From Planctomycetota bacterium (GTDB lineage Bacteria; Planctomycetota; Phycisphaerae; Phycisphaerales; SM1A02): a stretch of DNA of 42,137 nucleotides. Below the pieces are notes generated by a model. That model was not told the DNA's origin, did no database searches, and saw only the letters and a program-made list of their open reading frames with translations. The DNA lies in NCBI GenBank assembly GCA_016873255.1, contig VGXR01000018.1, positions 1 through 42,137 on the forward strand. Direction: 5' to 3'. The position numbers and the translations under genes were made by a program. Every line of letters starts with the position of its first letter. Position 1 is the stretch's first letter. This document shows, piece after piece, positions 1-42,137 of this stretch.

Positions 1-1
1 C

Positions 2-364
2 GACTACGACGACACGCAGTACGCGCTCGGGCTGATCGCCTACGAGGAGGACCGGCTGCCCGAGGCGGAGTCGCGGTTCCGCCGGGCGCTGTCCATCCTC
101 TCGGCCGGTGACGCCGCGGTGAACGCACGGGAGCGCGCCAAGAACCAGGCTCGCCTCGGTGACGTCCTCCTGCGGCGCGACCGATTGGCCGAGGCCGAGG
201 GCTGCTATCGCGAGGCGGTGCGGCTCTGGCCAACCCACGGCGAGGCGTGGTCGAAGCTCGCGCGCGTCCTCGACCGTCAGGGCCGCGCGGCCGAGGCGGA
301 CGCCGCGCGTGCCGAGCAGGCGCGGATCCGCGAACGCTCGCAGCCGGCCGAGGGCGCGCCGTGA
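2..364 (+). CDS. TPR-repeat protein, C-terminal part (5' end outside window)
   Basis: The reading frame is open from base 2 and ends at the TGA at 362-364, so only the last 120 codons are present. The translation has the helical TPR pattern: small and aromatic residues recur in units such as 'YALGLIAYEEDRLPEAESRFRRAL' split over two helices, then 'LGDVLLRRDRLAEAEGCYREAV' and 'AWSKLARVLDRQGRAAEA' . TPR proteins are protein-protein scaffolds, and no catalytic domain is visible here. The stop overlaps the GTG start of the following FG-GAP/ASPIC protein (GTGA), so the two are probably translated together. TPR plus ASPIC/UnbV pairs are common in planctomycetes and acidobacteria. The partner and role are unknown. 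Confidence 0.75.
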   Translation, partial: DYDDTQYALGLIAYEEDRLPEAESRFRRALSILSAGDAAVNARERAKNQARLGDVLLRRDRLAEAEGCYREAVRLWPTHGEAWSKLARVLDRQGRAAEADAARAEQARIRERSQPAEGAP

Positions 365-2031
365 TCCCGGCCGCGATGCTTGCTGCGCTGCTCCTCGCGC
401 AGGCCGGCGGCCCGATCCGCTTCGAGGACGTCACGGCCGCAAGCGGCGTCGACGCGGTGATGACCAGCGGCACCGTTCCCTCGAGGCAGATCCTCGAGGT
501 GAAGGGCGGCGGGCTGGCGCTCATCGACTTCGACGGCGACGGCGACCGGGACCTCTTCATGCCCAACGGCGCCACGATGGCCGATCCCGAGCGCGGCCCG
601 GGGGCGCGGCTCTTCGAGAACGTCGGCGGCCTCCGGTTCCGCGACGTCACGTCCGGGATGGGCGCGCGCCCGACGCGCTGGGGCTTCGGGTGCGCGGTGG
701 GCGACGTCGACGGCGATGGCCGCGACGATCTCTACGTCTGCTGCTATGGCCCCGACATCCTGCTTCGAAACGCCGGCGGCGGTCGCTTCGAGGACATCAC
801 GTCGAAGGCCGGCCTGGGCGACGCGGGCTGGTCGACGAGCGCGGCGTTCGCCGACCTCGACATGGACGGCGACCTCGACCTGTTCGTGGTCAACTACCTC
901 GACTTCGATCCCGCGCGGCCGCCGGCCCCGGCGCGCTTCAAGGGGATCGAGGTGATGGCCGGCCCGCGCGGGCTGCCCGCCCGTGCCGACCTGGTCTACG
1001 AGAACCTCGGCAACGGCACGTTCCGCGACGTGACCGCCGCATCCGGCGCATCCACGGCCATCGCCGGCTACGGACTCAACCTCGCGGTGGTGGACTTCGA
1101 CCGCGACGGGCGACCGGACGTCTTCGTCGCCAATGACTCCGAGCCCAACGCGCTCCTCATGAACCGCACCGAGCCGGGCGGCGCGCTCCGCTTCGAGGAG
1201 CGCGGGATGGCAAGCGGCATCGCCACCAACATCGACGGCGCCGGCCAGGCCACCATGGGGATCGCCATCGGCGACGTCGACGGCAACGGGTTCCCCGACG
1301 TCCTGACCACCAACTTCTCGAGCGACACTAACACGCTCCACCTCAACCTCGACGGACGCTTCTTCGACGACCGCACGGCGCAGTACGGCGTGGGCGCGCC
1401 CAGCCGCACGCTCGTGGGATGGGCGGCCGCGTTCGAGGACCTCGACCACGACGGCGCCGAGGACCTGGTGGTGTTCAACGGTCACGTGTACCCGCAGGCC
1501 TCCCGCGCGGCCATGGACTCCGACTACGAGGAGCCGCCGCTCGTGATGCGCCGCGCAGGCGCGCGCTTCGAGGTCCTCGCCGACCCGGGCCCCGGCCTGC
1601 TCGGCGCGCACCGCGACCGCACCGCGGTGTTCGACGACCTCGACGGCGACGGCGACGTGGACATCGTGGTCGGCGAGCTGAACGGCCCGGTGCGCGTCCT
1701 CCGCAATGCGCATGACGCGCCCGCCGACTGGGTCAAGGTGCGCCTGCGCGGCCCGGTGCCCGGCACGGCGCGCGGCATCGGCGCGCGCATCACGCTCCTG
1801 GCCGACGGGAAGGAACGCGCGCACCGCTGGATCTGGGCCGGCGGACCGTTCCAGAGCAACGCGTCGCCGGAGGCGCACTTCGGCGTCCCCGCCGCCTGGG
1901 GCGACCGGCTGGAGGTGCGCGTCGAGTGGCCTCGGTCGTCGGGTGGCGCCGCTCCGCCCGCGACCGTCGTGGCCGTACGGCGCGGTGCCTCCGCGGAGGT
2001 CACGCGGCCCGCGCCGTCACAGGAGCGGTGA
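361..2031 (+). CDS. Exported FG-GAP/VCBS repeat protein with C-terminal ASPIC/UnbV domain
   Basis: A protein of 556 residues from the GTG at 361, chosen because GTGA overlaps the upstream stop. An ATG at 376 is the alternative. A short hydrophobic N-terminus (MLAALLLAQAGG) suggests export. Seven calcium-binding-type loops of the FG-GAP/VCBS kind follow, for example DFDGDGDRDLF, DVDGDGRDDLYV, DLDMDGDLDLFV, DVDGNGFPDVLT and DLDGDGDVDIVV, as expected for a beta-propeller. The last ~100 residues (from ARGIGARITLLADG through ASPEAHFGVP to VRVEWP) match the ASPIC/UnbV domain. Such proteins are extracytoplasmic. Their biochemical function is not established, and adhesion or scaffolding is the usual guess. 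The 3' end overlaps the convergent cls gene by 15 bp. Confidence 0.88.
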   Translation: MIPAAMLAALLLAQAGGPIRFEDVTAASGVDAVMTSGTVPSRQILEVKGGGLALIDFDGDGDRDLFMPNGATMADPERGPGARLFENVGGLRFRDVTSGMGARPTRWGFGCAVGDVDGDGRDDLYVCCYGPDILLRNAGGGRFEDITSKAGLGDAGWSTSAAFADLDMDGDLDLFVVNYLDFDPARPPAPARFKGIEVMAGPRGLPARADLVYENLGNGTFRDVTAASGASTAIAGYGLNLAVVDFDRDGRPDVFVANDSEPNALLMNRTEPGGALRFEERGMASGIATNIDGAGQATMGIAIGDVDGNGFPDVLTTNFSSDTNTLHLNLDGRFFDDRTAQYGVGAPSRTLVGWAAAFEDLDHDGAEDLVVFNGHVYPQASRAAMDSDYEEPPLVMRRAGARFEVLADPGPGLLGAHRDRTAVFDDLDGDGDVDIVVGELNGPVRVLRNAHDAPADWVKVRLRGPVPGTARGIGARITLLADGKERAHRWIWAGGPFQSNASPEAHFGVPAAWGDRLEVRVEWPRSSGGAAPPATVVAVRRGASAEVTRPAPSQER

Positions 2032-3513
2032 GAGCAGGTTGGCCAGGTTCTCCCGGAACCTCGCCCAGCGCCCGCGGCGCTCCCAGGCGTTCGGGTCGAT
2101 GCGCACGCTGTCGGCGATGTACGAGTGCTGCAGCCGGCGCAGCTCGGCGGCGAAGGCATCGTCGTAGACCACGACGCTGGTCTCGAAGTTGATCTCGTAG
2201 CTCCGCCGGTCGAGGTTGGCCGTGGTGACGATGGCCAGCTCATCGTCCACCGAGACGGTCTTGGAGTGCAGGAATCCCTGCCGGTGCTCCCAGAGCTCGA
2301 CCCCCGCATTGAGGAGCCGCGCGTAGTTGGCGCGGCTCGCCAGCGCCGCCAGCAGGCTGTCGTTGGCGCGCGGCACGATGAGCGTGACCCGCACGCCCCG
2401 GCGTGCCGCCACCTCAAGCCCCGCGATGGTGGCGCTGTCGGGGATGAAGTAGGGCGTGCTCAGGACGATCTCCCGCCGCGCGAGCTGGATGGACGCCTGG
2501 ATCAGGTCGAGGACGACCGCATTCTCGAAGTTCGGGCCGCTCGGGATCACCTGCACCGGGATGCCGCCCGGCTGCAGGGCAGGGTGCCCGGGCACCTCGA
2601 TCCGGTCGCGCAGCCCCGCCTCCAGGCCCCAGTCCTCGAGGAACAGGATGTGCAGGTCGCGCACCACCGGGCCGCGGATGCGGATCCAGCTGTCGATGTA
2701 GGGATCGGCCTTCCCCAGCCGTCCGCCGGACTTGAAGTCCGGGTCGGCGACGTTGCGGCTGCCGGTCTGCGCGATGCAGCCGTCCACCACGATGAGCTTG
2801 CGGTGGTTGCGGATGTCGACGCGCGCGAAGACGACGCGGAGGACCGTCGCGGGCAGTGCCTCGACCACCTGCACCCCGGCCGCACGCAGCTCGCGGCACA
2901 GCGGGCTGCGCAGGAACGCACGCGAGCCGATGCCGTCGACGAGGAGGCGCGTGCATAGGCCGCGCCGGGCGGCGCGGCACAGCGCGTCGGCCACCCGCCG
3001 TCCGGTGGCATCGCACTCGAAGATGTAGAAGAGGGCGTCGGCGGAGGACCGCGCCGCGTCGATGTCCTCGGTCATCCAGCGTGCCTGCTCCTCCGGGTCG
3101 CCCGAGAGCTGCACCAGGTTGCCGTTGAGGACCGCCGGCGCGCCGGAGTTCTCCCCGAGGTGCGCCATCTGCGTGTCCACCGTGCTCATGTTGCCCGCGA
3201 GGACCCGCGGGTCCTTCCAGCCGGCGTCAAGCCCCTCCGCGGCACGGAGGATGCGTGCATGGCGGCGGCGGCGGACCGCGCCCACGCGGTTCTCGCCGAT
3301 CACCAGGTAGGTCAGGAACCCGAGCACGGGGAACGCGAACAGCGCCGCGATCCACGCCAGCGCGGCGCTGGGCCGCGTCCCCTTCTTCCAGACGATGCGG
3401 ATGCAGAGGAGGAAGTTGGTCGCATAGACGGCGACGACCAGCCAGCCGATGGCGTCTGCAAGGCCGTGCATCCCCAGCCAATCCCGCAGGAACTGGTCGA
3501 AGAGGCGGTCCAT
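2017..3513 (-). CDS. cls: Cardiolipin synthase (phospholipase D family)
   Basis: 498 residues, the usual bacterial Cls length. The N-terminus has two membrane segments (about residues 18-37 and 48-70, LAWIAALFAFPVLGFLTYLVIG) before the catalytic part. Two PLD HKD motifs are visible: NHRKLIVVDGCIAQTGSRN and FLHSKTVSVDD followed by TTANLDRRSYEINFE. Family knowledge: the enzyme transfers a phosphatidyl group between two phosphatidylglycerol molecules at the inner membrane, giving cardiolipin and glycerol. It is convergent with the upstream FG-GAP gene and lies 29 bp before greA. A related PLD-type phosphatidyltransferase cannot be excluded, but the two-TM N-terminus and YFIPD motif fit Cls. Confidence 0.92.
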   Translation of the reverse strand: MDRLFDQFLRDWLGMHGLADAIGWLVVAVYATNFLLCIRIVWKKGTRPSAALAWIAALFAFPVLGFLTYLVIGENRVGAVRRRRHARILRAAEGLDAGWKDPRVLAGNMSTVDTQMAHLGENSGAPAVLNGNLVQLSGDPEEQARWMTEDIDAARSSADALFYIFECDATGRRVADALCRAARRGLCTRLLVDGIGSRAFLRSPLCRELRAAGVQVVEALPATVLRVVFARVDIRNHRKLIVVDGCIAQTGSRNVADPDFKSGGRLGKADPYIDSWIRIRGPVVRDLHILFLEDWGLEAGLRDRIEVPGHPALQPGGIPVQVIPSGPNFENAVVLDLIQASIQLARREIVLSTPYFIPDSATIAGLEVAARRGVRVTLIVPRANDSLLAALASRANYARLLNAGVELWEHRQGFLHSKTVSVDDELAIVTTANLDRRSYEINFETSVVVYDDAFAAELRRLQHSYIADSVRIDPNAWERRGRWARFRENLANLLSPLL

Positions 3514-3542
3514 GGATCAGCGGCGGGCGCGCCCGCGCAGGG

Positions 3543-4007
3543 TCATTCGCAGATCTCGACGATCTCGAAGCGCTTCTCGCCCCTGGGCAGGTCGGCGCGG
3601 ATGGTCTCGCCGACGCGGGCCTTCATGAGGGCCACGCCGAGCGGGCTGCTCGAGGTCACCTCGATGTAGTCGCCGTCGTCGTCGGTCATGTTGCCCACCA
3701 GCTTGTACTTCTGCATCTTGCCGGTGGCGATGTCCTTCAGCCGCACGGTGGCGCCGAGGAACACCATGTCCTTCGGCACCGCCGAGTCGCCGGCCACCTG
3801 CGCGGTGCGGAGGCGCTGCTCGAGCTCGCGGATCTTGGCCTCGACCAGGCCCTGTTCCTCGCGGGCCGCGTGGTAGTCCGCGTTCTCCTTGAGGTCGCCG
3901 TTGGCGCGCGCCTCGGCGATGCGCTGCGAGATGAGCGGCCGCTCGGCGAACAGCTCCTTGAGCTGCTGCTCCATCTTCGCGCGGTCGCTGGGGGAGATGA
4001 TCTCCAT
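3543..4007 (-). CDS. greA: Transcription elongation factor GreA
   Basis: 154 residues starting [16 protein letters not shown] at the ATG ending at 4007. The frame stays open upstream, but family length and alignment fix this start. The N-terminal coiled coil carries the diagnostic [16 protein letters not shown] segment, whose acidic tip residues reach into the RNA polymerase secondary channel and stimulate cleavage of backtracked RNA. The C-terminal FKBP-like domain has [16 protein letters not shown], matching GreA. No clear Shine-Dalgarno precedes the ATG. The leader holds two direct copies of GCCCGGGGC (4015-4023 and 4026-4034), and a third copy at 4060-4068 lies inside the upstream gene. 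The gene follows a small membrane protein gene on the same strand. Confidence 0.96.
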
Positions 4008-4044
4008 GGCAACTGCCCGGGGCTCGCCCGGGGCTTGCCAAATG

Positions 4045-4692
4045 CTATCGGAACGCATTGCCCGGGGCAACCGCGGCGGCACCGGGCCGGTCGCGGAGCG
4101 CGAGCGCCCAGCATGCGGCCGCGAGCGCCCACGGCCATGCGGCCATCGCCCACTGGACGTTCGTCGATCCGCCTGCGCCGAGCGGCGCCAGCGCGATGAG
4201 GGCCGCGAACGGGCCGAGGACCTCGGGCACGGGCGCCCCCACGCCCGCGGCATCGAGGAGTGCGCCGGCGATGGCTGCCTCGGCGACGGCAATCGCCCAG
4301 ATCCACCGCGGCCGGGCACGCTGCGTCGCGAGCGCCACGCAGGCGCCCGCGCAGCAGGTCCACCCGCACAGGAGGGCGTCGATCGCGAGCGCGCGCTCGA
4401 GCGACCACGAGGTCACCAGGTGGGTCGGCCAGAAGATCGCCTGCAGCAGGACAAGCAGCGTGACGGTGTCGAGGGCCGCGCGGCGCGCGCCGAACGCGCC
4501 CTGCACGAGCGTGATCCGCCCGACGGGCCACAGCACGCAGCCGCCGAAGGCAAGGAGCGCGAGGAACGTGCGGACCTCCGGGGTATACGCCCCGCTCGTG
4601 GGCTGGATGGGCGTGCGCGCACCCACGGTCGTCGCGAAGCCCGCGACGATCCACAGGATCGCCAGCGCGGCCATTCCTCGGGGGAGCGGCAT
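4045..4692 (-). CDS. Hypothetical multi-pass membrane protein
   Basis: 215 residues with at least five hydrophobic stretches: [70 protein letters not shown] and [13 protein letters not shown], then a last one near [18 protein letters not shown]. No family motif is recognised and there are no conserved charged clusters pointing to transport. It sits between the ftsQ-like gene (28 bp upstream) and greA (37 bp downstream) on the same strand, so it may be the tail of the envelope operon. The imperfect palindrome TTGCCCGGGGCAA at 4058-4070 falls in its last codons. Confidence 0.7.
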
Positions 4693-4720
4693 GGGATCGA
4701 TGCTATCGCGCCGTCGCCCC

Positions 4721-5569
4721 TCAGTGGCCGACGATCACGTCGCCGCGCAGGTCGAGCGCCTCGCGCGCGCCGCCGTCGATGTGGCCGGTCCGGTCGAACG
4801 CCGCCTGCAGCGCGGCGACCTTCTGCATGGCAGGGACCTCGGCCGCCGATTCCTTGCCGGGCGCGCACCCCCACACGATGGCGCACCCGCGGTCGCTCCG
4901 CAGCCGGAGCAGGCCGTCCGACGACCACCCCGACATGTCCACCGCCGCGATCTGCCACCGCCAGGGGCGGTCGATCACCGAGGCGATCATCGCGAGCGCC
5001 GCGGAGACCTCGTCGCTCTTCCAGGTTCCGCCGAACTCGGCGGGGCGCGACGCGGCGACGCCCTTGATCCGCAGGAGCCTCGGTCCCTTGCCGGCCGGGT
5101 AGGAGCGCGGGAGCAGCCTGCCGCGCGTGTCCACGAGGTGCTCGCCGTCGCCGTCGCACACCAGCGCGAAGGGCACGGCCCAGGTTCCCTCGACGATGAC
5201 CTCGTCGACGTCGGAGCGCCGCACCTGCGCCACCGACGTCATCCAGCCGCTTCGCGCCACGGCGTCGCGCGCGGCCGCGAGGCCGTCGCGGTCGAACGGG
5301 CTGGCGGCGATCGACTTCACGACGCTGCGCTCGATGGCCGAGCGCTCGTCCTTGGGGAGCCAGCGCGGCTCGTCCTTCAGCACCACGCGCACCGGGGACG
5401 GCAGCGGCGCCGCCGCGGTCCGCTCGACGAGGCGGGGAACCCACACCACGAGGCCCGCCGCGACGGTCCCGAGCGCGATGCCCCACAGTGCGCCGGGCGC
5501 CCAGCCCGGGAGGAACGAGGGGAGGGAACCGGTTCCGGTGCAGTCGGACGACTTCGTGCTCTTGGCCAT
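4721..5569 (-). CDS. ftsQ: FtsQ/DivIB-like cell-division protein (divergent)
   Basis: 282 residues from MAKSTKSSDCTG. One membrane span near the N-terminus (about residues 24-47, APGALWGIALGTVAAGLVVWVP) is followed by a periplasmic part. That part contains a POTRA-like stretch (VVLKDEPRWLPKDERSAIERSVVKSI...), a VRRSDVDEVIVEGTWAVPFALV segment resembling the FtsQ 'WP-P..L.V.V.E..PVA' strand, and LVDTRGRLLPRSY, like the FtsQ 'LVD..G..F' motif. It is the last gene of murC-murB-ddl-X, exactly where ftsQ usually lies. FtsQ links early and late divisome proteins in the inner membrane. The call rests on topology, position and weak motifs. If the organism lacks FtsZ, the role could differ. Confidence 0.72.
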   Translation of the reverse strand: MAKSTKSSDCTGTGSLPSFLPGWAPGALWGIALGTVAAGLVVWVPRLVERTAAAPLPSPVRVVLKDEPRWLPKDERSAIERSVVKSIAASPFDRDGLAAARDAVARSGWMTSVAQVRRSDVDEVIVEGTWAVPFALVCDGDGEHLVDTRGRLLPRSYPAGKGPRLLRIKGVAASRPAEFGGTWKSDEVSAALAMIASVIDRPWRWQIAAVDMSGWSSDGLLRLRSDRGCAIVWGCAPGKESAAEVPAMQKVAALQAAFDRTGHIDGGAREALDLRGDVIVGH

Positions 5570-5631
5570 GCGACCGGATTCATCGGCACGGGCGTGCGTG
5601 CCGGGCCAATAGTCCGGGTCGCCGCGTCTGC

Positions 5632-6591
5632 TCAGGCGGCTCGGCGCCGGGCGGCGGCGCGTGCGATGGCGCGGGCCACCAGCCGCGCGACCAGCGACTC
5701 CATGGGGAGCCCGGCATGGCGGGCTGCCTTCGGGACCAGCGAGTGGTCGGTGAAGCCCGGCATGGTGTTGATCTCGAGGAACCACGGCCCGCGCGCATCG
5801 AGCATGAAGTCGGCCCGGGCAACGTCCCGGCAGCCCAGCGCATGCCAGGCCGCCCGCGTGAACGCCTGCACCGCCTCGGCCGCGCCCTCGGGGAGCGCCG
5901 GGTCGAGCAGGTACTGCGTATCGTCGCGGTTGTACTTGGCCTCGTAGTCGTACGTGCCCTCGCGCGGGCGGATCTCGATGATCGGCAGGCACTCGCCGTC
6001 GACGATGCCGACGGTCAGCTCGCGGCCCTCGATGTACTCCTCCGCGAGGATCCGGCCGCGGCGCGGCTCAAGCTCCAGGCGCGCGCGCATGACCGCCTGC
6101 ACCGATCGGCAGATGCGCAGGTCCACGCTCGAGCCGTCGTCCGCGGGCTTGAGCACCACGGGGCACTCGAGCGCGAACTCCGCGCCGACCTGCAGCTCCT
6201 GGGCGCGCGGCGTGGGCACGCCGAGCTCGGCCACGAGCGCCTTGGTGGCGACCTTGTCCATCGCGATGCGCGCCGCGCGCGGGCCGCTGCCGACATAGGG
6301 CCGCCCGTCGGCCTCGAGCAGCTCCTGCAGCGGTCCGCCCTCGCCCCACGAGCCATGGAGCACCGGGAACACCACCTGGCCGGGCATCGCGCGCAGCTCC
6401 TCGAGCCCCGGGCGGTCGATCGCCACCTCGTGCACGCCGATCCCCGCGCGCCGCAGCGCGTCGGCGACCATCGCGCCCGAGCGGAGGCTGACCTCGCGCT
6501 CGGCATCGGGTCCCCCCTTCAGGACCAGCACCTGCGTTCCCTGCGGGACCACCGGCGACCCCTGCGAAATGATGTCGGACGTCGGGCTCAT
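5632..6591 (-). CDS. ddl: D-alanine--D-alanine ligase
   Basis: 319 residues from MSPTSDIISQG. The start is fixed by an almost perfect Shine-Dalgarno four bases upstream. The N-domain has LVLKGGPDAEREVSLRSG, the ATP-grasp part has HGSWGEGGPLQELLE, VVLKPADDGSSVDL and EEYIEGRELTVGIVDGE, and the C-terminus has FLEINTMPGFTDHSLVPKAA, the metal/D-Ala binding end of Ddl. It makes the D-Ala-D-Ala dipeptide from ATP and two D-alanines for peptidoglycan in the cytosol. The variant GEGGPLQE replaces the commoner GEDGTIQG. It lies between murB and the ftsQ-like gene on the same strand and is presumably co-transcribed. Confidence 0.95.
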   Translation of the reverse strand: MSPTSDIISQGSPVVPQGTQVLVLKGGPDAEREVSLRSGAMVADALRRAGIGVHEVAIDRPGLEELRAMPGQVVFPVLHGSWGEGGPLQELLEADGRPYVGSGPRAARIAMDKVATKALVAELGVPTPRAQELQVGAEFALECPVVLKPADDGSSVDLRICRSVQAVMRARLELEPRRGRILAEEYIEGRELTVGIVDGECLPIIEIRPREGTYDYEAKYNRDDTQYLLDPALPEGAAEAVQAFTRAAWHALGCRDVARADFMLDARGPWFLEINTMPGFTDHSLVPKAARHAGLPMESLVARLVARAIARAAARRRAA

Positions 6592-6595
6592 GCGC

Positions 6596-6603
6596 ACCTC
6601 CTT
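6596..6603 (-). promoter_or_regulatory. Strong Shine-Dalgarno of ddl
   Basis: Read on the minus strand the bases are AAGGAGGT, complementary to the 16S 3' end over eight bases, with a 4-nt spacer (GCGC) before the ddl ATG. It decides the start of an ORF that otherwise stays open about 140 codons further upstream. Most other starts in the window have weak or no SD, so this one is exceptional. Confidence 0.85.
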
Positions 6604-6647
6604 GCGTTCGCCGGCGGGCCGATCCGTGGCCCGCGTGCCGCGTGCGG

Positions 6648-7601
6648 TCACTCCCCGCCGCGGCTCCAGAAGACTACCTCGCGCTCGAGCCGGATGCCCG
6701 TGCGCCGGAACGTCTCGTCGGCGACCGTCGCCGCGAGCTCCGCGACGTCGGCGGCGCGGGCCCCCGGGTCGACGCAGATGAAGTTGCCGTGCTGCTCGCT
6801 GACGAATGCGCCGCCGACCCGCGTGCCCTTGAGTCCTGCGCGGTCGATGAGGAGGCCGGCGCTCACGCGCTGGTTCGTCGCGGGGTCGACCGGGTTGCGG
6901 TACATGCAGCCGGCGCTGTGCGCGGCCAGCGGCTGGACGCTTGCCTTGTAGGCGCTGACCTCCTTGCAGCGGGCGCGCAGCGCGACTGGATCGGCGGCGT
7001 GCAGCGCAAGCACCGCCCACGTGACGATGCCCGGCGGGAGGTCCGAGTGCCGGTACCCGAAGTTCAGGTCCGCGGCGCCGTAGGTGCGCTCCTCGCCGTC
7101 AAGTCCCACCACGCCGACCGCGCGCACCACGTCGCCGATGGCGCCGAACTTCCCGCCGGCGTTCATGCGGAGGGCGCCGCCGATGCTCGCCGGGATGCCG
7201 ATCAGCGGCTCGAGCCCGCTCAGGCCCGCGCCGGTGGTCTCGCGGATGGTCTTGCCGAGGTCGCGGCCGCCGCCGACCCGGGCCGCGGTGACCGGGCCCT
7301 CCGCGTTGAGCTGCAGCGCGACGAAGCACTCCGCGTCGAGCAGGATCACCACGCCCTCGACGCCCTCGTCGGCCACCAGCAGGTTGGCGCCGGAGCCGAG
7401 CACGCGCACGCGCACGCCGTTGCGGTGGCACCGGCGGAGCAGGGTGGCGAGCGCCTCCGCCGTCCGCGGCCGGACCAGCGCGTCCGCCGGGCCGCCCACG
7501 CCGTACCAGGTCCGCTGCGCGAGCGGCGCGTCGAGCTCGACGTCCACGTCGAGGTCGGCGAAGAGCGAGGTGCTTCCGAGCGGCGAGGTCGCCATCGTCA
7601 T
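6648..7601 (-). CDS. murB: UDP-N-acetylenolpyruvoylglucosamine reductase
   Basis: 317 residues. The start ATG (7599-7601) overlaps the murC stop as ATGA. FAD-binding features are visible: TWYGVGGPADALVRP (res 31-45), LGSGANLLVADEGVEGVVI, GLSGLEPLIGIPASIGGALRMNAG (res ~126-149) and FGYRHSDL. The enzyme reduces UDP-GlcNAc-enolpyruvate to UDP-MurNAc with NADPH. In the motif that normally reads SAG-Ser-xFKNP, this protein has SAGCMYRNP, so residue 232, the position of the usual proton-donating Ser, is Cys. The terminal Glu region (GIRLEREVVFW) is present. It belongs to the murC-murB-ddl cluster. Confidence 0.95.
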   Translation of the reverse strand: MTMATSPLGSTSLFADLDVDVELDAPLAQRTWYGVGGPADALVRPRTAEALATLLRRCHRNGVRVRVLGSGANLLVADEGVEGVVILLDAECFVALQLNAEGPVTAARVGGGRDLGKTIRETTGAGLSGLEPLIGIPASIGGALRMNAGGKFGAIGDVVRAVGVVGLDGEERTYGAADLNFGYRHSDLPPGIVTWAVLALHAADPVALRARCKEVSAYKASVQPLAAHSAGCMYRNPVDPATNQRVSAGLLIDRAGLKGTRVGGAFVSEQHGNFICVDPGARAADVAELAATVADETFRRTGIRLEREVVFWSRGGE

Positions 7602-9085
7602 CGCGCGGCCCCGTTGGCGCGCCCGAGGAACGAGTGGCCGATCTTCCAGACGGGGCCCGCGCCCATCACCACGACGAGGTCGCCGTCGGCCGCCATCACC
7701 TCGAGCTGCTCCACGATGGCATCGAACGGATAGAGGTGCATCGCGGCGACGCCGCGCGCGCGCAGGCGGTCCACCAGGTCCGAGGCGCTCACCTTCGTGC
7801 GCTCCTCCTCGCTGTCGCGGACGAAGTAGATGTCGGGGACGATCACCACGTCGGCCTGCGAGAAGCTCTTCGCGAAGTGCTCGAGCAGGAAGCGCGTGCG
7901 GCTGTGCTGGTGCGGCTGGAAGACGCAGATGAGGCGCTTGGGCTCGAAGCGCGTGCGCAGCGCCTTGAGCGTGGCCTCGCACTCGGTCGGGTGGTGGCCG
8001 TAGTCGTCGAACACCGTGACCGAGCCGCCGTGGCGCATGGTGCGGTCGCCGAGGCACTGCATGCGGCGGTCGACGCCCATGAAGCCGCCGAGCGCCTCGC
8101 CGATGGCGCGCCACTCGCACCCGAGCCAGTGAGCGATGATCGCGGCGGCCGCGCCGTTGAGCGCCATGTGGTCGCCGGGGATCTGGCTGCTCCAGCTGCA
8201 GACGGCGTTCCCGCCGACGAGCACCGTGCTCTGCCCGGTGCGCGGGTCGTACTGCACGTGGAAGTCGGCGCTCGGCGCCCAGCCGAAGGTGCTCACCGCG
8301 CAGCGCAGGCCGCTCGCCACGTCGCGGCGGTGCGCGCCGTCGGCGGCGATGAGCAGCCTGCCGCCGTGCTCGGCGTCGGGCAGCAGCGCGGCGAACTCGT
8401 GGAACGCCTTGACGATGTTCTCGAGGTTGCCGTAGATCTCGAGGTGGTCCTCCTCGACGTTGTTGATGAGGCCGATGACCGGGCGGTGGTGGTGGAAGCT
8501 GCGGTTGAACTCGCACGCCTCGGCCACCATGATGCCGGGCCGGCCGCGCATCGGGCCGGCCGGTATCGCGTCCGCGCCCGTGCGGCTGCCGCCGCCGATC
8601 TGCGTGCACGTCGCGCCCACGATGAGGCTCGGGTCCAGTCCGCACTGGATGAGGATGTGCGAGAGCATCGAGGTGGTCGAGCTCTTGCCGTGCGTGCCCG
8701 CGATGCTGACGCCCGTGCGGCCGCGCTGCACCAGCCCGACGCCCTTTGCGTAGCTCACCACCTCGATGCCGCGCCGGAGCGCCTCCTCGTACTCGGGGTG
8801 GTCCTTCCTGATGGCCGCGCTCGCGATGACGAGGTCGCACGGCGCGGTCACCTGCTCCGCGGCATGCCCGATGCGCACGGTGATGCCGTCGGCCTCGAGG
8901 GCCTCGGTGGCGGCGCTCGGCTCGCGGTCGCTGCCGCAGACGATGGCCCCGCGGCGCTTCAGCATGTGGGCAAGCCCGCTCATCCCGGAGCCGCCGATGC
9001 CGATCAGCCAGACGCGCCGGCCCGCGAAGTCGGGGACCTCCTGTTCGGCAAGGCTCGGTCCGGTGCTTTCGAACAGCGTGGGCAT
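7598..9085 (-). CDS. murC: UDP-N-acetylmuramate--L-alanine ligase
   Basis: 495 residues from MPTLFESTGPSL. A GTG at 9118 is a possible longer start, and a GGAGGTGA stretch near it has no well-spaced start codon. The Rossmann entry motif is WLIGIGGSGMSGLAHMLKRRG (res ~26-46, split), the Mur ligase ATP loop is GTHGKSSTT (res 130-138), and the C-terminal MurC hallmark DDYGHHPTE is present, as is FQPHQHSRT. It adds L-Ala to UDP-MurNAc using ATP in the cytosol. It is the first gene of the cluster and is divergent from the sigma-54 regulator gene, so its promoter must lie within 9086-9229. Confidence 0.96.
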   Translation of the reverse strand: MPTLFESTGPSLAEQEVPDFAGRRVWLIGIGGSGMSGLAHMLKRRGAIVCGSDREPSAATEALEADGITVRIGHAAEQVTAPCDLVIASAAIRKDHPEYEEALRRGIEVVSYAKGVGLVQRGRTGVSIAGTHGKSSTTSMLSHILIQCGLDPSLIVGATCTQIGGGSRTGADAIPAGPMRGRPGIMVAEACEFNRSFHHHRPVIGLINNVEEDHLEIYGNLENIVKAFHEFAALLPDAEHGGRLLIAADGAHRRDVASGLRCAVSTFGWAPSADFHVQYDPRTGQSTVLVGGNAVCSWSSQIPGDHMALNGAAAAIIAHWLGCEWRAIGEALGGFMGVDRRMQCLGDRTMRHGGSVTVFDDYGHHPTECEATLKALRTRFEPKRLICVFQPHQHSRTRFLLEHFAKSFSQADVVIVPDIYFVRDSEEERTKVSASDLVDRLRARGVAAMHLYPFDAIVEQLEVMAADGDLVVVMGAGPVWKIGHSFLGRANGAAR

Positions 9086-9214
9086 GACGGGTGCGGCGAC
9101 GATGTCAGGGTCGTTCACCTCCACGATATCGGCAGGTGGCCCGGAAAACCCGCATCGTTTTGGCCCGGGAGGCGATCTTTCCGGCCAGTGCGGGGGCGCC
9201 CGTCCGCAGGGAAG

Positions 9215-9220
9215 TACAAT
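9215..9220 (+). promoter_or_regulatory. Candidate -10 element for leaderless transcription of the sigma-54 regulator
   Basis: TACAAT lies only nine bases before the regulator ATG at 9230, so initiation 6-8 bases downstream would start the mRNA at or next to the ATG. No Shine-Dalgarno lies between. No good -35 hexamer is seen at the usual distance. The same arrangement recurs before uvrC and the lipid-kinase gene. Confidence 0.45.
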
Positions 9221-9229
9221 CTGCCCGCC

Positions 9230-10609
<1,380 letters not shown>

Positions 10610-10625
10610 GCGGGGCCCCGGGCCG

Positions 10626-12320
10626 ATGGATGCCGCCACGCAGAGCGCCGAGGAGCGACGCCCGCGGCTGACGGGCACGCCGTGGACGCTCTGGACCTAC
10701 GTGATCTGGGAGCTGCTTCGGGTCTTCGCCGTCACGGCGGGGGTGATCGTCACCGTGATCGCCTTCGGGGCCGCCGCCAAGCCGCTGGCCGACAATTCCA
10801 TCGGCGCCGAGGTGGTGCTGAAGTACGTGACGCTGGCCATGGTGCCCATGCTGCAGTTCGCGATGCCGTTCGCGGCCGGGTTCGCGGCCACGCTCGTGAT
10901 GCATCGCTTCGCGTCCGACAACGAGGTGGTGGCGATGAGCGCCTGCGGCATGAGCCACCGCCGCATCATGGCGCCCGTGGCCATCCTCGGGGGCGGGCTG
11001 TGCATCGTGATGTTCGTGCTGGTGGCCTTCGTGATCCCGAACTTCTGGACGCGCATGAAGGAGCTCGCCACGTCCGATGCCACGCAGGTGCTGGTGGCGG
11101 CGGTCGGCCGCGGCGAGGCCGTCACCGCCGACCGGCTGATGATCTACGCCGACAGCGCGCGGGAGGTCGACCCGCCGGCCGGCTCCGGCGCGCGGCGGCG
11201 GCTGCTCCTCTCCGGCGTCGCGGCCATCGAGCTGACGGCCGCGGGGTCCTCGTCGGTGGCCACGGAGTTCACCGCCGAGGACGCGGCCGTCGACATCCAC
11301 GACACCCCGCGCGGCATGGTGGCGAAGGTCGCGCTCATGAACGCCACGGTGATCCGGCCTGGCGAGGGCGCGCTGGTCACGGTGCCCGTGGCGGAGCCCG
11401 AGGCGGCATCGGTGTACAGCGGGTTCGAGAAGGGCCCGAAGTTCCTCACCATCCCCGGCATCCTGGAGCTGCGGCGCGACGTCGACCGCTCGCTCAACGT
11501 GCAGCAGGCCAAGCGGCCGGTGGCCTCGGCGCTGGGCGAGCTTGACCTCTGGCGCTGCATCGAGCGGATGGCGCCCTCCGGGACGCTCGCGTTCACCGAG
11601 CCGGGGACCGCCCGCGGCGTGCGCATCGAGGGCGTGGCGGTGTCCGCAGGGCAGCTCTCGCCCGCGCCCGGGCGCGACGGCTTCAGGCTGGTCGAGACGG
11701 CCGACGGCCGGCCGGTTCGCACCGCGACCGCGCGCGCCGCCACGCTGCGTGCCGTGAGCGAGGCGGGCTTCGAGCCGAGGTTCGCGCTCGCCGCGCCGGC
11801 CGCGACCGCGGCCAAGGACCTCGCCTCCGGGCTGCCGGGGCGCTGGTCGCCGCGCCTCGACGACCTGCTGCCGGAAGGATGCGCGCCGACCGACTGGATG
11901 CGCGCGCCGAGCGCCGAGGTGCTGGAGGCATCGCGCGCGTTTCCCGAGGCCGACGGCGCGGGCCCGTTCGCGCAGGCCTCGCGCGGGCTCTCGCGTGCCC
12001 GTGCGCTGCTGGAGCTCAACCGCGCCGACGTGGTGTGGGAGAGCGACTCGCACATCGCCAACCGCTTCGCGCAGTCGGTGAGCATCGTGCTGGTGCTCCT
12101 CCTCGGCGGCTGCCTGGCCGTGGCGATGCGCCAGGCCATGCCGCTCACCGTCTACATCCTCGCGTTCCTCCCCGCGGTGGCCAACATCTTCATGGTGAGC
12201 GGCGGCCAGCTCATGATGTCCGACGGACTGACGCTGGCAGGCTCCGCCGTGATGTGGGGCGGCAACGCCGTGCTGCTCGCGGCGGTCCTCGCCACATGGG
12301 CCCGCCTCCGCCGCAACTGA
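10626..12320 (+). CDS. lptF: LptF/LptG-family permease (LPS export), first of pair
   Basis: 564 residues, clearly longer than the usual ~360-400. N-terminal membrane segments (res ~20-50 and 63-95, MVPMLQFAMPFAAGFAATLVMHRFASDNEVVAMSACGMSHRRIM, split) carry the YjgP/YjgQ signature in which a cytoplasmic coupling helix follows 'SDNE.VA...CG.S'. Three further C-terminal spans include SIVLVLLLGGCLAVAMRQ and AGSAVMWGGNAVLLAAVL. Between them lies a ~350-residue extracytoplasmic part, larger than the usual beta-jellyroll. LptF and LptG with ATPase LptB2 pull LPS from the inner membrane. No SD is seen, and the start lies 16 bp after the regulator stop. Which of the pair is LptF and which LptG is by order only. 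Confidence 0.82.
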   Translation: MDAATQSAEERRPRLTGTPWTLWTYVIWELLRVFAVTAGVIVTVIAFGAAAKPLADNSIGAEVVLKYVTLAMVPMLQFAMPFAAGFAATLVMHRFASDNEVVAMSACGMSHRRIMAPVAILGGGLCIVMFVLVAFVIPNFWTRMKELATSDATQVLVAAVGRGEAVTADRLMIYADSAREVDPPAGSGARRRLLLSGVAAIELTAAGSSSVATEFTAEDAAVDIHDTPRGMVAKVALMNATVIRPGEGALVTVPVAEPEAASVYSGFEKGPKFLTIPGILELRRDVDRSLNVQQAKRPVASALGELDLWRCIERMAPSGTLAFTEPGTARGVRIEGVAVSAGQLSPAPGRDGFRLVETADGRPVRTATARAATLRAVSEAGFEPRFALAAPAATAAKDLASGLPGRWSPRLDDLLPEGCAPTDWMRAPSAEVLEASRAFPEADGAGPFAQASRGLSRARALLELNRADVVWESDSHIANRFAQSVSIVLVLLLGGCLAVAMRQAMPLTVYILAFLPAVANIFMVSGGQLMMSDGLTLAGSAVMWGGNAVLLAAVLATWARLRRN

Positions 12321-12332
12321 CCCGACCTCCCG

Positions 12333-13454
12333 ATGCGCATCCTCGACCGCACCATCGTCGCGCGCTTCCTGTGGAACTTCACGGTGCTGTTCGTGCTGCT
12401 CTTCGTCTTCGCGGCGTCGATCGACGTGATCCTGCAGCTGGAGAAGTTCCTGCGCGTGGCCGCTGCCAACGTGGTGCTGGGGCGCTACCCGAACAAGGCC
12501 GTGGCGTTCGCCGGGATGATCGTCGAGTTCCACGGCCCCCGCGTGTTCCAGTTCTTCCAGTTCATGGTGGGGCTGCTCGCGGTCGGCGCCATGGGCTTCA
12601 CGTTCTCGCAGATGCACCGCACGCGCGAGCTGGTGGCCATCATGGCCGCGGGCGTGCCGCTGCGGCGCTGCACGTGGGCGGTGCTTGTCGCGGCGCTCGC
12701 CCTGAACGCCTTGGCGGTGCTCAACCAGGAGCTCCTCCTGCCGAGGTTCGCCGACCGGCTGATGCTCGACCACCTCGACCTCGGCCGCGCGGACCGCGGC
12801 TCGTTCCCGGTGACGCTGACGCGGGACGGCTCGGGCAACCTGCTGTACGCAAGCAAGTTCGACCCGGAGTCGGGGCGCATCACGGGGTTCCTCGGCCTCG
12901 AGCGCGACGAGCGCGGGTCGCTCGTGCGCCGCGTGACCGCGCCGTCGGCCGCCTGGGACGACTCGCGCGGGCTGTGGACGCTCGAGGGCGGCACCGTGGT
13001 GGTGCGGGACCCGGCGGTGCGCGACGGCTCCGCGCCCTCGCCGCCGCCGCAGCCCGTGGCCGAGTGGGCGACGGACCTCTCGCCCAAGGCGATCGCCGCG
13101 CGGCACTACCGGCTCTTCGCGCAGATGCTCTCGAGCGCCGACCTCGGCAAGATCGCCGCCGCCGGCGCGCTCGACCGCGCGCAGGTGACGCGCATGCAGC
13201 TCGGGCGGGGCGGGGCGGTGGTGGTCAACCTGCTGGTGCTCGCCATCGCGGTGCCGTTCTTCCTGCAGCGCGGTCCCGTCAACATGCTCCGGATGAGCGT
13301 GCTCTGCGCCGCCACGTGCGTGCCCGCGGTGATCGTCTCGGCGATCGTGATGGCCGCGCCGATCGGCGGGCTGCCGCCCTCCGTGGCCGTGGCGATCCCC
13401 GTGGCGCTCCTCACCCCGGTGGCCGTTGCCCGGATCTCGTGGCTCCCGTCCTGA
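12333..13454 (+). CDS. lptG: LptF/LptG-family permease, second of pair
   Basis: 373 residues, normal family length, starting MRILDRTIVARFLWNF, like the LptG start 'ILDRYI...FL..F'. Membrane segments are at ~12-35, ~65-90 (MVGLLAVGAMGFTFSQMHRTRELVAIMAAGVPLRRC, split), ~100-120, and three near the C-terminus (VVNLLVLAIAVPFFLQRG, VPAVIVSAIVMAAPIGG, VAVAIPVALLTPVAVARI). 'RTRELVAIMAAGVPLRR' is the conserved coupling-helix motif. It forms the inner-membrane LPS extractor with the preceding gene, 12 bp upstream. Its last 44 bp overlap the convergent isomerase gene. Confidence 0.87.
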   Translation: MRILDRTIVARFLWNFTVLFVLLFVFAASIDVILQLEKFLRVAAANVVLGRYPNKAVAFAGMIVEFHGPRVFQFFQFMVGLLAVGAMGFTFSQMHRTRELVAIMAAGVPLRRCTWAVLVAALALNALAVLNQELLLPRFADRLMLDHLDLGRADRGSFPVTLTRDGSGNLLYASKFDPESGRITGFLGLERDERGSLVRRVTAPSAAWDDSRGLWTLEGGTVVVRDPAVRDGSAPSPPPQPVAEWATDLSPKAIAARHYRLFAQMLSSADLGKIAAAGALDRAQVTRMQLGRGGAVVVNLLVLAIAVPFFLQRGPVNMLRMSVLCAATCVPAVIVSAIVMAAPIGGLPPSVAVAIPVALLTPVAVARISWLPS

Positions 13455-14436
13455 CGCGGCTCCACGCGTCCGCGAGCGAGTCGTCGAGGATCACGGGCTC
13501 CGCGCCCCGCAGCATGTCCTGCGCAAGCGTGTCCATGCGGGCGCGTTCCTGCGCAAGGCGCACCGCGCGCTCGGCCTCGGCCCGCACGGCCTCCAGCGCC
13601 ACGCCGTCGCCGGGATCCTCGCCCTCGAAGCGCACCAGCAGGTAGCCCGTGCCCACGAGCACCGGCGGCGACACCGTCCCCGGCGCCGCGAGCGCCCAGA
13701 GCGCCTCGCGCACCGAGGCCGGGACGCCCGGGTCAAGCCGGCTCATCGCGTTCACCAGCCCGCCGCGCGCCGCACTCGGGTCGGTGCTGAGTGCCGCGGC
13801 GATGTCCTCGAACCGCTCGCCCTTCGCAAGCCTGTCGGCCACGGCCTGCGCGGCGCGCAGGTCCGGCACCGCGATCACCCGCGCGCGGCGCCGCGGCCCG
13901 TGCGCCGCATCGTGCGCGGCGCGCACCTGTTCCTCCTGCACCGTCACGTCCGCCGTCACCATCGCGCGCAGGATCGCGTTGCGGCGCAGGAGCGCCCGCC
14001 AGCGGGTGGGGCCCAGGCCCTGCCGCGCGCGCACCTCCGAGAGCAGCCGGTCGGCCCTGGCCGGGTCTTGGTCGAGGTAGCCGCGGAGCGTCTCCTCCTC
14101 GCGTGCGATGGCCGCCTCGTCGGGCGCGATGCCGCGCTCGCGCGCGCGGTCCTCCAGCATGGCGTCGAGCAGCACCTCCTCCAGCGCCTGGCTTCCGGCG
14201 AGTTCCGCAAGGACGGGCCGCAGACGGTCCCACGTCACCACCTGCTGCTTCCACATCGCGGCCACGCCTGCCGCGCCGTCGGCGCTCTTGGCGCCGGCGG
14301 GGGGCATTGCCGGGGGCGTTGCTGCGGGTGCTCCCGGCGCTGCGGAGGCTCCTGAGGCCGGAGGGGGCGCGGTCTGGAGCGCGTGCGCGCCCAACGATGC
14401 GGCCAGCACCGCGGCCGCGGCGATCGTTCGCTTCAT
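13411..14436 (-). CDS. Exported parvulin-type peptidyl-prolyl isomerase (SurA/PpiC-like)
   Basis: 341 residues from MKRTIAAAAVLAASLGAHA, a signal peptide with an AHA cleavage site, followed by an Ala/Pro-rich linker (to about residue 50). A SurA_N-like helical part follows (ALEEVLLDAMLEDRARERGI...). The parvulin core is at about res 185-285: RRRARVIAVPDLRAAQAVADRLAKGERFEDIAAALSTDPSA (split), GGLVNAM, and GTVSPPVLVGTGYLLVRFEG. It is presumably a periplasmic chaperone for outer-membrane proteins, which fits the Lpt/Bam genes in the window. The 3' end overlaps the convergent lptG by 44 bp. It follows the membrane glycosyltransferase gene by 10 bp on the same strand. Confidence 0.85.
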   Translation of the reverse strand: MKRTIAAAAVLAASLGAHALQTAPPPASGASAAPGAPAATPPAMPPAGAKSADGAAGVAAMWKQQVVTWDRLRPVLAELAGSQALEEVLLDAMLEDRARERGIAPDEAAIAREEETLRGYLDQDPARADRLLSEVRARQGLGPTRWRALLRRNAILRAMVTADVTVQEEQVRAAHDAAHGPRRRARVIAVPDLRAAQAVADRLAKGERFEDIAAALSTDPSAARGGLVNAMSRLDPGVPASVREALWALAAPGTVSPPVLVGTGYLLVRFEGEDPGDGVALEAVRAEAERAVRLAQERARMDTLAQDMLRGAEPVILDDSLADAWSRVRTGATRSGQRPPG

Positions 14437-14446
14437 GGGTCCGAGT

Positions 14447-16585
14447 CTACGGCTGCACCACGGGCGCAGGCACCTCGGCGCCCGGACCGGGAAGTTCGTA
14501 CACCACGCCTCCCGAGACAAGCGGCGCCACCGGCCTGCAGCGCGCGGTCACCGCGCGGACCGCCGCCGGCGCGAGGGCCGGGTCGATCCAGCCCGCCGAC
14601 TTCCAGCGCGCGAGCATCGCTTCCCCCACGGCCAGGTGCGTGATGCCCTCGGCGCGCATCGCGGCGATCGCGGCCGGCGCATCGAGCGGGTGCAACCGCA
14701 GCGCGCGGGCCAGCGGGCCGCCGTCCCACACGGTTCCCCATGCAGGGGTGGTGCGGCACCAGAACACGTCTGCCTCGCCTTCGCACCCGAGCACCCCGCC
14801 GGCGGGCAATCGCCAGTTTGCAAACCAGGCCAGCGGCATCGGCGAGCCGTCTGCGGCGCATCCGTCGGCGTCCGCCTTGGTGCCGGGCCCGAGGTCCGCG
14901 ACGGCGGCTCCCAGCGCCGCACGGTTGGCCACGGGCCCATTGGGATCGTTCATGCGCGGGTCCATGCGCAGCACCAGCCACGGCTGCGCGCTCCATGCAA
15001 GGAGGAGCAGGGTGCCCAGGGCGCCCGTCGCGCGTCGCGCGGCGCGCGACGGCTCCGCCGCGCGCGGTGCGAACGCAATGCCCGCGGCGGCACAGAGCGG
15101 CACGGCGCACGGGAGCAGGAACCGTGCCTTCAGGTGCGTGGCCAGCATCCAGAACGCGCACTGCGCCACGAATGCCAGTGCAATCGGGACGCCGCGCGCG
15201 GGTACGCGTGCCACGGCCACGGCAAGCGCCACGCATCCGGCGCCGAAGGCAAGCCCCCACTGCGGCAGCCACGGGTCCGCGTCCGGCGCCGCACCGAATC
15301 CCTCGCGGAAGCCCTGGTCCCAGAGCGCCGCAAGGCGCGTGCCGAGCCCGGTGCCGGCGGGAGCGGCGTGGCCCGATGCGAAGCGCGCAAGCTGCTCCGC
15401 ATCCCACCAGCCGGGTGCGTTGCCGGCAAACGGGAAGAGCGGGTTGCCCACGACGATCCAGTTCCGCAGGAACCACGGGCCGAGTGCGCTCGCCGCGAAT
15501 CCCGCGGCGACGCACGCGCCTGTCGCAAGCTTCCGCGCGCCGCCACGTGGGCTCGAGGCCAGGGCCCATGCAGCGAAGGGCAGCACCACGGTGCCCACGG
15601 CGGTCAGCTTGCAGCCAACGGCCGCTCCGAGCGCGATGCCCACGACGGCCCCGGCGCGTCCCGGTGCGTGCTGGCCCCATCCGTGCCACGCGAGCATGGC
15701 GGTCGCGAGCATGAGCACGGGGCCGAGGTCGTTGTAGGCCAGGCTGCCCGTCACCACCACCCAGGGGATGCCGAGGAACCCGACGGTGCCGATCGCGGCA
15801 GCCCATCGGCGCGCGCGCTCGGACGCATCGGCCGGCAGGAGCGACGCGGCGAACGCCCCGGTCACCAGTGCCGCGGCAACGGCGATGCCTGCGTGCAGCC
15901 ACTGCGCGGCATCCGCCACCGCATGCACCGGGGCGAACGACGCCATCGTCCAGAGGTGCATCGTCGCCGTCTCGATGAAGCCGGGGAACGCCGAGTACAC
16001 GCTGTCGCGAAGCGGCAGGGCGCGGCCGTGTTCCAGCCACTCCTTCGGAAGCTGCAGGTGATAGCTCAGCGCGTCGTAGCCGCCGAACTCGGTCGCCCAG
16101 GCGATCCCCGGCGGCAGGGTGGCGGCGGACACCAGGACGCCGAGCGAGGCGAGCGCCGGCCACGAGAGCGTCCACGCGCGCAGCCCGGACCACCAGGGTT
16201 GCTTGGGAAGGCCGACCGCAGGACCGTCACCCTGGGCACGCGGCCCGTCCGCGCCGCGGCGCGGCATTCTCCGCGACATCAGCCCCGCGCCGGCAGGCAC
16301 CAGCACCAGCGCCCATGCGAGGATCCGCCATCCGAAGCCCGCGCGGAAGAGGCCCGCCGTGGCGAAGGCCGAGTCGCAGGCAAGCATGCACGCGATGCCG
16401 AGCCCCAGCGCCAGCGCATCGCGCGCGACGGGCTCGGGCGAGCGTCCGGCGGCCTGCGCCTCCTTGCGGCCCGCGTCGAGGAGCCCAAGCCGCAGGATGC
16501 GCCCCAGGCCCCATGCCGCAAGCAGCCACGCGACCGCCAGCAGCAGCCCGGCCGGGACCCATGAGAGGAAGAGGGAGGTGCCCAT
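14447..16585 (-). CDS. Large integral-membrane glycosyltransferase-like protein
   Basis: 712 residues with about a dozen hydrophobic segments, for example FLSWVPAGLLLAVAWLLAAW at the start, WRILAWALVLVPAGAGLM, and many Ala/Leu-rich spans through res ~540, then a ~170-residue soluble C-terminal part. The first large extracytoplasmic loop has TEFGGYDALSYHLQLPKEWLEHG, which resembles the acidic catalytic loop (E..D...YH) of GT-C/PMT-type lipid-sugar-using transferases. The likely donor is a polyprenyl-phosphate sugar, but the acceptor is unknown. It is divergent from fliW. A non-enzymatic membrane protein with the same fold is possible. Confidence 0.7.
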   Translation of the reverse strand: MGTSLFLSWVPAGLLLAVAWLLAAWGLGRILRLGLLDAGRKEAQAAGRSPEPVARDALALGLGIACMLACDSAFATAGLFRAGFGWRILAWALVLVPAGAGLMSRRMPRRGADGPRAQGDGPAVGLPKQPWWSGLRAWTLSWPALASLGVLVSAATLPPGIAWATEFGGYDALSYHLQLPKEWLEHGRALPLRDSVYSAFPGFIETATMHLWTMASFAPVHAVADAAQWLHAGIAVAAALVTGAFAASLLPADASERARRWAAAIGTVGFLGIPWVVVTGSLAYNDLGPVLMLATAMLAWHGWGQHAPGRAGAVVGIALGAAVGCKLTAVGTVVLPFAAWALASSPRGGARKLATGACVAAGFAASALGPWFLRNWIVVGNPLFPFAGNAPGWWDAEQLARFASGHAAPAGTGLGTRLAALWDQGFREGFGAAPDADPWLPQWGLAFGAGCVALAVAVARVPARGVPIALAFVAQCAFWMLATHLKARFLLPCAVPLCAAAGIAFAPRAAEPSRAARRATGALGTLLLLAWSAQPWLVLRMDPRMNDPNGPVANRAALGAAVADLGPGTKADADGCAADGSPMPLAWFANWRLPAGGVLGCEGEADVFWCRTTPAWGTVWDGGPLARALRLHPLDAPAAIAAMRAEGITHLAVGEAMLARWKSAGWIDPALAPAAVRAVTARCRPVAPLVSGGVVYELPGPGAEVPAPVVQP

Positions 16586-16627
16586 CGCCGCGCAGTATCG
16601 CCCGATTCAAGTCGCGGCGGGGCGGTG

Positions 16628-16635
16628 GCCGATAG
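16628..16635 (+). promoter_or_regulatory. Sigma-28-like -10 element upstream of fliW
   Basis: GCCGATAG differs from the flagellar sigma-28 -10 consensus GCCGATAA at one base. A TCAAGTCG resembling the -35 TAAAGTTT lies upstream, but the gap is 13 rather than 11 bases. It sits 66 bases before the fliW ATG in a divergent intergenic region that must hold the fliW promoter. Confidence 0.4.
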
Positions 16636-16700
16636 CCCGGAAGCGAGGGGCGGAATCGGAATCCGCCCGCCTCCCGGCACCACGAGGAACGGAGTTCCGC

Positions 16701-17150
16701 ATGAAGGTTCGCACCAGCCGCTTCGGAGAAGTCGAGATCGACCCCAGCCGCCTGCTCGTGTTCCCGCACGGGCTGCTCGGCTTCGCGCGCTTCCGCACGT
16801 TCGCGCTGCTGCAGCCGGACGACCGCGGCGTCTTCTACTGGCTGCAGTCGGTCGAGGACCCGGAGCTTGCGTTCGTGGTCACCGACCCGACGGCGTGGGT
16901 GCCCGGCTACCAGGTGCCGATCCGCCCGGGCGAGCTCGCCGAGCTCGGCCTCGAGCGCGCCGACGACGCGACGCTCTTCGCGATCGTCAACCGCCGCGAC
17001 GGCTCGATCACCGCCAACCTGCAGGGACCGATCGTGCTGAACGCGGCCTCGCGCACCGGCATCCAGCTGGTGCTGAGCGACCGGACCTGGAGCACGCGCC
17101 ACGAGCTGGCCCGCATGCCCGGCGCCGCCGCGGCCGCTCGCACCGCCTGA
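16701..17150 (+). CDS. fliW: Flagellar assembly factor FliW (CsrA antagonist)
   Basis: 149 residues, normal length. It starts MKVRTSRFGEVEID, then FPHGLLGFARFRTFAL, DPELAFVVTDP and NRRDGSITANLQGPIVLNAASRTG, all FliW hallmarks. Family knowledge: in Bacillus, FliW binds either flagellin or CsrA. When flagellin is exported, freed FliW sequesters CsrA and lifts its block on flagellar mRNA. An SD-like AGGAACGGAG precedes the ATG. csrA follows 88 bp downstream, the conserved fliW-csrA order. Confidence 0.95.
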   Translation: MKVRTSRFGEVEIDPSRLLVFPHGLLGFARFRTFALLQPDDRGVFYWLQSVEDPELAFVVTDPTAWVPGYQVPIRPGELAELGLERADDATLFAIVNRRDGSITANLQGPIVLNAASRTGIQLVLSDRTWSTRHELARMPGAAAAARTA

Positions 17151-17177
17151 CACCGCACCGTCTGACACCGCACCGTC
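17148..17177 (+). repeat. Two tandem 15-bp units between fliW and csrA
   Basis: TGACACCGCACCGTC occurs twice in perfect tandem, and the first TGA is the fliW stop. A decayed third unit follows (TGACCCCGAC...). It looks like a small slippage duplication in the spacer. No function is evident. Confidence 0.8.
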
Positions 17178-17238
17178 TGACCCCGACACGGCTGCCGACG
17201 GAACGGCCGCCACGCACGCCCGCCAAGGAAGGCCACGC

Positions 17239-17517
17239 ATGCTCGTACTCTCGCGACACAGGGAAGAGGCAATCATGGTCGGTGACGACGTCGAGATCGT
17301 CGTCGTCGACATCCGCGGCGACAAGGTGCGGCTCGGGGTGAACGCCCCGCCGCGCGTGGCCGTGCACCGCAAGGAGATCTACGAATCGATCCGACAGGAG
17401 AACGCGCAGGCCGCGTCGATGCGCGGTGCGCTGGCGGCGATCCCGGGCACGCCCTCGCTGGCGCACCAGCGCGCGGCCCGCATCCAGGACATCGCGGCGG
17501 CACGCATCAGCGCGTGA
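17239..17517 (+). CDS. csrA: Carbon storage/translation regulator CsrA
   Basis: 92 residues. MLVLSRHREEAIMVGDDVEIVVVDIRGDKVRLGVNAPP (split) and VAVHRKEIYESI cover the full CsrA fold, with the RNA-contact residues L4, R6 and the GV-AP-xVHR segment (R near 44). A tail of about 35 residues follows (QAASMRGALAAIPGT...), making it longer than the usual 61-75. CsrA dimers bind GGA in hairpin loops and usually block ribosome binding. An AAGGAAGG SD lies 6 bases upstream. It pairs with fliW, and a strong hairpin terminator follows. A likely target is the flagellar sigma leader at 37947-38097. Confidence 0.95.
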   Translation: MLVLSRHREEAIMVGDDVEIVVVDIRGDKVRLGVNAPPRVAVHRKEIYESIRQENAQAASMRGALAAIPGTPSLAHQRAARIQDIAAARISA

Positions 17518-17548
17518 CCGTCGCGGGGGCGGAGCGAAGGGAAAGGGA

Positions 17549-17578
17549 ACGAGGCCCCGCCGTGCGGCGGGGCCTCGT
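17549..17578. terminator. Hairpin terminator between convergent csrA and rplT
   Basis: A 13-bp perfect stem (17549-17561 with 17566-17578) closes on a GTGC loop. It lies between the csrA stop and the rplT stop, so it can serve both strands. On the minus strand it is followed by a pyrimidine tract (TTCCCTTTCCCTT). On the plus strand there is no U-run. Confidence 0.75.
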
Positions 17579-17632
17579 GCATTGGCAGGGTGTCGTGGAA
17601 ACGCGTCGCCGTGCCGTGGGGCGCGGGGCGGC

Positions 17633-18010
17633 TCAGGCCGCCTTCGCGTGCGCCACCGAGCAGTGCGTGCGCGCGGTGGCCACGAGCGAGTCAAAGGTGG
17701 CCGGGTCGTGGATGGCGATCTCGCTGAGCATCTTGCGGTTCAGCAGGACGCCGGCGCGCGAGAGGCCGTTGATCAGGAGGCTGTACTTGAAGCCGCGCAT
17801 GCGGCACGCCGCGGTGATGCGGGTGATCCACAGCTGGCGGTAGTTGCGGCGGCGCAGGCGGCGGTGGCGCCACTTGTTGCGCAGGGCGCGCATGATCGCG
17901 ACCTTGGCCTGCTGCTTGAGGCGGCTCTTGGTGCCGTAGTAGCCGCGGGCCTCGCGGAGGAGCTTGCGTCGGGCCTGGGTGCGGGCTGCGCCCTTGCGTG
18001 CACGTGGCAT
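17633..18010 (-). CDS. rplT: 50S ribosomal protein L20
   Basis: 125 residues beginning MPRARKGAARTQARRKLL. It has the typical basic N-terminal helix, GYYGTKSRLKQQAKVAIMRA, RNYRQLWITRITAACR, and a C-terminal domain with YSLLINGL and LNRKMLSEIAI. It binds 23S rRNA early in large-subunit assembly and in several phyla represses its own operon. It lies 109 bp downstream of rpmI on the same strand, a longer gap than usual. That gap contains a GGTGCG-CGC-CGCACC hairpin. Confidence 0.97.
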   Translation of the reverse strand: MPRARKGAARTQARRKLLREARGYYGTKSRLKQQAKVAIMRALRNKWRHRRLRRRNYRQLWITRITAACRMRGFKYSLLINGLSRAGVLLNRKMLSEIAIHDPATFDSLVATARTHCSVAHAKAA

Positions 18011-18080
18011 GGATCAGTCCTTCGTGTCGTGTCCGGCGGAGGCCGAGTGCTCGGCGCTTTGGTCCCGACGGACGATGCGT

Positions 18081-18095
18081 GGTGCGCGCCGCACC
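18081..18095 (-). promoter_or_regulatory. Small hairpin in the rpmI-rplT spacer
   Basis: A 6-bp perfect stem (18081-18086 with 18090-18095) closes on a 3-nt loop, about 70 bases before the rplT start. It could be a processing or attenuation element or an L20 site, but nothing beyond the fold and position supports this. Confidence 0.25.
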
Positions 18096-18119
18096 GTGCG
18101 GCTCGCTGCGGAACGTGGT

Positions 18120-18380
18120 TCAGCCGGCGGCCTTGGCGGACTCGCGGGCCTTGTCGTCGGCGATGTGCTGCTCTTGCGAGCGCAGGCCGCGGTTGAGGAG
18201 CTTCTTCAGGTAGCGCAGGTCGCCGGTGCGCGCGTAGCGCGACTTGCGGTACGACTGCACCTGGGTGCCGGTCTTGTTGCTCTTGATGTGGCGGCTGTTC
18301 GGCGCCTTGAAGCGGACCTTGCCGCTCTTGGTGAGCTTGATGCGCTTGAGGAGGCCGCGGTGGGACTTTTGCTTCGGCAT
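18120..18380 (-). CDS. rpmI: 50S ribosomal protein L35
   Basis: 86 residues from MPKQKSHRGLLKRI. The L35 signature is complete: KTHxG-like KSHRGLLKR, GKVRFKAPNSRHIKSNKT and KLLNRGL. The protein is about 20 residues longer than the usual ~65, with a tail RSQEQHIADDKARESAKAAG. It is the first gene of rpmI-rplT. infC, the usual first member of the operon, is absent. A good sigma-70-type promoter lies 47 bases upstream of the ATG, so this two-gene unit appears independently transcribed. Confidence 0.95.
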   Translation of the reverse strand: MPKQKSHRGLLKRIKLTKSGKVRFKAPNSRHIKSNKTGTQVQSYRKSRYARTGDLRYLKKLLNRGLRSQEQHIADDKARESAKAAG

Positions 18381-18426
18381 GGTGATCGATCCTGCTGGCG
18401 CCGATGCGCTCGGCGCAGAATCGAAG

Positions 18427-18455
18427 ACGATACCGCAAACCCGGGCGGACGGCAA
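18427..18455 (-). promoter_or_regulatory. Sigma-70-type promoter of rpmI-rplT
   Basis: Read on the minus strand, TTGCCG (18450-18455) and TATCGT (18427-18432) are separated by exactly 17 bases. Transcription would start near 18420, giving a leader of about 40 nt before the rpmI ATG. Confidence 0.65.
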
Positions 18456-18457
18456 TC

Positions 18458-18474
18458 CCCGTGGGTCCCACGGG
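18458..18474 (-). terminator. Short hairpin after the anti-sigma-like gene
   Basis: CCCGTGG and CCACGGG pair around a 3-base loop, 11 bases past the stop of the 18485-19594 gene and just upstream of the rpmI promoter. There is no T-run, so it may be Rho-assisted or simply a boundary hairpin. Confidence 0.45.
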
Positions 18475-18484
18475 CGTTATCAAG

Positions 18485-19594
18485 TCACTGGGCCACGAAG
18501 TTGTCGGCCGGGTGGCTTGGCCACGCGCGCAGGTCCGATCGCTCCAGCCCGCGCTCGTCGCGCGGGAGCCAGATGTTGTCGATCGCCCCCGCGGGCGGCG
18601 AGGTCAGGATCGGCGAGTTCCGCCAGTCGAACGCACCGTCGCCGAAGAGGATGTTCTGCCCCGTGCCCTGGTGGTTGGCGGAGTTTGCCGTCCGCGGGGG
18701 CGGGGCCGCGCCGCGGCGCATCGATGCCACAAGCGGGTTGGCGTCGGCCGCCAGCACGGCCGAGGACGGGAGGTCGAAGGTGAAGCGGTCGCCGCGCGTG
18801 GGCACGCGGTAGGCGAAGCAGGGCGCGCCGGAGGCGGCGCAAGCCGGGCACCGGAGCGCGTCGGTGGCGCAGTAGCCCTGCGCCGCAAGCAGCGCCAGGT
18901 GCGCTCCGTGGTTGGCGGCGGACCAGTCCTGCGCGACGGTGGTGATGCGCACCACGGCACCCGGCATCTGGATGACGATGCGCGTGGCGCCGGCGGTCGG
19001 GTTCTGCATCCGCGACGGCGGCGCCACGGGGCGGGGACCCGCCTCGGGCAGGTAGCCGGTCGCGCGCGGGGCCGCGGGCGAGGGGCGGAAGAGCGAGCCG
19101 ATGTCCGCGATCGATGCCGCCGCCGGCAGCGCGCCCGCGTTGCTTCCGGCGTATGCGCCCATGCCCTCGTACAGGCCGCGCAGGCTCTGCTGGCAGCCGG
19201 CGGTCATTCGGTTCTCGCGGATCCGCGCGGCGATCGGGAGCGTCACGCCCACGCCCACGAGCACCAGCGCCGCGATGCTCACGAAGTCGGAGAGCCGGAA
19301 CGCGCCCGCGCGCGTGTCCACGCGCCGCGATGCCTCCGCCGCCGCCTCGTAGCGGTCGATGCGAGCGAGCGTCGCGTTCACCAGCGTGTCATCGGTGGCG
19401 TCGGCGGGGTAGGCATCGAGCACCTGCATCTGGCGGATCAGCGCCATCGCCCGCGGCCGGTCGGCCTCGGGCAGCAGGTGGACCCTCGAAGCGTCAAAGC
19501 CGTGCTCGGCCAGGAAGTCGAGCACGCGCATGTCTGCGTCGCAGAGGTTGGGGGCCGGGTGTTCGCCCGGCGGCGGGTTGGTCGGAGGGTTCAT
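18485..19594 (-). CDS. Membrane anti-sigma-like protein with DUF1559-like pseudopilin region
   Basis: 369 residues. The cytoplasmic N-terminus (res 1-~100) is helical and acidic with no zinc-finger motif. A membrane span (VSIAALVLVGVGVTLPIAAR) runs straight into RENRMTAGCQQSLRGLYEGMGAYAG, like the pseudopilin/DUF1559 pattern 'hydrophobic helix - R.A.C..NL..L..A...YA'. Near the C-terminus NHQGTGQNILFGDGAFDW matches the H-X9-DG type ending of planctomycete DUF1559 proteins. Its start overlaps the stop of the ECF sigma gene (ATGA), the classical sigma/anti-sigma arrangement. I infer a membrane anchor that restrains the sigma factor and senses the cell exterior. This combination was not known to me as a named family. 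Confidence 0.65.
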   Translation of the reverse strand: MNPPTNPPPGEHPAPNLCDADMRVLDFLAEHGFDASRVHLLPEADRPRAMALIRQMQVLDAYPADATDDTLVNATLARIDRYEAAAEASRRVDTRAGAFRLSDFVSIAALVLVGVGVTLPIAARIRENRMTAGCQQSLRGLYEGMGAYAGSNAGALPAAASIADIGSLFRPSPAAPRATGYLPEAGPRPVAPPSRMQNPTAGATRIVIQMPGAVVRITTVAQDWSAANHGAHLALLAAQGYCATDALRCPACAASGAPCFAYRVPTRGDRFTFDLPSSAVLAADANPLVASMRRGAAPPPRTANSANHQGTGQNILFGDGAFDWRNSPILTSPPAGAIDNIWLPRDERGLERSDLRAWPSHPADNFVAQ

Positions 19595-20220
19595 GCCATG
19601 GACTCCTTCCCGCGTCCCTTGCTGCGAGCCGGCGACGTGGCAGAGGTCTTCCAGGCCTCGGCGAAGGTCGCGACGGCCGCGTGAAGACGGCTCTTGACTG
19701 TTCCGAGCGGCACGCCGAGCACCTCGGAGATCTGCTGGTAGCTCATCTTCTGGAAGTAGTTGAGCTGCAGCACCTCGCGGTAGATGGCGGGCATCCCGTC
19801 GACCACGCCCTTGACGCGGTCACGCGTCTCGGTGGACTCCATGGCTGCGGAGGGCGCTTCGGCCTCGGCTTCCATGAGGTCGATCATCCTGGCACCGTCG
19901 GGGTCACCGCCAACGGGCGCGTCGAGGCTGGCCGCGCGCCGGCGCTTCTGCCGGCGATGCCAGTCGCGCGCCTTGTTGGCGGCGATCGTGAAGAGCCAGG
20001 GCTTGAAGACCCGCTCCCGGTCGAAGGTCGGCGCGGACAGGTGCACCTGCAGGAACGTCTCCTGGAAGACGTCGTCGGCGGCGGCGCCCGAGCCGAGGAA
20101 GCGGGCGAGGAATCCGTGGAGTTCCGAGCGGTAGCGTTCCACGAGCACGGCGAACGCTTCGCGATCGCCTTCGATGTAGGACGCAAGCAGGGACTCGTCG
20201 GATCGGTCGGTGGCCGGCAT
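19591..20220 (-). CDS. ECF-type RNA polymerase sigma factor
   Basis: 209 residues from MPATDRSDESLLASYIEGD. Region 2 is clear: AFAVLVERYRSELHGFLARFLG, DDVFQETFLQVH, and FKPWLFTIAANKARDWHRRQKRR for -10 recognition. Region 4 is MPAIYREVLQLNYFQKMSYQQISEVLGVPLGTVKSRL (split), the HTH for the -35. The frame remains open upstream through an ATG near 20417, but ECF alignment supports the start used. The linker between regions is long (about 45 residues). It is translationally coupled to the downstream membrane protein and divergent from hpnH, sharing the 300-bp region 20221-20521. Its regulon is unknown. Confidence 0.92.
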   Translation of the reverse strand: MPATDRSDESLLASYIEGDREAFAVLVERYRSELHGFLARFLGSGAAADDVFQETFLQVHLSAPTFDRERVFKPWLFTIAANKARDWHRRQKRRRAASLDAPVGGDPDGARMIDLMEAEAEAPSAAMESTETRDRVKGVVDGMPAIYREVLQLNYFQKMSYQQISEVLGVPLGTVKSRLHAAVATFAEAWKTSATSPARSKGRGKESMA

Positions 20221-20426
20221 CGCGGTCGGCGCGACAGGGCGCGCGCTCGTCCGGCGGATGCTACGGGGCTGATTCAGGACGGCGGTGGCCGTGGCGCCGA
20301 TCTGGCGCGCGCCGCGGGCAACCGAGCCTGCCAAGGCGTCCAGTTCCCCCCGGACCGCGTCGGCACCGAGGGTGCCGAGGCCATGCAGGGGGTTGGCGTG
20401 CTCGGCAAGGATCGTCATGACCGTGC

Positions 20427-20473
20427 TACGATCCTCCCCCCGGCCGGGATCGCCCGAGTTCGGATCGCCCGAG
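20427..20473 (+). promoter_or_regulatory. Candidate hpnH promoter and direct repeats in the divergent sigma/hpnH region
   Basis: The 301-bp gap 20221-20521 has no gene. An extended -10 (TGC-TACGAT, -10 at 20427-20432) faces hpnH, about 90 bases before its ATG. Just downstream, GGATCGCCCGAG occurs twice (20447-20458 and 20462-20473), a possible operator in the leader. A -35 is not evident. Nothing else in this gap is recognised. Confidence 0.4.
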
Positions 20474-20521
20474 AAGATTTTCCGCCCCCTCCGCACCCCC
20501 CAGGACCCCCCGGACCACCCC

Positions 20522-21658
20522 ATGGCAGTGCCTGTTTCCCAGATGTGGACGGTCGCGTCGTACGTTCTCGGACAGCGTCTCCGCGGGCGCAAGCACTATC
20601 CGCTTGTGCTGATGCTGGAGCCGCTCTTCCGCTGCAACCTGTCCTGCGCCGGCTGCGGGAAGATCCAGTACCCCGCCCACATCCTGAAGCAGCAGCTCAC
20701 CGTGGACGAGTGCCTGAAGGCGGTCGACGAGTGCGGCGCGCCGATGGTGAGCATCCCGGGCGGCGAGCCGCTGCTGCACCCGCAGATCAAGGAGCTGGTC
20801 GAGGCCCTGGTCGCGCGGAAGAAGTACATCTACCTGTGCACCAATGCGCTCCTCCTGAAGGAGAAGCTGGAGGCCGGCTGGTTCAAGCCGAGCAAGTACC
20901 TCAGCTTCAGCGTCCACATGGACGGCCAGGAGGAGCACCACGACTTCGCCGTGTGCCGCGAGGGCACCTTCCAGAAGGCCGTCGAGGGGATCCGGCTGGC
21001 GGTGAAGATGGGCTTCCGGGTCACCACCAACACCACGCTCTTCCAGGGCGCGGACCCGGCGAGCGTGCGAGGGTTCTTCGACGAGATGATGGACCTCGGC
21101 GTCGAGGGCATGATGGTGTCCCCGGGCTACGCCTACGACAAGGCGCCCGACCAGCAGAACTTCCTCGGCCGCCGCAAGACGAACGAGCTGTTCGAGATGA
21201 TCCTCTCGAACCGCAAGAAGCGCTGGAAGTTCAACATGAGCCCGCTGTTCCTCGAGTTCCTCATGGGCAAGCGCGAGTTCGAGTGCACCCCCTGGGGCAG
21301 CCCGGCCTACAACATCTTCGGCTGGCAGAAGCCGTGCTACCTGCTGCAGGAGGGGTACTTCGACACCTTCAAGGAGCTGGTGGATGCCACGGACTGGTCG
21401 AAGTACGGCGTGAAGAGCGGCAACCCCAAGTGCCAGAACTGCATGGTGCACTGCGGGTACGAGCCGAGCGCCGTGGACTACACGTTCTCCGGCGTCGGCG
21501 GCATCTGGGCCAACGTGAAGTCGATCCTCGCGCCGCTCTACCCGAACGCGCGCGCCGCCGAGCGGCTGGCCGAGGAGGCGAAGAAGCCGCATCGGCCGAT
21601 CGAGCGCCTCGTGCAGCTCGGCGTGGCGAGGGACTTGGCCGAAAAGTCAGCGGCGTAA
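20522..21658 (+). CDS. hpnH: Adenosyl-hopene transferase HpnH (radical SAM)
   Basis: 378 residues starting MAVPVSQMWTVASYV. The radical-SAM cluster motif CX3CX2C is C38-NLS-C42-AG-C45. VSIPGGEPLLHPQI is the GGE motif for SAM. The C-terminal half has PSPL-like FNMSPLFLEFLMGKREF, TPWGSPAYNIFGWQKPCYLL and CQNCMVHCGYEP, as in HpnH. The enzyme joins a 5'-deoxyadenosyl radical to diploptene/hopene, the first step to extended C35 hopanoids. No other hopanoid gene is adjacent. The TAA stop is formed by the first bases of repeat copy A, so the last codon boundary coincides with the element end. The upstream gene is divergent. Confidence 0.95.
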   Translation: MAVPVSQMWTVASYVLGQRLRGRKHYPLVLMLEPLFRCNLSCAGCGKIQYPAHILKQQLTVDECLKAVDECGAPMVSIPGGEPLLHPQIKELVEALVARKKYIYLCTNALLLKEKLEAGWFKPSKYLSFSVHMDGQEEHHDFAVCREGTFQKAVEGIRLAVKMGFRVTTNTTLFQGADPASVRGFFDEMMDLGVEGMMVSPGYAYDKAPDQQNFLGRRKTNELFEMILSNRKKRWKFNMSPLFLEFLMGKREFECTPWGSPAYNIFGWQKPCYLLQEGYFDTFKELVDATDWSKYGVKSGNPKCQNCMVHCGYEPSAVDYTFSGVGGIWANVKSILAPLYPNARAAERLAEEAKKPHRPIERLVQLGVARDLAEKSAA

Positions 21659-22184
21659 ATCCGCTCCTGGTTCGTTTGGCACCAATCGCTCTCTCCAGGG
21701 AAATCCGGGAGTGTGCGGTGTTTGGTTGACGGGTCGCGGTGGTTCCGGCGGTGGCCGCGCCCCTTCGTTGCGCCGGGGATCCCGTGCTCACTGCGGGGCG
21801 CTCGCCGAATGACGGAAGGCGCCCAAATTCGGCCGCCTCCCGACGTTCGTCGCCCCGAGCCGACAGCGAACGGTGGTGGCCTCATCGAGCGAGTTGTTGC
21901 ACGCCCCGGCCGCGCGTGATTCGCCGCGCTCCCCGCCCGTCGCGTGCAACTTGTCCGAGCGACTGAGGCCACCGCCGGTCGCCGAGGCGTCCAGAGCGCC
22001 GCGAACCACGCACGGCCAACTCCACCGCCGGTCGCCGAGGCGTCCAGGTGCGCCGATCAACACGCACGCGACGCACGCCACCTCCACCTGCCGAGGCGTC
22101 GGCGCCCGCACCGCGCCACGCGACCCACCCACCCGACTTTCCCAGAGAAATCAACTGGTGCGAAACGAACCAGGAACGGATTTC
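21656..22184 (+). mobile_element. MITE-like palindromic repeat element, copy A
   Basis: The 492-bp gap between hpnH and pyrC is filled by an element of about 529 bp. Its left end reads TAAATCCGCTCCTGG then TTCGTTTGGCACCAA, and its right end is the inverted version (GAAATCCGTTCCTGG then TTCGTTTCGCACCAG), so the terminal inverted repeats are about 35 bp well matched and ~60 bp loosely. Inside, a second inverted repeat (21876-21904 with 21942-21972) surrounds a 37-nt loop, and CCACCGCCGGTCGCCGAGG-type units repeat at 21969-21994 and 22022-22047. GCGGCG flanks both ends (21650-21655 and 22185-22190), a possible target duplication. Copy B (39335-39796) matches along most of its length in opposite orientation. 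The right end overlaps the 3' end of pyrC. No transposase gene is present. Confidence 0.85.
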
Positions 22185-23464
22185 GCGGCGCCGTCGACGA
22201 AGACGTGAACGGCACGGCCGCGGAGCGCGCGGCCCGCGAACGGGGTGTTTCGGCTCTTGGACCGCCCCGTGGCAGGGTCGACGGTCCAGCGGGCCTCCGG
22301 GTCGATCACGGTGACGTCGCCGGGGGCGCCTACCCGCAGCGTGCCGAGGCCCATCGCGTCGAGGCCCAGCAGCCGAGCCGGCTGGATCGTCAGCAGCGCG
22401 ATCAGCCGCGGCCATGCGATGGCGCCGCTGTCCACGAGCGCCTCTCGGTAGAGGGGCAGCGCGTGCTCGAGCCCGATGATGCCGAAGGGTGCGCCCGCGA
22501 AGTCGCGTGCCTTCTCGGCATCCGAGTGCGGGGCGTGGTCGGTGGCGAGCACGTCGATGGTGCCGTCGGCCACGGCCTGCCGCAGCGCCTGCACGTCGGC
22601 GGCGGTCCGAAGCGGCGGGTTCATCTTGGCCATCGTGTTGTAGTCGTCGCACGCGTCGTCGGTGAGCAGCAGGTGGTGCGGGCTGGCCTCGCCGCTGACC
22701 GGCTGGCCGGCCGCGCGCGCGCGGCGGATGATCTCCGCGCTGCCGGCGCACGAGAGGTGCTGCGCGTGGTACCGCGCGCCGACCGCGCGGTTGAGCATCA
22801 CGTCGCGCTCGAGCATCAGTTCCTCGGCGATCGCCGGCCAGGCGCCGAGGCCGAGCTTCGCCTGAAGCGGGCCGGCGTTCATCGCGGCGCCCTGCGTCAG
22901 GGCGGGTTCCTGGCAGTGCTGCATGAACGGGCAGCCCACCGCCTTCGTCATCTGCAGGACACGGACCATCACCTGCGCGTTCGCGATGCCGTCGCCGTCA
23001 TCGGTGAACGCCACGGCACCTGCGTGCTTCATGGCGGCCATGGGCGCAAGCTGCTCGCCCGCGCGGCCGACGGTGGCCGCCCCGGCCACGAAGACGCGTG
23101 CCAGCCCGGCCTCGCGCGCCCGCAGGCGCACGAACTCCACGAGCGGCCCGGAGTCGAGGCAGGGCGTCGTGTTCGGCATGCAGCAGACGCTCGTGAATCC
23201 GCCGGCGATCGCCGCGGCCACGCCGGTGGCGATGGTCTCCTTGTGCTCCCCGCCCGGCTCGCGCAGGTGCACGTGGGGGTCGATGAGGCCCGGGACGACC
23301 ATCAGCCCGTCGCAGTCGATCACCTCGGCACCGGCGGCCGTGAGTTCCCCGCGCCTCTGGCTGATCGCGGCGATGCGCCCGTCCGCGAGCAGAACGTCGG
23401 CCGTGGCGTCGAGGCCCGAGGCGGGGCAGATCACGCGGCCGGCGCGGAGCAGGGTGGAGGTCAT
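22151..23464 (-). CDS. pyrC: Dihydroorotase
   Basis: 437 residues from MTSTLLRAGRVICPAS. Metal-binding and substrate motifs of class I dihydroorotase are present: VPGLIDPHVHLREPGGEHKE near residue 60, SVCCMPNTTP, FMQHCQEP, GEASPHHLLLTDD, and LATDHAPHSDAEKA with the catalytic Asp. It closes N-carbamoyl-aspartate to dihydroorotate in pyrimidine synthesis. pyrB is not adjacent. The last eleven codons (KSVPGSFRTS plus stop) are encoded by the terminal inverted repeat of copy A, so the native C-terminus has been replaced by element sequence. A terminator separates it from the upstream lipoprotein gene. Confidence 0.95.
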   Translation of the reverse strand: MTSTLLRAGRVICPASGLDATADVLLADGRIAAISQRRGELTAAGAEVIDCDGLMVVPGLIDPHVHLREPGGEHKETIATGVAAAIAGGFTSVCCMPNTTPCLDSGPLVEFVRLRAREAGLARVFVAGAATVGRAGEQLAPMAAMKHAGAVAFTDDGDGIANAQVMVRVLQMTKAVGCPFMQHCQEPALTQGAAMNAGPLQAKLGLGAWPAIAEELMLERDVMLNRAVGARYHAQHLSCAGSAEIIRRARAAGQPVSGEASPHHLLLTDDACDDYNTMAKMNPPLRTAADVQALRQAVADGTIDVLATDHAPHSDAEKARDFAGAPFGIIGLEHALPLYREALVDSGAIAWPRLIALLTIQPARLLGLDAMGLGTLRVGAPGDVTVIDPEARWTVDPATGRSKSRNTPFAGRALRGRAVHVFVDGAAKSVPGSFRTS

Positions 23465-23493
23465 CGCGGCGGGAGGGTACCTGCGCAAAAGCG

Positions 23494-23522
23494 CGCGCGC
23501 CCGCCGGGGTGGCGGGCGCGCG
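23494..23522 (-). terminator. Intrinsic terminator after the Cys-rich lipoprotein gene
   Basis: A 12-bp GC stem (23494-23505 with 23511-23522) has a 5-nt loop. On the minus strand it is followed after a few bases by TTTT (23487-23490). It lies between the lipoprotein stop and the pyrC start, so it ends the lipoprotein transcript before pyrC. Confidence 0.75.
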
Positions 23523-23578
23523 GGAGTGATCTCGGGTCATCGGGCCAGTGGTCCGTCTGGACCGGCTGGCGCGTCGGC

Positions 23579-24010
23579 TCAGCCCTGCTTGGTGCAGGCC
23601 GACTTCTGGGCGCAGCAGCCGCCCTCCTTCTTCTCGCTGACGGCGCCCATCGAGGCGTCCTTGGTGGTGCCGGTCATCGGGCAGGTCTTGGCATCGGTCT
23701 TGGTGGCGGGGCAGGTCGCCGTGCAGCCGTCGGCCTTCGCCGAGGTCTTGGTGGTGCTGCAGCAGCCTTCCTTCTTGTCGCTCACGGCGCCGGGGGCGGC
23801 GGTCTTTGCGTCCGTCTTCTGGCAGCAGTCGGTCTTGCTGCAGGTCTTGGCGTCGCCGGTGCACTTGGCATCGCACTTCTTGGCGTCGCTGCAGCAGGCG
23901 GACTTCTCGCCCACGGCGCCCGCGGCGGTGTTCTGCTTCTCGGTCGAGTTGCAGGCGGCGAAGAGCAGGGTGGCGGCAACGCCGGCGGTGAGGAGGGCAA
24001 ACTTCTTCAT
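23579..24010 (-). CDS. Small Cys/Lys-rich lipoprotein with internal repeats
   Basis: 143 residues from MKKFALLTAGVAATLLFAAC. The nearby upstream ATG (24019) abuts the AGGAG SD, while the second ATG is spaced 9 bases from it and is preferred. The lipobox is LFAAC. The mature part has 16 cysteines in about 125 residues, counting the lipidated one. It includes five CC pairs and a unit of the form GAV-(G/S)-(E/D)-K-K/S-...-CC repeated three times (GAVGEKSACC, GAVSDKKEGCC, GAVSEKKEGGCC). Thr, Lys and Asp dominate the rest and there are almost no aromatics. It is likely a disordered, metal- or thiol-binding surface lipoprotein. No known family is recognised. It is transcribed alone, between divergent uvrC and a terminator. 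Confidence 0.8.
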   Translation of the reverse strand: MKKFALLTAGVAATLLFAACNSTEKQNTAAGAVGEKSACCSDAKKCDAKCTGDAKTCSKTDCCQKTDAKTAAPGAVSDKKEGCCSTTKTSAKADGCTATCPATKTDAKTCPMTGTTKDASMGAVSEKKEGGCCAQKSACTKQG

Positions 24011-24090
24011 GGGTGTCATCTCCTAGATGAGGTCGAACGTACGAGTGGCCTGAGTGTCGGCGGGGTTTCCGCGTCCGTCGCGGACCTGCG

Positions 24091-24096
24091 AGTATA
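24091..24096 (-). promoter_or_regulatory. Candidate -10 (TATACT) of the Cys-rich lipoprotein gene
   Basis: On the minus strand TATACT lies about 80 bases before the lipoprotein ATG in the 124-bp divergent gap. No convincing -35 is visible. It is one of very few AT-rich hexamers in the region. Confidence 0.4.
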
Positions 24097-24120
24097 CGGT
24101 ACCCAACGCCCGGCAGCCCC

Positions 24121-24126
24121 TACGAT
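24121..24126 (+). promoter_or_regulatory. Candidate -10 element for leaderless uvrC
   Basis: TACGAT lies 8 bases before the uvrC ATG, with no Shine-Dalgarno between. The upstream gene is divergent, so a promoter is required here. The arrangement matches 9215-9220 and 29566-29571. Confidence 0.42.
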
Positions 24127-24134
24127 TTCCCGCA

Positions 24135-25490
24135 ATGTCCGCAGAACCTCGCCCCGAGCGCCTGCGCAGGCTGGCCGAGAAGGCCCGGGCCCTGCCCAAG
24201 GTCCCCGGCGTTTACCTGATGAAGGACGCCGACGGGAAGGTGCTTTACGTCGGGAAGGCATCCTGCCTGCCCGACCGGGTGGGGAGCTACTTCGTCCCGA
24301 GCGCCGACCTGGGGGCGCGCAAGCAGCCCATGCTCGACCTCGTCGAGGACCTCGAGGTGCTCGAGTGCGAGGCGGAGTGGGAGGCGCTGCTCCTCGAGAG
24401 CCGCCTGGTCAAGGACATCCATCCGCGCTTCAACGAGCTGCTGCGCGACGACAAGACGTTCCCGTACCTCGCGGTCACGGTGCGCGACGAGTTCCCCGGC
24501 GTGTACGTGACGCGCAACCCGCACGACGCTCGCTTCGAGGGCGCGCGCCTCTTCGGGCCGTTCACCAGCGTGCACGCGCTGCGCACCTCGGTCACGCTGC
24601 TGCAGCGGGTGTTCCAGTACCGCACCTGCGAGCTCGACATCAAGGCCGATGACCCGGCGAACCGCCGCTTCCGGCCGTGCCTCCTGCACTCGATCGGGCA
24701 GTGCACCGCGCCGTGCGCGAACCGCGTGACCCGCGAGCGCTACCGATCGGACGTCGATCGCTTCCTTCGCTTCCTCGGCTCCAAGCGCAGCGTGCTGACG
24801 CGCGAGCTGCAGGCCGAGATGGAGAAGGCCGCTGCCGAGCGCCGCTTCGAGGACGCCGCCGTTCTCCGCGACCAGGTGCACGCGCTCTCGAAGCTCGACG
24901 ACCGCGAGACGCGCAGCGGCGAGGAGTACGACTGGCAGCCCGAGCTGACGGTGTTCGCGGGCGACCCGCTCGTCGGCACGCGCAGCCTGCAGCGGACGCT
25001 CGGGCTCGACCGGCCCGTGCGCTGCATGGAGGCGATCGACATCGCGCACCTCGGCGGCACCGAGACGGTCGCGAGCAAGGTGTGCTTCATCGACGGCCGG
25101 CCGTTCAAGGACGCGTACCGCCGCTACCGCATCGAGACCGCGGACAACGACGACTACCGCTCGATCCGCGAGGCCGTCAGCCGCCGCTACCGCGAGGCGG
25201 GGTCGGGTTCGGAGCTGTTCCCCGACGTCATCCTCATCGACGGCGGACTCGGCCAGCTGCACGCGGCGCTCGAGGCGTTCGCGGAGCTCTCGGTGCAGCC
25301 GCCGATGGTCATCAGCCTCGCGAAGAAGGAGGAGCTGATCTTCGTGCAGCGCGAGAGCGAGCCGATCCGCCTCGCACGCAACAACGCGGGGCTTCGCCTG
25401 TGCCAGGCGATCCGCGACGAGGCGCACCGGTTCGCGCAGCGGTACCACCACGTGCTGCGCAGGAAGCGGACGCTCGGCGAGGGCGAGTGA
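24135..25490 (+). CDS. uvrC: UvrABC nuclease subunit C, short form without HhH domain
   Basis: 451 residues, against a usual ~590-620. The GIY-YIG nuclease is at res ~20-100 (PGVYLMKDADGKVLYVGKA). A four-Cys pattern RTC...PCLLHSIGQCTAPC resembles the Fe-S cysteines of UvrC. The UVR motif is EMEKAAAERRFEDAAVLRDQV, and the RNase H-like half has AIDIAHLGGTETVAS, ILIDGGLGQLHAA and IRDEAHRFA with the expected acidic and His residues. The protein stops about 20 residues later, so the C-terminal helix-hairpin-helix pair that binds DNA for 5' incision is absent. UvrC makes both cuts in nucleotide excision repair. It is alone on its strand. A solo repeat end lies about 50 bp past the stop. Confidence 0.92.
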   Translation: MSAEPRPERLRRLAEKARALPKVPGVYLMKDADGKVLYVGKASCLPDRVGSYFVPSADLGARKQPMLDLVEDLEVLECEAEWEALLLESRLVKDIHPRFNELLRDDKTFPYLAVTVRDEFPGVYVTRNPHDARFEGARLFGPFTSVHALRTSVTLLQRVFQYRTCELDIKADDPANRRFRPCLLHSIGQCTAPCANRVTRERYRSDVDRFLRFLGSKRSVLTRELQAEMEKAAAERRFEDAAVLRDQVHALSKLDDRETRSGEEYDWQPELTVFAGDPLVGTRSLQRTLGLDRPVRCMEAIDIAHLGGTETVASKVCFIDGRPFKDAYRRYRIETADNDDYRSIREAVSRRYREAGSGSELFPDVILIDGGLGQLHAALEAFAELSVQPPMVISLAKKEELIFVQRESEPIRLARNNAGLRLCQAIRDEAHRFAQRYHHVLRRKRTLGEGE

Positions 25491-25542
25491 GCGGCCGCCG
25501 GGACGGCGCGGAGGCGAGGCCCGCCGCGATCCATCCGGCGCA

Positions 25543-25577
25543 GGAAACTGGTGCCAAAGTAAGCGGGAACGGACTTA
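25543..25577 (-). repeat. Solo terminal repeat of the MITE-like family (copy C)
   Basis: Read on the minus strand, TAAGTCCGTTCCCGC then TTACTTTGGCACCAG matches the outer end of copies A and B with a few changes. Only one end is found. There is no second end or core in the 84-bp gap between uvrC and ftsH. Its leading TAA is the ftsH stop codon. It is either a remnant of a deleted full element or a solo end. Confidence 0.75.
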
Positions 25578-27644
25578 GGCGGGCGAGGGCATCGCCCCGG
25601 CGGGGGCTGGGCCGTCGTCCGCGCGCTTCGCGGGCACCGCGGCGGGCGTCGATCGCGCCGCCTCGGCGCCGAGCAGGTCGGCGACCGTGGGCTTGGAGAC
25701 CTGCTCGCCGCGCATGAGGCGCTCGACGTCGTCGCGCGAGAGCGTCTCGTGCTTGAGGAGCGCCTCCGCGACGGCCACCACTGCCTGCCAGTGGGTATCC
25801 ACGAGCCGGTTGGCCGCGTCGTATGCGCCGTCGGCGAGTCGGCGGACCTCCTCGTCGATGAGCTGCGCGGTGTCCGGGGAGTAGTCCTTGTCCGGCACGA
25901 ACATCTCGCGGCTGTCCTCGCCCTTGTAGTTGACGAAGCCGAGGCGGTCGCTCATGCCCCACTCGAGCACCATCGCGCGCGCGAGCCGGGTGACCATGCG
26001 GATGTCCATGCCCGCGCCGCTCGAGGTGTCTCCGGTCTTGCGGCTCTCGGCGATGCGTCCCGCGCAGAGCACCTTCATGGTGGCCTCGCAGTACTTGCGC
26101 CCGTAGCCGTAGCGGTCCTTCTCCGGCAGGCTGAACGTCACGCCCAGGGCCTGGCCGCGCGGGATGATGGTGACCTTGTGCAGCGGGTCCGCGTCGGGGC
26201 AGAGGACCTGCACCACGGCGTGGCCGGCCTCGTGGTAGGCGGTGGCGACGCGCTCCTGCTCCTCGATCTTGCGGCTCTTCTTGGCGCGGCCCCAGCGCAC
26301 CTTGTCGCGCGCCTCCTCGAGGTCGGCCATCTCCACCAGCTCCTTGTCGGCCATGGTGGCGATGATGGCGGCCTCGTTGATCAGCGCCGCGAGGTCGGCG
26401 CCGCTGAACATCGGCGTGGCGCGCGCGAGCCGGTCGAGGTCGACGTCGGGCGCGGTCTTGATCTTCCTGATGTGGACGCCCAGGATCTGCCGGCGGCCCG
26501 CCACGTCGGGCAGGCTGACGCCGACCACGCGGTCGAAGCGCCCCGGGCGGGTGAGCGCGGGGTCGAGCACGTCGGCTCGGTTGGTGGCCGCGATCACGAT
26601 GACCTGGTCGCTCGCCTCGAAGCCGTCCATCTCCACGAGGATCGCGTTGAGCGTCTGCTCGCGCTCGTCGTGGCCGCCGGTGTTGAACCCGCCGCCGCGG
26701 CGACGCCCGACGGCGTCGATCTCGTCGAGGAAGATGATGCAGGGCGAGTTCTCCTTCGCCTGCTTGAAGAGGTCGCGCACGCGGCTTGCGCCGACGCCGA
26801 CGAACATCTCCACGAAGTCGGAGCCCGAGATCGAGAAGAAGGGCACGTCCGCCTCGCCGGCGATGGCCTTGGCGAGGAGCGTCTTGCCGCATCCGGGCGG
26901 GCCCTCGAGCAGCACGCCGCGCGGGATGCGCCCGCCGAGCTTCTGGAAGCGCTTGGGATTCTTGAGGAACTCGACGAGCTCCGTCACCTCTTCCTTCGCC
27001 TCGTCGATGCCGGCGACGTCGGCGAAGGTGACGTTCACGCTCTCCTTGGTCTGCACGCGGTGGCGGCTCTTGCCGAAGCTGCCGAGCATGCCGCCCGGGC
27101 CGCCGCCGGCGCCGCGCATCGAGCGGCTCAGGAAGAAGATCATGCCGCCGATCAGCAGGATCGGGCCGATCACCGTCAGGAAGAGCTGCCCCATGAACGA
27201 GCTGCCCACGTTCACCACGTGGTCGATGCCTTCCTTGCGCAGCTCGGCGTAATAGGTGTCCATCGCACGCGGGTCGATCGACACCGACACGGGGGTGGGG
27301 TTCTTGTCGTCGGTGAGGCCCGGCACGCTGCCCGGCTTGAGGCGCGCGACGGCCTGGCTGTCGGTGATCTCGACCGGGCCCTGCAGCTTGCCTTCCTTGG
27401 CGTAGGTGACGAGCTGCTGCCACGACACCTTGGCGCCGCCGGTGCTGCCGGTGGTGAGCACGACCACCATCAGCCCGAGGAGTGCCAGGAGCATGAACCA
27501 CGTCAACGCGCCGCCGCGGCGCGGGGGCGGCGCCTGCGGCCCGCCACGGCCCTCGGGACGCTGGTCCCGGCCGCGCGGATCCTCGGCCGCGAATCGCGTG
27601 TCGACGGGGACCAGTGCGCCGGATGGGCTGGTGGGGTGGTTCAT
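25575..27644 (-). CDS. ftsH: ATP-dependent zinc metalloprotease FtsH
   Basis: 689 residues from [12 protein letters not shown]. An ATG nine codons upstream is possible. A Pro/Arg-rich N-terminus (~45 res) precedes TM1 (47-64), a periplasmic domain and TM2 (~151-173). The AAA domain has Walker A GPPGCGKT (248-255), pore loop region [14 protein letters not shown], Walker B IIFLDEID (303-310) and [22 protein letters not shown]. The protease has HEAGH (471-475). It degrades membrane and regulatory proteins as a hexamer, including LpxC control of LPS in some bacteria, which may fit the lptE and bamD-like neighbours upstream. The TAA stop comes from the solo repeat end. Confidence 0.97.
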
Positions 27645-27689
27645 GGGTGACTCGGGAACCTTATGCAGCATCGGCCCGTTCGGGGTGCT

Positions 27690-28226
27690 TCACCAGTTTC
27701 CCTGCATGTTTGCCACGATGTCCGTGGACAGGTTCTGGACCACCGCGAGGCGACCGATCTCCGTGGGCTCGGACGACGGGCGACTGGGCACGAAGAGGGC
27801 GCTCCCCGAGAAGCCGTTGCGGGCCACGATGACCTTGCCGGTGCGCTGGTCGACCCACTCCCAGTCGATGACGACCTCGTACTGGACCTCCTCGCTCAGG
27901 CCGGTGCTGCGGCTCTTGGAGAGCTCGCGCAGCGTGCGGCTGCGGACCGTGCCCCGCAGGATGGTGTCGGCGCGCGCCTCCGAGGAGAGGTGGTACGGCG
28001 TGACCGCCTGCACCTCCTTGATGATGGCCTCGGTCAGCTCGCCCGAAAGCGGTCGGTCGTAGGTGTCGTTCTTGAACAGCGTGATGGCGATGGTGCGGTA
28101 CTCGGCCGGGAACCGGTTGCGCATCTCGTAGCCGCCGCCCGCGACGGGCGCGGATTCACATCCGGCCGATGCGAGTGCCGCGGCGGCGATGGCGATGGAC
28201 AGGAGGCCGTGGATGGGGACGCGCAT
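27690..28226 (-). CDS. lptE: LPS-assembly lipoprotein LptE
   Basis: 178 residues from MRVPIHGLLSIAIAAAALASAGC, a lipoprotein signal with lipobox ASAGC. The mature region has FPAEYRTIAITLFKNDTYDR, LTEAIIKEVQAVTPY, ADTILRGTVRS and YEVVIDWEWVDQRTGKVI, in line with the LptE fold (two helices on a four-strand sheet). LptE plugs the LptD barrel in the outer membrane and helps place LPS. The start is 3 bp from the stop of the bamD-like gene, and ftsH follows 45 bp downstream, so the three form an operon. It complements the lptF/lptG genes 15 kb away. Confidence 0.85.
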   Translation of the reverse strand: MRVPIHGLLSIAIAAAALASAGCESAPVAGGGYEMRNRFPAEYRTIAITLFKNDTYDRPLSGELTEAIIKEVQAVTPYHLSSEARADTILRGTVRSRTLRELSKSRSTGLSEEVQYEVVIDWEWVDQRTGKVIVARNGFSGSALFVPSRPSSEPTEIGRLAVVQNLSTDIVANMQGNW

Positions 28227-28229
28227 GGG

Positions 28230-29525
28230 TCAGGGGGCCGGTGACGGAGCGGGGGCGGGCGACGGAGCGGGGGCGGGTGACGGAGCGGGTGCGGGCGCCG
28301 GAGCGGGTGCGGGCGCCGGCGACGGAGCGGGTGCGGGTGCCGGCGTCGGTGCGGGCGTCGGTGCGGGCGATGGCGCGGGCGCAGGCTCCGCCGACTGCGG
28401 CGGCGCAGCGGGGGGCGCGGTCGCCGCGCTCTCGGCGGTGATCCGCTCCTCGACCTTGATTGCGCCCTCGAGCATCTGCTCGGGGCCTGGCCCCTTCGTG
28501 GCGGCATCGCTCGAGCCCCGAATGAGCCCGGCGCGGATCGCGGCGTAGTCCGGGGCCTGCTTGCGCACGCTCTCCGGCAGCTGCGCGAGCACCTGGTCCA
28601 CGGCGCGCAGGGCCTGCACGGTGGCGACGGACCGCGGATACTTCTTCACGAGCGCGCGGATCTCCCGTTCGGCGCTGATGGGATCGTTGGTCTGCCAGTA
28701 CCAGTTGGCCGTGGTGAGGCGCTTCTCGGCCTCGCTCTCGTAGATCCGGAGCAGGATGGCGTCCGCGCCCACCTGCTTGGCAAGCTGCGGCTCGAGCGCC
28801 TGCAGCTCGCGCAGCTTGCCGGACGCCTCGAGAAGGCCCTTGGAGTCGAACTCCGGCCCCTTGTACCCCGCGCAGTGGGACGCGATCAGCCGCAGGCGTG
28901 CCTTGTCCGCCTGCAGCGAGCGCGGGTAGTTCTGCACGAACAGGTCGTAGGCGTCCGCCGCCAGCGCCATGTCGCGCCGGTCGTAGTAGAAGTCGGCGAG
29001 CGCCATGCCGGCCTTCTCTGCGAGCGCGCTTCCCGGCAGGCGTTCCTGGATGCGGATGAGGATCTCCTGCGCATCCTCGTCGGTGTTCACCCACCGGAAG
29101 GTGCCCCAGAACTTCCGCCGCAGGCCGCCCGCGTACATGCGCGCGATCTCGAACTCGCGCTCGAGCGCGGGGATGAACGCGGCGCTGTAGGGGTGCTTGC
29201 GGGCGATGTCCTCGAGGTCGAAGAGGGCGTCGAACTCCTCCTTGAGGGCGAGCTTCGCGTCGGCGCGAGTGAGGAGCGCCTCCGGGCGGAGAGGGTCCGA
29301 GGGAAAGCGCTCGAGCCACGCGTCCATGAGCGCGAGCGCCCGCTTCGGCTCGCCGCTGGCCAGCGCGAGGCGCGCCATGCGCACCACCGCCGCCGGCGAC
29401 CCCGGTGCCGGCGCGTCGAGCTCCTTCCACCGATCGTTCTCGTCGAGCTTGAACTCCTGCTGCGCGCTGGCCCCGGCCGCGAGCGCGGCCACGGCCAGGA
29501 AAGCGGCGAGCAAGGAGGTTCGCAT
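28230..29525 (-). CDS. BamD/YfiO-like TPR outer-membrane assembly protein with Ala-Pro tail
   Basis: 431 residues from MRTSLLAAFLAVAALAAGASAQ, a signal peptide cleaved after ASA. There is no lipobox, unlike classical BamD. TPR-type helices follow: AALVRMARLALASGEPKRALALMDAWLERFP-like repeat units, EKAGMALADFYYDRRDMALAADAYDLFVQNYPRSLQADKARL (split), and ISAEREIRALVKKYPRS. These match the YfiO/Bam tetratricopeptide layout. The last ~52 residues are almost only Ala, Pro and Ser/Thr (APSPAPAP), a probable cell-wall-spanning or flexible tail. Its neighbours lptE and ftsH point to envelope biogenesis. Whether it is BamD proper or a Tol-Pal-type TPR protein (CpoB-like) is open. Confidence 0.75.
   Translation of the reverse strand: MRTSLLAAFLAVAALAAGASAQQEFKLDENDRWKELDAPAPGSPAAVVRMARLALASGEPKRALALMDAWLERFPSDPLRPEALLTRADAKLALKEEFDALFDLEDIARKHPYSAAFIPALEREFEIARMYAGGLRRKFWGTFRWVNTDEDAQEILIRIQERLPGSALAEKAGMALADFYYDRRDMALAADAYDLFVQNYPRSLQADKARLRLIASHCAGYKGPEFDSKGLLEASGKLRELQALEPQLAKQVGADAILLRIYESEAEKRLTTANWYWQTNDPISAEREIRALVKKYPRSVATVQALRAVDQVLAQLPESVRKQAPDYAAIRAGLIRGSSDAATKGPGPEQMLEGAIKVEERITAESAATAPPAAPPQSAEPAPAPSPAPTPAPTPAPAPAPSPAPAPAPAPAPAPSPAPAPSPAPAPSPAP
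28233..28388 (-). repeat. Low-complexity Ala-Pro repeat encoding the tail of the BamD-like protein
   Basis: About 156 bp of degenerate 6-18 bp units built from GCGGGNGCGGG and GACGGAGCGGG encode (A-P)n with spaced Ser or Thr. It is prone to slippage, so its length may differ between strains. Confidence 0.85.
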
Positions 29526-29565
29526 CCCTCGGATGGTAGTCGTTTCCGGACGCATCCCGGGGCCG

Positions 29566-29571
29566 TAGGCT
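29566..29571 (+). promoter_or_regulatory. Candidate -10 element for leaderless lipid-kinase gene
   Basis: TAGGCT lies 9 bases before the ATG at 29581 in the 55-bp divergent gap, with no Shine-Dalgarno. It is a weaker hexamer than the other two examples. Confidence 0.35.
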
Positions 29572-29580
29572 TCCCGCCCC

Positions 29581-30471
29581 ATGCGCGTGCTCGTCGTTGC
29601 AAACCAGGCGTCCGGCCGCGGCCGTGCGGTCCGTGCCGTCGCGGACTGCGAGCGCCAGCTGTGCGCAGCCGGCCTCGTGCCCGAGCGGCTGTCCCTCGAT
29701 GCGTCCGCGGAGGCGTGGCGCTCGGCGTGCGCCGGCAGCCGCGGAGTCGTGGCCGTCGGCGGCGACGGGACGGTCCGGTCGGTGGCCGCTCGGCTGCGCG
29801 GGACATCGGTGCCGCTCGCCATCGTGCCGGTCGGCACGGAGAACCTGGCCGCGCGCGAGTTCGGGTTCCTCCGGCCGCGCGTGACCATCGCCGAGGCGCT
29901 CGTCCGAAACCGAGTCCGTCCGTGCGACCTCGGCGTGCTGCGCCGGGCCGGGACCGCCGATCACGTCTTCGTGGTGATGGTGTCGGCCGGCCTGGACGCG
30001 GACGTCGTGGCCGATGTGGCGGCCAACCGCCGTGGGCCGATCTCGCACGCGTCCTACCTCGGGCCGATCATCCGGACGTGCCGTCGGTGGCACCCGGCCG
30101 CCTTCGAGGCCGATGGCGCCGGCGGCGTCCGCCTCCGCGGCCGTGGGCAGCTGGTGGTGGCGAACGCGCGCCAGTACGCCATGCGCATGGACCCGGCCAG
30201 GGGCGCGGACCCGGCCGACGGCATGCTCGATGCCGTGGTGCTTGATGCCGACGGATGGCTCGGGATGGTCGGGTGGGCGGTCCGGCTGGCGGCGGCCCCG
30301 GGGGCCGTCGCGGGCGCCGCGCACGGCCGTGCTGCCGCCTGGAACGTGCGGTTCGATCGGCCGGTCGCACTGCAGGCCGACGGCGACCCCGTTCCCGGCG
30401 GCGCCGCCCGCGAGGTGGGGCTCACCGCAGAGCGTGGGGCGCTGACCCTGGTCGACGTCCGGCCGCGGTAG
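29581..30471 (+). CDS. Diacylglycerol/lipid kinase (DagK/YegS family)
   Basis: 296 residues from MRVLVVANQASGRGRA. The catalytic DAGK domain is recognised by the N-terminal 'NP.SG.G'-like NQASGRGRA, the nucleotide loop VVAVGGDGTVRSVAARL (about res 57-73) and IVPVGTENLAAREFG, the PxGT-N motif. The C-terminal half has ALQADGDPVPG, like the 'DGE' ending of the family. It phosphorylates a lipid hydroxyl such as diacylglycerol at the membrane. It is divergent from the bamD-like operon and followed by the flagellar genes, with a 55-bp gap holding three palindromes. Its substrate (diacylglycerol, sphingoid base or other) cannot be set. Confidence 0.88.
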   Translation: MRVLVVANQASGRGRAVRAVADCERQLCAAGLVPERLSLDASAEAWRSACAGSRGVVAVGGDGTVRSVAARLRGTSVPLAIVPVGTENLAAREFGFLRPRVTIAEALVRNRVRPCDLGVLRRAGTADHVFVVMVSAGLDADVVADVAANRRGPISHASYLGPIIRTCRRWHPAAFEADGAGGVRLRGRGQLVVANARQYAMRMDPARGADPADGMLDAVVLDADGWLGMVGWAVRLAAAPGAVAGAAHGRAAAWNVRFDRPVALQADGDPVPGGAAREVGLTAERGALTLVDVRPR

Positions 30472-30479
30472 GCCGCCGG

Positions 30480-30521
30480 GGCGCAGGTCCTGCGCCAATC
30501 CTGCAGGAATTGCCGATCGGC
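30480..30521. promoter_or_regulatory. Cluster of three palindromes upstream of the flagellar operon
   Basis: GGCGCAG-GTC-CTGCGCC (30480-30496), TCCTGCAGGA (30499-30508) and GCCGATCGGC (30512-30521) follow one another in the 55 bp between the lipid-kinase stop and fliO. The first could end the kinase transcript. The others could be operator sites for fliO. No clear promoter hexamers are seen. Confidence 0.45.
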
Positions 30522-30526
30522 GGCCG

Positions 30527-31135
30527 ATGACCGAGGTGGAGCCACGGATGGCCACCGCCGGAACGCCAGGACTGCACGACCCGTTTGCAATCGACGACCG
30601 CGCTGCGCGCGTTCGGACCTGGTCGCGTCGCCGTGCCGTGCGTGCGCGCCTTGCATGCGTCGCGGTGGCGGTGGCGGCCGCGTGGTGCTCGCGCATGGCA
30701 TCTGCCGGTGCGCTGCTTGCGCAGGCGTCATCCGAGGGGCAGCCCCTCGGCGCGCCGTTGCCCGCGGCATCCGGCAGCGCGACGGGCGAGGTGGTGCGGC
30801 TCGTGGGTGCGCTGGTGGTCGTCGTGGGCCTCGCCCTCGCCGCGCAGTGGTGGGTTCGGCGCAGCGGGCTTGCCCCGCGCCTGCAGGGCGGCGCCTTCGA
30901 GGTGCTCGCGCGCCACGGCGTCGGCCGCGGCCAGCATGTGCTGGTGGTTCGCTTCGGCCCGCGCGTGCTGCTGGTGCAGCAGGGGCGCGATGGCCTGCGA
31001 ACGCTGTGCGAGCTCTCCGATGCGGCCGACATCGACTCGGTGCTCGGTCGCATGCGCCCCGGTGCCGCGGCCGAAGTCCCTGCGCCTGCCGAGCGGACCA
31101 TCGACCTGCGGCGCGGCAAGGACGGTGCGGCATGA
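30527..31135 (+). CDS. fliO: Flagellar export protein FliO
   Basis: 202 residues. The N-terminal ~40 residues are basic, then comes a hydrophobic segment (LACVAVAVAAAWCSRMASA), a short linker, a second segment (VVRLVGALVVVVGLALAAQWWV), and a cytoplasmic domain with FEVLARHGVGRGQHVLVVRFGPRVLLV, the typical FliO strand pattern. FliO helps assemble the FliP ring of the flagellar type III export gate. An internal ATG at 30548 is an alternative start. The stop overlaps the fliP start (ATGA). It is the first gene of a compact cluster through flhG. Confidence 0.85.
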   Translation: MTEVEPRMATAGTPGLHDPFAIDDRAARVRTWSRRRAVRARLACVAVAVAAAWCSRMASAGALLAQASSEGQPLGAPLPAASGSATGEVVRLVGALVVVVGLALAAQWWVRRSGLAPRLQGGAFEVLARHGVGRGQHVLVVRFGPRVLLVQQGRDGLRTLCELSDAADIDSVLGRMRPGAAAEVPAPAERTIDLRRGKDGAA

Positions 31136-31866
31136 ACGGGGGCGAAGGCATCGATCCGGTGTCGGTGGTGGCAGGTGCCGCGGATGCGCTCCCCGCGGGC
31201 GCGGGCTTCAAGGGCGCGGTCGACCTGATCGTGCTGCTCTCGGTGCTGTCGCTGGCGCCGGCCATCCTGATGCTCTGCACGTGCTTCACGCGCGTCGTGG
31301 TGGTGCTCGGGCTGCTCCGCCAGGCGATCGGCGCGCAGGCCATGCCGCCCACGCAGGTGGTGGTGGGGCTGTCGATCCTGCTCACCTTCGCGGCGATGTC
31401 GCCGACCCTCACGCGCGCGTGGGATGCGGGCATCAAGCCGTACATGGACGGCCGCATGGCGAGCACCGAGGAGGCATGGCAGGGCGCCCGGCAGCCGCTG
31501 CGGGACTTCATGTTCGCGCAGATCGATGCCTGCGGGAACTGGAACACCGTGTACATGCTGCTCGAGCGGCGCGGCGTCGACACGAGCGATCCCGCGCGCC
31601 TCACCCGCGCGGACGTCGACATGGCGACGCTCGTCCCTGCGTTCGTCCTCAGCGAGCTGAAGACCGCGTTCCTGATCGGGTTCCGCATCCTCCTGCCCTT
31701 CGTGGTGGTGGACCTCGTCGTGGCGGGGATCCTCGTCAGCCTCGGGATGTTCATGGTGCCGCCCACCATGGTCTCGATGCCGTTCAAGCTCCTTCTCTTC
31801 GTGCTTGCCGACGGATGGACCCTGGTGGCAGGGTCGCTCCTCGCCGGCGTGGCGGCGGTGGCCTGA
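31132..31866 (+). CDS. fliP: Flagellar export gate protein FliP
   Basis: 244 residues from the ATG overlapping the fliO stop. FliP hallmarks: LSLAPAILMLCTCFTRVVVVLGLLRQAIG, PPTQVVVGLSILLTF, LVPAFVLSELKTAFLIGFRILLPF (each seen split), and VSLGMFMVPPTMVSMPFKLLLFVL. Four membrane segments are present. Residue spacing around RQPLRDFMF and the lumen-facing region WNTVYMLLERRGVD is slightly variant. Five FliP with FliQ and FliR form the export pore at the base of the flagellum. A signal peptide is not obvious. Confidence 0.96.
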   Translation: MNGGEGIDPVSVVAGAADALPAGAGFKGAVDLIVLLSVLSLAPAILMLCTCFTRVVVVLGLLRQAIGAQAMPPTQVVVGLSILLTFAAMSPTLTRAWDAGIKPYMDGRMASTEEAWQGARQPLRDFMFAQIDACGNWNTVYMLLERRGVDTSDPARLTRADVDMATLVPAFVLSELKTAFLIGFRILLPFVVVDLVVAGILVSLGMFMVPPTMVSMPFKLLLFVLADGWTLVAGSLLAGVAAVA

Positions 31867-31868
31867 CC

Positions 31869-32120
31869 ATGGATGCCCCCGTCGACCTGGTGCAGTCCGC
31901 CATCCTCACCGCGCTGGTGGTGGCGGCCCCCGTGCTGCTGGTGGCGGTGGTGGTCGGCCTGCTGACGGCGGTCGCGCAGGCGGCCACGCAGGTGCAGGAC
32001 CAGGCCGTGTCGGCGGTGCCCAAGCTGGTGGCGTGCGGGCTGGCGGTGCTGGTGCTTGCCGGCTGGATGGTGTCGAAGCTGGTGTCCTTCGCGCAGCAGC
32101 TCTTTGCGGGGGTGCCATGA
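31869..32120 (+). CDS. fliQ: Flagellar export gate protein FliQ
   Basis: 83 residues starting MDAPVDLVQSAILTAL two bases after the fliP stop. Two membrane helices (ILTALVVAAPVLLVAVVVGLLTAVAQAATQ, split, and LVACGLAVLVLAGWMVSKLV) are joined by the conserved QVQDQAVSAVPK turn, close to 'Q.QE.TL.F.PK'. FliQ packs around the FliP-FliR core. The ATGA overlap with fliR couples them. Confidence 0.95.
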   Translation: MDAPVDLVQSAILTALVVAAPVLLVAVVVGLLTAVAQAATQVQDQAVSAVPKLVACGLAVLVLAGWMVSKLVSFAQQLFAGVP

Positions 32121-32893
32121 TGGACGCGGGTGCCGTGCTGGCGCTCTCGCTCGCGACCTGCCGCGTGGCGGGCGTGGCGACCTTCGCGCCGGTCGTGGCC
32201 GGCGCCGCGCTGCCGGTCCGGGTGCGGCTGGCGATTGCCTTCGTGCTTGCGGCTGCGGCGATGCCGGCGATCGCGGGGTCCGGCGTCCCGGAGGCCGCGG
32301 TGGCGGAACCGTGGCGGCTGCTGCCTGCGGCAGCGCTCGAGTTCGCCCTCGGGGCCGTGATCGGGACGGTGTCGATGCTGCCCGTGGCCGCGTTCGGTGC
32401 CGCGGGCGCCATGGTCGGCATGCAGGCGGGAACGGGCTTCGGCCAGCTCTACGACGGCACGGAGGGTGACGAGGGCGATGCGTTCGCGCGCCTCCTCGGC
32501 GTGCTCGGCACCGCATGCTTCGTGTGGGCCGGCGGGCTCGACGCGGTGGCGCTGTCGGCGGCGCGGAGCTTCGACTACGTGGCCCTTGGCGCGTGGGCAC
32601 CGGGCCTCGGCGTGCTGGGCGTCGTGACCGGCGCGCTGCTCGCCTCGTGCGAGCTTGCGTTCCGCGTGGCGCTTCCGGTGACCGCGGTGCTCCTCGCCGA
32701 GTCGCTGGTATCGGGGCTGGTGGCGCGCAGCGTGCCGGGAATGGCACCCCTTGCGTTCGGGTTTCCGCTTCGGTTCGCGGTGGCGCTGCTTGCCCTGCTT
32801 GCCGGGGCCGCGGCCATGCAGTCGGCCATGTCGGGCGCGGTGTCCGCCATGCTCGATGCCGCCCACGCGCTGGTGAAGGGCGGTGCGGCATGA
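32117..32893 (+). CDS. fliR: Flagellar export gate protein FliR
   Basis: 258 residues, normal length, beginning MMDAGAVLALSLATCRVAG. Hydrophobic segments cover most of it: FAPVVAGAALPVRVRLAIAFVLAAAAMP, EFALGAVIGTVSMLPVAAFGAAGAMVGMQAGTGF (split) with the conserved 'G..IG.Q.G', LLGVLGTACFVWAGGLDAV, and FRVALPVTAVLLAESLVSGLVARSVP. FliR completes the FliP5-Q4-R1 gate. It is coupled to fliQ and flhB by ATGA overlaps. Confidence 0.94.
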   Translation: MMDAGAVLALSLATCRVAGVATFAPVVAGAALPVRVRLAIAFVLAAAAMPAIAGSGVPEAAVAEPWRLLPAAALEFALGAVIGTVSMLPVAAFGAAGAMVGMQAGTGFGQLYDGTEGDEGDAFARLLGVLGTACFVWAGGLDAVALSAARSFDYVALGAWAPGLGVLGVVTGALLASCELAFRVALPVTAVLLAESLVSGLVARSVPGMAPLAFGFPLRFAVALLALLAGAAAMQSAMSGAVSAMLDAAHALVKGGAA

Positions 32894-33633
32894 GCGATGA
32901 GCGCACCGTCGCATCGGGCGAGCGGCGCATCGAGCGCATCCGTGCCGAGCGCGGCATGCCGGTTCGGCGCGCGCCGATCGCGGCAGGGGCGCTTGTCGGC
33001 GGTGCATTCGGCGCATGGGCGGCGGGGATGCCCGTGTGCCTGCTCGGCGTGGTGCGCGACGGGATGTCAGGCGCCGGATCCACCGCCCCGCTCGACGGCG
33101 GGGGGGAAGTGCGCTCGCTGGTGATCGGCGTGGCCGCGGCGTGCGCGCTGCCGCTTGCGGGCGGCGCCCTCGGCGCGGTGCTCGGTGCCCTCGTGCAGAC
33201 GGGCGGGCGGCTCCGGTGGGTGCAGGGATGGGGCGGTGCTCGCAACCCGGCCCGCGGGGCCGGCGGCGGCGCGAGCGGTCGGCTTGCGTGGGCCGCCGCG
33301 GGCGTCGCCGCGGCGACGCTCGCGGTGGCCGCCGGATGGCCGCGGCTTGCGGCGATCCCTGCCATGCCGCTCCAGGACGCGCTCGGCGCGGCCTCGACCG
33401 TGGTGCTCGACACGGTGCTGGCGGCCGTGGCCGCGTGCGTGGCCGTGGCCTTGGCCGACGTGGCGCTCGCGCGCTGGCGCTGGGAGCGTGGCACGCGCAT
33501 GTCGCCCGAGGAGGCGCGCGAGGAACTGCGACGCACGGACGGCGACCCCGCGCTGCGGTCGCGCCGCCTCCGTGCGGCTCAACGGAACGCGGGCGTCGCC
33601 CGCGGAAGGGAACTCCATGGCCGGGCCGCTTGA
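32890..33633 (+). CDS. flhB: FlhB lacking the C-terminal autocleavage (NPTH) domain
   Basis: 247 residues, against a usual 350-380. The N-terminal ERRIERIRAERGMPVRRAP corresponds to the 'PKKLRDAREKGQVPRS' start of FlhB. Four hydrophobic segments follow (APIAAGALVGGAFGAWAAG, VIGVAAACALPLAGGALGAVLG, AWAAAGVAAATLAVAAG and TVVLDTVLAAVAACVAVALADVAL). The linker helix MSPEEAREELRRTDGDPALRSRRLRAAQRN matches FlhB 'MSK.E.KEE.K..EGDP..K...R..QRE'. The protein ends just there, so the NPTH cleavage site and the whole FlhBC domain that governs substrate switching are missing. No reading frame restores them, because flhA begins 17 bp before this stop. It may work as a gate gasket only. Confidence 0.85.
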   Translation: MSDERTVASGERRIERIRAERGMPVRRAPIAAGALVGGAFGAWAAGMPVCLLGVVRDGMSGAGSTAPLDGGGEVRSLVIGVAAACALPLAGGALGAVLGALVQTGGRLRWVQGWGGARNPARGAGGGASGRLAWAAAGVAAATLAVAAGWPRLAAIPAMPLQDALGAASTVVLDTVLAAVAACVAVALADVALARWRWERGTRMSPEEAREELRRTDGDPALRSRRLRAAQRNAGVARGRELHGRAA

Positions 33634-35785
33634 CGCATCGCTCTCGTTCGTGGCGCGCAACCGGGGCGCGGTCCTGCCAGCGGCGATGCTGGGCATGGTG
33701 GTGGTGCTGGTGGCGCCGCTCAATGCGTTCGCCATGGATCTCCTGGTGGCGCTCAACTTCGCGCTGGCGGCGCTGGTGCTCGTGCGCGCCTCCACCATGC
33801 GCGGTCCGCTCGACTTCAGCGTGTTCCCGGCGCTCCTCCTCGGCACCACGCTGTTCCGGCTGGTGATCAACGTGGCGTCGACGCGGCTCATCCTGGGCGC
33901 CGACGCGCCGACGCCGGAGGGCGTGGAAGGCGTGGCAGGGCGCTTCATCGAGTCGTTCGGCCGCATGGTGGCGGGCGACAGCATCGTCGTCGGCGCGGTG
34001 GTGTTCGCCATCCTCGTGGTGGTGCAGTTCGTGGTGATCACCAAGGGAGCCTCGCGCATGGCCGAGGTGGCTGCGCGCTTCGCGCTCGATGCGCTGCCGG
34101 GCCGGCAGATGGCGATCGACGCGGACGTGTCCGCCGGCACGATCGACGCCGCGGAGGCGCGCCGGCGCAGGGATGACCTGGCGCGCGAGGCGGACTTCTT
34201 CGGCGCCATGGACGGTGCCAGCCGGTTCGTGCGCGGCGATGCGGTGGCAGGCCTCGTCATCACCGCCGTCAACATGGCGGGCGGCCTCGCCGTCGGCATG
34301 CTGCAGAAGGGGTGGACCTTCGCCGAGACCGCGCGTGCGATCACCGTGCTCACCATCGGCGACGGGCTTGCTGCGCAGATCCCGGCGTTCCTGATCGCGG
34401 TGGCGTCGGGGTTCGTGGTGACGCGCGCCGGGCGCGGGCGCACGCTCGGCGAGGAGGTCCCCGCGCAGCTGGTCGGTGCGCCGAGGATTCTGTGGGCGCT
34501 CGCGGGATTCATGGCGGTGCTTGCGCTGACGCCGCTCCCGGGCGCGCCGCTCCTTGCGGGCGCTGCGATCGCGGCCGCGGCGGCGATGCTGGCATCGCGT
34601 GCGGCGGGTCGCGCCGGCGCGGCAGGCGGCGGAAACCCGCGTGCGCGCGCGGATGCCGCGCCGTCGCGACGCGCTGCGCTGGTCGAGCCGGCCGTGGAGC
34701 GGCGTGCGGCGGAGATGGGTGCATTGCTCGCGGTGGAGCCGCTCGAGGTCGAGGTCGGAGCGGGCCTCGTTGACCTCGTGCGCGCCGGCGAGTCGTCGCC
34801 CGTCCTGCGGAGGATCGAGGCGGTGCGCCGGCAGGTCGCGCAGGACCTCGGGATCGTGGTGCCGCCGGTGCGGCTGCGCGACGAGCGATCGCTTGCCTGG
34901 GGCGGCTACCGGATCAAGGTGCGCGGCGCCACCGTCGGGGAGGGCGAGCTCCGGCTGGGCGAGCTGCTTGCGATGCCCGGCGACGGTCGCATGCCCTCGC
35001 TGCCGGGAACGCCGACCCGCGAGCCGGCCTTCGGGCTCGATGCGATCTGGGTCACGCCCGCGACGCGGGCGCGTGCGGAGGAGCTCGGCTGCGCCGTGGC
35101 AAGCCCCGAGGCGGTGCTCGGCGCGCACTTCGCCACGCTCGTGCGACGGCACGCCGACGAGCTCCTGACGCGCGAGCACGTCTCCGACCTCCTGCAGGAA
35201 CTCTCGCGGCGCGCGCCGCGGCTCGTGCAGGACACCGTCCCTGCCTGCATCCGCCCGGGCGAGCTGCAGCGCGTCATGCAGCTCCTGCTGCGCGAGCGCG
35301 TGCCGGTGCGTGACCTCGAGGCCGTGCTCGAGTCGGTGGCCGACGCGGCGCAGCGGGTGCGCGATCCGCACGGCCTGGCCGAGGCCGCGCGCATGGCGCT
35401 CCGCAGGACCATCTGCCAGCAGCATGCCCGCGCGGACGAGCACGGCCGCTCGGTGCTCGCGTGCGTGGTGGCCGGCGGTGCGCTCGATGCGCTCGTGGCG
35501 GGTGCGGTGCGCTGCTCCGACGGCGAGCTGTCGATCGACATGCCCGCCGCCGAGGCCGGTCGCGTCGTGCGTGCGGTGGCTGCGGCCGCCCGTCCGCTGG
35601 CCGAGGCCGGGCTTCCGGTGGTGGTCGTGGCATCCCGCGGCGCGCGCGCGGCACTCGCGCGCCTGCTCGCGCCGCACATCCCGGGCTGCGCCGTGCTGGC
35701 GTTCGATGAACTTGTCCGCGGCATCGAGGTGGAGCGCGTCGCGGAGGCGACCCTCGATGCCGCACCCACGGAGGTGGCGGCATGA
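33617..35785 (+). CDS. flhA: Flagellar export platform protein FlhA
   Basis: 722 residues from MAGPLDASLSFVARNRG. The start follows a GGAAGG SD inside the end of flhB. Eight membrane segments lie in res ~20-330. The FHIPEP-family signature is present as RFALDALPGRQMAIDADVSAGTIDA. The cytoplasmic domain (from ~350) shows ALLAVEPLEVEVGAGLVDLV, LRRIEAVRRQVAQDLGIVVPPVRLRD and FATLVRRHADELLTREHVSDLL, as in FlhA. It forms the nonameric export ring under the flagellar motor that accepts chaperone-bound substrates. It is coupled to flhF by ATGA. Confidence 0.97.
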   Translation: MAGPLDASLSFVARNRGAVLPAAMLGMVVVLVAPLNAFAMDLLVALNFALAALVLVRASTMRGPLDFSVFPALLLGTTLFRLVINVASTRLILGADAPTPEGVEGVAGRFIESFGRMVAGDSIVVGAVVFAILVVVQFVVITKGASRMAEVAARFALDALPGRQMAIDADVSAGTIDAAEARRRRDDLAREADFFGAMDGASRFVRGDAVAGLVITAVNMAGGLAVGMLQKGWTFAETARAITVLTIGDGLAAQIPAFLIAVASGFVVTRAGRGRTLGEEVPAQLVGAPRILWALAGFMAVLALTPLPGAPLLAGAAIAAAAAMLASRAAGRAGAAGGGNPRARADAAPSRRAALVEPAVERRAAEMGALLAVEPLEVEVGAGLVDLVRAGESSPVLRRIEAVRRQVAQDLGIVVPPVRLRDERSLAWGGYRIKVRGATVGEGELRLGELLAMPGDGRMPSLPGTPTREPAFGLDAIWVTPATRARAEELGCAVASPEAVLGAHFATLVRRHADELLTREHVSDLLQELSRRAPRLVQDTVPACIRPGELQRVMQLLLRERVPVRDLEAVLESVADAAQRVRDPHGLAEAARMALRRTICQQHARADEHGRSVLACVVAGGALDALVAGAVRCSDGELSIDMPAAEAGRVVRAVAAAARPLAEAGLPVVVVASRGARAALARLLAPHIPGCAVLAFDELVRGIEVERVAEATLDAAPTEVAA

Positions 35786-36867
35786 GCAGGGTTCGTTACG
35801 TGGCGGACACCCTCGAGGAGGCGGTCGCCGCGGCGCACCGCGGCCACGGCGCATCGGTTCGCATCGTGCGCGCGGGGCGGTGTGCGCCCGGCAGCGGCGC
35901 GCGGAGCGGGTTCGAGGCGGTGGTCGAGCCGCCCGTGCCGTGCCTTCGGGCGCGGCGTGCGGCGCGCGAGGCGCTGGCCCGTGCGGTGGTGGCAGCGCGG
36001 ATCGCGGCGGACGAGGCAGGGCGGACAGCGTCGGCCGCGGGAGCCGCCGGTGCGGCCGCACCGGCCGTGCTGGCGCGGCTCGGCGCCCGGCTTCGAGCCC
36101 AGGCGCTGCCCGAGCCGCTCGTGATCCATGTGCTCGACCGCGTGGCGTCCGAGGTCCGCGGCGCGGACCTCGAGGAGATCGAGGCGGTCATGCGTGCGGC
36201 GGCGGTCGGCGCGGTCGCTTCGCTCCTGCCCACGTCCGCGGCGCACGAGCCGTTCCGGCGCGGGGCCGCCGGGCGCCCATGGGTGGTTGCGCTCGCCGGG
36301 CCGACGGGGGTCGGCAAGACGACGACCTTGGCGAAGGTCGCGGCGGGCTGGCGCATGCAGCGCGGCCTGCGGGTGGGGCTCATCGCCGCCGATGCGTTCC
36401 GCGTCGGCGCGTTCGAGCAGCTGCGCACCTACGCACGCATCATCGATGCGCCGGTCCGCGCGGCTGACGGCCGCGCGTCGGCGCTGTCGGCGCTCGAGGC
36501 GCTCGCCGAGTGCGACGTCGTGCTCGTCGACACGCCCGGGCGCGGGCACCGCGATGCCGCGCGCATCGCAGAGGTCGCCGACCTCGTGGAGGCGGTGCGT
36601 GCCGACGAGACGCACCTGGTGCTCCCGGGCACGGCGGGCGCGCAGGCGCTCGAGGAGGCATCGACGGCGTTCGCGCGGGTGCGCCCGACGCGCGTGGTGC
36701 TGTCCAAGCTCGACGAGAGCGAGGGGCTGGGGGCGCTCGTCGGCGCCGTCCGCCTCGGCGGCATTCCGGCGAGCTGGTTCACCACGGGACAGGAAGTGCC
36801 CGACGATCTCGAGCGTGCCGACGCGCGCGCCTTCGCCGAGCGCCTTGTCGGGGGCGCGGGCGCGTGA
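35782..36867 (+). CDS. flhF: Flagellar SRP-like GTPase FlhF
   Basis: 361 residues. A basic/variable N-terminus MSRVRYVADTLEEAVAAAHRGHG resembles the FlhF start. The helical N-domain has APAVLARLGARLRAQALPEPL. The NG GTPase domain has P-loop GPTGVGKTTTLAKVA, AADAFRVGAFEQLRTYARI (DxxR), DTPGRG (G3, first G of PG changed to GRG ending) and LSKLDES (G4). FlhF is related to Ffh/FtsY and sets the place and number of flagella with FlhG. Its stop overlaps the GTG start of flhG. Confidence 0.95.
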   Translation: MSRVRYVADTLEEAVAAAHRGHGASVRIVRAGRCAPGSGARSGFEAVVEPPVPCLRARRAAREALARAVVAARIAADEAGRTASAAGAAGAAAPAVLARLGARLRAQALPEPLVIHVLDRVASEVRGADLEEIEAVMRAAAVGAVASLLPTSAAHEPFRRGAAGRPWVVALAGPTGVGKTTTLAKVAAGWRMQRGLRVGLIAADAFRVGAFEQLRTYARIIDAPVRAADGRASALSALEALAECDVVLVDTPGRGHRDAARIAEVADLVEAVRADETHLVLPGTAGAQALEEASTAFARVRPTRVVLSKLDESEGLGALVGAVRLGGIPASWFTTGQEVPDDLERADARAFAERLVGGAGA

Positions 36868-37844
36868 TCGACGGACAGGCCGATCGCCTTCGCGCGCGGG
36901 TCGCGGCGATGTCCGCCGCGACGGGCAGCGCGGGTGCGTCGCCTGCCGTGGCATCGGCGGCGCCCGCGCGCCTTGCGCGGACGATCGCGGTCGCCAGCGG
37001 CAAGGGAGGCGTCGGCAAGAGCACGGTGGCGCTCGGCATCGCGATGGCGGCCGCGGAGCGGGGCGTGCGGACGGCGCTCGTGGATGCAGACCTCGGGCTT
37101 GCGAACCTTGACCTCCTCTGCGGCGTCCGTGCGCCGCGCACCGCAGCGGACTGGCTGGCGGGGCGCGCGCGCCTCGCGGAGTGCTTCGTGACGCTCGGGC
37201 CGCGCCTGTGGCTCCTTCCCGGCGCCTCCGGCCTTGCGCGCATGGCGGATCTCGATGCTGCCCGGCGCGAGCGGTTGCTCGAGGGGCTCGCTCGCGTGTC
37301 GGCGCACGTGCAGCTGGTGGTCGTCGATCTCGGTGCCGGCATCGGGCCGGGAACGCTCGACATCGCGGCGAGCGCCGATCGACTGCTCCTTGTGGCGACG
37401 CCCGAGCCCACCTCGCTTGCGGATGCGTACGGATTCGCGAAGGCGTGCGCACGTCATGCGCATCGAGGCGCGCATGGTTGGGCATGTGCGTCGACCATGT
37501 GCCGCGATGCGCGCGAAGGAGCCGATTCGATGCAGCGGCTCGCGTCGGCGGCACGCGCGCACGTCGGCGTCGAGGTCGAGTGCGTTGGCTCCGTGCCAAG
37601 CGACCCGTCGGTGCCCGCGAGCGTGCGTGCGCGGGTCCCGCTCCTGGTGCATGCGGGGAGCAGCCCCGCGGCCCGCGCGATCCGCGGAGTCGAGGCGCGG
37701 CTGGCCGGCTGCGACGCGGATCTTGTTCCTGTGAGCGGGGGGCTGCTGCCCGCACTGGCAGCACGGCTCGGCGTCCGCTGGGCGCAGTCGGCGGCGGCGG
37801 CGGTCGCCGGCGTGGCAGCGCTCGGGGGCGTCGTGGCCAGGTAA
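36864..37844 (+). CDS. flhG: Flagellar number regulator FlhG (MinD/ParA-like ATPase)
   Basis: 326 residues from the GTG at 36864. This start keeps the N-terminal GQADRLRARV, which matches the DQAxxLR activating helix of FlhG, and forms GTGA with the flhF stop. An ATG at 36909 would remove it. The deviant Walker A is SGKGGVGKST, followed by ALVDADLGLANLDLLCG and VVVDLGAGIGPGTLD. The C-terminal membrane-targeting helix is not obvious. FlhG stimulates FlhF GTPase and limits flagellar number at the pole. It ends at the A-rich tract that precedes the promoter of the flagellar sigma gene. Confidence 0.93.
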   Translation: MIDGQADRLRARVAAMSAATGSAGASPAVASAAPARLARTIAVASGKGGVGKSTVALGIAMAAAERGVRTALVDADLGLANLDLLCGVRAPRTAADWLAGRARLAECFVTLGPRLWLLPGASGLARMADLDAARRERLLEGLARVSAHVQLVVVDLGAGIGPGTLDIAASADRLLLVATPEPTSLADAYGFAKACARHAHRGAHGWACASTMCRDAREGADSMQRLASAARAHVGVEVECVGSVPSDPSVPASVRARVPLLVHAGSSPAARAIRGVEARLAGCDADLVPVSGGLLPALAARLGVRWAQSAAAAVAGVAALGGVVAR

Positions 37845-37873
37845 AAAATTTCGAATCCGGGTGACAAAGGGGC

Positions 37874-37903
37874 TTGCGAACAGTTGTGGGTGGCTGTTAT
37901 ATT
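37874..37903 (+). promoter_or_regulatory. Strong promoter of the flagellar sigma gene with upstream A-tract
   Basis: TTGCGA (37874-37879), an 18-base spacer, then TATATT (37898-37903) preceded by TGT, an extended -10. TAAAAAATTT at 37842-37851, right after the flhG stop, gives an UP-element-like tract in otherwise GC-rich DNA. Transcription should begin near 37910, giving about 190 nt of leader. Confidence 0.75.
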
Positions 37904-37946
37904 GGACACGCCGCAGCGACCGTCATGGATCGATGGCGCTCGGCAC

Positions 37947-38097
37947 CCCGCGACAAGGATGTTGCGGGTCCACAACGGGAGGCCATGGCCCTCGGGCCGC
38001 AACCTTCCTTCATCCCTGGATCGGCAGGCGGGGATCCGCCTGTCAATCCGAAGCGTGCTTTCCCGAGCACTCTCTTCACGAAGGTCAAGGAGCGACC
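37947..38097 (+). promoter_or_regulatory. Structured mRNA leader with three GGA-loop hairpins: candidate CsrA-binding region
   Basis: Hairpin 1 (37947-37968) has a 9-bp stem, with one G-U pair, presenting the tetraloop AGGA. Its centre ACAAGGATGT fits the CsrA consensus RUACARGGAUGU at 10 of 12 positions when two flanking bases are included. Hairpin 2 (38023-38044) has a 9-bp stem with loop GGAT. Hairpin 3 (38083-38097) has a 4-bp GGTC/GACC stem whose loop AAGGAGC is the Shine-Dalgarno itself. Two or more GGA-loop sites with one on the SD is the known pattern for CsrA repression (as in glgC and hag). Binding is inferred, not shown. Confidence 0.55.
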
Positions 38098-38098
38098 G

Positions 38099-39265
38099 AT
38101 GCCGAAGAGCAACGTGCGGGCGGCGTCACGGCAGACGCAGTCCCGTGCATCGAAGCGAACGTCTGTCACCGCACCAGCGTGTGCTACCTCGGCGCGTGCC
38201 ACCTCGGCGCGTGCCACTTCGGCGCGTGCCACTTCGGCGCGTGCCACTGCTGCCCATGCATCGCCTGGGCGTGCATCTGCGGGGCGGGCCAAGCCATCGT
38301 CACCTGCCAAGCCGTCCTTGGTCGCCCGGGCGCTTGCCAAGGCCAAGGGCTCGGCCAAGCGCGCGGTGGCGACGCTGTCGCCTGCGCCTGCACGGGCGCA
38401 GACGAATCGCGTGCAGCCACCCCGGTTGCCCGCCTCGCCCGCGCGTTCGCCGTCGCGGGTGATCGAGGTCAACGCTCCGGTCCGCCAGCCAAGCGCACCG
38501 GACGCGCTGTGGACGGCCTTCCAGGCCGCCCGCGAGCGCAACGACACCGCCCGCGCGCAGGACATCCGCAACAAGCTGATCGAGCGCTACCACGAGGTGG
38601 TGCGCTTCACCGCCGAGCGGATGCACACGCGCCTGCCCAGCGAGGTCGACGTGAACGACCTGATCAGCGCCGGGTTCTTCGGCCTGAAGGACGCCGTGGA
38701 CGCGTTCGACCCCGCGCGCGGCGTCAAGTTCGAGACCTATTGCGCGCCCCGCATCCGCGGCGCGATCTTCGACGAGCTGCGGAGCATGGACTGGGTGCCG
38801 CGCCTCGTCCGCAGCCGCACCGCCAAGGTGGAGAAGGTCCGCAAGGAGTTCGAGCTGACCCACGGCCGCAAGCCGACCGAGGACGAGGTCTCCGCCCGCA
38901 TGAACGTGAGCGGTGCGGAGTACGACAAGCTCTCCAAGGACTCGCGGCCGGTCGGCGTCGTCAGCCTCGACCGCAAGGCGTTCGAGAGCGACTCGAGCCG
39001 CGAGGTCCGCGAGGTGGACGTCATCGAGGACGTGCGCCAGCCGAACCCCGCCGAGCTGGTGCAGCGCGGCGACCTGCAGACGCTGATCACCAAGGGCCTG
39101 TCGCGCGCGGAGCGGCTGATCGTGATCCTCTACTACTACGAGGAGATGACGATGAAGGAGATCGGGCTCACGCTCGACCTCTCCGAGAGCCGCGTCAGCC
39201 AGATGCACTCGAGCATCCTCGCGCGCCTCAAGGCGCAGATGCAGCATCGCCTGAAGGAGTTCTGA
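38099..39265 (+). CDS. fliA: Flagellar-type sigma factor (FliA/WhiG/SigD family) with basic low-complexity N-terminal extension
   Basis: 388 residues from the ATG after AAGGAG with a 6-base spacer. The frame is open upstream, but the promoter and SD favour this start. Residues 1-~130 are Ala/Ser/Arg/Lys/Pro-rich, with four ATSAR pentapeptides and a histone H1-like stretch (KPSLVARALAKAKGSAKRAVA). Residues ~135-388 are a sigma-28-type protein: DLISAGFFGLKDAVDAFDP and FETYCAPRIRGAIFDELRSMDWVPR (region 2, split), KVRKEFELTHGRKPTEDEV (region 3), and EEMTMKEIGLTLDLSESRVSQMHSSILARL (region 4, split). It should direct late flagellar genes. Normal FliA is about 240 residues. A strong hairpin follows the stop. 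Confidence 0.92.
   Translation: MPKSNVRAASRQTQSRASKRTSVTAPACATSARATSARATSARATSARATAAHASPGRASAGRAKPSSPAKPSLVARALAKAKGSAKRAVATLSPAPARAQTNRVQPPRLPASPARSPSRVIEVNAPVRQPSAPDALWTAFQAARERNDTARAQDIRNKLIERYHEVVRFTAERMHTRLPSEVDVNDLISAGFFGLKDAVDAFDPARGVKFETYCAPRIRGAIFDELRSMDWVPRLVRSRTAKVEKVRKEFELTHGRKPTEDEVSARMNVSGAEYDKLSKDSRPVGVVSLDRKAFESDSSREVREVDVIEDVRQPNPAELVQRGDLQTLITKGLSRAERLIVILYYYEEMTMKEIGLTLDLSESRVSQMHSSILARLKAQMQHRLKEF
38183..38242 (+). repeat. Four tandem 15-bp units in the sigma factor N-terminus
   Basis: GCCACYTCGGCGCGT is repeated four times with one or two changes and a decayed fifth copy (38243-38257), encoding ATSAR x4. Unit length is a multiple of three, so gain or loss keeps the frame. 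Confidence 0.9.
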
Positions 39266-39294
39266 GCCACTGCCGGAGGGTCCATCTTCCGTGA

Positions 39295-39327
39295 CACGAC
39301 GCCCCGCGTGACCCGCGGGGCGTTGTG
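39295..39327 (+). terminator. Hairpin terminator of the flagellar sigma gene
   Basis: A 13-bp stem (39295-39307 with 39315-39327), including one G-T pair, closes on GTGACCC, about 30 bases after the sigma stop. There is no T-run. The repeat copy B starts about 8 bases further on. Confidence 0.7.
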
Positions 39328-39334
39328 CATGGAC

Positions 39335-39796
39335 ATCCGTTCCGGGTTCGTTTGGCACCAATTGACTTCTCTTGAGAAATCGGGTGGGTGGGCTGATGCG
39401 CGGTGCGCGGCGTGTGTTGACGCGTCGGCGAACGGCGGTGGGGACGGTTGCGCTCGCGGTGCGCGGTGCGCCGGGCCTGGACGCCTCGGCGACCGGCGGT
39501 GGCCTCAGTCGCTCGGACACGTTGCACGCGACGGGCGCATCTGCGGCGAGGAGCCCGCGGCCGGGGCGTGCAACAACTCGCTTGATGAGGCCACCACCGT
39601 TCGCTGTCGGCTCGGGACGACGAACGGCGGGAGGGGGTCGGACACCGGCCGTCGAGTCTCAACAGGCGGTCGAATGGGGGGCGCGGCCACCGCCGGAACC
39701 ATCGCGACCCGTCGATTGCCCACCCGTCTTCAACGCCCCTCCGCCGATTTCTCTGGAGAAGACAATTGGTGCCAAGCGAACCAGGAACGGATTTCA
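39335..39796 (-). mobile_element. MITE-like palindromic repeat element, copy B (opposite orientation)
   Basis: The 528-bp gap between fliA and scoB holds, after the terminator, a 462-bp element. Read on the minus strand it follows copy A in order: end TGAAATCCGTTCCTGG, then TTCGCTTGGCACCAATTG, a block CGGGTCGCGATGGTTCCGG, the core inverted repeat (39566-39594 with 39499-39529), CCGGTCGCCGAGGCGTCC, and the other end ATCCGTTCCGGGTTCG in inverse orientation. The best conserved parts are the ends and the core; the stretches between differ in length and sequence. GGACATC occurs at both borders (39331-39337 and 39800-39806), which may be a target duplication. Its right end contains the scoB stop codon. 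No ORF is shared with copy A. Confidence 0.85.
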
Positions 39797-40456
39797 GAGG
39801 GACATCGGGGCGACGGGCCGGTCGACGAGGATCCTCGCGGCCGTCCTCGCCTTCACCTCGTCCACCGTCACGCCCGGCGCGGTCTCGATGAGGCGGAAGA
39901 GCCCCGCCTCGCGGTCGAGCTCGAACGCGGCGAGGTCGGTGATGAGCATGTGCACGCAGCGGCGGCCGGTGAGGGGCAGGGTGCATTCGGGGATGAACTT
40001 GCTCTCGCCCTTCTTGTTGCAGTGCTCCATGACCACCACCACGCGGCGCACGCCGGCGACGAGGTCCATCGCGCCGCCCATGCCCTTGACGAGCTTGCCC
40101 GGGATCATCCAGTTGGCGAGGTCGCCGTTCTGGCTCACCTCCATGGCGCCCAGGATCGCGAGGTCGATGTGCCCGCCGCGGATCATCGCGAAGCTGTCGG
40201 CGCTGGAGAAGAAGCTGGCGCCCTTGACCGCCGTGACCGTCTGCTTGCCGGCGTTGATGAGGTCGGCGTCGACGTCGGCCTCCCTGGGGAACGGCCCCAT
40301 GCCGAGCAGGCCATTCTCCGACTGGAGCCACACCGTCGTGCCCGCGGGCACGTAGTTCGCCACGAGCGTGGGGATGCCGATCCCCAGGTTGACGTAGAAC
40401 CCGTCGCGGAGTTCCTTCGCGGCGCGCATCGCGAGCTGGTTGCGGTCGAGCGGCAT
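39794..40456 (-). CDS. scoB: 3-oxoacid/acyl-CoA transferase subunit B
   Basis: 220 residues. The start [16 protein letters not shown] leads into [17 protein letters not shown] and [13 protein letters not shown], where E47 is the catalytic Glu that forms the CoA thioester. [28 protein letters not shown] and [21 protein letters not shown] (split) follow, all typical of SCOT-type subunit B. It moves CoA from succinyl-CoA or another donor to acetoacetate-like acids. Subunit A is not next to it: the gene upstream is an aldehyde dehydrogenase (34 bp) and downstream is repeat copy B, whose end supplies the TGA stop. The partner must be elsewhere, or the pair was separated. Confidence 0.92.
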
Positions 40457-40490
40457 GGCAGGTCCTCGTTCGTCCTCGCGTGCGTGCAGG

Positions 40491-42056
40491 TCAGCCGAAG
40501 ACGATGCCCTGGGCGAGCGGCAGGTCCTTCGACCAGTTGACGGTGCAGGTCTGGCGGCGCATGTACTGCTTCCAGCTGTCGCTGCCCGACTCGCGGCCGC
40601 CGCCGGTGTCCTTCTCGCCGCCGAACGCGCCGCCGATCTCGGCGCCGCTGGTGCCGATGTTGACGTTCGCGATGCCGCAGTCGCTTCCCTCGTGGCTGAG
40701 GAAGCGCTCGGCCGCGCGCACGCTGTCGGTGAAGATCGCGCTCGAGAGGCCCTGGTCGACGCCGTTGTTGACCGCCATCGCGTGGTCGAGCGAGTCGACC
40801 GGGATGGCGTAGAGGATCGGCGCGAAGGTCTCCTCGCAGCAGATCGCTGGCACCTTCCCCCTGGGGACGCGGATGAGCGTCGGCTCGACGAAGTTGCCGG
40901 CCTTGCCCCTGAAGCGGTCGATGCCCCTGCGGCCGCCGGCGAGCACCGTGCAGCCGTCTCGCTCGGCCTGCTCGATGGCCGAACGCATGCCCTCGACGGC
41001 CCGCGCGTTGATGAGCGGGCCCATCAGGGTGCCCTTGCGCATCGGGTCGCCGATCGGCACCGAGCGGTACGCCTTCACGAGGCGCTTGCAGAGGTCGTCG
41101 ACCATCGACCGGTGGACGAGGAGGCGGCGCGTGCTCGTGCAGCGCTGGCCCGCGGTGCCGACCGCGCCGAAGAGCACCGCTCGGACCACGAGGTCGATGT
41201 CCGCATCCGGCATCACGATGATCGCGTTGTTGCCGCCGAGCTCGAGCAGCGTGCGCCCGAGGCGCTTGCCCACGACCTCGGCCACGCGGCGGCCCATCCG
41301 CGTGCTGCCGGTGGCGCTGATGAGCGGCAGCCTGCGGTCGGCGAGCATGGTCTCGCCGACCTCGGCATCGCTGCCGATGACCAGTCCGAAGACGTCCTCG
41401 GCCTTGCCCTTCGACGGCGCGAACACGTCCTGCGCGCGCATCACGTCCTGCGCGACCTTGTTCATCGCGATCGCGGTGAGCGGCGTGACGAGCGACGGCT
41501 TCCACACCATCGTGTCGCCGCAGACGGCGGCGATCATCGCGTTCCACGCCCACACGGCGGCCGGGAAGTTGAAGGCGGTGATGACGCCCACGGTGCCGAG
41601 CGGATGCCACTGCTCGTACATGCGGTGGCGGCCGCGCTCGGAGTGCATGGTGAGGCCGTAGAGCTGGCGCGACAGGCCGACGGCGAAGTCGGCGATGTCG
41701 ATGCACTCCTGGACCTCGCCGAGGCCCTCTGGGTAGATCTTGCCCATCTCGCGCGTGACGAGTTCGCCGAGCTCGGCCTTTCGCGCGCGGAACGCCTCGC
41801 CGATCAGGCGCACGATCTCGCCGCGCTTCGGGGCGGGCAGCATGGCCCACTCGTGCTGCACCGCCTGCGCGGCCTTGACCGCCCGGTCGTAGTCCTTGGC
41901 CGACTCGAGGCGGATGGTCCCGAGGACCTTGCCCGTGGCCGGGTCGAGGCTGTCGACGGCCTTGCCCTCGGCAAGCATGGTTGCGGTTCGGGTGCTGCGG
42001 GCGAGGAGCCGCGCGTCGCGCGCGATGCCGGTCTTCTTCAGGAGGTCGGTGGGCAT
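40491..42056 (-). CDS. ALDH7-type aldehyde dehydrogenase (aminoadipate-semialdehyde dehydrogenase-like)
   Basis: 521 residues from [15 protein letters not shown], with GGAAAG as SD. NAD-site and catalytic motifs: [18 protein letters not shown], general base E272 in [10 protein letters not shown], and nucleophile C306 in [13 protein letters not shown]. The C-terminal [26 protein letters not shown] (split) is characteristic of the ALDH7/antiquitin group, which oxidises alpha-aminoadipate semialdehyde in lysine breakdown. Its pairing with scoB suggests an amino-acid or ketone-body type catabolic operon, but the actual substrate is inferred from family resemblance only. It starts 13 bp after the stop of the upstream Ala-Pro tailed gene. 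Confidence 0.9.
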
Positions 42057-42069
42057 GCGTCTTTCCGGT

Positions 42070-42137
42070 TCACTTCGTGGCGGGGGCGGCGGGCGCAGCC
42101 GGCGCAGCCGGGGCAGCAGGGGCAGCGGCCTTCGCGG
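42070..42137 (-). CDS. C-terminal end of a gene with Ala-Ala-Pro tail (5' part outside window)
   Basis: Only the last 22 codons and stop are inside the window. They read AKAAAPAAPAAP... ending ATK. The tail is a flexible Ala/Pro linker of the sort found at the ends of envelope or acyl-carrier-type proteins, and the function cannot be told. The 13-bp spacing to the dehydrogenase start suggests one operon. Confidence 0.6.
   Translation of the reverse strand, partial: AKAAAPAAPAAPAAPAAPATK

Follow-up and report, generated by a model that had tools for sequence, protein, structure and literature searches.

Can a protein with the fold of a type IV pilin serve as the membrane-bound regulator of an ECF sigma factor? 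The question arises from two adjacent genes in a planctomycete sequence of 42,137 nucleotides (the window, by which we mean this whole stretch), which is one contig of a source genome of 2.78 Mb that is 97.5% complete. ECF responses are set by sensor domains, and pilin folds are, to our knowledge, known as fibre parts and not as anti-sigma sensors. The first-pass annotation had described an ECF sigma factor coupled to a pseudopilin-like membrane regulator, and the pairing of the genes across relatives, homology to both RskA and pilins, and a structural model now support this description. Both genes lie on the minus strand, the sigma gene first, and they overlap by ATGA, as annotated, with the sigma stop lying over the ATG of the membrane protein. 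The features of the locus are the following:

20425..20451, minus strand: predicted autoregulatory ECF-type promoter, GATCC-N14-ATCGTAGC, the upstream sigma ATG lying 6 bases beyond its end
19591..20418, minus strand: ECF sigma gene, 275 aa from ATG 20418 or 209 aa from ATG 20220
18485..19594, minus strand: membrane anti-sigma candidate, 369 aa, in ATGA overlap with the sigma gene
19322..19540, minus strand: class I-type anti-sigma domain, residues 19-91, with helices 19-30, 35-40, 43-61 and 69-91 and without the zinc motif
19142..19300, minus strand: type IV pilin alpha-1 helix (span and exported half), residues 99-151, with D at pilin position 5, P22 and R28
18989..19114, minus strand: low-confidence insertion, residues 161-202, missing from most homologues
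18488..18988, minus strand: exported beta-rich pilin-like domain (DUF1559/H-X9-DG type), residues 203-369, with C249 predicted to pair with C134
18635..18673, minus strand: H-X10-DG motif, residues 308-320, with positions conserved in most of 156 homologues
20522-21658, plus strand: hpnH (adenosyl-hopene transferase; TIGR03470, 4.3e-162), divergent from the sigma operon
17633-18380, minus strand: rpmI and rplT, on the strand of the anti-sigma gene and downstream of it
16698-17517, plus strand: fliW and csrA, adjoining, a flagellar regulation pair

By domain content the upstream gene is an ECF sigma factor of the sigma-70 family with regions 2 and 4 only: its ORF matches Sigma70_r2 (PF04542, 1e-19), Sigma70_r4_2 (PF08281, 1.3e-13) and TIGR02937 (7.7e-30), regions 1.1 and 3 are absent, and the model of a relative shows two folded sigma parts only. 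Its start had been placed at 20220, an ATG that is probably internal. The upstream ATG at 20418 heads an open frame in nine of the ten loci read, from the source genome and nine relatives of the same genus (the tenth, L012, was uninformative on this point, the script having anchored at the wrong place), and is the more likely start. The resulting N-terminal extension of 66 aa varies in sequence and length, with its frame kept in those nine loci. GC-rich DNA has many open frames; a non-coding or wrong-frame reading of the locus was rejected, as homologues and domains identify a minus-strand pair.

The membrane protein of the window, searched alone, gives no significant match in Pfam or NCBIfam, and a single-sequence search of the genome contigs with it found no relative. 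The AlphaFold model bears out the annotated order of a cytoplasmic helical part, one membrane span and an exported domain, and it gives the four N-terminal helices with high confidence as a three-helix bundle joined by a linker to a fourth helix, which is the class I (ASDI) arrangement. A profile of 44 family members, searched against all PDB sequences, matches RskA, the anti-sigma factor of SigK (4nqw_B), at profile positions 1-70 with a modest E-value of 3e-4, in a search that also returned unrelated and designed helical proteins among its weaker rows (above E 0.2). The NCBIfam 'anti-sigma factor' model NF052375 matches 9 of the 47 aligned homologues (best 5e-8) at scores far below its cut-off, which cannot settle function. 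A zinc-binding anti-sigma factor (ZAS) was rejected because the motif HX3CX2C, whose absence had already been remarked upon, occurs in 0/156 homologues; these are the 156 of 176 rows kept after duplicate removal, on which the site tallies below are also based. As a separate observation, two tandem anti-sigma-like domains precede the pilin part at L030, L035, L044, L046, L048, L050-L052 and L064-L080.

The proposal that the sigma factor and this N-terminal region would be predicted as a complex was upheld in a relative whose two genes share one reading frame and were modelled as a single chain with the single stop read as glycine. The tethered model of sigma factor plus anti-sigma domain reached a pTM of 0.83, and most of sigma 2, sigma 4 and the anti-sigma domain scored 94-98 pLDDT; such a tether forces proximity and may favour contact. 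The modelled sigma fits the crystal structure of RsiW-bound SigW (Z 17.3, 2.9 A, 157/157 residues), whereas it superposes on RNA polymerase-bound sigmaE only at 27 A. The model thus supports, but does not prove, binding of the sigma factor by the anti-sigma domain.

The neighbour survey that had been suggested separates two kinds of protein. Among non-redundant proteins with the anti-sigma domain, 175/177 are adjoined by a same-strand sigma gene, as are all of the 174 with enough upstream DNA, and the two loci lacking it lie near contig ends; proteins of the membrane family thus stand beside an ECF sigma gene as class I anti-sigma factors do. By contrast, a same-strand sigma gene was found beside 0/28 pilin-only relatives, and one protein intermediate between both classes (L058, profile start 75) is also without it. 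Loci were fetched by their match to the membrane protein and not to the sigma factor, same-strand sigma genes alone were counted, and redundancy in the sets of 177, 28 and 1 was judged on the final 150 residues of the frame, which leaves close relatives in. The expectation that the pair would be conserved also held at the level of genomes: it is present in 58/61 relatives, the exceptions being G011, in which the C-terminal piece alone was found at a contig end, G012 and G043. Among the spacings tallied at 97 loci, the ATGA overlap is the most frequent (45 loci).

In a sample of the class, 148/198 genomes gave a strong match of full or almost full length, at 1.3e-38 or below. A second profile applied to the remaining 50 genomes gave at least 7 matches that include the anti-sigma part, some of them fragments, and many genomes of family f11 gave pilin-only matches. 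The sigma gene adjoins the membrane gene in 40/40 class-level regions, which were picked from the best matches. The anti-sigma part beside a sigma gene also occurs beyond the class, in Singulisphaera sp. GP187 (L142) and in ten more genomes of a phylum sample. Judged by this distribution, the pair is old and spans the class Phycisphaerae and beyond. Its surroundings are conserved within the order Phycisphaerales, where, in loci with enough flank, the pair tends to sit between divergent hpnH and rpmI-rplT; none of hpnH, rpmI and rplT was found beside the pair within the stretches examined at class-level loci L153-L172.

The second half of the membrane protein had been noted for DUF1559 and pseudopilin features, and family matches, PDB pilins and the fold model all bear these out. 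The AlphaFold model of the window protein (mean pLDDT 83.8, pTM 0.62) has a helix of 51 residues (101-151) followed by strands, with a disordered insertion at about 161-202; this is the long alpha-1 helix and beta-rich exported domain of a type IV pilin-like fold. In the PDB profile search geopilin, PilE1, PilA and GspG match within profile positions 77-163 (E 1.6e-3 to 1). Foldseek found nothing significant at E<=1e-3 with the whole model. VIA-align returned seven rows at Z>=2, of which the top three are type IV pilins with middling scores (Z 5.5, 5.0 and 4.4), and in the best row model residue 99 falls on pilin residue 1. Moreover, stand-alone pilins of other planctomycete classes match family-profile positions 92-288 with E-values down to 6.3e-29, and residues 98-157 can be aligned by eye, gapless, with the pilins L199 and L215 of the source genome. 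A chance pilin resemblance of the span was rejected on the E-values of the stand-alone pilins and the PDB pilin matches. The pilin-only relative L215 (also L003, contig C10), a canonical prepilin with a GYTLVE site and the closest pilin to the anti-sigma protein, itself lies divergent from another ECF sigma gene.

DUF1559 (PF07596) matches 13/47 aligned homologues (best 9.9e-5) and TIGR04294 (H-X9-DG) matches 5/47 (best 1.5e-3); these values do not reach the curated cut-offs, and the window protein matches neither family. By profile, the membrane protein is related to the DUF1559/H-X9-DG family but is not filed as a member. Its own motif, counted in the sequence, is H-X10-DG and not H-X9-DG, and the motif is well kept among the 156 homologues (H308 in 145, G312 in 150, Q313 in 148, D319 in 144, G320 in 142). 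The exported residues C134 and C249 are both present in 134 homologues, both absent in 20 and present singly in 2, and because they co-occur a C134-C249 disulphide is likely, although kinship among the homologues inflates this test. The best conserved region is the membrane half of the pilin helix (mean entropy 2.23 vs 2.44-3.13 elsewhere), the differences being small.

Processing of this protein as a pilin appears unsupported. TIGR02532 finds 23 prepilin sites in the source genome and does not find the anti-sigma gene there, nor is it among the families that match any of the 47 homologues at E<=1. Across the 156 homologues, position -1 is mostly Arg (72), with Gly in 18, Ser in 11 and Ala in 6, the last three together making 35; position +1 is Phe in 57; and position +5 carries an acid in 117, this being Asp in 81 and Glu in 36. 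These tallies depart from the combination that marks a processed prepilin (Gly or Ala at -1, a hydrophobic residue at +1 and Glu at +5). In the window protein the residues at the cut site are A|F, and Ala stands at -1 in 9 of 21 pilins read from its own genome, the starts of which were located by a permissive regular expression that missed 2 of 23. The genome has one match to prepilin peptidase and seven to T2SSF. A10/A11 and P22 of the pilin helix are conserved among the 156 homologues. On these tallies the prepilin cleavage site is degenerate, and the protein is best described as an unprocessed pilin.

We also sought the promoter from which the pair might be read. Among spaced pairs of words in the 154 regions upstream of sigma genes, the commonest is an ECF-type site, GAWC-N17-CGTA. 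It occurs in 68/154 regions, whereas 200 shuffles gave 1.09 on average and never more than 4; the 154 were kept from 176 regions, and the figure of 68 is inflated by close relatives. A strict form, derived from sigma promoters of the genus only, occurs once per genome in 12/14 genus genomes, always at the sigma locus, and is missing from G011 and G012; the reversed control gave 0. With a promoter-like site of this kind ahead of the sigma gene, autoregulation through GAWC-N17-CGTA is therefore likely. Control of pilin genes by this sigma factor was considered and found no support in the loci scanned. Over 35 pilin, peptidase and T2SS loci of the source genome, matches to a loose motif were estimated to be near the chance number, and none lay within 300 bases upstream of a prepilin gene in the gene's direction; therefore, nothing links the regulon to pili. 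One match (L225), with an 18-base spacer and without the ATCGTAGC context, falls within the 3′ end of the ORF that precedes a T2SSF gene, some 150 bases upstream of that gene's start, and is probably due to chance. At several loci (L153, L155 and L142, from several classes) the CGTA resembling a -10 element falls almost on the sigma start codon, which suggests leaderless transcripts or a later start.

We consider it very probable that these genes encode an autoregulated ECF sigma factor and a membrane-bound class I-type anti-sigma factor with an unprocessed pilin-like anchor and sensor. Pilins have an N-in, C-out topology, and the same is predicted for the membrane protein. Its anti-sigma domain would occupy the place of a prepilin's short cytoplasmic leader, and because it stands there the fusion would have required no change of topology. 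With a degenerate cleavage site and mostly Asp in place of Glu5, the pilin part would stay uncut in the membrane, where it would act as anchor and exported sensor. At rest the four-helix domain would clamp the sigma factor away from RNA polymerase; homology, the model and the sequence support such sequestration, as they do autoregulation, and we infer inhibition itself. The pilin-like domain, in the sensor role that we infer for it, would feel an envelope event, in the simplest case the opening of the C134-C249 disulphide or an altered contact with a ligand, with pilins or with the assembly machinery. The sigma factor would then be released, probably through proteolysis of the kind known for RseA and RsiW, and once free would transcribe its own operon from GAWC-N17-CGTA.

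The membrane protein might instead activate or deliver the sigma factor, in the pro-sigma role known for FecR-like proteins. Conserved gene order and a predicted contact are equally expected of such a partner, but the modelled sigma matches SigW as inhibited by RsiW and the N-terminal domain matches the inhibitory domain of RskA, which makes an activator improbable. Release could also fall to the prepilin peptidase acting as a signalling protease, which would cut before residue 99, free the anti-sigma domain with its sigma factor and methylate the new pilin. The A|F site of the window protein, the Ala at -1 in 9/21 pilins of the same genome and the single peptidase match would be in keeping with this. 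However, the 156 homologues have Arg at -1 in 72 and Gly, Ser or Ala in only 35, Phe at +1 in 57 and Glu at +5 in 36, and TIGR02532 matches none of the 47 homologues at E<=1, such that cleavage of this kind seems even less probable than activation.

More serious is the view that the pilin-like domain is an inherited fold which binds a small ligand or serves as an anchor, in an ordinary envelope-stress pair with no tie to pili. This view, to which we give somewhat less than an even chance, is compatible with the sigma/anti-sigma part of our preferred explanation. It would account for a strict promoter found at the sigma gene only, the lack of promoter matches just upstream of the genome's prepilin genes, neighbours (hpnH, rpmI and rplT) that are not pilus genes, and the lost cleavage site. 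Against it, conservation is highest in the membrane half of the pilin helix, albeit by the small differences in entropy given above (2.23 vs 2.44-3.13), and an acid at +5 in 117/156 homologues, together with A10/A11 and P22, goes beyond the needs of an anchor. A bolder version of the sensor, which we regard as rather unlikely, is that an assembly-incompetent pilin samples the pilins of the cell: its alpha-1 helix would compete with pilins or prepilins for the platform or for partner helices, and the sigma factor would report pilin supply or the assembly of a pilus or pseudopilus. Were this true, a sigma factor would directly read out a secretion or pilus machine.

Our preferred reading, of an anti-sigma factor with an unprocessed pilin-like anchor and sensor, has close parallels. 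RskA-SigK of M. tuberculosis and RsiW-SigW of B. subtilis are paired with membrane class I anti-sigma factors, and the protein described here resembles these in its N-terminal four-helix domain (zinc-free as in RskA), its span, its exported C-terminus and its gene beside that of the sigma factor. Unlike in RskA and RsiW, a type IV pilin-like domain makes up the exported part, and a pilin alpha-1 helix forms the span. With planctomycete DUF1559/H-X9-DG prepilins (PF07596, TIGR04294, TIGR02532) it shares the alpha-1 helix, a C..NL region, LP, a Cys pair and H..G.GQN.L..DG; it differs from them in having an anti-sigma domain in place of the leader, a degenerate GFxxxE site with Asp (81) exceeding Glu (36) at +5 among 156 homologues, and a sigma gene beside it in 175/177 cases. 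PilS is a membrane kinase that senses the PilA pilin in the inner membrane, and a regulator reading the state of a membrane pilin is a possible common logic; here, however, the regulator itself bears the pilin fold, and its proposed output is an ECF sigma factor.

In the accessible text of a survey of ECF anti-sigma factors, sensor domains differ by group, and the ASDI class is defined by a three-helix bundle on sigma 4, a fourth helix on sigma 2 and variable C-terminal sensor domains (PMC7406223). The present protein fits that definition, and a pilin or DUF1559 sensor is not named in that text. In the literature that we searched we recognised no description of a pilin-like or DUF1559 anti-sigma factor; this agrees with the initial impression that a pilin-type sensor would be unusual, and we make no claim that it is unpublished. 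Taken together, systems that pair an ECF sigma factor with an anti-sigma factor of the membrane class I type are already known, and the pilin-type sensor architecture is, relative to that literature, new. Two studies give 74 DUF1559 genes in R. baltica (PMC2754498) and 68 in P. limnophila, two of them essential (PMC10632474). If our reading is right, it would provide a function for one branch of this large and unexplained planctomycete expansion and would show how a regulatory domain can take over the position of a prepilin leader, and the isolate Singulisphaera sp. GP187 would offer a system in which to test it.

Lastly, hpnH and the sigma operon have a common intergenic region that is kept across much of the order, and co-regulation with hopanoid synthesis is possible. 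Within it, a conserved block at 20428-20440, read on the plus strand, resembles an extended -10 element towards hpnH and could serve both directions.
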